Below the pieces are notes generated by a model that was not told the DNA's origin, did not search any database, and was given only the letters and a program-made list of their open reading frames with translations. The translations under genes were made by a program, and so were the position numbers. DNA of 38,897 bases from Methanotrichaceae archaeon (GTDB taxonomy: Archaea; Halobacteriota; Methanosarcinia; Methanotrichales; Methanotrichaceae). Within the stretch, counting starts at the first letter, position 1. The number at the start of each line of letters is the position of its first letter. The stretch is from the NCBI GenBank assembly GCA_016927425.1, contig JAFGMR010000050.1, positions 1 through 38,897 of the forward strand, in the 5' to 3' direction. Positions 1 to 38,897 of this stretch are shown here, piece by piece.

Positions 1-380
1 CCTCGCTATTCTGAGTGGGTGTGAATAGCAAGTGTCGGCGCCTTACTGCTGTCGTCTCATCATTCCTCCATGATTATCGATATATGGAGGTTCATCTCCG
101 ACTCTTCATGACGAGATAAATGGCTCATGCCTGAAATCTCCAACGATCCATACCCACACAATTCAGCGAAGAACCAGAAGATTACGGAGACTTATATTAT
201 CATTCATCTTGGCATTGCAAGATCACCCGATTTGTCAGATTTACCTTGCATTTATAATACTTTATTAATACTATAACCCGTTAGCCGAGATATGAAGCCT
301 ATGTTAGATGAGGGACATGATCTATGTAAAATATCATATCAATGGAAAGTTATTAATACTCTTATTACAACTAGCTGTAT
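1..380. other. AT-rich non-coding stretch
   Basis: No convincing gene is visible on either strand; open frames are short and lack family motifs. The 3' half is AT-rich (around 240-375) and probably carries the promoter of the small zinc-ribbon gene that begins at 381. A partial gene entering from the left edge cannot be excluded, but every frame there closes quickly. Confidence 0.5.
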
Positions 381-497
381 ATGAAGTCCATGAAGTGCCC
401 GAGGTGCGGTTACCGTTGGAAGGCGCGGGTGAGCAATCCCAAGGCCTGTCCTAGATGCAAGACACGGCTCGATTTCAAGCGAACGAGCCAGTCATGA
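381..497 (+). CDS. Small zinc-ribbon protein (38 aa)
   Basis: A 38-residue protein built almost entirely from one zinc ribbon: CPRCGYRW near residues 6-13 and CPRCKTRLD near residues 23-31, so two CxxC knuckles about 14 residues apart. The tail is basic. Similar tiny ribbons are common in archaea and usually bind nucleic acid or serve as protein partners, but the exact role is unknown. An AT-rich promoter-like stretch precedes it. The ATG at 381 is used; an ATG at 390 is the alternative. Its 3' end overlaps by 23 nt the 3' end of the convergent secreted-protein gene. The spacing of the four cysteines and the clean frame support it as real despite its size. Confidence 0.6.
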   Translation: MKSMKCPRCGYRWKARVSNPKACPRCKTRLDFKRTSQS

Positions 498-870
498 ATA
501 GCTTGCTCGCTGGCCGCACAGGTCCCAGCACTTGCTTTGAGGAGGCGTCTTGTTGGGTTGCTTTCGTCTCCGTCAGGTTAAATGGGGCCAGGCCGGACTG
601 ATTTAAAAACTGTCCGAAGATGTTGCTTGTGGCGAAGAACTCGGCATAAGGCGGACGGTAGATATCCTGCAGGCTCGCGCTATATAGCTCTTGGATCCCC
701 GATACCACTACTTGGCTTCCTCCTGCACCGGATAAGAGGGCATCGAGCTCCTGCAAGTCTCTATTGGACCTGTCCTCCTCTATTACCGACGACGACCTCA
801 TCTCTGCGGGAATCCCCGCCGCCGGCGCAAAGGCCAGGACGGCAATGAGGATTAAAATGACGAATCTCAT
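475..870 (-). CDS. Small predicted secreted protein
   Basis: A 131-residue protein starting with a clear signal peptide: MRF, a hydrophobic core (VILILIAVLAF), then an Ala/Pro-rich cleavage zone near residues 17-22. The mature part is acidic to neutral, has no cysteines and shows no recognised domain. It probably acts outside the membrane. It begins 21 nt after the 3' end of the tRNA-Thr gene on the same strand; a small hairpin (5-bp arms, GGGG loop) lies just before its ATG and could separate the two transcripts. Its end overlaps the convergent zinc-ribbon gene. Function unknown; confidence that it is a gene rests on the signal peptide and the uninterrupted frame. Confidence 0.6.
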   Translation of the reverse strand: MRFVILILIAVLAFAPAAGIPAEMRSSSVIEEDRSNRDLQELDALLSGAGGSQVVVSGIQELYSASLQDIYRPPYAEFFATSNIFGQFLNQSGLAPFNLTETKATQQDASSKQVLGPVRPASKLFMTGSFA

Positions 871-891
871 AAGTTGCCCCCAACTGGATTA

Positions 892-965
892 AGCCCCGGG
901 CGTGATTCGAACACGCGACCTAGTGATTACAAGTCACTCGCTCTGGCCGGCTGAGCTACCGAGGC
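892..965 (-). tRNA. tRNA-Thr (anticodon TGT)
   Basis: Read on the minus strand it folds as a full cloverleaf: acceptor GCCTCGG/CCGGGGC with one T-G pair, D stem GCTC/GAGC, anticodon stem AGTGA/TCACT around loop CTTGTAA (anticodon TGT), a 5-nt variable loop, and T stem GCGTG/CACGC around TTCGAAT. The discriminator is T, usual for archaeal tRNA-Thr. CCA is not encoded and there is no intron. Confidence 0.95.
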
Positions 966-992
966 CCGCCTCCACATACTCCTCATATCCCC

Positions 993-1910
993 TTAAAGGC
1001 TTTGCCCCTTCTTGACCAGGTCCAGGAGCTGGCAGGTCTGGCATATGCCCTCTCCGCTGGGCTCGCCGCAACGCTCGCACGGAACGGCTTTAAATGAACC
1101 CTCCGGCTGGAGGTCGATGATCCTGGCAAAGCCTCTCATTATGGAGTACTTCGTTCCGGGGTGACGGTCCTCCAGATCGTTGATCATCTCCTTCGTCTCC
1201 AGCCGCATGGATCGGAGGATGTGGGGGCAGCTCTTGAAGGGGGTGAAGAGATCATGGGTTATGGCGAAGATGGCAACCTCCCTCTCGGGCACCTTGCGAA
1301 GGGGCTTGATGCGCGGGACCATGCCAGGTTGTGGACGCCTGGGCATGAGCCGAAATAGCCTATCGATATCACCTCTCAGGTAGTTGAGCATGACCGTCTG
1401 GGCCTCGTCATCAAGGTTGTGGCCTGTTGCAAGCGCCATTGCCCCCATCTCCCTTGCCGCCCGGTTGAGCAAAGTCTTTCTCAGAACGCCGCAGAATGTG
1501 CAGGGTGACTGTGTAGTCTTCCTTGCAGCGATCTCGTCGATGGTCAGATCGAACTCCTCATGAAAGCTGAGGGGAATGATTGGGATCTCCAGCTCTCTTG
1601 CGAGCCTCTCTGCCGCACCAAGCGTCTCCGTCCGATAGCCGGAGATTCCTTCATTGACGGTCAGGCCCACGATCTCGATATCGGGCCGCCGGGAGAAGAG
1701 CCTCTCTAAAACATAGAGGAGAGTCGAGCTGTCCTTTCCTCCGCTCAGGGCAACAGCGATCAGTCCGCCATGGCCGAGGAGACGATATTCGCGAATGCTC
1801 TCCCTGATCTTTCGAAGCACGTCCTCCTCGAAGTGTCTGGAGCAGAGGTGCATCCCCGAGTATCTCTGATATGCGATGGAAGGGGTGCTGCACTTGTCGC
1901 AGGGGATCAT
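993..1910 (-). CDS. tRNA 2-thiolation ATPase, TtuA/NcsA (Ncs6/CTU1) family
   Basis: A PP-loop ATPase that adenylates a tRNA uridine so that sulfur can replace the 2-oxygen (U34 or U54, depending on paralogue). Seen in the 305-residue sequence: an N-terminal zinc knuckle (CDKC near residue 4, HLCSRH near 21-26), the PP-loop SGGKDSS at 56-62, a CTFCG motif with Cys137 and Cys140 that in this family helps ligate an Fe-S cluster, GHNLDDEAQT downstream, and a C-terminal zinc knuckle (CERCG...CQTC). This order matches the family from end to end. The gene follows pelota on the same strand after 78 nt. Methanogens often have more than one paralogue, so the target base cannot be fixed from this sequence. 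Confidence 0.9.
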   Translation of the reverse strand: MIPCDKCSTPSIAYQRYSGMHLCSRHFEEDVLRKIRESIREYRLLGHGGLIAVALSGGKDSSTLLYVLERLFSRRPDIEIVGLTVNEGISGYRTETLGAAERLARELEIPIIPLSFHEEFDLTIDEIAARKTTQSPCTFCGVLRKTLLNRAAREMGAMALATGHNLDDEAQTVMLNYLRGDIDRLFRLMPRRPQPGMVPRIKPLRKVPEREVAIFAITHDLFTPFKSCPHILRSMRLETKEMINDLEDRHPGTKYSIMRGFARIIDLQPEGSFKAVPCERCGEPSGEGICQTCQLLDLVKKGQSL

Positions 1911-1988
1911 GGCAATCCCCGTTTCGCCGGATCTATATGAATCATATGAACCGTGGCCTATTCTTCAACTCCCTCTCCTCGTCGCCTC

Positions 1989-3026
1989 TCATCTGCCCAT
2001 CTGAAAGCGAAGGAGCGCTGCCACCCCACCAAGGGCCTCCAATCTCTTTCCAGGCTCGAACTCTGAGCTGAATACGACGACCTTCCCCCTTCCGGCCATT
2101 ACATGGCGGATTAGGGGATCCATCGCAGGAGTGCGGGCAAGCTCATCGACCACCATCAATGTCTCCACTGCTCCATAGTCGAGAGCAGTCCTCACCTGAG
2201 CCGGGCCGTAAGTGGCCTTGCCATCTCGAGAGATCTCTCTGAGGAGCTCCTCCATCAACCTGCTCTCCAGCGCCAGACGACTGTTCTCAAGGATGGTCTC
2301 GACTGCACCTCTTCGCAGCACCTCCTGGAATCCAGAGGATCCAATCGATGTAGCCTCGTCCATGGTGATGCGGCCTTTCAGGCCCGGACAATCGGCGTTT
2401 ATCCTCTTTTGGAGGTCCTCCTTGGCAAAGCCAGGGCCTGCTATTATCACCTGGGCGTCGTCTCCAGCTGCCCTTTCGATCTCCCCTGCGACCTCTGAGA
2501 GGAACTGAGCTCGACGATCCTCCCCCGCACCTTTGCCGCTTCCCTTTCGGATCTCGGCCACGGTCTGCACTCCGAACTGGCGCAGAAGCCCAATGGTTGC
2601 CTCCCCTTCCTCAACCAGCGCAAGGACGAGACGAGGCTTGGAAGAGGCAGATACTGCTTCCTTTATTCGCTGGAACTCATCAGGCCTCCAGCGTTTGATG
2701 ATCGACAGGTCTGACCCTACCTCGATGTTAAGCGTATGATATGCTCCAATGTCAGCCCCCGACTTTATTATCCCGTGAAGCCGAAGCCAGTTGGAGTAGA
2801 TGTGAAACTCGATCGTCTCCACGCGAACTCCGAGGCGCAGTGTCCTCCTCTCCATCTTCTCCGGGCGGATCTTGTCGGTCACTGAAGAGGCCTTCCTCTG
2901 GGTCAGGGCAAAGACGAGGTCGCCAGGCTCTATCAAGTACTTGAGATGCCAGAGGTCATCCAGGCTTTCTGCCAATAGGGATATCTCTCCATCGTCGCCG
3001 CGCAAGTTCTTCTTCAGGACGCGCAT
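1989..3026 (-). CDS. pelA: mRNA surveillance protein pelota
   Basis: Archaeal pelota (Dom34), which with aEF1A/ABCE1 rescues stalled ribosomes. The 345-residue protein begins MRVLKKNL and keeps the family layout: N-terminal Sm-like domain (about 1-130), then two domains related to eRF1 domains 2 and 3 without the GGQ motif of release factors, as expected for pelota. The frame is open upstream to 3089, but the extra residues are low-complexity and would overlap the tRNA-Asn on the other strand, so the ATG at 3026 is chosen. The tRNA thiolation gene follows downstream on the same strand, a plausible translation-quality pair. Confidence 0.93.
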   Translation of the reverse strand: MRVLKKNLRGDDGEISLLAESLDDLWHLKYLIEPGDLVFALTQRKASSVTDKIRPEKMERRTLRLGVRVETIEFHIYSNWLRLHGIIKSGADIGAYHTLNIEVGSDLSIIKRWRPDEFQRIKEAVSASSKPRLVLALVEEGEATIGLLRQFGVQTVAEIRKGSGKGAGEDRRAQFLSEVAGEIERAAGDDAQVIIAGPGFAKEDLQKRINADCPGLKGRITMDEATSIGSSGFQEVLRRGAVETILENSRLALESRLMEELLREISRDGKATYGPAQVRTALDYGAVETLMVVDELARTPAMDPLIRHVMAGRGKVVVFSSEFEPGKRLEALGGVAALLRFQMGR

Positions 3027-3081
3027 GGTGCCCTTTGGGATCAAAAAGCTTAAATGGCTTGTGTGTGAAGGAGGGGCTCGT

Positions 3082-3165
3082 GCCGCCATAACTCAGTTGG
3101 TAGAGTGTCTGGCTGTTAAGCCTGCAGATACCAGAATGTCACAGGTTCGAGCCCTGTTGGCGGCG
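3082..3165 (+). tRNA. tRNA-Asn (anticodon GTT) with an 11-nt archaeal intron
   Basis: Acceptor GCCGCCA/TGGCGGC, D stem ACTC/GAGT, T stem ACAGG/CCTGT around TTCGAGC, discriminator G, and an encoded CCA at 3166-3168. The anticodon stem TCTGG (3108-3112) pairs with CCAGA (3131-3135), leaving 18 nt between. Removing 3119-3129 gives a normal 7-nt loop with GTT and a 73-nt tRNA. The splice sites sit in two 3-nt bulges (3117-3119 and 3128-3130) on either side of a 4-bp helix (3113-3116 with 3124-3127), the bulge-helix-bulge cut by the splicing endonuclease, at the canonical position after base 37. Confidence 0.93.
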
Positions 3166-3185
3166 CCAAATCCTGGTCCGATTTT

Positions 3186-3260
3186 GGGCCTGTAGCTTAG
3201 TCCGGTCAGAGCGCTCGGCTCATAACCGAGTGGTCGCCGGTTCAAATCCGGCCAGGCCCA
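3186..3260 (+). tRNA. tRNA-Met (anticodon CAT), elongator type
   Basis: A 75-nt cloverleaf: acceptor GGGCCTG/CAGGCCC, D stem GCTT/GAGC, anticodon stem CTCGG/CCGAG around CTCATAA, 5-nt variable loop, T stem GCCGG/CCGGC, discriminator A, no encoded CCA. It starts 20 nt after the tRNA-Asn and probably shares its transcript. The acceptor does not look like an archaeal initiator. A CAT tRNA could also be tRNA-Ile2 read with a modified C34; elongator Met is the default call. Confidence 0.88.
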
Positions 3261-3297
3261 TGAAGCAACCTTTCGAGCTATCACTATGCGTCCATCC

Positions 3298-3603
3298 TCA
3301 TAATGCAACTGCCTCACGAAGGACGCGATCTCGTATCCTTTGTCTAAGCCCCTTCTCCGTCACGGCATCCACCCGACACCCAAGCAGCTCCTGAAGCTCC
3401 ATGACAAGCCCTCCCAGGTCAAGAAGGCTCCTTTCAGGCTCCATATCAACCAGAAGATCGAGGTCGCTCTCTGAATCGGCCTCTCATCGTGCCACAGAGC
3501 CGAAGATGCGAACGTTATGGGCTCCATGTCTGGCAGCGATGGCAAGGATCTCTTCGCGTCGCTCTCGAAGCAGATCGTATATGCTCAAGATTATCGCTTC
3601 CAA
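3298..3603 (-). pseudogene. MNT-type nucleotidyltransferase (antitoxin-like), nonsense codon
   Basis: Read on the minus strand from a possible TTG at 3603, the frame gives a minimal nucleotidyltransferase: [12 protein letters not shown], then RIFGSVAR, a TGA codon at 3484-3486, then [13 protein letters not shown] and a typical C-terminal half ending AVAL. The family motif is GSxARGEA.SDSDLDL, so TGA replaces the expected Gly codon (GGA to TGA is one base change). The rest is intact over about 100 residues, so decay looks recent. MNT proteins usually pair with a HEPN gene that begins at or just after their stop; here the overlapping ATG at 3301 opens only five codons before a stop and then the tRNA-Met region, so the partner is gone. 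A sequencing error at the TGA is the alternative. Confidence 0.75.
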
Positions 3604-3771
3604 TAAATGGGTTGCACTGCAAAATATTTATTCCTTCTCCGGCGCACAGTGCAGCATTAATACCATTAGCATCTGAACTTCTGCCTGACCTCTAGGCCTG
3701 AAATCATTAACAGTTGGCCATATATCAGGGTCTCCGGACCGCAAGTTGGAATATATTGGCGCTAGGGGACG

Positions 3772-4266
3772 ATGGAGGATGTTGTTATGAAGGGATGCGA
3801 ATCGATCGCAGGAGGGGTGGTCTTCCTCTGGCTGCTCCTATCAATTGCCAGTCCTGCAGCCATTGGGGGGGCGTTGAGAGCCCCTTCGGATCTGCAAGCC
3901 AATAGGCAAGCGCCCTCAAGGGCGAGATATATTACTTCCCAGAGGGGGCTTCAGCCCTTCCGGACTTCTCAGCCCTAACATCTGTCGGCGAGATCCACAC
4001 ATCTGTCCTCAACGTATCGCAGAGATCCTTCGATAGCGGATTTCCAGGGGTCACGGAAAGGTTCGAGTGGTTTGCCATCAGATACACAGGCAAGTTCTAC
4101 GTCGAGATGGGGGGATTATGCCTTTCGTCTGGCCTCCGATGATGGTTCACGGCTATTTGTAGACGGCAAGATAGTAATCGACAACGATGGTGTCCACACC
4201 ACAAGGAGCGTTTCGGGCAATATCTATCTGGACAGGGGAGAGCATTTCATCGAGGTCGACTACTTC
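3772..4266 (+). pseudogene. Secreted PA14-domain protein, frameshifted and truncated
   Basis: Three consecutive reading-frame pieces form one protein. From ATG 3772 (or 3787) comes a signal peptide (VVFLWLLLSIASPAAIG). A frame change near 3900-3912 leads to a stretch with GEIYYFPEGASALPDFS and FEWFAIRYTGKFYVE. A second change in the six-G run near 4109-4114 leads to GDYAFRLASDDGSRLFVDGK and EHFIEVDYFQ. The pieces match the order of a PA14 domain (a beta-sandwich, often carbohydrate-binding) including the hallmark SDDGS.LFVDG. The frame then runs into sequence antisense to a HicB remnant, so the C-terminal part is lost. Homopolymer sequencing error could explain the second shift but not the missing end. 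Confidence 0.7.
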
Positions 4267-4410
4267 CAGAGCGTGCTCCTCTTCGATCATCTCGAAGACG
4301 TTGATGATCTCAGCCCGCGCCTCTTCTGGAGTTCGCCCCCGTGAGTGGCATCCAGGAATCGCGGGGACATATGCAACGAAGGTGCCGTTATCGTTCGGTC
4401 GAATGACCAC
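4153..4410 (-). pseudogene. HicB-like antitoxin remnant
   Basis: From GTG at 4410, residues 1-45 read as the core of a HicB-fold antitoxin: PNDNGTFVAYVPAIPGCHS followed by TPEEARAEIINVFEMIEEE. HicB proteins normally start several residues earlier with a beta strand and continue after the glutamates; both ends are missing here. From about 4275 downward the frame is simply the antisense of the PA14 pseudogene, so residues 46-85 are probably not homologous to anything. No hicA toxin (about 60-80 residues with a conserved His) is visible next to it. Best read as a truncated fragment joined to unrelated DNA; expression as an 85-residue chimera is possible but unlikely to be functional. Confidence 0.6.
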
Positions 4411-4853
4411 GGACTAATTATTGAGGTGCATCGCTATGCCCCTTTTTGCCCTTCAGGATATAGCGCTTCTCTGCAAGAGGCTAGTCGGGCATCGGCAAGT
4501 GGGGTACAGCGCGCAGGGTGTGCTCCCCTCGCCGATCATGCTATGGCAAGCAGGATCTGCCATGCCCCCCGTGCTTGCCATGATATGGCCCCCGAGCATG
4601 GGCCTGACCCGACCTGATCCGCATAAGGCTGAGAACGAAGGGAGAGATGAGGGGGGGGCGAGCAAGGCCCGCCAGCCAGGCATCGCCTACTGCATCGAGA
4701 ACGACGTCGAGATTGCTGAAAGCGGCGAGCCTTCTGGAGGGCTGAGCTTTTTTGACCTTCTTTTGCTTTCGTGCCTATGCAACAGTTCGTAACCGTCTCC
4801 CCGATTCTTTTACTACAATCCTTTTTTTTTCATTAAAGAAGAATGATAATGAT
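4411..4853. other. Stretch without recognisable gene
   Basis: Open frames exist on both strands (one of 123 codons on the plus strand from 4421, one of 76 on the minus strand at 4453-4683), but their compositions look random and carry no motif. Together with the flanking pseudogenes this looks like eroded accessory DNA. A T-rich run near 4820 and AT-rich sequence at 4830-4853 may be the promoter of the small gene starting at 4854. Confidence 0.45.
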
Positions 4854-5021
4854 ATGTCAACAGTCTCATTGTTTGTCGAGATTGACCCAAAGGTCAAGCG
4901 CCGCCTGGCTAGCTCTGCCCTTGATGACGAGCCAATGGATACAGAAACCAAGGAGAAGATCGAAGAGGCTTTGAAAGATCTCGAAGAAGGCCGTTCGTTA
5001 ACAAGCCAGCAGATTCGATAG
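4854..5021 (+). CDS. Small antitoxin-like protein (55 aa)
   Basis: A 55-residue protein starting MSTVSLFVEIDPKVKRRL and ending in a charged helix with EEALKDLEEGRSLTSQQIR. The C-terminal pattern (E-L-EGR-LTSEEI-like) resembles the tail of small type II antitoxins of the RelB/PHD style, and the 'LDDEPMDTET' stretch is common in such proteins. The frame is open upstream to 4752, but that part is low-complexity; the ATG at 4854 sits just after an AT-rich promoter-like run and is preferred. No toxin gene follows: the next gene is topA on the other strand. It may therefore be an orphan antitoxin, in keeping with the eroded toxin-antitoxin pieces upstream. Function is inferred only from resemblance. 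Confidence 0.5.
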   Translation: MSTVSLFVEIDPKVKRRLASSALDDEPMDTETKEKIEEALKDLEEGRSLTSQQIR

Positions 5022-5139
5022 ATCCTGGAGTGATGGGCCGTATGATGGGGGTGCAAGGGACGGATCATCCGCTACCCTTTGGGCCCTGCCTCCCCCCAAT
5101 TTGGCACAGATCGCCAAAGCAATTCCAGCCCGATGAGAC

Positions 5140-7374
5140 CTAGATGGAGGCCTGTCCCGCCTCCTCCGGAGGCGAGTCCTTCCTCGGCTTCTGATTGGCC
5201 CTTGCGATTCCCTGCCACTCGACTATCTTCTTCGCGCTTATCCCTGATCGGTCGGCCAGGTCCTCTGGAGATGTCTTCAAGAGGTCCTCCGGCGTCTTTA
5301 CTCCAGCTGCCTCCAGCTTCTCCAGGCTCTTTGGGCCAAGGCCCCTTATATCGACGAGGGCAGCCTCCTTTGGCACGTCCGCCTTCCTCGCCTGCCACTC
5401 CAGGAAGTTGCAATGGGGGCATCCCAGATCCCAGGGCCTCTTGCCCTTGTTTATGATCCGGATGTGGTAGAGCCCGTGGAGATCGCATATCTTCTCGGTG
5501 ACGATCACGCCACCCTGGCGCGGCAGGGGCAGGGTGAATGTGCAGTTGGGATACCCCGAGCATCCGATGAACCGGCCGCCTCGACGGCTTCGCCTGATGA
5601 TCAGCTCCGAGCCGCAGCTCTGGCACTTGCCTACGATCTTGTCCACCCGTAGCCCGTCCCTGAGCGAGGTCTCTATCTCCTCCTTGTGGCCTAGAAGGTC
5701 GTCGAAGACCGAGTTGAGCATATCCCTCGACTCCTCTATCACCTTATCCTCCTTGACCTTCCTCTCGGCGATCTGTGTCATCTCCTCCTCGAGGAGGCGC
5801 GTCATCTCGGGCTTTGTGATCGTGGGGGCATATCGCTCCAAGGCGTCCACAACGGCATTTGCGGTGTTTGTGGGGCGCAAGGGGTTGCCTTGGACGTAGG
5901 CCCGCGCGTAGAGCTTGCTGATGATGTCATGCCTCGTTGACTTGGTGCCGAGGCCAAGCTCGTCCATCAGCTTTATCAGCCTTCCTTGGCCGTAGCGTGC
6001 AGGCGGCTGTGTCTCCTTCGAGAGCACCTTTCTGTCAAGCACCAACAGTCGCTCTCCCTTCTGCAGCTCGGGCAGTATCCTCTCCTCAGCCTTGCTGTAT
6101 GGGTAGTAGTAGCGCCATCCAGGCTCGACGAGCCTGGCCCCTCGGGCCCGGAATGGCTCTTCCCCAATCCTCACCTTGAGGTTGATGATCTCCCACTTGC
6201 ACCTCTCGGAGAGGGTGGCAAAGAATCGTCGCACAACGAGCTCGTATATCTTCCACTGATCATCCTTAAGCTCGCCTTTGCTCGCAAGGGATGTTGGATA
6301 GATCGGGGGATGGTCCGTCGTCGCCCTCTTGCCGCGACTGGGGATCATGGGACCTTTGAGGAGCCTCTCGGCCTCCTCTTTGAATGGGCCCTGTAGGAAC
6401 AGGGATGCTAACGCCACGAGATCGATGGAGGGAGGGTAAACGGTGTTGTCCGTTCTAGGATAGCTTATAAAGCCGTTTGTATAGAGCCCCTCGGCGATCC
6501 TCATGGCATTGGCCGCGGAGAATCCGATGCCGCTTGCAGCGCTGATGAAACTTGTGGTGTCGAATGGAGCGGGCGGCTTGTCCTCCCTGGACTTTACGTC
6601 GATCGCCTCGATCAGGCCCTCTGGCCCCATCCTATCGAGTATCCCTTTCACCTCTGCCTCATCCCAGATCCTGCCTTTGGCATGGCTCACCTGGACGTCC
6701 TTCTCAAGGTCCGCAAGAATCTCCCAGTAGGGACGAGCGACGAAGGCCTGTATCTCCTTCTCGCGGTCCACGATGAGGGCGAGGGTCGGCGACTGCACCC
6801 GGCCGACCGATAGAAACTCCTTGCCCAGCCGGCCCGAGGTAATCGAGATGAAGCGGGTGAGGGCGGCTCCCCATACCAGGTCGACGACCTGCCTTGCCTC
6901 TCCCGAGGCCGCAAGGTCAAAGTCTACCTCCTCGGGCTTTGCGAATGCCTTCTGTATCTCTTCCTTGGTGATCGCGCTGTAGCGCACTCGATCTGCGGGA
7001 AGGCCTGGATTGACCTCGCGGGCGATTCTGAGGGCCTCGACTCCGATCAGCTCACCCTCACGATCGTAGTCCGTGGCGATGGTGATGTGGTCGGCTTCCT
7101 TTCCCAGCTTCTTCAAGGCGGATATTATCCTCTCCTGCGTCGGCGTTGTTATCACCTCGGCACGGATTAGGTCCCGATAGTCCACCTTCTGCCAGTTATT
7201 GTAGCCAGGGGGATAGTCCACTCCCACGATGTGGCCGCTCAACCCCATCACCACCACATCTTCGAAACTGAAGGCTTCCACACCCGAGATGCGGTTGACC
7301 TTTGGGCTGATGCCTGCTAAAATTTGGGCTATTCGCTTGGCTGCATCGTGTTTCTCCGCGATGATGAGATGCAT
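5140..7374 (-). CDS. topA: DNA topoisomerase I (type IA)
   Basis: A type IA topoisomerase that relaxes negative supercoils by passing strands through a transient 5'-phosphotyrosyl break. The 744-residue protein has an N-terminal Toprim domain (MHLIIAEKHDAAKRIA; acidic triad Asp102, Asp104, Glu107 in TDYDREGE) and the catalytic Tyr305 in ISYPRTDN. The GRVQSPTLAL strand lies near 191-200. A C-terminal zinc finger (CQSCG...GCSGYPNC) is followed by a second Cys-rich unit (CPHC) and a helix-hairpin-helix region (VDIRGLGPKSLEKLEAAGV). This is the usual archaeal architecture. Transcription diverges from the mcr operon. The ATG at 7374 aligns with the conserved N-terminus. A TATA-like stretch on the minus strand lies near 7395-7405. 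Confidence 0.97.
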   Translation of the reverse strand: MHLIIAEKHDAAKRIAQILAGISPKVNRISGVEAFSFEDVVVMGLSGHIVGVDYPPGYNNWQKVDYRDLIRAEVITTPTQERIISALKKLGKEADHITIATDYDREGELIGVEALRIAREVNPGLPADRVRYSAITKEEIQKAFAKPEEVDFDLAASGEARQVVDLVWGAALTRFISITSGRLGKEFLSVGRVQSPTLALIVDREKEIQAFVARPYWEILADLEKDVQVSHAKGRIWDEAEVKGILDRMGPEGLIEAIDVKSREDKPPAPFDTTSFISAASGIGFSAANAMRIAEGLYTNGFISYPRTDNTVYPPSIDLVALASLFLQGPFKEEAERLLKGPMIPSRGKRATTDHPPIYPTSLASKGELKDDQWKIYELVVRRFFATLSERCKWEIINLKVRIGEEPFRARGARLVEPGWRYYYPYSKAEERILPELQKGERLLVLDRKVLSKETQPPARYGQGRLIKLMDELGLGTKSTRHDIISKLYARAYVQGNPLRPTNTANAVVDALERYAPTITKPEMTRLLEEEMTQIAERKVKEDKVIEESRDMLNSVFDDLLGHKEEIETSLRDGLRVDKIVGKCQSCGSELIIRRSRRGGRFIGCSGYPNCTFTLPLPRQGGVIVTEKICDLHGLYHIRIINKGKRPWDLGCPHCNFLEWQARKADVPKEAALVDIRGLGPKSLEKLEAAGVKTPEDLLKTSPEDLADRSGISAKKIVEWQGIARANQKPRKDSPPEEAGQASI

Positions 7375-7560
7375 TCGATCCCCGCAAGTTCCGACATGTA
7401 TAAGTATCTATCGTAACCACTCGTCCTAGAGGATTAATACCGCCTTGCCAAGTTGCTATTGATGCCACCGGTCTGGTTCGATCTGTAACCAAAAACTTAG
7501 CCCCCCCGTTTAATTATTATGAATTTACTGATACGGTCTTGCTACAGGCAATAATAGTAA

Positions 7561-7572
7561 AATTTTAAAATT
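7561..7572. promoter_or_regulatory. 12-bp AT palindrome in the topA-mcr region
   Basis: AATTTTAAAATT is a perfect palindrome in the divergent region between topA and mcrB, 229 bp before mcrB. It could be a regulator or chromatin-protein site or part of an upstream promoter. A second promoter candidate for mcr is the TATA-like CTTTAAGTAG at about 7644-7653, which would put the transcript start near 7675 and give a leader of roughly 125 nt. Confidence 0.35.
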
Positions 7573-7735
7573 GTGTTGTAGGATTTTTTCGTTGGCTGGT
7601 GAGCTAGATGATTAGTTCGCATCCTCTATCTCTCACTCACAAGCTTTAAGTAGATAAGGTTCCATCAAGAAGGCGGCGGGAGATTGTAATGGAATAACGA
7701 GGCTCTGCTTTATGGCCGCTGAGGAGGGTGGTCAT

Positions 7736-7786
7736 ATGGTCGCTCCAGGTGCCTTGTTCCGTTGCATTTCTTCTGTTAAAAGGTAA
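7736..7786 (+). CDS. Candidate leader peptide (uORF) in the mcr 5' leader
   Basis: A short frame encodes MVAPGALFRCISSVKR (16 aa). Its ATG is preceded at 8 nt by AGGAGG (7722-7727), as good a Shine-Dalgarno as that of mcrB itself. Its TAA stop (7784-7786) directly abuts the mcrB ribosome binding site (GGAGG at 7788-7792, 8 nt before GTG 7801). A ribosome ending here would cover or hand over to the mcrB start, so translational coupling or attenuation is possible. An in-frame ATG at 7712 without an SD would extend it to 24 aa. A second minimal frame, ATG-GAA-TAA at 7689-7697 with GGGAG upstream, lies before it. The geometry is observed; regulation is inference. Confidence 0.4.
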   Translation: MVAPGALFRCISSVKR

Positions 7787-7800
7787 AGGAGGAATAGAAC

Positions 7801-9102
7801 GTGTCTGACAAGATAGACCTATATAGCGACCGTGGAGTTCTTCTGAAGAGCGACGTAGATCTTAAAGAGATCAGTCCGCTGAAGAACGCCGCAATGAAGA
7901 AGCTCATCAACCTAACTAAGCGAACGGTGGCTGTCAACCTGGCCGGCATCGAGCAGGGCTTCAAGAAGGGAAAGGTTGGCGGAAAGGGAAGGGCCATCAA
8001 GGGTCGCGAGCTGAACTATGATGTAGTGGCCAACGCCGATGCAATCGCAGCGAAGATAAAGGCACTGCTGCAGGTCGAGAAGGGCGACGACACCGTCGTT
8101 CAAGTCCTGGGCGGCGGAAAGCAGCTGCTCGTCCAGATCCCCACTGCCAGGGTGGATGTAGCCTCCGAGTTCGTAGTGGGCATGACCGCAGCAGCCGCAG
8201 CGACGGTCGAGGCCTTGATCCAGCAGTTCAAAGCTGGCTATGCAGAGGCCCCCATGGTCCACGCCACCGTTTGGGGACAGTACCCCCAGACCGTCGGGAT
8301 GGACGGCGGAAACATCGCATCCGTCCTCAACATCCCCCAGAACGATGAGGGCTTGGGCTTCGCTCTTAGGAACGTCATGGCCAACCACCTCGCCGTGATC
8401 ACCAAGAGGAACGCCATGAACGCAGCCGCTCTCTCAGCCATCTACGAGCAGATCGGCGAGTTCGAGATGGGCAACGCCATGGGCATATTCGAGAGACATC
8501 AGCTCCTCGGCCTGGGCTGCCAGATCAACGCAAACAACATGCTCTATGAGACCGTCAAGAAGAACGGCAAGACTGGAACCATCGGCACGGTCGTCCACAG
8601 CATCGTCGAGAGGGCCATCGAGGACAAGGTCATAAAGGCCGGCAAGAAGTTCCCCTCCGGATTCACGATGTACGAGGCAAACGACGTCTCCATGTGGAAC
8701 GCCTACAACGCAGGCGGCGTGCTTGCGGCAACGATGGTCAACTGCGGCGCTCTTCGAGGCGCTCAGGCAGTCTCGTCCACTCTGCTCTACTACAACGACC
8801 TGGTCGAGAAGGAGACCGCCCTTCCCGGGTGCGACTTCGGCAGGGTCATGGGAACTGCAGTTGGTTTCTCGTTCTTCAGCCACTCCATCTACGGCGGCGG
8901 CGGCCCCGGTGTATTCAACGGCAACCACGTCGTGACAAGGCACTCCAGAGGCTTTGCCATCCCCTGCGTGGCTGCAGCTGTGGCTCTTGACGCTGGCACT
9001 CAGATGTTCACCCCTGAGATGACATCCAGCCTGGTCGGCGCCATATATGGTGAGATCAAGGAGTTCCGTGAGCCGATCGTCTCGGTGGCGGAGGCCGTAT
9101 AA
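7801..9102 (+). CDS. mcrB: Methyl-coenzyme M reductase, beta subunit
   Basis: Beta subunit of MCR, the nickel-F430 enzyme that forms methane and the CoM-CoB heterodisulfide in the last step of methanogenesis; it acts as a cytoplasmic (alpha-beta-gamma)2 hexamer. The 433-residue protein has family length and the diagnostic GGGGPGVFNGNHVVTRHSRG stretch near residues 362-381, which lines the CoB channel, plus the conserved SDKIDLYSD.G N-terminus. GTG at 7801 is the start, with AAAGGAGG 8 nt upstream. It is the first gene of the mcrB-D-G-A operon. Codons are strongly biased to C-ending forms, as expected for one of the most abundant proteins of the cell. Confidence 0.99.
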   Translation: MSDKIDLYSDRGVLLKSDVDLKEISPLKNAAMKKLINLTKRTVAVNLAGIEQGFKKGKVGGKGRAIKGRELNYDVVANADAIAAKIKALLQVEKGDDTVVQVLGGGKQLLVQIPTARVDVASEFVVGMTAAAAATVEALIQQFKAGYAEAPMVHATVWGQYPQTVGMDGGNIASVLNIPQNDEGLGFALRNVMANHLAVITKRNAMNAAALSAIYEQIGEFEMGNAMGIFERHQLLGLGCQINANNMLYETVKKNGKTGTIGTVVHSIVERAIEDKVIKAGKKFPSGFTMYEANDVSMWNAYNAGGVLAATMVNCGALRGAQAVSSTLLYYNDLVEKETALPGCDFGRVMGTAVGFSFFSHSIYGGGGPGVFNGNHVVTRHSRGFAIPCVAAAVALDAGTQMFTPEMTSSLVGAIYGEIKEFREPIVSVAEAV

Positions 9103-9117
9103 GCCTGGCGGAATAAG

Positions 9118-9606
9118 ATGGTCACTACTTCAGACACGGGTCCAGTCCAGGTGGAGATATTCCCTGGAAGGTTTCTTATGCCCGAGACGGCCCAGCACCT
9201 TCTCAATGAGATATACAGGACCGGAGGGGTCAAGAGGATAATGATCCAGGGTCCCAACCTGCCTCGGGCGGTCCCTTATGGGCCGGCTCGAGGAACCCCG
9301 ATCGAGGAGAACAGGGATCTCCTGATCGAGGTTGGAGATCAGGCCTTGGAGCTCAGAGTCAAGGTGGGAAGGATTCGGCTGGAGCTGGAGGGCGAGGAGG
9401 ACATCCCAAAGGTACAGGCGGCGTGCGAGCGAGCGCTGCCCTTCTCCTTCTCGATCAAGCGAGGGCGTTTCTTCCGAGATGTCTCCACGATCACAGACTA
9501 CGCCAAGTACGGACGGGTGATCGAGGATAGGCGCATCCTGGGACTGATCGATCCGAAGGCCAAAAAAGAGAGAGATATGGCCTATCTGTCTGAGCAAGAC
9601 GAGTGA
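9118..9606 (+). CDS. mcrD: Methyl-coenzyme M reductase operon protein D
   Basis: McrD is not a subunit of purified active MCR; studies in methanogens connect it with assembly or maturation of the enzyme. The 162-residue protein has the expected length and the family stretch VQVEIFPGRFLMPETAQHLLNEIY, followed by the RxxxQGPNLPRAVPYGPARGTP loop in pieces near 39-60. ATG 9118 lies 15 nt after mcrB. Codon use is clearly less biased than in mcrB, G and A, which fits the known lower demand for the protein. There is no mcrC between this gene and mcrG. Confidence 0.96.
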   Translation: MVTTSDTGPVQVEIFPGRFLMPETAQHLLNEIYRTGGVKRIMIQGPNLPRAVPYGPARGTPIEENRDLLIEVGDQALELRVKVGRIRLELEGEEDIPKVQAACERALPFSFSIKRGRFFRDVSTITDYAKYGRVIEDRRILGLIDPKAKKERDMAYLSEQDE

Positions 9607-9629
9607 CACCTTACAAGGAGAGATTAAAT

Positions 9630-10397
9630 ATGGCATACACACCCCAATATTATCCCGGAAACACCTCTGTTGGTATCAACAGACGGAAGCATATGTCCGG
9701 CAATCTGGAAAAGCTCAGGGACATCCCTGAGGCCGATATCGTGTCCATCATGGGCCACAGGGCTCCAGGAGCCGACTACCCAAGCACTCATCCTCCCCTC
9801 AAGGAGATGGGTGAGCCCGACTGCCCAGTGAGGCAGCTCGTAGAGCCAACCCCCGGAGCCGCCGCTGGCGACCGTATCAGGTACTCCCAGTTCGCCGACT
9901 CCATGTACTTCGCCCCATCGATCCCCTACTGGAGATCCTACTGGGGAGCCATCAACTGTAGAGGCTGCGACCCAGGCACGCTGTCCGGCAGGCAGATCAT
10001 CGAGGCCAGGGAGAGGGATATCGAGGCCTACACCAAGACCCAGATGGACAGCGAGATGACCGATGTGGCCCTCTGTTCCATGAGGGGCTGCACCGTTCAC
10101 GGCCACTCCCTCAGGCTCGAGGAGAACGGCATGATGTTCGACATGCTCGCCAGAAGCGAGATGGGAGCAGACGGGAACATCTACTATGCAAAGGACCAGG
10201 TGGGCATCCCCCTGGACAAGAAGATCAATGTGGGCAAACCCATGAGCGAGGCTGAGGCCAAGAAGCGGACCACGATCTTCAGGGCAGACGCCGTGCCATT
10301 CAGCGGAACGGTCGGCGCAAGGAAGCCCGACGAGGCCCTGGAAGCACTGCATCACATGTGGGAGCGCAGGAGCCTGTGGGGATACAGGCCGGAGTGA
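9630..10397 (+). CDS. mcrG: Methyl-coenzyme M reductase, gamma subunit
   Basis: Gamma subunit of MCR, contributing to the F430 and coenzyme M pocket. The frame is open from 9603, but the conserved N-terminus MAYTPQYYPGNT begins at ATG 9630, with an AAGGAGA ribosome binding site about 9 nt upstream, so 255 aa is the correct product. Family blocks are present: RLGDIPE-like LRDIPEADIVSIMGHRAPG, HPPLKEMGEPDCP, and the central GDRIRYSQFADSMYFAPS. C-ending codons dominate as in mcrB and mcrA. It lies 23 nt after mcrD and 13 nt before mcrA. Confidence 0.99.
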   Translation: MAYTPQYYPGNTSVGINRRKHMSGNLEKLRDIPEADIVSIMGHRAPGADYPSTHPPLKEMGEPDCPVRQLVEPTPGAAAGDRIRYSQFADSMYFAPSIPYWRSYWGAINCRGCDPGTLSGRQIIEARERDIEAYTKTQMDSEMTDVALCSMRGCTVHGHSLRLEENGMMFDMLARSEMGADGNIYYAKDQVGIPLDKKINVGKPMSEAEAKKRTTIFRADAVPFSGTVGARKPDEALEALHHMWERRSLWGYRPE

Positions 10398-10410
10398 AGG
10401 GGTGATTTAA

Positions 10411-12090
10411 ATGGCAAAGCTTCACACTAAAAAGTTGTTCGTAAAGGCACTGAACAAGAAGTTCGGAAAGGACTTCGATCTAGCGAGCCAGAAGACCGAG
10501 TACAAGAGGCTGGGGCCTGAGCAGAACGCCCGTAAGAGGGAGTTCATGGAGGCCGCCAAGAAGCTCGAGGGCAAGCGTGGCATCTCCTTCTACAACCCCT
10601 ACGTCCACTGCGGTGGAGTACCGCTCGGCCAGAGGCAGCTCGTTCCCTACAAGCTCTCCACAACCGAGTACATAGTAGAGGGCGACGACCTGCACTTCGT
10701 AAACAACCCCGCAATGCAGCAGATGTGGGATGACATCAGGAGAACCGTCGTAGTAGGCCTCGACATGGCCCACGAGGTGCTCGAGAAGCGTCTCGGAAAG
10801 GAGGTCACGCCTGAGACCATCAACAACTACCTGGAGATCCTCAACCACGCCATGCCCGGCGCAGCCGTGGTTCAGGAGCACATGGTCGAGACCCACCCCG
10901 GGCTCGTTGACGACTGCAACGTCCGGATGTTCACCGGCGACGACGACCTGGCCGACGAGATCGACGACCAGTACCTGATCGACATCAACAAGCTCTTCCC
11001 CGCCGATCAGGCAGAGCAGATCAAGGCAGCCATGGGCAAGACATCCTGGCAGGCCATCCACATACCGACGATAGTCTCGAGGACTTGCGACGGCGGAACC
11101 GCCTCCAGGTGGAGCGCCATGCAGCTCTCCATGACCTTCATCGACGCCTACAACATGTGCGCCGGTGAGGCCGCTGTGGCCGACCTGGCCTACGCCGCCA
11201 AGCACGCCGCTGTCATCCAGATGTCCGAGATGCTGCCGGCCAGGAGGGCTCGCGGCCCCAACAACCCCGGTGGCCTCTCCTTCGGCTTCATGGCCGACAT
11301 GGTTCAGACCTCCAGGACCAAGCCCTGGGATCCGACCCAGGTGTCCCTGAACGTGGTCGCTGCAGGAACCATGCTCTACGACCAGATCTGGCTGGGCAGC
11401 TACATGTCCGGCGGTGTCGGATTCACCCAGTACGCAACAGCAGCCTACACGAACGACGTCCTCGACGACTTCAGCTACTACAGCTGCGACTACATGATGG
11501 ACAAGTACGGTGGGTTCGCCAAGGCTCCGATGAACCTGGACGTTGTCAGGGACATCGCAACCGAGACCACCCTGTACGCTCTGGAGCAGTACGAGGAGTT
11601 CCCGACCCTCCTTGAGGACCACTTCGGCGGGTCCCAGAGGGCAGGAGTCGTCGCTGCCGCATCCGGTATCGGCTCTGCATGCGCCACTGGAAACAGCCAG
11701 GGCGGACTTGCCGGCTGGTACCTCTCCATGTGCGTGCACAAGGAGTCTCACGGCAGGCTGGGCTTCTTCGGATACGACCTGCAGGATCAGTGCGGTCCGA
11801 CCAACGTCTTCAGCTACCAGTCAGACGAGGGAAGCCCGCTCGAGATCAGGGGTGCCAACTACCCCAACTACGCCATGAACGTGGGCCACCAGGGCGAGTA
11901 CGCCGGTATCACCAGCGCTGCTCACGCAGCCCGCGGCGACGCCTACTCCATCAACCCCCTGATCAAGGTAACCTTCGCCAACCCAGCTCTGCTCTTCACC
12001 TGGGACGATATCCGCAAGGGATACGGCATGGGTGGAGCTAGGGAGTTCCGCGCTGCTGGCGACCGAAGCCTGGTCATGCCCGCTGTCTGA
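10411..12090 (+). CDS. mcrA: Methyl-coenzyme M reductase, alpha subunit
   Basis: Catalytic alpha subunit of MCR (559 aa). Aligning by eye to the Methanothermobacter marburgensis numbering gives an offset of 8-9: axial F430 ligand Gln147 becomes Gln155 (GAAVVQEHM), CoB ligands Arg225 and Lys256 become Arg233 and Lys264, and active-site Phe330/Tyr333 become Phe338/Tyr341 in [14 protein letters not shown]. All sites known to be modified in MCRs are conserved: His265 (N-methyl), Arg279 (5-C-methyl), Gln409 (C-methyl), Gly454 (thioglycine), Asp459 and Cys461 in GYDLQDQCG. Which are truly modified cannot be read from DNA, but mmp10 and an MgmA-like gene lie next door. A terminator overlaps the stop codon. 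Extreme codon bias indicates very high expression. Confidence 0.99.
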
Positions 12091-12117
12091 GCGGGTACCC
12101 TCTCCCTTTTTATTTTT
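12079..12117 (+). terminator. Terminator of the mcr operon
   Basis: CCCGCT (12079-12084) and AGCGGG (12090-12095) form a 6-bp stem with a 5-nt loop that contains the mcrA stop codon; a T-rich tract follows at about 12106-12117. Stem plus U-tract is a convincing intrinsic terminator, and it separates mcr from the convergent modification genes. The next 200 bp to 12323 hold no gene. Confidence 0.7.
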
Positions 12118-12323
12118 AAGGGCAAGGATAGCGTAAGCTTTCTTTTGGCTACAAGGCCATTTTGGGGCCCTTCTCGTTCCACCATTCCCTATTGATTAGG
12201 CGCAGGTGGGGACGAATAGAGCTGTTGATGCTGTCTATCGCTAATAGTGCATATGCCTAATTAGGGACAGCAGATCGCTATGTATCGATTCTATGTGCCT
12301 AAAATAGTGGGATGTCAGGTTCC

Positions 12324-13619
12324 TCAAGTCAGGTACTGCTTGTACTTATCGAGAAGCCCGTAAACTCCGATGATGTCCCTGCCCTGTGTCCTCACTTCGT
12401 TGAGGTGGGAGGTGAAGAGCCCATCCGTAATCGCCCTTGGCACAGGCTTTGAGTACTCTGCCTGGATCATAAGATCGAGGCAGCGAGCCTCGGCCTCGTT
12501 GAGCTTCAGGGGGCTGTACTCCCCTTTGTGCTTCTGGAAGAGGGGGTTATCCTCATGCGGAAGCTCAATCGCTTCCCTTGCCAGGGGAGTTCCAGGTATC
12601 GGCTCGGCGATGCTCACGAAGACGTCGTCCAGCATGGCCTCGTCCAGGAAGTCGACCGTCTCCTGGAACTCCTCCCTCTCCTCGCCGGGATAGCCAACGA
12701 TGAAGCTTCCTCCAACCTTCACCCCCACATCCTGGGCGAGCCTGACTGCGGCGATGTTGGCCTTTGCGGTCACTCCCTTCCTCATGGCCTTCAGGATCTT
12801 ATCGGAGCCCGACTCCAGGCCGAAGAATACCCAGCCTATGGTGTAGTCCCTTACAGCCTCGAGCATCTCCCTATCCACCAGGTCAACCCTCATATCGGGG
12901 ACCGAGAGGTTCCTCTTGCCCAAAATGGAGGAGAGGGCTTGCAAGAGCTCCAGAAAGGCATCCTTGTTCAGCTCCTTTTTATAGCCGAAGAGGTTGCCGG
13001 TTCCCCCGCTGATGGCAATCCTGCGTATGCCCTTCTCCTTTAAGGCCAGGACTTCCTCGATGACGTTTTCGAGGCTTCGACTTCTTATGCTCCGGCCAAA
13101 GAAGCGGGGGACCTGGCAGAAGCCGCAGCCTCCAAGGCAGCCCCTATGGGTCTCGATGTAAAGGTTTGCGCCGCGGACGTTCTGCTCCTTAAGGTCAGGC
13201 GGTATGATGGGCAGCGGGTGGTCGAGAGCGGCAGCTGGCCTAATCGGCGTCTTGATGATCTCATCGCCTCTTGAGAAGGCCAGGTTGGGGATACTCTGCC
13301 CGGGCCCATCCTCCACGAGCGGTATCACCGTCTCCTCCCCCTCCCCTGTGACGAGGGCCGTCGGCTGGAGCTCTCCCATGACCATCTCAGGCGAGATTCC
13401 CACCGGCCCTCCAACGTAGATCGTGTCCTGGCTGGCGACGAAATCCTTTATGCCCTGGTCCATCAGCTGAAGCGTGGAAAAGAGGCTTAAGAGGGTGACC
13501 TCGCCATGCGACTCGAGCTTTCGGGTGAGATTCACATCATGGCCCCTCTCTCGCAGCAGCCCACCGAGCACGAGCGATCCGTAGGTGTAGATGCCCGGCG
13601 ATACGATTGTGACCAGCAT
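12324..13619 (-). CDS. B12-binding radical SAM protein, MJ0865/MgmA type (candidate McrA glutamine C-methyltransferase)
   Basis: A 431-residue protein with an N-terminal cobalamin-binding-like domain (about 1-130, VTIVSPGIYTYGSLVLGGLLR at the start) and a radical SAM core beginning at 150. The CxxxCxxC motif is Cys161, Cys165, Cys168 (CLGGCGFC), followed by the SAM-binding ISGGTGN strand. The family (MJ0865 type) includes the enzyme reported to methylate the active-site glutamine of McrA. McrA here carries that glutamine (Gln409), and this gene lies convergent to mcrA, 6 nt downstream of mmp10 on the same strand. The family match is strong; the substrate is inferred from family and context. 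Confidence 0.82.
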   Translation of the reverse strand: MLVTIVSPGIYTYGSLVLGGLLRERGHDVNLTRKLESHGEVTLLSLFSTLQLMDQGIKDFVASQDTIYVGGPVGISPEMVMGELQPTALVTGEGEETVIPLVEDGPGQSIPNLAFSRGDEIIKTPIRPAAALDHPLPIIPPDLKEQNVRGANLYIETHRGCLGGCGFCQVPRFFGRSIRSRSLENVIEEVLALKEKGIRRIAISGGTGNLFGYKKELNKDAFLELLQALSSILGKRNLSVPDMRVDLVDREMLEAVRDYTIGWVFFGLESGSDKILKAMRKGVTAKANIAAVRLAQDVGVKVGGSFIVGYPGEEREEFQETVDFLDEAMLDDVFVSIAEPIPGTPLAREAIELPHEDNPLFQKHKGEYSPLKLNEAEARCLDLMIQAEYSKPVPRAITDGLFTSHLNEVRTQGRDIIGVYGLLDKYKQYLT

Positions 13620-13625
13620 CTCCCC

Positions 13626-14843
13626 TCACACCCCAAGGGCGTTGATCATCTCTATCAGCTCATCGAATGCCTCGACCTCCCAGTCGAGCACCTCTTCAGG
13701 AGTCATAGATATGCTCATCTCCCCGTCGACCGTGAGCTGATCTGGCCCGCGGCGGATGAGGCGGTCGACGCCGTCCCTTGTAAGCGCCCGGCGCACATCC
13801 ATATCATGGGCCATGATCCTTCCTGGAAGGATCGCAGTCTCCTTGACCTCGCTCAAGTCGAGCTCATCGAGGTCCTCGATCGTAATCAAGCATCCGATCT
13901 CTTTCTTCACGGCAACGACGTTCACCTGGGGGCCGATTGCGGAGAAGATCTTCTGGAGCAGGGGGGCTGCAACAGCTCCCGTTATGATCGTTGCCCCCTT
14001 TCTCAAGGGCGCAAGCCTTGATAGGGCCTCTTCCTTCCAAGCGAGGGCGAATGGGGCTTTCGTCTCCGGGTCCCAGAGCGGGGTTCCAGAGACCCGGAAT
14101 GGATAGTCTCGATTGGCTGCTGTTACGATCTCGCGAAACTCCTCGACCGTGTGGGGTACAACTCCTGGCATCAGCGGGGCATTTCCAAGTATCAAGCCCT
14201 GTTCTCTGCTATTTGCAAACCTCATCAAGAGAAGCCCCTTTGCCCCCATCTCCTCGAGGTCGTTGCAGGTCCTCTCAAGCTCTATTGAATCGTTCACCCC
14301 TGGGATTAGCACCGCTGCTGCATAGACGTCGCATGACTCGGAGAATTGGCGAAGGTTCGCGAGCGCGGCCTCTGGGTGTGGGTCCTTCATATAACGGTGG
14401 CGGATCTCCGGATTCGTTGAGAAGACGGTGAAGTTGACCTCCCTGACGCCCGCATCTATCAGAGGCGCAGCCTCATCGCCCCTGGAGAAACCCTTTCCGC
14501 TTGTGTAGCCGAGGGTTATGGGAAGCTCGCGCTGGCCGACCATCTGTGAGAGGGCCAGAAGCTCTGGATAACAGCTTAGGTCGCCTCCCCCGCTGATCGT
14601 GACCTTCTTTGGCCTCGTGCCATAGGATTTCTGGGCAAGCTCCATTGCCACCATCGAGAGAGGCTTGAAGCCGGAGTAACCCTCCATAATGGCTCGCGAG
14701 CAGTAGTCGCAGCCCTTCTGGAATGGCATGCAGTATTTGCAGCCGAAGGGCTCTACCTGCTTTACCCCCTTGAAGTAACAGTAGCTACAGAAGCCTTTGC
14801 AGTCCAGGCCGGGTCGCCCCCCCACGTCCGCCAACAGGTCCAT
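13626..14843 (-). CDS. mmp10: Methanogenesis marker 10, McrA arginine C5-methyltransferase (radical SAM)
   Basis: Mmp10 methylates C5 of the active-site arginine of McrA (Arg279 here), a change known to stabilise MCR. The 405-residue protein shows the radical SAM CxxxCxxC as Cys15, Cys19, Cys22 (CKGFCSYC), directly followed by the extra cysteine loop typical of Mmp10 ([14 protein letters not shown], Cys35, 38, 45, 48). The [14 protein letters not shown] strand follows. Cobalamin is a known cofactor of the family. ATG 14843 gives the conserved start [12 protein letters not shown]. It is the first gene of a two-gene unit with the MgmA-type gene and diverges from smc across a region with a strong dyad. 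Confidence 0.95.
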
Positions 14844-14899
14844 GAACCATCCTTGAATGGGTCGGGTAAAAGCCTTTGGATGCCCTGCATAGGGAAAGC

Positions 14900-14925
14900 A
14901 ATATGTAGTTCATTGAATACATATT
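14900..14925. promoter_or_regulatory. Dyad in the divergent mmp10-smc promoter region
   Basis: AATATGTA (14900-14907) and TACATATT (14918-14925) are perfect inverted repeats, and the spacer itself contains TTCA-T-TGAA, so the symmetry extends to about 12 bp per arm with one unpaired G. Each arm resembles a TATA box pointing outward: about 30 nt from the expected mmp10 transcript start and about 90 nt upstream of smc. It could be a bidirectional promoter, an operator, or both. Confidence 0.45.
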
Positions 14926-15014
14926 CTCCCGATGGGGACGCTTGAGCTGAAGGGGATGGCTGCAGGATCGATCATTGCTCCGACTCCATGACGATTGCAA
15001 TGCGGAGGTAAGGA

Positions 15015-18000
15015 TTGTACATCAGGGAAGTGGAGTTGAGGAACTTCAAGTCGTTTGGAAAAAGGGTAGTGATTTCCCTTCCAAACGATTTCATCGCAGT
15101 GACCGGTCCAAACGGAAGCGGCAAGTCGAACATAGTCGACGCCCTCCTCTTTGCCTTATGCCTCTCGAGCTCCAGGGCCATGCGAGCTGAACGTCTTCCC
15201 GATCTTGTCTATCGGGGGGATAATGGTAAGAGCCCCGACTATGCCCAGGTTACGGTGAGGCTCGACAACGCATCTCGCGCCATCCCCTTGGACAATGATG
15301 TGGTCGAGATCTCGCGCAAGGTTAAGATCAATAATGATAAATACAATTCTATTTATTATTTAAACGGCAAGACATGCAGCCAGGGGGAGCTTCAGGATCA
15401 TCTATCCAGGGCAGGCATCACCCCAGAGGGCTACAACGTCGTGATGCAGGGCGATGTAACCCGCATCATCGAGGTCAGCCCTCTCGAGAGGCGGCGCATC
15501 ATCGACGAGATAGCAGGTGTTGCAGAGTTCGAGGAGAAGAGGCGAAAGGCTCTCGCGGAGCTCGACGTCGTCAAGGATAGGATAGATCGCGTCGACGTGA
15601 TACTTGGCGAGGTGAGCTCACAGCTCGATAGGCTGAGGTTGGAGAGGGACAAGGCCCTTGCCTACCAGGCGAGCCGCGAGGAGAAGCGGCGGCAACAGGC
15701 CTATCTCCTCCTTGCAAAGCTGAAGGAGGCTGAGTCCGACCTATCCTGCCTCGCTGGCGAGCTGAAAGGGGCGCGAGAGGAGCAGGGCGCCCTCGCGCTC
15801 GCCAGGGCGAGAAAGGCAGAGGAGCTCTCATCGCTTGAGTCATCATTGCAGGAGCTAAACGGCAGAATCGCCCACAAGGGCGAGGAGGAGCAGATCCAGG
15901 TAAAGCGGCGAATCGAGGAGCTGAAGGGCGAGATCGCCCTGGAGGCCCAGAGGGCGGACTTCTCATCAAAGGCCGCGGAGGAGGCAGAAGCCCTCATCGC
16001 CAAGAACTACCTGGAGATACAGAAGCTCGAGCAGGAACTCACCGATCTCGTCGAGCGGCAAGGGCAGGTGGAGATCAGAAGGGCAAGCGTGCAAGGCGAG
16101 CTCGAGGAACAAGGGGAGGCGGCATCGGCTGCGCGCCATAAAATCGCCCAGGCGGATATCCGATACTCCGAGCTTCGCGAAGAGCTAGAGGATGCCCTCG
16201 GGAGGCGCATGAAGGCAAAGGACCGCCTTGGCGACCTCTTGCGAGAACGAGATCGTATCCTCGACTCCGCCCGCCGAGGATCTCTTGATCGAGATCGTCT
16301 GGAGGCGCTCATCTCACAGGACTTGGAGGCGCTCGATGCGGCGGATCGAGAGGGGAGGGAGATTCGCTCTCAGGTGGACGAGATGCACAACCGGGCCGTC
16401 CGTCTCGAACGGGAGAGGGACGATCTGGAAGGGGCAAGGCTTAGGGCAAGGCGCGAGATCTCGGAGGCCGATCGTAACCTTCAACGCATGCAGGGCGAGT
16501 ACGCAAGGGCGGAGGCTCGCGCCCGCTCAGCCGAGGATCGCACTGGCTACAGCCGAGCCGTTGAGGCCATCCGCTCGGCGATGAGGCAGGGGGTGCTTGA
16601 GGGATTACACGGGACTATAGCGGATCTAGGCGAGGTTGACTCCAGGTATTCAGCCGCCGTCGAGATCGCTGCTGGAGCGAGGCTGCAGAGCATTGTTGCA
16701 AGGAGCGATGAGGACGCTTCGATCGCGATCGATTACCTCAAGCGCAGCCAGACCGGACGAGCCACGTTCCTTCCTTTGAACCGGCTGGCTTCGGGATCCC
16801 TGCCGGCAAAACCCCAGGAGCCAGGCGTTGTGGACTATGCGATCAACTTGGTGACCTTTGATTCCCACATGTTCAACGCCTTCTGGTACGTCTTTCGCGA
16901 TACCCTCGTTGTAAGCGACCTGTCGACTGCTAGGCGGATGATGGGACGCTACAGGATGGTCACCCTTGAGGGGGACCTTGTGGAGAAGAGCGGGGCCATG
17001 ACCGGCGGCCATTACAAGTCTCGCGTCAAGTTCGCCGCCGACGAGAGCCGTCGCCTGGTCGAGTTCTCCGAAAGGCTCTCGTCGGTCGAGGCAGAACGTT
17101 GCACACTTCTCAACAGGCTCGACTCGTTCGAAGAGGCCCTCTCCAGAGTGAAGCGAGAATTGGAGGGGCTCGACAAGGAGATGTCTCGTCTAACCTTCCG
17201 CATTGAAGAGCTGGAGAACGGAAGGAATCGCCTTGATAGGTCGCTTCAGGAGAGGAGAGGACATCTCTCGCAGCTGGGGGTGGAGTTGACACCGGCAAAG
17301 GAGCGGCTCGCATTGTTGGATGGGGAGATCGAAGCCACGAATAGCGAGCTTGCCGGCCATAACCGAAAGGTAGAGGAGACCGAGGCAATGCTCGGCGACT
17401 CCGATATACCCAGGATGACATCCCTAGTTGAGTCGGCGGAAGGAGAGATGAGGCGGCTCGAGTCGAGGATCAAGGAGCTGGATGGGGAGATCATGAGGAA
17501 CCGCCTCCGCGAGGAGAGCCTGGCCGAGAGGCATCGCGAGCTCTCCGCGCGCAAGGAGGACCTCGAGGCAAAGCGAAGCGAGGCCCAGACGAAAGAGCAG
17601 GCCTCGCTCGCTCGAAAAGCTGAGTTGGCAACGGAGCTCGCAAAAATCGCAGAGCGCGAAGGCCAGATAGAGGATGAGCTCTTCGGCCTGAAGGGTGAGC
17701 GTGGCCGATTGCTCGATGGGATCCTCTCCGCTCAGAGGGAGATCGACCGCATGGAGAGGGAGGTGGATCGCCTTGAGGCAAGGATCACCGCTTCATCCGG
17801 TGCGGAGGTGGAGACGATGTCGACGGTCCAGGGTCTCAGGGCGGAGATCGAGGCTTCGGGGGTGGATGCGAACGAGGTGCCTCCGAGATCGGAGGTGATA
17901 GGGCAGAAGATCCGGGCGCTCGACCGCGCCATGCAGGAGATGGAGCCGGTGAATATGCTTGCCATCCAGGAGTTCGAGCACGTAGAGCAGCGAAAAGAGA

Positions 18001-18530
18001 ACCTCACGGCGCGAAGGGACACGCTCCAGACGGAGCGCGAGGGGATCATGAACAAGCTGGACAAGTACGATAGGATGAAGAAGGAGGCCTTCATGGTCTG
18101 CTTCCATGAGATCAACGCCAACTTCAAGGAGGTCTTCAATGAGCTCTCCGGTGGCGAGGGGGAGCTCGTGCTGGGGGTTCCAGACGATCCACTTTCCGGC
18201 GGACTGACGATCAAGGCCCGTCCGGCGGGAAAGGTCTTCCATCGTCTAGAGGCAATGTCCGGCGGCGAGAAGAGCCTGACTGCCCTCTCCTTCATATTCG
18301 CCATCCAGCGGTTCAGGCCGGCTCCCTTCTACGCCATGGATGAGATAGACATGTTCCTGGATGGGGCCAACGTCGAGAAGGTGGCAAGGATGATCAAGAA
18401 GATCTCCTCCAAGGCCCAGTTCCTGGTAGTCTCGCTGAGAAAGCCGATGATACAGAGGGCGAGCTACACCGTAGGTGTGACCATGCAGGAGAAGAACATC
18501 ACAAGCGTGACTGGCATATGCATGAACTGA
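15015..18530 (+). CDS. smc: Chromosome segregation protein SMC
   Basis: Structural-maintenance-of-chromosomes ATPase, core of the archaeal condensin. The 1171-residue protein has an N-terminal ATPase half with Walker A GPNGSGKSN near 32-40, two long coiled-coil regions (about 170-510 and 665-1010, rich in E/R/L heptads), and a hinge between (about 528-665, starting GLHGTIADLGEVDSRYSAAVE, with GAMTGGHYKS at the end). The C-terminal half has the signature LSGGE-like MSGGEKSLTAL and Walker B FYAMDEIDMFLD. The start is TTG at 15015, chosen because MYIREVELRNFKSFG is the conserved N-terminus and GGAGGT lies 5 nt upstream. It overlaps scpA by 13 nt. Confidence 0.98.
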   Translation: MYIREVELRNFKSFGKRVVISLPNDFIAVTGPNGSGKSNIVDALLFALCLSSSRAMRAERLPDLVYRGDNGKSPDYAQVTVRLDNASRAIPLDNDVVEISRKVKINNDKYNSIYYLNGKTCSQGELQDHLSRAGITPEGYNVVMQGDVTRIIEVSPLERRRIIDEIAGVAEFEEKRRKALAELDVVKDRIDRVDVILGEVSSQLDRLRLERDKALAYQASREEKRRQQAYLLLAKLKEAESDLSCLAGELKGAREEQGALALARARKAEELSSLESSLQELNGRIAHKGEEEQIQVKRRIEELKGEIALEAQRADFSSKAAEEAEALIAKNYLEIQKLEQELTDLVERQGQVEIRRASVQGELEEQGEAASAARHKIAQADIRYSELREELEDALGRRMKAKDRLGDLLRERDRILDSARRGSLDRDRLEALISQDLEALDAADREGREIRSQVDEMHNRAVRLERERDDLEGARLRARREISEADRNLQRMQGEYARAEARARSAEDRTGYSRAVEAIRSAMRQGVLEGLHGTIADLGEVDSRYSAAVEIAAGARLQSIVARSDEDASIAIDYLKRSQTGRATFLPLNRLASGSLPAKPQEPGVVDYAINLVTFDSHMFNAFWYVFRDTLVVSDLSTARRMMGRYRMVTLEGDLVEKSGAMTGGHYKSRVKFAADESRRLVEFSERLSSVEAERCTLLNRLDSFEEALSRVKRELEGLDKEMSRLTFRIEELENGRNRLDRSLQERRGHLSQLGVELTPAKERLALLDGEIEATNSELAGHNRKVEETEAMLGDSDIPRMTSLVESAEGEMRRLESRIKELDGEIMRNRLREESLAERHRELSARKEDLEAKRSEAQTKEQASLARKAELATELAKIAEREGQIEDELFGLKGERGRLLDGILSAQREIDRMEREVDRLEARITASSGAEVETMSTVQGLRAEIEASGVDANEVPPRSEVIGQKIRALDRAMQEMEPVNMLAIQEFEHVEQRKENLTARRDTLQTEREGIMNKLDKYDRMKKEAFMVCFHEINANFKEVFNELSGGEGELVLGVPDDPLSGGLTIKARPAGKVFHRLEAMSGGEKSLTALSFIFAIQRFRPAPFYAMDEIDMFLDGANVEKVARMIKKISSKAQFLVVSLRKPMIQRASYTVGVTMQEKNITSVTGICMN

Positions 18531-19186
18531 AGGGCGGAGGGGATCTCTTAGACCTGGAGGATCCCACAGAGGTGCTCCTCGAGATGGCCCGACGAGGGGA
18601 GGTCGATCCCTGGGATATCGATATAGCTCGCATTACCGAGCGCTTCTTGGAGTACCTCGACTCCATGGAGGAGAGGGATCTTAGGATCCCGGCCCGAACC
18701 CTTCTCTATGCCGCAATCCTTCTTCGAATGAAATCCGATTCGATGGAGGAGCCGGAGGACGAGCTCGAGGAGGAGCCGATCGAGGAGTGGGTCGAGTCGC
18801 CGTCCGGCAGTCTTCCAAAGCCCCCCATCAGGAGGCGAACCAAGAGGCCGGTCACCCTCGACGAGCTGATCTCGGAGCTGAAGAGGGCGGAGATGGCAGG
18901 CCGACGGCGCGAGGCGCGCTATGCCCTCATACAAGAGGATGAGATCGATGAGATCCAGGACCTCTCCCATGAGGAGGGAATCGAGGAGAGGATAGCTTCC
19001 CTCCTGTCCCTCGTGGATGAGCTCTTCGATGTGAGCGAGAGGGTCTCTTTCCAGGAGGTCGAGGGGGGGGACAGGGCTCTAAGCTACATATCCCTGCTCT
19101 TCATGGCCCAGAGAAAGCATCTCTGGCTTGAGCAAGAGGAGCTCTTCGGCGAGCTCTACCTCTGTCGCAGGCTAGATGGATCATAA
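18518..19186 (+). CDS. scpA: Segregation and condensation protein A (kleisin)
   Basis: ScpA is the kleisin that bridges the two SMC heads. The 222-residue protein begins with the helix that contacts the SMC neck; LLDLEDPTEVLLEMARRGEVDPWDIDIARIT is the classic kleisin N-terminal block (residues 9-39 in part). It is followed by ARTLLYAAILLRMKS. The middle is acidic and linker-like (about 75-120), and the C-terminal winged-helix part contains YISLLFMAQRKHLWLEQEELFGELYL. ATG 18518 lies inside the end of smc, a 13-nt overlap that implies translational coupling and stoichiometric production. Confidence 0.95.
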   Translation: MHELKGGGDLLDLEDPTEVLLEMARRGEVDPWDIDIARITERFLEYLDSMEERDLRIPARTLLYAAILLRMKSDSMEEPEDELEEEPIEEWVESPSGSLPKPPIRRRTKRPVTLDELISELKRAEMAGRRREARYALIQEDEIDEIQDLSHEEGIEERIASLLSLVDELFDVSERVSFQEVEGGDRALSYISLLFMAQRKHLWLEQEELFGELYLCRRLDGS

Positions 19187-19243
19187 GCTCGGCGACGCAA
19201 CCTTTTTGTTGAGAATTTCGAAAGGGCATGCTGTGGTGGATAT

Positions 19244-20290
19244 TTGTTAGAGGATGGGAATTCCAGGGGCAAGGCCATTGTCGAGGCCGCTCTCTTCGCA
19301 GCGGGAAGGGGCCTCTCGCTCTCGGAGCTCTCCAGCCTGACTGGGATCTCCAAGGAGGCGGCGCGCGCAATCGCCGAGGAGCTCTCTGAGGACTTTCGCC
19401 TGCGCGATTCAGGTCTAGAGATCCGATCCTTAGAGGATAGGTATGTGATGCAGGTTCGCGGAACTCTCGCGGCGGATGTGGTGGCGGTAGCCCCCAGGGA
19501 GATGGAGGCTCCCCTCATCAGGACGCTCGGGGTTATCGCCTATCGCCAGCCCATCATCCAGAGCGATCTCGTGCGCATACGCGGAAACAAGGCCTACGAC
19601 CACGTAAGGGAGCTCGAGCGAATGGGGCTGATAGCAGCCGTTAGAAGCGGCCGATCCAAGGAGATCAGGACGACGAAAGCATTTGCCGACTACTTTGGCC
19701 TCGAGTCCGACCGTCCTGAGTTCATCAGGCGGACGATGGGCCAAGGCAGGAGGTGCATCGGCGTAACGGCGATGTTTCGCTCGCTTGCGGAACGAATAGG
19801 GCTCGACTTCGTCGTCGTGAATCCCTATAGGCCAAGCGCAGAGGACCTGGAGGCCTTGGGGGAGATCGACCTCCTCGTCCTCTCCCCCGGCTACGCCGAG
19901 AAGGCGAAGGAGCACTATTCCGGGGAGATGGTCGAGGCAGGTTGCAGGACGCTCTCAGAGCTTAAGGAGGGCGCGGAGTTGATCTCGGGTGCGATCGCGG
20001 ACTGTCCCGATATCGAGCCCCTCCTCGGGGAGATCGACGCCATCCTATTGGAGTATCGGGCGCGTGCCAGGGGCCTCCCCCCCATCCATCCCCTGACATC
20101 GATTGCCGAGGATCTAGCTAGCGACCTTCATATCCCCTTGGATGACGATGGCACAACCGTTGCATCGAGCTCCTCCGGGCAAGTGGCCGATATCCTCGTC
20201 CCGGTCCATCAGGACTACGGCATGGATATCGTCGAGAGGATCAAACAGAGGTATGAGGCCCTGCTGGAAGGCCTTTCGCCCTCGCGGTGA
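19244..20290 (+). CDS. scpB: ScpB with an uncharacterised C-terminal domain
   Basis: Residues 1-165 are a standard ScpB made of two winged helices: IVEAALFAAGRGLSLSELS, LGVIAYRQPIIQSDLVRIRG and FGLESDRPEF are hallmarks. ScpB dimers cap the ScpA-SMC complex. Bacterial ScpB usually ends soon after this; here about 180 more residues follow (170-348). They alternate strand- and helix-like segments (CIGVTAMFRSLAERIG, DFVVVNPYRP, EIDLLVLSPGYAEKAKEHY, DILVPVHQDYGMDIVERIKQ). I do not recognise this domain. The TTG at 19244 is chosen because GGTGGAT lies 4-10 nt upstream and the protein starts just before the first conserved helix. It follows scpA by 57 nt. Confidence 0.9.
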   Translation: MLEDGNSRGKAIVEAALFAAGRGLSLSELSSLTGISKEAARAIAEELSEDFRLRDSGLEIRSLEDRYVMQVRGTLAADVVAVAPREMEAPLIRTLGVIAYRQPIIQSDLVRIRGNKAYDHVRELERMGLIAAVRSGRSKEIRTTKAFADYFGLESDRPEFIRRTMGQGRRCIGVTAMFRSLAERIGLDFVVVNPYRPSAEDLEALGEIDLLVLSPGYAEKAKEHYSGEMVEAGCRTLSELKEGAELISGAIADCPDIEPLLGEIDAILLEYRARARGLPPIHPLTSIAEDLASDLHIPLDDDGTTVASSSSGQVADILVPVHQDYGMDIVERIKQRYEALLEGLSPSR

Positions 20291-20332
20291 GGCCGTCTCT
20301 TTCATTAACCATCGGGTACATAGATACAGCTC

Positions 20333-20698
20333 ATGCCGACCTGCGAGAATTGCGAATCTTCGGTGGATGAGACGCTGGAGTATGAGGGTCGAAACCTCTG
20401 CGAGGACTGCTATCTCGATGCAGCCTCAAGGATACGGGCGTGCGACCCTTGGGGGGAGCACTCCAAGAAGACGTTTCGGGAACAGCACGGGCTCAAGGGG
20501 ACTGACGGCCTGACCGATCAGCAGGCTGAGATATACCGTCTCATCGAGTCCAAGGGAAAGGCCACTCGAGAGGAGATCCAGGCGGCGCTTGGCATCTCTC
20601 CAATGGAGCTTGAGAACCAATTTGCATTGCTGAGGCATTGCCAGCTCATCAAGGGCAGGCGAGAGGGAGACCTGGTCTACATAGTGCTCTGGGAGTGA
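20333..20698 (+). CDS. Zinc-knuckle plus winged-helix protein
   Basis: A 121-residue protein with an N-terminal LIM-like zinc binding unit (CENC at 4-7 and CEDC near 23-26, spaced by EYEGRNL, as in 'YEGRxLCxxCY' archaeal zinc fingers). A C-terminal winged helix follows (GLTDQQAEIYRLIESKGKATREEIQAALGISPMELENQFALLRHCQLIKGRREGDLVYIV in pieces, about 58-118). This looks like a DNA-binding or adaptor protein. It starts 42 nt after scpB and is followed after 5 nt by the DUF1003 gene, so it probably belongs to the smc transcript. A role with condensin is possible but only suggested by position. Confidence 0.75.
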   Translation: MPTCENCESSVDETLEYEGRNLCEDCYLDAASRIRACDPWGEHSKKTFREQHGLKGTDGLTDQQAEIYRLIESKGKATREEIQAALGISPMELENQFALLRHCQLIKGRREGDLVYIVLWE

Positions 20699-20703
20699 CC
20701 TCG

Positions 20704-21126
20704 ATGGGAGAGGGGGCATTGGAGGGGCTCGATCTGCCGCTCACCCTCGGCCAGAGGGCGGCAGACTGGGTGACCGACACCGTTGGCTCATGGAGTTTCG
20801 TCCTTTTTCAGACGATAGTCGTGATCGTCTGGGCTCTGCTGAACATCACCCATCTGGTCCGTCCGTGGGATCCCTATCCCTTCATCTTCATGAACCTGAT
20901 CTTCTCCCTCCAGGCGGCCTATACCGCCTCATTGGTGATGATCAGCCAGAACCGCCAGGACGAGATGGCCCGACGGATGGCAAGGCACAACTACCTCCTG
21001 GATATCAAGGCAGAGGAGGAGGTCCGCGCAATCATCGCGAGCCTGGAGAGCCACGACCGGCTTCTCTGCGATGTTCATCAGGATCTAATGGAGATCAAGG
21101 CCGAGTGCAGGGCGATGAGGAGATAG
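20704..21126 (+). CDS. DUF1003 family membrane protein
   Basis: A 140-residue integral membrane protein. RAADWVTDTVGSWSFVLFQT, then a transmembrane segment with IVWALLN, then WDPYPFIFMNLIFSLQAAYTASLVMISQNRQ are the textbook DUF1003 signature with two transmembrane helices. A cytoplasmic helical tail with DRLLCDVHQDLMEIKAE follows. The frame is open further upstream, but ATG 20704 sits 5 nt after the preceding stop and gives the family N-terminus. The biochemical role of the family is not established. It is the last gene of the smc-led cluster. Confidence 0.88.
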   Translation: MGEGALEGLDLPLTLGQRAADWVTDTVGSWSFVLFQTIVVIVWALLNITHLVRPWDPYPFIFMNLIFSLQAAYTASLVMISQNRQDEMARRMARHNYLLDIKAEEEVRAIIASLESHDRLLCDVHQDLMEIKAECRAMRR

Positions 21127-21181
21127 CATTGAGATTTATGTACTCGGGGCTTTCGAGATAAAATCAAGAAGGGGATATGCA

Positions 21182-22540
21182 ATGCCAAAGGAAGAGGCAA
21201 AGATAGAGGGGATCGGTCGCATCTCGGTTGAGGGCTTTAAATCGCTTGCAAAACCGGTCTCCTGCGAGATTCGCCCTCTCACCATACTGGCGGGCCCAAA
21301 CAGCTCTGGGAAATCGAGCATCATGCAGCCGATGCTGATGATGAAGCAGACCCTCGAAGCAAGCTACGATCCAGGGGCGCTCTTGATAAACGGTCCAAAT
21401 GTTAGATTTACCAAGGTCGATCAGTTCCTCTCGGTTGCACCCCGCAAGAAGAAGAGGGAAGGCTTCATCGTTAAGATCTGGATGGGCGATGATATCTCGA
21501 TCGAGGAGACTTTCAAGAAGGCTAAAGGGCAGGGGATCCTCATTGAAGAGGCCATCTATGCTGATCGGATTGACGAGACCAGATTGCGCCTCGATATGAG
21601 CCACGAGGATATCCTCGCTGCGAATCCTCATCTGAAGCCGTTCTTTGATCGAATTGCATGGATGCACGGTGCGAAGGGGACGAGGATTGGACTCGATGTT
21701 GTCAGAAATCGTTGCTTCCTTGAGATCGCCTTTAACCTTGTTGATGAGTCCGCCGGAGTCTTCCAGCTACTCCAAGCATTCCCAGAATTCCCACGATTGC
21801 CAGGGGGCGAATCCATCGAGAGCTGCATCAGGGAGATGATCCACGTTCCCGCCCTGCGCGGAAATCCCCGAAGGAATTATAATATTGCGGCAGTTAGCGA
21901 TAAATTTCCAGGACTATTTTCAGAATACGTTGCAAGCGTGATAAATAGCTGGCAATCGGCGAAGGATCCTCGCCTCGAAGAGTTGAGAAGGGATCTTGAG
22001 GTGCTCGGGTTGACCTGGAAGGTTGAAGTGCTGCCCGTCGATGATACGAGCGTAGAGATACAGGTGGGCCGCCTGCAGCATGCAACAAGAGGGGGAGCAA
22101 AGGATCTCGTGAGCATCGCTGATGTAGGCTTTGGGCTCTCCCAGACCTTGCCTGTGCTCGTTGCCCTTCTCGCCGCAAAGCCAGGTCAGCTCGTCTATAT
22201 CGAGCAGCCCGAGATCCACCTTCATCCAAGCGCCCAGATCGCCATGGCCCAGGTGCTCGCCACAGCGGCCAGTAGAGGGGTTCGAGTGGTCGTGGAGACC
22301 CATAGCTCGCTGATCATCAAAGGAGTGCAGGCAATCGTTGCCGAGGGCAAGCTCGATCCGAAGATCGTCAAGCTCCACTGGTTCAAGAGAGGGCCGAAGA
22401 CCGGCGTAACCGAGGTCTTCAGTGCAGACCTGGACGAGGCCGGAAGATTCGGGGAATGGCCCGAGGAATTCGCTCAAATAGAGCTGGAGGTAGAGGGGCG
22501 TTATCTCGATGCGGCAGAGGCTCGATTGAGGGGCAGTTGA
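21182..22540 (+). CDS. OLD/SMC-like AAA ATPase with DUF3696-like C-terminus
   Basis: A 452-residue ATPase of the ABC/SMC-like AAA_15/AAA_21 group found in phage-defence and OLD-type proteins. Walker A GPNSSGKSS lies at 38-46 after the 'GFKSL' start strand. A signature-like segment DVGFGLSQTLPVLVALL precedes Walker B VYIEQPEIHLHP near 337-349, with the H-switch VVVETHSSLI near 370. The last 60 residues (KLHWFKRGPKTGVTEV, LDEAGRFGEWPEEF, YLDAAEARL) match the DUF3696 tail. No TOPRIM nuclease is attached. An AAGGGGAT site precedes the ATG. The PIN-like gene follows after 1 nt, so the two are translated as a unit. Function is inferred: an ATP-driven sensor that controls the nuclease. Confidence 0.85.
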   Translation: MPKEEAKIEGIGRISVEGFKSLAKPVSCEIRPLTILAGPNSSGKSSIMQPMLMMKQTLEASYDPGALLINGPNVRFTKVDQFLSVAPRKKKREGFIVKIWMGDDISIEETFKKAKGQGILIEEAIYADRIDETRLRLDMSHEDILAANPHLKPFFDRIAWMHGAKGTRIGLDVVRNRCFLEIAFNLVDESAGVFQLLQAFPEFPRLPGGESIESCIREMIHVPALRGNPRRNYNIAAVSDKFPGLFSEYVASVINSWQSAKDPRLEELRRDLEVLGLTWKVEVLPVDDTSVEIQVGRLQHATRGGAKDLVSIADVGFGLSQTLPVLVALLAAKPGQLVYIEQPEIHLHPSAQIAMAQVLATAASRGVRVVVETHSSLIIKGVQAIVAEGKLDPKIVKLHWFKRGPKTGVTEVFSADLDEAGRFGEWPEEFAQIELEVEGRYLDAAEARLRGS

Positions 22541-22541
22541 C

Positions 22542-23066
22542 TTGGCTTCGAAGAGGAAGCTGGTCATCGATGCCAGCGTTGCAAGGGCTGCAGGCGGGGA
22601 TTCGGCCGAGCATCCCACATCGAAGAGCTGCCGGGATCTCCTGAGGGCTGTACTCAAGATCAGTCATCACGCGGTATTCTCTGCCTCAATCAAGGCCGAA
22701 TGGAATGATCACCAATCTATCTTTTTTAGAAAATGGAGAAGTTCGATGATGGCAAGAAAGAAGCTCCACCTAATTGACGTCCCTGAGGACACCATCTTGA
22801 GGAGGAGGGTCGAGAGATCGGATTCCGGCACAGAAGCCATGATGAAGGATATCCATCTGATAGAGGCGGCTCTTCTGTCGGAAAAAAGGATCATCTCCTT
22901 GGATGAGGAGGCCCGTTCCTATTATGCCGCTGCCTCGGATCGAATAAAGGAGATCAAGAGCGTTTTATGGGTAAATCCCGATATGCAAGGGGAGGAGGCA
23001 ATCCAATGGCTCGAGAGGGGGGCCCCGGCCGATCACAACCGCCGATTGGACCAATATCATCGATGA
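22542..23066 (+). CDS. PIN-like nuclease partner of the ATPase
   Basis: A 174-residue protein starting MASKRKLVIDASVARAAGG, where the hydrophobic strand ending in Asp10 is the first PIN motif. Further acidic residues at spacing typical of PIN domains are Glu53 (SIKAEW), Asp103 (MKDIHLIEAALLSEKRIISLDEEA) and Asp121. This would bind metal and cleave RNA or DNA. The TTG at 22542 comes 1 nt after the ATPase stop; GAGGGG upstream supports it. Unlike VapC, the protein has no small antitoxin next to it; its only partner is the ATPase. I infer a regulated nuclease module. Activity and substrate are unknown. The cysteine-cluster gene starts 9 nt after it. Confidence 0.65.
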   Translation: MASKRKLVIDASVARAAGGDSAEHPTSKSCRDLLRAVLKISHHAVFSASIKAEWNDHQSIFFRKWRSSMMARKKLHLIDVPEDTILRRRVERSDSGTEAMMKDIHLIEAALLSEKRIISLDEEARSYYAAASDRIKEIKSVLWVNPDMQGEEAIQWLERGAPADHNRRLDQYHR

Positions 23067-23075
23067 GGTCAAATC

Positions 23076-23747
23076 ATGCCTGACGACGAGCGCCTAAAGA
23101 ATGCGAAGTTCCTCTGTCACAGGTTCTGCCCGCCATCTTGCATCCTCGATAAGAGCCTCGGCCTCCACGAGAGGATGCTCGAAGTTCGCCCCCATTGGTC
23201 GGTTCAAAGGAGGGAGGAGCAGCACAAGAGGATCGATCTGGGGGAGAAGGTGCCCTTCGATATCGCGCTTCCCCTGCCGGCAAAGGATCGGGGCTTTGCC
23301 GAGACCGCCCTTGGCGTAGAGCTCTTTCGGGAGATCTTCGAGTGCCAGCACTGTGGCAGATGCTGTTCCACGCCAGGGGCGGGGCTTGTCCTCGAGAACG
23401 GCGATTTCGAGCGAATCGCAAGGTTCATAGGATCGCAAAAGCGGCTCAAGTCGCTCTGCCGCCGCGATAAGGATAGCGGCTGCTGGATACTTCGCCAGCC
23501 CTGCCCTTTTTACGATCGCGGCTGCACCATCTATCCAGTGAGGCCTCTTACGTGCTTTCAGTACCCACTCCATCCGCCACTCAAGGAGATGCCCTATCAC
23601 CTGGCGGTCGACGCCTTCTGCCCGGCAGCGAGGAAGCTTGCCAAGGAGACCCTTGGCTGGTGGATCATATGCGAGGGCAACTGGGCGAGGCTGTTCGGCT
23701 CGGGTCGAGAGAGCCTCAAGGGATCTGTCTACAGGCGCATCCCCTAG
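23076..23747 (+). CDS. YkgJ-family cysteine-cluster protein
   Basis: A 223-residue protein with the YkgJ (CxxCxxCC) signature FECQHCGRCCSTPGAG near residues 87-103, then GCWILRQPCPFYDRGCTIYPVRPLTCFQYPLHP near 128-160, where the RPxxCRxFP-like block is diagnostic. The cysteines probably bind zinc or an Fe-S cluster; the cellular role of the family is not settled. The first 80 residues include two more cysteines (HRFCPPSC) and are not part of the common core. It starts 9 nt after the PIN-like gene and could be in the same transcript, but the family is common in methanogens outside such contexts, so a functional tie is uncertain. Confidence 0.85.
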   Translation: MPDDERLKNAKFLCHRFCPPSCILDKSLGLHERMLEVRPHWSVQRREEQHKRIDLGEKVPFDIALPLPAKDRGFAETALGVELFREIFECQHCGRCCSTPGAGLVLENGDFERIARFIGSQKRLKSLCRRDKDSGCWILRQPCPFYDRGCTIYPVRPLTCFQYPLHPPLKEMPYHLAVDAFCPAARKLAKETLGWWIICEGNWARLFGSGRESLKGSVYRRIP

Positions 23748-23874
23748 GGAGGGGGCGCGCCCGCGCCGTCGATATCGCATGCCCAATGCCTGTATCGCAG
23801 TCCATCTTCCTACCGTTTCTCACGGCAAAGCTGCTCGCAGCCGATATCACATCCCTTTCCCGGGTGTCGCATGG

Positions 23875-23882
23875 CTTATATG
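23875..23882 (+). promoter_or_regulatory. TATA box of mch
   Basis: CTTATATG lies about 40 nt before the mch start. With normal archaeal spacing the transcript would begin near 23905, giving a leader of only 10-15 nt. Confidence 0.5.
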
Positions 23883-23916
23883 GGCGCCCGTAATCTACTG
23901 CACTCGGTGAGCTTGC

Positions 23917-24888
23917 GTGATGGGATTGAACGACCTGGGCTTTGAGGTATTCGAGGAGATGGTGGACTTCGCCGAGGATCTCCAGGTGGATGTGATGGAG
24001 CTGGAGAACGGCGCTGTTGTCCTGGACGCCGGGGTGAAGGCCGCCGGAGGATTCGGAGCTGGGATCTATCTCAGCCGCATATGCATGGCCGACCTTGCCG
24101 ATATCCAGATAACTTCCATGGATCTGGGCAGGGCGAGCCTTCCCGCCGTCCAAGTTAGCACAGACCACCCCGCCCTCTCATGTATGGGATCCCAATGCGC
24201 CATGTGGCAGGTAAAGATGGGCAAGTACTTCGCAATGGGAAGCGGGCCTGCTCGGGTGCTGGCGGGGATGACCAGGGACCTCTACGAGAGGATAGGCTTC
24301 GAGGAGTCCTCCGACGTCGCGGTGATCGTCCTGGAGTCGGACAGGATTCCCGACGAGGACGTGGCAGGCCATATCGCAGAGAGGTGCGGCATAGATCCGG
24401 GGGATCTAAGGATAGCGGTTGCCTCAACCGACTCGCTCGCTGGCCTTGTCCAGGTCTCCGCAAGGGTGGTTGAGACCGGCCTCCATAAGCTCTTTTCAAT
24501 GGGATTCGATATCACAACCATCAATAGCGGTTGGGGCCGCGCACCCATAGCTCCCGTCGTCGGCGATGCCACCATGTGCATGGGGGCCTCGAACGACGCC
24601 ATAATATACGGAGGCGAGACCTACTACAACCTGGCTTACGAGGATATCGAGGCCCTTTCTGACTACCTTCGGGCGATGCCTTCCCTTGCATCCCGAGACT
24701 ACGGCGTCCCCTTCTACAAGACGTTCAAGGCTGCGGGCTTCGACTTCTTCAAGGTGGACCACAACGTCTTCGCCCCAGCGAGAGTTGTCATGAACGAGCT
24801 CTGTAGCAGGCGTACGATGGTCGCGGGAAGGGTCAACATCCCAGTCCTGATGGAGTCGTTCCGTTTAGAGTTCATGGAGGAGGATTGA
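23917..24888 (+). CDS. mch: Methenyltetrahydromethanopterin cyclohydrolase
   Basis: Mch interconverts N5,N10-methenyl- and N5-formyl-H4MPT(or H4SPT) in the one-carbon pathway of methanogens; in an acetate user it serves biosynthesis or oxidation. The 323-residue protein has family length and blocks: VLDAGVKAAGGFGAGIYLSR, QVSTDHPALSCMGSQCAMWQ, YFAMGSGPARVL, NSGWGRAPIAPV and GASNDAIIYGGETYY. It is cytoplasmic and trimeric in characterised members. GTG 23917 and ATG 23920 are adjacent start options; either fits the short leader. rnz follows 27 nt downstream. Confidence 0.97.
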   Translation: MMGLNDLGFEVFEEMVDFAEDLQVDVMELENGAVVLDAGVKAAGGFGAGIYLSRICMADLADIQITSMDLGRASLPAVQVSTDHPALSCMGSQCAMWQVKMGKYFAMGSGPARVLAGMTRDLYERIGFEESSDVAVIVLESDRIPDEDVAGHIAERCGIDPGDLRIAVASTDSLAGLVQVSARVVETGLHKLFSMGFDITTINSGWGRAPIAPVVGDATMCMGASNDAIIYGGETYYNLAYEDIEALSDYLRAMPSLASRDYGVPFYKTFKAAGFDFFKVDHNVFAPARVVMNELCSRRTMVAGRVNIPVLMESFRLEFMEED

Positions 24889-24915
24889 CCGGCCTCGGTC
24901 GCCCAAGAGATAGAT

Positions 24916-25833
24916 ATGCTTCAGGTAACCTTCCTCGGAACGGCGGGCTCTCTTCCAACGCCGGAGAGGAGTCCCTCCGCGGTCCTCGTGAACAGGGAGG
25001 GCGAGCTCCATCTCTTCGACTGTGGGGAGGGCACTCAGCGGCAGATGATGCGGGCAAAGACCGGGATGATGCGGCTAGGCCACATATTCCTCAGCCATCT
25101 CCACGCCGATCACATACTGGGCATCCCAGGGCTCCTGGAGACGATGGCATTCCAGGGCCGAACCGAGCCCCTGACGATAGCTGGTCCCGCGAGGACATCG
25201 AGCGTTATGAAGCTCTTCTCGGCCTTGGGTTGCTGTTCTAAAAGCTTTCCAATCGAGGTCCTTGAGCTTGCGCATGGCGATGAGATCTCCATGGATGGCT
25301 ACCGAGTTCTCGCTTTGGAGACCTACCACAGCGTGCCGAGCCTCGGCTACTGCCTGGTTGAGGATATGAGGCCGGGAAGGTTCAATAGGAGCCGTGCAGT
25401 CGAGCTGGGAGTCCCGCCTGGCCCACTTTTCGGCAGGCTTCAGCGCGGGGAGACTATCGTCCTCGAAGGGCATTCGATCAGTTCGGAGGAGGTCATGGGG
25501 CCACCCAGGCCCGGACGCAAGCTGGTCTACTCGGGCGACACAAGGCCCTGCCCAGCTATCGAGGAGGCGGCTAAGGATGCGGACGTCGTCATCCACGACT
25601 CGGCGCTGGCAGACGATATGCAGGACTGGGCGGTCTCCACCAGGCACAGCACCGCAGGGGAAGCAGGCGCCCTCGCAGCAAGGGCTAAGGCGAGGCTGCT
25701 TGTGCTGACGCACATAAGCTCGCGCTACTCGGAGGATACAACGCCGCTCCTCGAGGACGCAAGGCGGCACTTTCAAGATGTGATCGTTGCGACGGATCTG
25801 ATGCGCATAGACGTCCCCCTGAGGGACGATTGA
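24916..25833 (+). CDS. rnz: Ribonuclease Z
   Basis: tRNase Z cuts the 3' trailer from pre-tRNAs; this matters here because two of the three tRNAs in the window lack an encoded CCA. The 305-residue metallo-beta-lactamase starts MLQVTFLGTAGSLPTPERSPS and carries the metal motif HLHADH (His61, His63, Asp65, His66). It also has FDCGEGTQRQMM, the YSGDTRPC strand with its Asp, and HSTAGEAGALAARAKARLL with the last metal-binding histidines near THISSRY. ATG 24916 gives the conserved N-terminus. It lies 27 nt after mch and is probably cotranscribed. Confidence 0.96.
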   Translation: MLQVTFLGTAGSLPTPERSPSAVLVNREGELHLFDCGEGTQRQMMRAKTGMMRLGHIFLSHLHADHILGIPGLLETMAFQGRTEPLTIAGPARTSSVMKLFSALGCCSKSFPIEVLELAHGDEISMDGYRVLALETYHSVPSLGYCLVEDMRPGRFNRSRAVELGVPPGPLFGRLQRGETIVLEGHSISSEEVMGPPRPGRKLVYSGDTRPCPAIEEAAKDADVVIHDSALADDMQDWAVSTRHSTAGEAGALAARAKARLLVLTHISSRYSEDTTPLLEDARRHFQDVIVATDLMRIDVPLRDD

Positions 25834-25905
25834 CTCTCTCCGTACTTCAACCGCGAATGAACGCTAATATTCTCCTCTATGGGGAATTTCAAACTGAATA
25901 ATGCA

Positions 25906-26436
25906 CTAGCGCTCCTTCTTCAGGGCCGCCATTACCTCGCGGCTGAGCTCGTCGTCCCTCTCCTCGATTGCCGCCTCGAGCGACGCGGCGATGCTATCGA
26001 GCGCCACCCTCGCGCGCCCCATATCCATCTCGCTGCTCTCATGGGCGATCCCTTCTCTCATCAGGTGGTCAATATGGTCCGGCGACATGTGAAGGGCCTG
26101 CGCTGCGGAAATAGCCCTCCCGTACATCTCCATCTCTATGTAGTACTCGAGCCCGTCGCGGTAGAGCCTCTCCGCCTCCTCAGGGAGGCCTGCATTCTTG
26201 GCGATAAGGGCTGCCCAGAGGTAGTCGCCAGCATCAACTAGCACCTGGATGGCCTTCTCGAAAAGGCCGTTGTCCTTTGCGAGCATCGCCGCGAACTCCA
26301 CCTCGCCTGCTTCGGCGAGGATGTCGACTCCCGCCTCCACCAGACCCGGAGAGAGGCTATGAATGTTCTCTATGAGGTACGAAAGTCGCTCTTGAGAATT
26401 CATATCATGAAAATCGAGATTCAATTGCTGATCCAC
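25906..26436 (-). CDS. Helical-repeat (TPR-like) protein
   Basis: A 176-residue all-helical protein without cysteines or membrane segments. Residues about 30-130 contain paired helices with alanine-rich repeats (AGEVEFAAMLAKDNGLFEKAI, AGDYLWAALIAKNAGLPEEAERLY, MYGRAISAAQALHMSP), spaced like TPR/SEL1 units, so a protein-binding role is likely. GTG at 26436 or ATG at 26403 may start it; GTG is used because the residues before the second start are reasonable. It follows surE on the same strand after 46 nt. I do not recognise a named family. Confidence 0.65.
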   Translation of the reverse strand: MDQQLNLDFHDMNSQERLSYLIENIHSLSPGLVEAGVDILAEAGEVEFAAMLAKDNGLFEKAIQVLVDAGDYLWAALIAKNAGLPEEAERLYRDGLEYYIEMEMYGRAISAAQALHMSPDHIDHLMREGIAHESSEMDMGRARVALDSIAASLEAAIEERDDELSREVMAALKKER

Positions 26437-26482
26437 TCCATCTCTTTATCCTTTTTCTCCTCGATCCATTGCCCAAGGCCTT

Positions 26483-27280
26483 TCATCTCTCGTGGAGGAG
26501 GTCATAGACCACCTTTGGCTCGACGCGAGCCGTCGAGTCGATCGAAAGCGGCGTAATCGATATCTTCCCCTCCTGATAGACCGCCCTCACGTCGGTTCCC
26601 TCCCTCTCTTTGCAGATGAGATCGCCTCCTATCCAGTAGTAGGGACGGCCCCGGGGATCGAACCTCTCCTCAACAGAGGTTCGAAAGATCTTTCGCGCAA
26701 GCCTTGTGACCACGATCTCGGTATCATCGGTGGCGTCTATCGGCAGGTTGATGTTGAGGATGTCGACCCCTTGGGGAAGCCCCTCATCGAGCACTCGTCG
26801 AGCCACCCTTCTTACAAGCCTCTCCGCCACGCCGAACTCGTAGGGAGAGCTATGGTGGTTGTCGAACTTGTCCCCTTGATCCACTACCTGGATGGATGCT
26901 ACGATCGCCGGAATCCCATAGCTTGCCGCCTCGAGGGCTCCGCCTATCGTCCCGCTTGTGGTCACTGTGTCGGTGCTGATATTCTCGCCCACATTGATCC
27001 CGGAGAGGGCTAGCTCCGGCATCTCCCCTTTCATCACAGCGAAGAGCCCCAGGATGACTGCATCGGTCGGCGTGCCGCTTGCCGAGTAGGCCTGGGCCTC
27101 AGGCCAATTGACCTGGGTGAGCCGCAGCGGCTCGAAGACGGAGACCGAGCGTCCAACGCCGCTCTTCTGGCTGGAGGGGGCGACTACCACCACCTCTCCG
27201 AGCCCCTCCACGCTCCTCGCCGCAGCCCTCAGGCCTGGGGCGTAGATGCCGTCGTCGTTGGTGACGAGTATGCGATTCAT
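26483..27280 (-). CDS. surE: 5'/3'-nucleotidase SurE
   Basis: SurE is a metal-dependent phosphatase of nucleoside monophosphates. The 265-residue protein starts MNRILVTNDDGIYAPGLRAA with the metal-binding Asp pair (Asp9, Asp10). It keeps VVAPSSQKSGVGRSVS, the LSGINVGENISTDTVTTSGTIGGALEAA loop in blocks near 90-120, and ILNINLP. The frame is open upstream to 27406, but ATG 27280 gives the family start. It is followed by the helical-repeat gene. Confidence 0.96.
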   Translation of the reverse strand: MNRILVTNDDGIYAPGLRAAARSVEGLGEVVVVAPSSQKSGVGRSVSVFEPLRLTQVNWPEAQAYSASGTPTDAVILGLFAVMKGEMPELALSGINVGENISTDTVTTSGTIGGALEAASYGIPAIVASIQVVDQGDKFDNHHSSPYEFGVAERLVRRVARRVLDEGLPQGVDILNINLPIDATDDTEIVVTRLARKIFRTSVEERFDPRGRPYYWIGGDLICKEREGTDVRAVYQEGKISITPLSIDSTARVEPKVVYDLLHER

Positions 27281-27329
27281 CGAAGGCAGTCGGTTATCCT
27301 TGGTATAAATAGGTGCGGAAATCCTGGAT

Positions 27330-27647
27330 TCAGTGTCTTCTGATCTTAACCGCGGTCCCGTATGCAGTAAGCTCCGCCGCCCTTGTGCCGATCTGGGATG
27401 TCGCAAACCTCATGTTAACGACTGCATCTGCACCCTTGCGAGCTGCATCGTCCGCCATCCGGCTGACCGCCTGGCGACGGGCATCTTCGAGCATCTCCGT
27501 ATACTCGGATAGCTCGCCTCCGAAGAGGCCCTTCAGGAAGGCCACTATATCCTTTCCCAGGTGCTTTGATCGAACGGTGCTGCCGTATACCACACCGATG
27601 ATATCGAGCTCGTATCCCGGCATCCCTTCAGTCGTTGTGATGATCAT
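27330..27647 (-). CDS. UPF0145 / YbjQ-like heavy-metal-binding domain protein
   Basis: A 105-residue protein matching UPF0145 from end to end: IITTTEGMPGYELDIIGVVYG, FLKGLFGGELSEYTEMLEDAR, ADAVVNMRFATSQIG and AYGTAVKI. The family forms pentamers in known structures; the function is not established. Its ATG overlaps the stop of the ClC gene by 4 nt, so the two are translationally coupled. surE follows after 49 nt. Confidence 0.93.
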   Translation of the reverse strand: MIITTTEGMPGYELDIIGVVYGSTVRSKHLGKDIVAFLKGLFGGELSEYTEMLEDARRQAVSRMADDAARKGADAVVNMRFATSQIGTRAAELTAYGTAVKIRRH

Positions 27648-29431
27648 CTTTCATGCCCTCCTCCATCCCCCTCCATCTCCCTTATTTCCATGGGCTGCAT
27701 CTCCCTCGTCCTCTGTTCGTAGGCCTTGATCACATCGGTCCTGGTGATTATCCCAAGAAGCCTTCTCGAGTCGTCGCTTGCGACAACCGGCAGCCTTCCA
27801 ATGCCATTTTTATACATAATGTCCATGGCGAGCTTCACCGATTGGTCTGGGCGGGCAAAGATCACGTTCTTCACAGCCACATCCTTGACGAGGGTTTTTG
27901 CCTGATCCTCGGGGGGCACCTTTCTCACGTCATCGAAGGCGATCATCCCCACTAAGTCCCCGTCCTTCAGAACCGGATAGCCGGTGTAGTTGTACTTGGC
28001 TATTGCGTCGCGCACATCGAGTACGGTCGTCTCCGGCGTTACCGTGGTCACCTGGCGCTGCATGGCCTCGCCTATGAGGATGCTCTCGAGCACTGGTTGG
28101 GGCGCGTCCAGGAAGATGCCCCGACGCATCAGGCGGATCGTGTACATAGACCCTCCCTTGAGAACGATCTGGGCAACGGCAGCGCTCAGTATGCAGGAGA
28201 TTATCAGCGGGGGCAGGCGGCTGTAGTTGCTCGCCATCTCCGGTATCATCACGATGCAGGTCAAGGGGGCTCTTGCAGCACCTGCGAAGAACGCCCCCAT
28301 CCCCAGGAGGCCGTAGGCGGCGGGGGCTGCAACCATGCCAGGAAAGGCGTGGTAGACCGTGATGCCGAATGCCGCACCGAGCATCGACCCCAGGTAGAGG
28401 GTTGGGGCAAAGAGGCCTCCACTCCCTCCCGAGCCGACTGTAAAGGAGGTTGCGAGCACCTTTGCGGCGACGAGTAACAGGAGGAATGCCACCAGGCCGT
28501 AGGAGCTATCGGGAGTAACGGTTCTGAATACGTGGTTTATGCCGTCATATCCAACGCCCATTATACCATAGTCCAAGAGGTAGAGGCCGCTGATGCCAGC
28601 AACGATGCCGCCTGTTGCAGGCTTCAGCTCGTTTTTAATGGGAAGGCGGGTGAAGAGGTCCTCGAAGACGTAATATGCCCTCACCCAGATGCCTGCCAGA
28701 AGGCCGAAGAGCGGTCCAAGGATGAAGCATATCGCAAGATCGTATGTGGTGAAGACGAACTTGGGAAGTATGAAGTCCGGGACGGGATGGATGAAGCTTG
28801 CAGCGACTGCGTTTCCCACCACTGCCGAGAGGAGGACTGGCACTGCATCCGAGGCCGAGAACCTGCGGGATATAACCTCCATGCTGAATATGGCCCCTCC
28901 CATCGGGGCGTTGAAGGTCCCGGCTATCCCAGCCGCAACACCGCATGTGGCGAGAACCCTCATCTCGCCGCCGCCCAGCTTGAGTATCTGGCCTATGGCA
29001 GATCCGAAGGATGCACCTATTTGGGCGATTGGCCCCTCTCGACCGGCGCTGCCGCCGCTTCCCGCTGTGATCGCAGCTGCGGTTATAACGAAGAGGCAGA
29101 CGCGTTTTCTAATTAGCCCCCCCCTCTTATGCACGGCCTCCATTATCACCGGTATGCCGTCTCCCCGCGTCTCGGGAGCGATAGAATAGACTATGGGGCC
29201 CACGATCAGCCCGCCGATTATGGGGAGGAGTACAACGAAGTAGGGGCTAGGGGCATGGCCGAGGAGGCCTGAGAAGAAAATGGTTTTTACGAACTCGATG
29301 AGGCCACGAAAGATCACCGCCCCTAGTCCGCCCACGGCTCCGACGACTATTGCAAGAAGGGCGATGAATACCCACCGGTAGTCCTCAGAAATATCTCTGA
29401 TGGGATCCCCCGCCTCCAAATTGGGCGACAA
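27644..29431 (-). CDS. ClC chloride channel/transporter with CBS pair
   Basis: A 595-residue membrane protein: a ClC domain with many hydrophobic helices (about 20-440) and two CBS domains at the C-terminus (about 455-580, YNYTGYPVLKDGDLVG and MYKNGIGRLPVV). The gating glutamate is Glu132 in GSGGSAGREGP, and GSGGSGGLFAPTLYLG is the third anion motif. The first motif, GSGIP in Escherichia coli ClC, reads GDGIP here (Asp91), so the anion-coordinating serine is replaced. Start: TTG at 29431; a TATA-like TTTATAGAT lies directly upstream on this strand, so a leaderless start at the second TTG (29419) is possible. The UPF0145 gene overlaps its end. Confidence 0.93.
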   Translation of the reverse strand: MSPNLEAGDPIRDISEDYRWVFIALLAIVVGAVGGLGAVIFRGLIEFVKTIFFSGLLGHAPSPYFVVLLPIIGGLIVGPIVYSIAPETRGDGIPVIMEAVHKRGGLIRKRVCLFVITAAAITAGSGGSAGREGPIAQIGASFGSAIGQILKLGGGEMRVLATCGVAAGIAGTFNAPMGGAIFSMEVISRRFSASDAVPVLLSAVVGNAVAASFIHPVPDFILPKFVFTTYDLAICFILGPLFGLLAGIWVRAYYVFEDLFTRLPIKNELKPATGGIVAGISGLYLLDYGIMGVGYDGINHVFRTVTPDSSYGLVAFLLLLVAAKVLATSFTVGSGGSGGLFAPTLYLGSMLGAAFGITVYHAFPGMVAAPAAYGLLGMGAFFAGAARAPLTCIVMIPEMASNYSRLPPLIISCILSAAVAQIVLKGGSMYTIRLMRRGIFLDAPQPVLESILIGEAMQRQVTTVTPETTVLDVRDAIAKYNYTGYPVLKDGDLVGMIAFDDVRKVPPEDQAKTLVKDVAVKNVIFARPDQSVKLAMDIMYKNGIGRLPVVASDDSRRLLGIITRTDVIKAYEQRTREMQPMEIREMEGDGGGHER

Positions 29432-29625
29432 TATCTATAAACGCCTTTTGCCCATGAGATCGCCGCGCATGGCGACGTGGATCTGCGCCGAGATTTGAAA
29501 CGAGAGCATCCCTTCGATCTCTGCGCTAGGAAGCGTCGAAGAAATCCATATTGCGTCTCCAGCCAGGCCGGAGCGCTTTTATCCCTCGGTTTTGTGCGCT
29601 GTGTGCGTAACGTCGAATAGCTCCA

Positions 29626-30165
29626 TCATACGTCTCCGGCCAAGCTGGAGCTGCTGGGCAACCTCTCCAGGTCGAACTCGATCTCCACCCTATCCCTATC
29701 TGCGGCGAGGGATACCACGATCAGGTGAAAGATATACCTCTGAGTACGGCGGCCGTCTGGAAGATGCACTCCACAGGTCCGAAGCTTCGCCAGGCTTGCC
29801 ATCTGAAGGGCAGGGCCGCTTTGGAGGAATAGCAGTCCTGGAAGGTTCAGCCGATCGTGTCCGAAGGTGGGGTAGCGTTCTTCGATCAATCCCTCGAGCT
29901 CCCGCCTTGATATCTCCACGGACTTCCCGCTGCCCGTAACGACGATCGACCTCTCCTCGGCTCGCACGGCCTCCACGTGAGATCGTAAAGCTCCAAAGGC
30001 GAAGTTCATCCCCCGGCCGTGCACCTCCGGCGGCAGCAGCTCTTCGAGTTTGGAGATGAAAGGGCGCAAGAGCGGGCTTGCCCCGGCAAAGAAGCTTCCC
30101 GGGAGGTTCTGGATCTCGGGGCTCACTCTGGCAAGGTCCTCCCTGCTCAAATGAACGGTGATCAT
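29626..30165 (-). CDS. Hypothetical cytoplasmic protein
   Basis: A 179-residue protein with no signal peptide, no cysteine pattern and no recognised domain. It reads MITVHLSREDLARVSPEIQ, then a segment with LPGSFFAGASPLLRPFISKLEELL, and a strand-rich C-terminal half (RYIFHLIVVSLAADRDRVEIEFDLERL). The frame is open to 30429, but the upstream part is Arg-rich low-complexity antisense sequence. ATG 30165 overlaps the stop of the lipoprotein gene by 4 nt, which indicates coupled translation and fixes the start. Function unknown. Confidence 0.6.
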   Translation of the reverse strand: MITVHLSREDLARVSPEIQNLPGSFFAGASPLLRPFISKLEELLPPEVHGRGMNFAFGALRSHVEAVRAEERSIVVTGSGKSVEISRRELEGLIEERYPTFGHDRLNLPGLLFLQSGPALQMASLAKLRTCGVHLPDGRRTQRYIFHLIVVSLAADRDRVEIEFDLERLPSSSSLAGDV

Positions 30166-31055
30166 ATGGAAACTTCTTCGCCCATCGAAGATATCGCTGT
30201 TGGGCCGTCGCCATCCCCGAAGCATCCTCTCAGGTCGAAAACGATCCCTTCTTGATTGGGCGGCCAGAAGATGAGGAAACCTGGTTCGGCCTCGGGCGGA
30301 AGACTGTATATCTGGTATCCGGAGACGTTCCCGCAGGGGGGAATCGCGGGCCCCAGCATCTTGAATTCCTGAGGCGAATAGGAGATGCCTCGTCGATCGA
30401 TGAGGTCTGCGAACCGGCCGTATCCGCATTCAGATAGCGGGATTGGATCGTCCATCAGGCTCTGGAGCCCATACTCCACGAGGACCTTATCCCCGCCCTC
30501 CGCCTCGAATATGGCAGCTATCTCCACCGCGAAGGTGCCAACGGAAACGCGGTCCTCGGGCGAGGCTAGCGTCCCGGGCGGCGTAACCTCCTGGTCCAGC
30601 CTCACGGACTCCACTCCTCGATGAAGGAGGATGGTGGGACCTGCCTCTCTGCTCATGGGAAAGGCAAGCGCCCCCGCCTTGGCCTCGCCAGGGGCTAGCG
30701 TCGTAGCGCAGAGGGGGTTGTAGAGACCTCCTTTCATCCACGGCAGGGGCGAATGCGGATCTCCTCTGGAGTCGATCAGCGTGAAGTCTTCGGGCCTGAC
30801 CTCTACCTCGGTCCATAGGGGGTTATACAGTATCATCCCAATGCTGAGGGTGTTGCCCTCCGGAGTCTGCTGAAAACTATGCAGGTCGGTTACTGTCAGT
30901 TCGATATCGACTCCGTATGCGATCTCAAAGATGCTGGGCAGCTCTTCCATTGGGATAACCTGCTTTGCAGAGCTCTCCATGTAGCCGTTATTGCATGCGG
31001 TCATCAGGACCACTGCTATAAGAAGCGGGCCTGCCATGCTCGCCCCTTCCCGCAT
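30162..31055 (-). CDS. Putative lipoprotein, orphan
   Basis: A protein of about 297 residues with an N-terminal signal and lipobox-like cleavage site (GPLLIAVVLMTACNNG). The mature part is strand-rich, with TVTDLHSFQQTPEGNTLSIG and EVRPEDFTLIDSRGDPHSP. These resemble the DUF4352/telokin-like beta-sandwich of extracellular proteins (FTLxDxxG with a conserved loop), but the match is weak. ATG 31055 is chosen because GGGAG lies 7 nt upstream; ATG 31037 and a TTG at 31088 are alternatives. The downstream cytoplasmic protein overlaps by 4 nt. A TATA-like ATAAATAG on this strand lies near 31115-31123. Confidence 0.65.
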   Translation of the reverse strand: MREGASMAGPLLIAVVLMTACNNGYMESSAKQVIPMEELPSIFEIAYGVDIELTVTDLHSFQQTPEGNTLSIGMILYNPLWTEVEVRPEDFTLIDSRGDPHSPLPWMKGGLYNPLCATTLAPGEAKAGALAFPMSREAGPTILLHRGVESVRLDQEVTPPGTLASPEDRVSVGTFAVEIAAIFEAEGGDKVLVEYGLQSLMDDPIPLSECGYGRFADLIDRRGISYSPQEFKMLGPAIPPCGNVSGYQIYSLPPEAEPGFLIFWPPNQEGIVFDLRGCFGDGDGPTAISSMGEEVSI

Positions 31056-31088
31056 TAGCTTACTCCCAGATCTCATTCGACCGACCAA

Positions 31089-31736
31089 TTTTGATCACTT
31101 ACTAATTAATCATATCTATTTATGCTTTTTGGTCACAGTCGCGAATCTGCCGGCTCCCAGAGTGTGGGATCTTCGGCGGATTGGAGTGGGCGGTTTTACC
31201 CACGGCTCTTCCCAGAATCGGGCGGGCAGGGCCTATCGGAGAATTCCCGCGCGAAACGCTCTTTATGTCCTGGTGGATTTGTGATGATCTCTAGCATATC
31301 GATAACCATGATGGCACGAGGGCTCAAAGGCGCCTTAGCTTTACTTCTTCCCCCACAAAACCTTCATGACTTTCGGTCACCCATGAGCATGAAGATGCGT
31401 CCCAAGTCATTTTTGCACCAAACGTTTCCGAGGGCCTATTGAGCATCATGCCCAAGCGTAGGCTTCATTCTGGCGGAGGAGATCGCCCTCTATCCGTCCG
31501 CATCGTGTGATCATCGCGCAGTGATTCTAATTTTTATGATGATCACAGGATATTTATACCATCCTGAGAGTCGCGATATGCGTTCCTGCCGGCTGATTCC
31601 GTCGCCGCAGAGGATGCTCGTCAGCATATTTCATTTCTATTAATTTTTATAAAGTATATTCTAAACAGCGGACGCTTGAAAAACAAATTATTTATATGAT
31701 TAAGTATTTGTATCATAAAAAAATTTGGTGATCATC
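31089..31736. other. Long intergenic region with promoters and repeats
   Basis: About 640 bp between divergent genes. It contains a TATA-like element for the lipoprotein gene (minus strand, near 31115-31123), a 10-bp inverted repeat described separately, and an AT-rich promoter zone for the HTH regulator (TTTATATG near 31690). The open frames here (for example 31122-31442) have random composition and are not called. Confidence 0.5.
31506..31547. promoter_or_regulatory. Inverted repeat TGTGATCATC / GATGATCACA, operator candidate
   Basis: Two perfect 10-bp arms (31506-31515 and 31538-31547) are separated by 22 nt, two helical turns. A TATA-like ATATTTATACC follows at about 31549-31559. The half-site GTGATCATC occurs again at 31728-31736, overlapping the start region of the HTH regulator. 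This suggests a binding site for that regulator, although Met-Ile-Ile codons would create the third copy by chance. Confidence 0.45.
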
Positions 31737-32117
31737 ATGAGGGAATCCACCGTCAAGGTTCTGGACGACAAGGACATGGAATTTGTCGAGACGCTGCGAA
31801 GCCTGGGCGTGCCGCGAAACGTCTCCACTCTGATAACATACCTCGCAAATGTGGATGAGGCGTCATCGAGGGAGATAGAGATGGGATCCGATCTCAGGCA
31901 GCCCGAGGTGAGCATTGCCATGAGGACGCTTCGCGAGAACCAGTGGATAGAGGAGAGGGAGGTCAAGAGGGAAGGAAAGGGAAGGCCCATGAAGGTATAC
32001 TCGCTGCGCGCCCCCATCGAGGATATAATAAGGCATTTCGAGGAGGAGAAGCTGCACGAGTCGGCGCAAGCCATGGAGAGCATCCAGAGGCTCAAGGAAC
32101 TGATCTCCACATCCTAA
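31737..32117 (+). CDS. HTH transcriptional regulator (winged helix)
   Basis: A protein of about 126 residues with a winged helix: MEFVETLRSLGVPRNVSTLITYLANVDEASSREIEMGSDLRQPEVSIAMRTLRENQWIEEREV in pieces, and the wing KREGKGRPMKVYSL. A helical tail rich in Glu follows and probably dimerises. It resembles the predicted archaeal regulators of the ArsR/TrmB-like class. The ATG at 31737 is used; GTG 31728 and TTG 31725 are alternatives. No Shine-Dalgarno is visible and a TATA-like TTTATATG lies about 45 nt upstream, so the leader is short. It converges with the FeoA-domain gene. A repeat upstream may be its operator. Confidence 0.8.
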   Translation: MRESTVKVLDDKDMEFVETLRSLGVPRNVSTLITYLANVDEASSREIEMGSDLRQPEVSIAMRTLRENQWIEEREVKREGKGRPMKVYSLRAPIEDIIRHFEEEKLHESAQAMESIQRLKELISTS

Positions 32118-32173
32118 TCCCTCTTTCTCGGCGCGGGGGGTTTTCCCCCTTTTCCGGCTTTATTATTCCGATC

Positions 32174-32416
32174 TCAGCCCTTGGCTGACTGTATTACTTC
32201 GACCGCGATCTTGGATGCTATCCCCCGCCCTAGGGAGATCCTCGATCCCCCAACATCTATCACCACGGGGCCGCCAAATGGCTGACACACTATCTTCCTA
32301 ACCTTCCGCCCTTCTTTGATCCCCACGGATTCCAACCTCTTCTGCCATCCCAAGCCTCCGGCTAGGGATTTTATCTCCAGTATCAAGTTGCATGGAGCCT
32401 TGTTTAACATCATCAA
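32174..32416 (-). CDS. FeoA-domain protein
   Basis: An 80-residue SH3-like protein. GLGWQKRLESVGIKEGRKVRKI, PFGGPVVIDVGGSRISLGRG and ASKIAVEV are the FeoA pattern (LxxMGLxxGxxVxV... G.P..V...G..IALG...A..I.V). Stand-alone FeoA proteins accompany FeoB ferrous-iron transport or occur as the C-terminal domain of DtxR regulators; no feoB is visible here. It lies 43 nt downstream of hisF on the same strand and may share its transcript. Several N-terminal Met codons leave the exact start uncertain by a few residues. Confidence 0.85.
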   Translation of the reverse strand: MMMLNKAPCNLILEIKSLAGGLGWQKRLESVGIKEGRKVRKIVCQPFGGPVVIDVGGSRISLGRGIASKIAVEVIQSAKG

Positions 32417-32459
32417 GATCGGTTGGTCTACCCCTTAGACATCTATAAATCTGGCGGTA

Positions 32460-33272
32460 TCAGAGCCTGACGGGGATTCCCCTCTCCGCCAGATACCTCT
32501 TGCAACCTTCAATGGTCCATTCCTCGAAGTGGAATATGCTTGCAGCAAGGGCGGCAGAGGCTTTCGTCTCCTGGAAGACTTCCAGCATATGCTGGGCGTT
32601 GGCGCAGCCGCCCGAGGCGATCACGGGTATATTGAGATTGGAGGAGACGGCTCCTGTCAGGGGGATGTCGAAGCCGTCGTAGGTGCCGTCGCGATTCATG
32701 CTGGTTAGAAGTATCTCCCCTGCCCCAAGCCTCTCCGCTTCAGAGGCCCAGGCGATGGCATCGATGCCGGTGAACTCCCTTCCACCGTAGATGGAGCACT
32801 CGTACCAGCACTCACCCTCAGGTGAATCGATCACGATCCTCCCTTCCTCGCGGCCGAGGCGCCTCTTTGCGTCGATTGCGACTACGACGGCCTGGTTTCC
32901 GTAGCGGCTTGCGATCTCCGTTATGAGCTCGGGCCGTCTTATGGCTGCTGTGTTGAGGGTGATCTTGTCGGCTCCGGCCTTGAAGGCAGACCTCGCATCC
33001 TTCATGGAGCTGATCCCGCCTCCGACCGTCAGGGGGACGAAGACGGAGCGCGAGGTCTTTTCGATCACATTCACCATCGTGTCCCTGCGCTCATGGGACG
33101 CGGTGATGTCCAGAAAGACTATCTCGTCTGCCCCCTCCAGGTAGTATCGGGAGGCAAGCTCAGAGGGATTCCCGGCATATCTGATCTGTTTGAACTCTAT
33201 CCCCTTAACCACGCGACCATTGGGCACGCCGAGGTCGCAGTCCAGGCAGGGTATAATGCGCTTTGCTAGCAT
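32460..33272 (-). CDS. hisF: Imidazole glycerol phosphate synthase, cyclase subunit HisF
   Basis: HisF closes the imidazole ring in histidine synthesis, using ammonia delivered by HisH, and releases AICAR to purine synthesis. The 270-residue TIM barrel carries the catalytic acids in IIPCLDCD (Asp11) and VVVAIDAKR, the phosphate-binding loops LTVGGGIS and VIASGGCAN, and [11 protein letters not shown]. It starts inside the end of hisH (7-nt overlap), so the two subunits are translationally coupled. Confidence 0.97.
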
Positions 33273-33868
33273 CTCGTTGACCTCACGAAGTTCTCCAGTA
33301 TCATAAGCCCCTTAGGGCCGGACTTCTCCGGGTGGAACTGGGTGGCGCAGAGGTTATCCCTCGAAATGACGGCAACTATATCGACCCCATGGTTGGTGGT
33401 TGCCACAACGAGCGAATTATCCGCAGGGACGCAGTGGTAGGAGTGGACGAAGTAGAAGCGATCCCCCTCGGAGATTCCATCGAGGATCTCCACCTTCGAA
33501 TTGATGGAGATATCGTTCCATCCCATCTGTGGGATCATCACATCGGCCGGGAGCCGGATGACCTCGCCCTCCAGCCATCCGAAACCGTGTGCTTCAGGGC
33601 TCTCCTCTGAGCGCTCGAAGAGGACCTGCATGCCGATGCATATCCCAAGAATCGGAACTCCTTTTTCCAGGGCTTCTCTAAGGTTTCTCTCGAAGGGGCC
33701 GAGCCTCTCCATACACATCCCAAAGGAGCCCACGCCCGGAACAACGATGCCATCTGCTTTCTGCAGCTCGGAAGGTTGGGTTATTATCTGGGGACTGGCA
33801 CCTATGTGGTCCAGGGCGTTGTAGATGCTGAATAGGTTGCCCATTTCATAATCGACTATGGCTATCAT
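33266..33868 (-). CDS. hisH: Imidazole glycerol phosphate synthase, glutaminase subunit HisH
   Basis: HisH is the class I glutamine amidotransferase that hydrolyses glutamine and passes ammonia to HisF. The 200-residue protein has the nucleophile in [13 protein letters not shown] (Cys near residue 77), the oxyanion strand VVPGVGSFG, and the catalytic His-Glu pair in [12 protein letters not shown] 33868 is preceded by AAGGAG at 4 nt. That Shine-Dalgarno is part of the 3' arm of a perfect 9-bp hairpin, so translation may be controlled by structure. hisF overlaps its end. Confidence 0.97.
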
Positions 33869-33872
33869 CGAA

Positions 33873-33900
33873 CTCCTTCCGGCTTAACTCTGCCGGAAGG
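33873..33900 (-). promoter_or_regulatory. Hairpin that sequesters the hisH ribosome binding site
   Basis: On the minus strand, CCTTCCGGC (33900-33892) pairs with GCCGGAAGG (33883-33875) across an 8-nt loop. The 3' arm plus the next two bases form the hisH Shine-Dalgarno (AAGGAG, 33878-33873), 4 nt before the ATG. A stable 9-bp GC-rich stem over the SD would repress initiation unless it is melted or bound. Structure is observed; the control mechanism is inferred. Confidence 0.6.
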
Positions 33901-34083
33901 GCTTTCCCAAATCTTCTATATACCCTTAACGCTTTTCGGGACTCAACACCTTTCAGGAATCTACGCCTTGTGGACTTCTATGCTTCGGGGGACGGTTGAT
34001 CGAGAAATCTCATTATGAAACCTTATGAAAACATCTCAAATATCGATATATAGGCAAGTCCCCTTCTTACCCGTGCCCAAGCA

Positions 34084-34122
34084 ATGTGGTCTAGGATGGG
34101 TCTTCCTTGGCCGCTGGCTTGA
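34084..34122 (+). other. Short upstream ORF before the glutamate-synthase-like gene
   Basis: ATG at 34084 opens a 12-codon frame, MWSRMGLPWPLA, ending 28 nt before the gene. A TATA-like CGATATATAGG at about 34045-34055 would start the transcript within a few nt of this ATG, so it could be translated leaderless. Frames this short arise by chance; it is listed because a similar Met-Trp frame precedes gdhA. Confidence 0.25.
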
Positions 34123-34150
34123 AGAATTATAAAAGTTATAGGTGTATATC

Positions 34151-35743
34151 ATGAATCTCAGACGTCCAAATGCCAACGATGCTGTGGGAACGTTCAACAG
34201 ATCCAAGAACGTCGTGCCGATGTCCGGCCTCTGTACCCGCTGTGTGGATGGATGCAAGGGTGGATGCGATATCTGGCTCTCCTCCTTCCGAGGGCGAGAG
34301 GTCCTCTATCCGGGGCCGTTTGGGGAGACCACCTCAGGCGCGGACAAGAACTACCCCTTGGACTACTCCCATCTGAACATCCAGGGCTATGCCGTTGGGG
34401 CGAAGGGCCTGCCGGATGGGGTCGAGGGAAATCCCGATACGGCAGTTTTCAGCGATGTCGACACCGAGACTGCTTACGGCTGGGATCGCAAGGTCAAGAT
34501 GACGATCCCCATCTTCACCGGGGCGCTTGGATCGACCGAGATCGCCCGCACCGGCTGGGAGCACTTCGCAGTAGGGGCCGCTATCTCGGGAATCACGCTT
34601 GTCTGCGGCGAGAACGTATGCGGCGTAGACCAGGAGCTCGTGCTCGACTCGAATGGCAAGGTCGCCAAGTCCCCGGAGATGGACCGGAGAATTGAGACAT
34701 ATAACAAGTATCACGAAGGCTACGGCGAGATCCTCGTCCAGATGAACGTGGAGGACACGAGGCTGGGCGTAGCTGAGTACGTATCCTCCAAGCACAACCT
34801 GGAGACGATCGAGCTGAAGTGGGGCCAGGGGGCAAAGTGCATCGGAGGAGAGATCAAGGTGAAGTCGCTCGAGAGGGCGAAGGAGCTCCAGAAGAGGGGC
34901 TACATCGTAAGGCCCGACCCTAGCCTCTCCGAGGTGGAGCGGGCATTCAACAGTGGCGCTATTCGCGAGATCGAGCGGCATTCCAGGCTTGGATTTGTGA
35001 CCAGAGAGGGCTTCCAGTCCGAGATCGATCGCCTGAGGGATCTAGGCTTCAAGAGGATAACCCTCAAGACCGGCGCCTACTCAATGACGGAACTTGCCAT
35101 GGCGCTTCGTTATGGGTCAGAGGCAAAGATCGACCTTTTGACGATCGACGGGGCGCCCGGCGGGACAGGAATGAGCCCCTGGCCAATGATGAACGAGTGG
35201 GGCATCCCCACATTCTACCTCCAGTCGTTGACCTACGAGTTCTGTCTGAGGCTGAAGGAGAGGGGCTTGAGGGTCCCGGACATCGCCATGGCCGGCGGAT
35301 TCTCTTCCGAGGATGGCGTCTTCAAGGCGCTCGCCATGGGAAGCCCATTCGTCAAAGCTGTGTGCATGGGCCGGGCATTGATGATCCCGGGGATGGTTGG
35401 AAAGAATATCGGCCACTGGATCAAGAGCGGGGACTTGCCCAAGAACGTGAAGAAGTATGGCGACACGCCTGAGAAGATATTCGTAACCTGCGAGGAGCTC
35501 AGGGAGAAGCTGGGAGGCGAGATCAAGGACTTGCCCATGGGTGCGATAGGCATCTACACCTACTGCCAAAGGTTCAAGACTGGTCTGCAGCAGCTCATGG
35601 CTGGAAGCCGGAACTTCAGAGTTTCCACGATCGGCCGCCATGACCTGATGGCCCTCACCGAGGAAGCGGCGAAGGTCTCCGGAATCGCATATGTGATGGA
35701 CGCCTACAGAGATGCTGCCGAGGGCATACTCGACGGGGAGTAG
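34151..35743 (+). CDS. FMN-binding glutamate synthase-like protein
   Basis: A 530-residue protein of the archaeal glutamate-synthase (GltB domain 2) type: a TIM barrel that binds FMN and, in glutamate synthases, converts 2-oxoglutarate plus ammonia to glutamate. An N-terminal Cys-rich segment SGLCTRCVDGCKGGC near 25-39 probably holds an Fe-S cluster. Later blocks are FTGALGSTEIA, IELKWGQGAKCIGGEIKV, DGAPGGTGMSPWPM, DIAMAGGFSSEDG and the cysteine strand IGIYTYCQRFKTGLQ. It has no amidotransferase domain, so ammonia would come from another protein. ATG 34151 is preferred over GTG 34142 because AGGTG lies 6 nt before it. gdhA follows 437 nt later, another glutamate-forming enzyme. Confidence 0.9.
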   Translation: MNLRRPNANDAVGTFNRSKNVVPMSGLCTRCVDGCKGGCDIWLSSFRGREVLYPGPFGETTSGADKNYPLDYSHLNIQGYAVGAKGLPDGVEGNPDTAVFSDVDTETAYGWDRKVKMTIPIFTGALGSTEIARTGWEHFAVGAAISGITLVCGENVCGVDQELVLDSNGKVAKSPEMDRRIETYNKYHEGYGEILVQMNVEDTRLGVAEYVSSKHNLETIELKWGQGAKCIGGEIKVKSLERAKELQKRGYIVRPDPSLSEVERAFNSGAIREIERHSRLGFVTREGFQSEIDRLRDLGFKRITLKTGAYSMTELAMALRYGSEAKIDLLTIDGAPGGTGMSPWPMMNEWGIPTFYLQSLTYEFCLRLKERGLRVPDIAMAGGFSSEDGVFKALAMGSPFVKAVCMGRALMIPGMVGKNIGHWIKSGDLPKNVKKYGDTPEKIFVTCEELREKLGGEIKDLPMGAIGIYTYCQRFKTGLQQLMAGSRNFRVSTIGRHDLMALTEEAAKVSGIAYVMDAYRDAAEGILDGE

Positions 35744-35783
35744 CGGGCCCCTTGGATGATCCATCCCCCTAACGATATCCCAC

Positions 35784-35807
35784 CCACCCTCTAGCTAGGG
35801 GGGGTGG
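35784..35807 (+). terminator. Hairpin after the glutamate-synthase-like gene
   Basis: CCACCC (35784-35789) pairs with GGGTGG (35802-35807), and wobble pairs extend the stem to about 8 bp around a TAGCTA loop. It lies 40 nt after the stop codon. No clear T-tract follows, so termination is plausible but not certain. Confidence 0.4.
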
Positions 35808-36117
35808 CCTCCATCGATGAGGCTTGGCGAATGAGATCGCGACATCACAGGGCCTGCATCGCACGCGCGTACGCAGCGTGTTCGGGCCGGCCAAAAGAAT
35901 CCATCTATATATGTATATGCATAGGTCTATATATATCTAGATAGTTATGCGTAGGGGTAACCGATACTTCGGCATATCACATCTGCAAACTGCAACTGTA
36001 ATCGATCCAATCTGCCTGAATCCCAATAAGCAAAGTTTATATGTTATAAATGGCCCAAACCGGGGACATCATCTAGTATAAATATATTGTCAGAAAGATT
36101 TAAATACCACTACCTAA

Positions 36118-36177
36118 ATGTGGCCTCTTATCTCTATGCAGATAAATCTTTGGGTCAATCTGAAGAGGCTGATTTAG
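36118..36177 (+). other. Short upstream ORF abutting gdhA
   Basis: ATG at 36118 opens a 19-codon frame, [19 protein letters not shown], whose TAG (36175-36177) ends 2 nt before the gdhA ATG. A TATA-like GTATAAATATATT at 36076-36088 would put the transcript start about 10 nt before it. Stop-to-start proximity allows translational coupling. Coding is not proven. Confidence 0.3.
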
Positions 36178-36179
36178 GT

Positions 36180-37427
36180 ATGTCCAAACCCAATCCTTTT
36201 GAGACTGCGCAAAAGCAGCTCGATGTATGTGCTAAGATTTTGAACCTAGACGCTGGCGTGCACCAGATGCTGAGATGTCCAATGAGGGAGCTGCACGTCT
36301 CCATCCCAGTTAAGATGGACGACGGCTCCACCAAGGTATTTCAGGGCTTTAGGGTGCAGTACAACGATGCACTGGGGCCGACCAAAGGCGGCATAAGGTT
36401 CCATCCCGAGGAGACCGTGGATACCGTCCGGGCGCTCGCCGCCTGGATGACGTGGAAGACCTCCCTTCTGGACCTGCCGCTCGGCGGCGGCAAGGGCGGC
36501 GTAATATGCAATCCGAAGGAGCTCTCGACAGGTGAGCAGGAGCGCCTATGCCGCGGCTACATCGACGCCATCTGGCAGTTCATCGGCCCCGACAAGGACG
36601 TCCCTGCACCGGACGTCTACACCACTCCCCAGATGATGGCCTGGATGATGGACGAGTTCTCCAAGCTCTCAGGAAAGAACAGGTTCGGCGTCATCACAGG
36701 AAAGCCCATATGCGTGGGCGGATCCTGGGGCAGGGGCGATGCGACAGCTAGGGGAGGGATGTTCACGATTCGGGAGGCTGCAAGGGAGCTCTCCATCGAC
36801 ATGAAGACGGCAACCGTCGCCATCCAGGGCTATGGGAACGCGGGTTGCCATGCCTCCTTCCTTGTCCAAGAGATGTTCGGGTCCAAGGTCGTTGCGATCA
36901 GCGACTCCAAGGGCGGCATCTACAACCCCGCCGGCCTCGACATCCAGGCTGCCTGCGGAATCAAGGGCGAGACGACTTCGGTCGTAAACACCCCCAACGT
37001 CCAGAAGATCAGCAATGAGGAGCTTCTGGAGCTCGATGTCGACGTGCTCATACTCGCAGCCCTCGAGAACGTGGTCACCGCCGAGAACGCGCCTCGCATC
37101 AAGGCGAAGATCGTGGCAGAGCTTGCAAACGGGCCCACAACCCCTGAAGCGGACGAGATACTGCACAAGAAGGGGATCCACGTCATACCCGACTTCCTCT
37201 GCAATGCAGGCGGCGTCACCGTATCCTACTTCGAGATGGTCCAGAACATGTCCATGTACACATGGACCCTGGAGGACGTCTACGAGCGGCTGGACGTGCG
37301 GATGACCAACGCCTACAGTAAGGTCCTCGAGGCCTCGAAGAGGTTCGGGATCGACATGCGCCAGGCCGCCTACACCGTGGCAGTGGAGCGCGTCGTCGAA
37401 GCCATGACGAGCCGGGGCTGGGTCTAG
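36180..37427 (+). CDS. gdhA: Glutamate dehydrogenase (Glu/Leu/Phe/Val family)
   Basis: Reversible NAD(P)-dependent amination of 2-oxoglutarate to glutamate, linking nitrogen and carbon metabolism. The 415-residue protein has [11 protein letters not shown] with substrate residues near 66-76, Lys93, the catalytic Lys105 in [10 protein letters not shown], and the Rossmann fingerprint [10 protein letters not shown] near 214-223. It also has [10 protein letters not shown] and [15 protein letters not shown]. The frame is open upstream to a TTG at 36087, but [15 protein letters not shown] at ATG 36180 is the family start and gives the usual length. GAGG lies about 11 nt upstream, a weak site. Pairing with the glutamate-synthase-like gene suggests a nitrogen-assimilation locus. 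Confidence 0.97.
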
Positions 37428-37505
37428 AATATTTTATCGATTAGTAAAAGCCTACGTCGGGATGGAGTGAGCAGCTCCATCCAGCGCTTAATCTTAAAAA
37501 CGGAT

Positions 37506-37527
37506 ACCCCGCAGCTTGCTGCGGGGT
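37506..37527. terminator. Hairpin terminator between gdhA and the convergent secreted-protein gene
   Basis: ACCCCGCAG and CTGCGGGGT form a perfect 9-bp stem with a CTTG loop, 79 nt after the gdhA stop and 74 nt after the end of the convergent gene. It can act on both strands. T-rich sequence on either side is modest. Confidence 0.55.
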
Positions 37528-37600
37528 GCGCCGCCGTTTAACTACGCAACCTTCGAAATCTTTTCTCGATATACCGATGGCTCCAGGGCAGTGTCCTCCC

Positions 37601-38419
37601 TCACGCAATCTCCCCATAGAACCCCGTGATGTCGAAGTACACGGTGCGCGAGCTGGCCTCGGTTATATTCAAGTCCATCTTATCATAATACCTATCCCCT
37701 TCGGTGACTAGGGACTGCCCTTCCAGATCCCAGTTCGTGCCCTGCTGGCCAAAGTGCTTCCCCAGGTAGTAGTACTCAGCTGCAACTCCGTCCCTATCCC
37801 CGAAGGCATTTTGCACCTCAACCGCATTCATCGTGCTGCTGCCGTCGCCCCCTGTGAAGGCGATATACCCTCTGAAAAGCAGGATATTTGGATCCCATCT
37901 TTCGGCTGTGGCAGGATTCGATGTCGGGTCGTACCTCACATCGAGGCTCTCAAGCATCTCCTTGGTCCCATATTCCCAGGGGATGGCGGAGATGACCTCG
38001 AGGTTGAGGGTTCCGTTTACCTCTTCCAGGTACTCTGCCGATGAGGCTATGAAGATCATGCCGCTTTTGCTGGAGTTGGAAACGCCCATCACTCCCTCAC
38101 GCCCTCCTATGTCCACGACATATGGCTGCGCATCGGTGATCCCAAGGTCGAGGAGGATATCAAGGATGTTTCGACTCTCCTGACCGAGATCCGGAATGGG
38201 AGACCCAGGTTCCAGGTAGCCCGAGATCAGAGCCTGTACGCTCTCGCTGGATACGATCACGTCGAAGTGGAAAAAGTCATCTCTAGCGGTTATATTGTAC
38301 TCGTCTGAGCCGTTCAGCTCAAATGAGATGCTGTACGGGCCGACGTTCATCTGTTCCGTGGCCCCCTGGGTGGCGGATATTAGGAGGCCCAGGGCCAAGA
38401 GGACCAAAATTCTGTTCAT
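37601..38419 (-). CDS. Predicted secreted protein
   Basis: A 272-residue protein with a typical signal peptide (MNRILVLLALGLLISATQGA). The mature part is strand-rich and acidic, with several NxS/T sites (NGS, NIT, NSS, NGT) that could be N-glycosylated in archaea, and no cysteines. Segments such as VVDIGGREGVMGVSNSSKSG and MIFIASSAEYLEEVNGTLNLEVISAIPW give it the look of a surface protein of methanogens, but I recognise no named domain. The frame reaches 38443; ATG 38419 gives the cleaner signal peptide. It converges with gdhA across a hairpin. Confidence 0.75.
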   Translation of the reverse strand: MNRILVLLALGLLISATQGATEQMNVGPYSISFELNGSDEYNITARDDFFHFDVIVSSESVQALISGYLEPGSPIPDLGQESRNILDILLDLGITDAQPYVVDIGGREGVMGVSNSSKSGMIFIASSAEYLEEVNGTLNLEVISAIPWEYGTKEMLESLDVRYDPTSNPATAERWDPNILLFRGYIAFTGGDGSSTMNAVEVQNAFGDRDGVAAEYYYLGKHFGQQGTNWDLEGQSLVTEGDRYYDKMDLNITEASSRTVYFDITGFYGEIA

Positions 38420-38788
38420 GATAGTAACCTTTAGAAGATGCAATCGCCCTCTGGAGATAAATAATTAGCTTCTGCTCGATCGATCACAGCGGGATGTGCG
38501 GGAGAGCCAATACAGATCCCTCGAATGGAATCGCCGCGAATCCTTCTGCGTCCAGCCGCCTGAGCAGGCGAATTTGCCTTCCGGCCAGGGGAAGTCTGCG
38601 GCTGGATATGTGCTGCACATACTCCGCCGGTTAACGGGCGCAAGGGACTGCCTCGCAGCATTCATTCCGCCACGCGCGGTCGAACAGGGGTGCTTATGCG
38701 ATAAAATGGGGCGAGTGGGATGAAAGAGTCACAATCCACTTAATCGAGGGTCGTATCTGGCGGGAATTGGGCTATTAGGATCCGGCCC
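38420..38788. other. Stretch without recognisable gene
   Basis: Several open frames of 60-80 codons on both strands have composition unlike proteins and no motif. The AT-rich part near 38455-38470 is the likely promoter of the secreted-protein gene on the minus strand. The rest holds nothing I can support. Confidence 0.45.
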
Positions 38789-38896
38789 TCAGGTTGCTGC
38801 TGCCCACCCTTCGACGTTGCGTGTATCGAGGCTGAAGTTGATGCCAAGAAGGATCACTCTTCGACCGCTTCTCCGATAGGGCTCGTCATAGCCCTT
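38789..38896 (-). CDS. C-terminal end of an AAA-ATPase-like / PD-(D/E)XK (DUF1703) protein, partial
   Basis: The last 35 codons of a minus-strand gene run in from the right edge: KGYDEPYRRSGRRVILLGIN followed by FSLDTRNVEGW and a stop at 38789-38791. The pattern 'Y...G+.V.L+GINFS...RNV..W' is the characteristic C-terminus of the AAA-ATPase-like proteins with a PD-(D/E)XK nuclease domain (DUF1703/PDDEXK_9), common as multicopy genes in methanogens. Only the end is visible, so intactness cannot be judged. Confidence 0.65.
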   Translation of the reverse strand, partial: KGYDEPYRRSGRRVILLGINFSLDTRNVEGWAAAT

Positions 38897-38897
38897 C

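Follow-up and report, generated by a model that had tools for sequence, protein, structure and literature searches.

The ATPase and PIN genes described here form a fixed, near-absolute 1:1 unit that is inherited together, and they represent a real, widespread two-gene ATPase–PIN system, apparently unnamed. The unit was found in a window of 38,897 nucleotides (the whole stretch of DNA analysed, contig C82 in a genome of 2.3 Mb) from a methane-making archaeon. We consider it probable, at roughly two chances in three, that the unit is a mobile cassette whose ABC-type ATPase binds a PIN-fold nuclease effector, restraining and gating it. By analogy with known systems, the pair is most likely a toxin-and-control unit directed against viruses or other genetic parasites.

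Pairing of the two genes across genomes

The arrangement originally proposed, a 174-aa protein encoded 1 nt downstream of the ATPase stop codon, was confirmed by the open reading frames. Coordinates of the genes, their motifs and their flanks are collected in Table 1.

Table 1. Features of the ATPase–PIN locus in the window
Feature	Coordinates	Strand	Basis or conservation
ABC-type ATPase, 452 aa, ATG start	21182..22540	+	ORF; PF13304/PF13175; NsnB/HEC-03B-like; without TOPRIM
Walker A GPNSSGKSS, ATPase residues 38-46	21293..21319	+	N40-S46 invariant in 46 homologues, many phyla
ABC signature-like motif DVGFGLSQ, residues 314-321	22121..22144	+	D314, V315, G316, G318, S320 invariant
Walker B / D-loop region QLVYIEQPEIHLHP, residues 336-349	22187..22228	+	V338, P343, E344, H346-P349 invariant
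H-loop/switch region ETHS, residues 372-375	22295..22306	+	E372, T373, S375 invariant
DUF3696-like tail, residues 392-430	22355..22471	+	Pfam PF12476, E 0.0047, under cut-off
PIN-fold nuclease partner (predicted), 174 aa, TTG start	22542..23066	+	AF2 pLDDT 96; Foldseek PIN matches; family alignment
Putative PIN catalytic Asp10	22569..22571	+	D 62/73, N 11/73 (all Poribacteria)
Putative PIN catalytic Glu53	22698..22700	+	73/73
Putative PIN catalytic Asp103	22848..22850	+	73/73
Putative PIN catalytic Asp121	22902..22904	+	71/73
Inserted cassette between DUF1003 gene and CxxCxxCC/YkgJ-like gene	21127..23075	.	Empty site in G006 (L100); GC3; flank Pfam
5' flank: DUF1003 gene	20704-21126		Pfam
3' flank: CxxCxxCC/YkgJ-like gene	23076-23747		Pfam

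Searching 100 relatives with the PIN protein gave 11 clear homologues, all from Methanothrix-like methanogens and each directly following an ATPase homologue, together with one fragment (L012) that has no adjoining ATPase. From the other side, an ATPase search of GTDB genomes yielded 80 loci carrying 17 phylum-level labels (at least 15 phyla). Contigs end within the ATPase in three of these and just past it in a fourth, where the opening PIN residues are still readable. A PIN gene or its remnant adjoins the ATPase within a few codons in 76/76 loci with readable downstream sequence, and the two genes usually overlap by a few bases.

When Methanotrichaceae, Cyanobacteria, Chloroflexota and Poribacteria were searched starting from the PIN, 56 intact PINs with examinable loci were obtained. 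A full-length ATPase lies directly upstream of 55, the remaining locus being cut by a contig end; since many of the 55 are closely related Poribacteria sharing one site, they do not represent 55 independent events. The predicted association is thus repeated elsewhere, at every locus where either partner could be assessed. No member of the PIN family was found outside the pair in 28 whole genomes. Distances between ATPases and between PINs were correlated (r 0.82 for 73 pairs, 0.47 with one pair per deep lineage), and none of 5000 permutations reached as high a value. The explanation that two unrelated genes became neighbours by chance is ruled out by the pairing counts obtained from both sides; no evidence in its favour was found, and we give it practically no weight.

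Domains, motifs and predicted folds

The ATPase matched Pfam AAA_21 and AAA_15 (2e-21), and no TOPRIM model matched it in the Pfam search, in agreement with the original prediction of an OLD/SMC-like ATPase without this nuclease domain. Its expression ‘DUF3696-like tail’ is fair wording, as the DUF3696 match lies below the Pfam cut-off; homologous plasmid ATPases carry the DUF3696 annotation, as do distant relatives on plasmids and phages. An ABC head with the Walker A, signature and Walker B motifs, as in ABC/OLD-type defence ATPases, was recognized; invariance was scored over the 46 homologues of Table 1, and DVGFGLSQ is taken as the signature-like motif from its position. The AlphaFold2 (AF2) model (pLDDT 89) has PtuA/retron I-A as its best Foldseek match, followed by SMC and Rad50 heads. 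The best PADLOC profiles are NsnB of Menshen (1.8e-57), HEC-03B (1e-36), PDC-M55A and AriA. As judged by profile comparison, the nearest annotated ATPase is that of Menshen, and not one from OLD, Septu or PARIS.

The PIN protein itself gave no meaningful score with any Pfam or NCBIfam family, and its sequence profile returned spurious matches only against the PDB. Among 50 homologues, four touch PIN_12, one PIN_3 (7.5e-5) and one PIN_8. A match of one member of these 50 to WYL/Csx1 in PADLOC (E 0.003) was rejected as a chance hit. The AlphaFold2 model built with 50 homologues was of high confidence (pLDDT 96, pTM 0.91), and its top Foldseek match in the PDB was the VapBC toxin 7vwo (probability 1.00, E 2.9e-3, TM 0.63 by target length). 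Further PIN proteins were matched with probabilities of 0.94-1.00 (HARP 7og5, VapC 5k8j, Nob1 2lcq and AF0591), PAE0151 was matched with a probability near 1, and Rad2 was among the weak matches; a Foldseek comparison with viral structures was uninformative. With E-values of only 3e-3 and TM scores of 0.4-0.6, the protein would be a divergent member. The predicted fold, together with the conserved acidic residues, nevertheless places it in the PIN-domain superfamily, as had been proposed from the sequence.

The four acidic residues singled out in that proposal were conserved in 73 homologues from many phyla, with the counts listed in Table 1, and all four are invariant across 10 Methanotrichaceae PINs. 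Eleven Poribacteria PINs (L052, L061, L071, L073, L074, L075, L077, L082, L086, L087 and L093) carry Asn in place of D10 and keep E53 and D103. Judging from this substitution, these proteins may be attenuated, inactive or repurposed nucleases.

A mobile accessory pair and its genomic surroundings

An empty site, low GC3, several insertion sites, a prophage copy and broken PINs mark the pair as a mobile accessory. G006, the nearest relative, has ScpB, a small protein, DUF1003 and the CxxCxxCC gene in conserved order and lacks the pair: the DUF1003 and CxxCxxCC genes, between which the window pair is placed exactly, are adjacent to each other. GC3 of the pair is 0.62-0.63 compared to 0.71-0.79 in eight flanking genes. 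Elsewhere in Methanotrichaceae, the pair occupies other sites: it precedes SMC in L014, adjoins a DUF2099 gene in L015 and L018, and directly follows an HsdR-HsdM-HsdS type I restriction-modification operon in L016. Independent acquisition of the window copy with respect to other Methanotrichaceae was hinted at by a quick tree and received no support from an AU test (p 0.95).

In Peribacillus loiseleuriae the pair lies within a prophage (L088:7153-20940). DnaB and integrase genes are located upstream of it, and genes for terminase, portal, a ClpP-type protease and capsid downstream; IMG/VR contains the same region as a viral contig (L164). A scan of 2.9 million viral contigs relying on short peptide patterns retrieved one pair locus by the ATPase and none by the PIN; a plasmid search with the window PIN found none either.

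Occurrence is patchy, broken copies included: 11/100 relatives, 14/386 Cyanobacteria, 8/350 Chloroflexota and 50/85 Poribacteria. Cyanobacteria and Poribacteria form phylum-wise clades in the tree. Six loci (L058, L063, L076, L079, L143 and L215) have a broken PIN beside an intact ATPase and some have lost both genes, while no intact PIN without an ATPase was found among the loci examined. Such lopsided decay is expected if the PIN is harmful without its ATPase; the numbers are small, and L058, L063, L076 and L079 come from the ATPase-first search, which is biased to intact ATPases.

The original prediction had proposed enrichment in defence islands as a check, and here the outcome was mild. 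Among neighbours of the pair (n=148), three type I methyltransferases and two specificity subunits were counted, against none and one, respectively, among random genes (n=148); with controls drawn from randomly chosen regions in only ten of the genomes concerned and counts made by family, this enrichment is suggestive at best. Two SIR2_2 and three Schlafen AlbA_2 proteins were also present, and most neighbours were ordinary. The case for defence rests instead on the ATPase family, the mobility of the pair and the prophage copy. Six cyanobacterial loci (L030, L043, L046, L048, L064 and L090) have the pair immediately ahead of rpsB-tsf and in the same orientation, a fixed site within a ribosomal operon region. 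Poribacteria copies occupy a shared site, and a Schlafen AlbA_2 plus HATPase_c_4 gene lies directly upstream of the pair in L055 (8515-9942), with a similar organization in about ten Poribacteria loci.

Relation to known systems and proposed function

The comparison with Septu, PARIS and OLD suggested in the original prediction holds for the general plan of an ATPase plus a nuclease, although the closest annotated ATPase belongs to Menshen (NsnA-NsnB-NsnC). Homology of the window ATPase to NsnB extends along almost the entire profile, with a score (194 bits) around half of what true NsnB proteins reach (348-365 bits). True Menshen (L098) has a DUF262 NsnA upstream, NsnC downstream and no PIN, and L167 and L168 resemble it. 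The window flanks carry DUF1003 and CxxCxxCC genes instead of the DUF262 NsnA or NsnC, and membership in Menshen was rejected.

HEC-03, a PADLOC candidate (HEC-03A and HEC-03B), is similar in layout: a homologous DUF3696-type ATPase is followed, in the same order, by a small PIN-like protein. HEC-03A overlaps its ATPase gene and has the PIN-like motifs VIDTNV...; ...DRK...AAD. It gave no match to the window PIN in PADLOC, and the probability was 0.6% in an hhalign profile comparison. The window ATPase reached 125 bits on HEC-03B, with the best stretch at residues 215-433, compared to 367-445 bits for true members. As the window pair lacks the HEC-03A partner and combines a different PIN-like protein with a homologous ATPase, its family is not HEC-03 but follows the same plan. 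The HEC-03 examined here is located on plasmids and usually has an RNA ligase as a third gene, which the window family does not have; no RNA ligase gene was found near its loci. The ligase follows HEC-03A in 4/5 operons (L094:3980-6542, L095:3455-6083, L169:1114-3732 and L171:1233-3693), was confirmed as PF09414 in L095 and L171, and is replaced by an HNH gene in L170. This suggests that the HEC-03 operon joins RNA cleavage and repair, and supports an RNA target for HEC-03 alone. The notion of the PIN as a different kind of effector thus stands with respect to HNH and TOPRIM, but a related ATPase is already paired with another PIN-like protein in HEC-03.

PARIS (AriA-AriB) also combines an ABC ATPase with a separate nuclease. 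AriA sequesters the tRNA nuclease AriB until a phage trigger, upon which translation is blocked (PMC11455837). AriB is a TOPRIM/DUF4435 protein whereas the window partner has a PIN fold, and the window ATPase scored at most 88 bits on the AriA profile; lacking an AriB partner, the pair was not assigned to PARIS. The same ATPase plus separate nuclease logic is common to Septu (PtuA-PtuB) and retron I-A PtuAB, the best structural neighbours of the ATPase model. Sequence similarity is marginal, the Septu nuclease PtuB is of the HNH type and no such partner is present, excluding Septu. OLD and Gabija GajA have the OLD-type ATPase domain in common with the window protein; neither the fused C-terminal TOPRIM nor a neighbouring GajB helicase is present, and both were discarded.

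A PIN-fold nuclease effector is shared with VapBC and with DefensePredictor DS-3 and DS-5, neither of which includes an ABC ATPase. VapC cuts tRNA, and VapB is a small DNA-binding antitoxin. The partner in DS-5 is a DUF5830/AcrIF4-like protein, in contrast to the ABC ATPase of the window pair. PIN catalysis is required for defence by DS-3 and DS-5, which makes PIN domains validated defence effectors (PMC13092281).

From PARIS, VapC and the DS-3/DS-5 PIN systems, we infer a mechanism that goes beyond the fixed two-gene unit. The ATPase and the PIN protein would form a complex in which the ATPase, acting as antitoxin and sensor, would keep the PIN inactive. A viral or plasmid-derived trigger would alter the nucleotide state or shape of the ATPase, and the freed or activated PIN would cut RNA, with tRNA or rRNA the likeliest targets by analogy with VapC and AriB. 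Translation would then stop and infection would be aborted, in a PARIS/Septu-like logic. A defence role is plausible, and no housekeeping role of the pair is documented.

We favour a defence-type toxin system because of the mobility of the pair, its prophage-borne copy and the proximity of the ATPase to defence profiles (NsnB, HEC-03B). The weak defence enrichment, the fixed rpsB-tsf site in some Cyanobacteria, the D10N PINs and the single viral locus count against it. Obligate pairing, an antitoxin-then-toxin order with overlap, decay of the PIN while the ATPase stays and the weak defence-island signal would also suit a plain toxin-antitoxin module serving addiction or stress, with the PIN as toxin, the ATPase as antitoxin and no dedicated anti-phage role. 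We hold this to be unlikely, as an ABC ATPase of 450 aa would be odd as a plain antitoxin, its closest profiles belong to defence systems and the prophage copy sits at a position typical of accessory genes.

Less likely still is a restriction-type nuclease, in which the ATPase would sense or scan DNA and the PIN would cut invading DNA. The resemblance of the ATPase fold to the DNA-handling heads of SMC and Rad50, the weak match of the PIN model to Rad2 and the copy located after a type I operon (L016) are consistent with it, and some PIN-related folds (FEN/Rad2) do cut DNA. The best structural matches of the PIN (VapC, HARP and Nob1) are, however, RNases, no DNA-binding domain was recognized, and an RNA ligase gene is part of the related HEC-03 operon. 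A housekeeping pair for RNA processing or translation control, vertically inherited in some phyla, could account for the position kept upstream of rpsB-tsf, the shared Poribacteria site and the phylum-wise clades; it is hard to reconcile with the patchy distribution, the empty site in G006 and the broken and prophage copies, and seems slightly more doubtful again. Each of these three explanations fits less of the evidence than defence by an ATPase-gated PIN.

Whether the pair represents an unnamed immune system spanning archaea and bacteria, in which a PIN ribonuclease of a family not represented in Pfam, NCBIfam or PADLOC is gated directly by an ABC-ATPase sensor, within a DUF3696-ATPase superfamily that repeatedly swapped effectors and in some versions carries its own RNA ligase for repair of the damage, is in our estimation evenly balanced. 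If so, a PIN ribonuclease would be added to the few effectors, TOPRIM and HNH, that are known to be under control of OLD/PtuA-like ATPases, in a compact two-gene system present in many phyla, methanogens included. Current annotation misses the pair: no family model exists for the PIN, and the ATPase passes as an isolated Menshen-like or DUF3696 protein. With the two genes nearly always found together, the system is easy to detect and test. The open-licence literature searched offered nothing useful on a PIN partner of DUF3696, on the function of HEC-03 or on the Menshen mechanism, and publication elsewhere is possible. In the HEC-03 operons, the presence of an RNA ligase hints at a connection between RNA cutting and repair that can be tested.

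Exchange of partners was observed in the wider ATPase group, which is found with NsnC, a restriction-like protein, HEC-03A or the window PIN. In P2-EC5 of E. coli ECOR5 (L097:243-2913), the NsnB/HEC-03B-like ATPase ORF555 is paired with ORF333, which from its sequence reads like a restriction-type protein.
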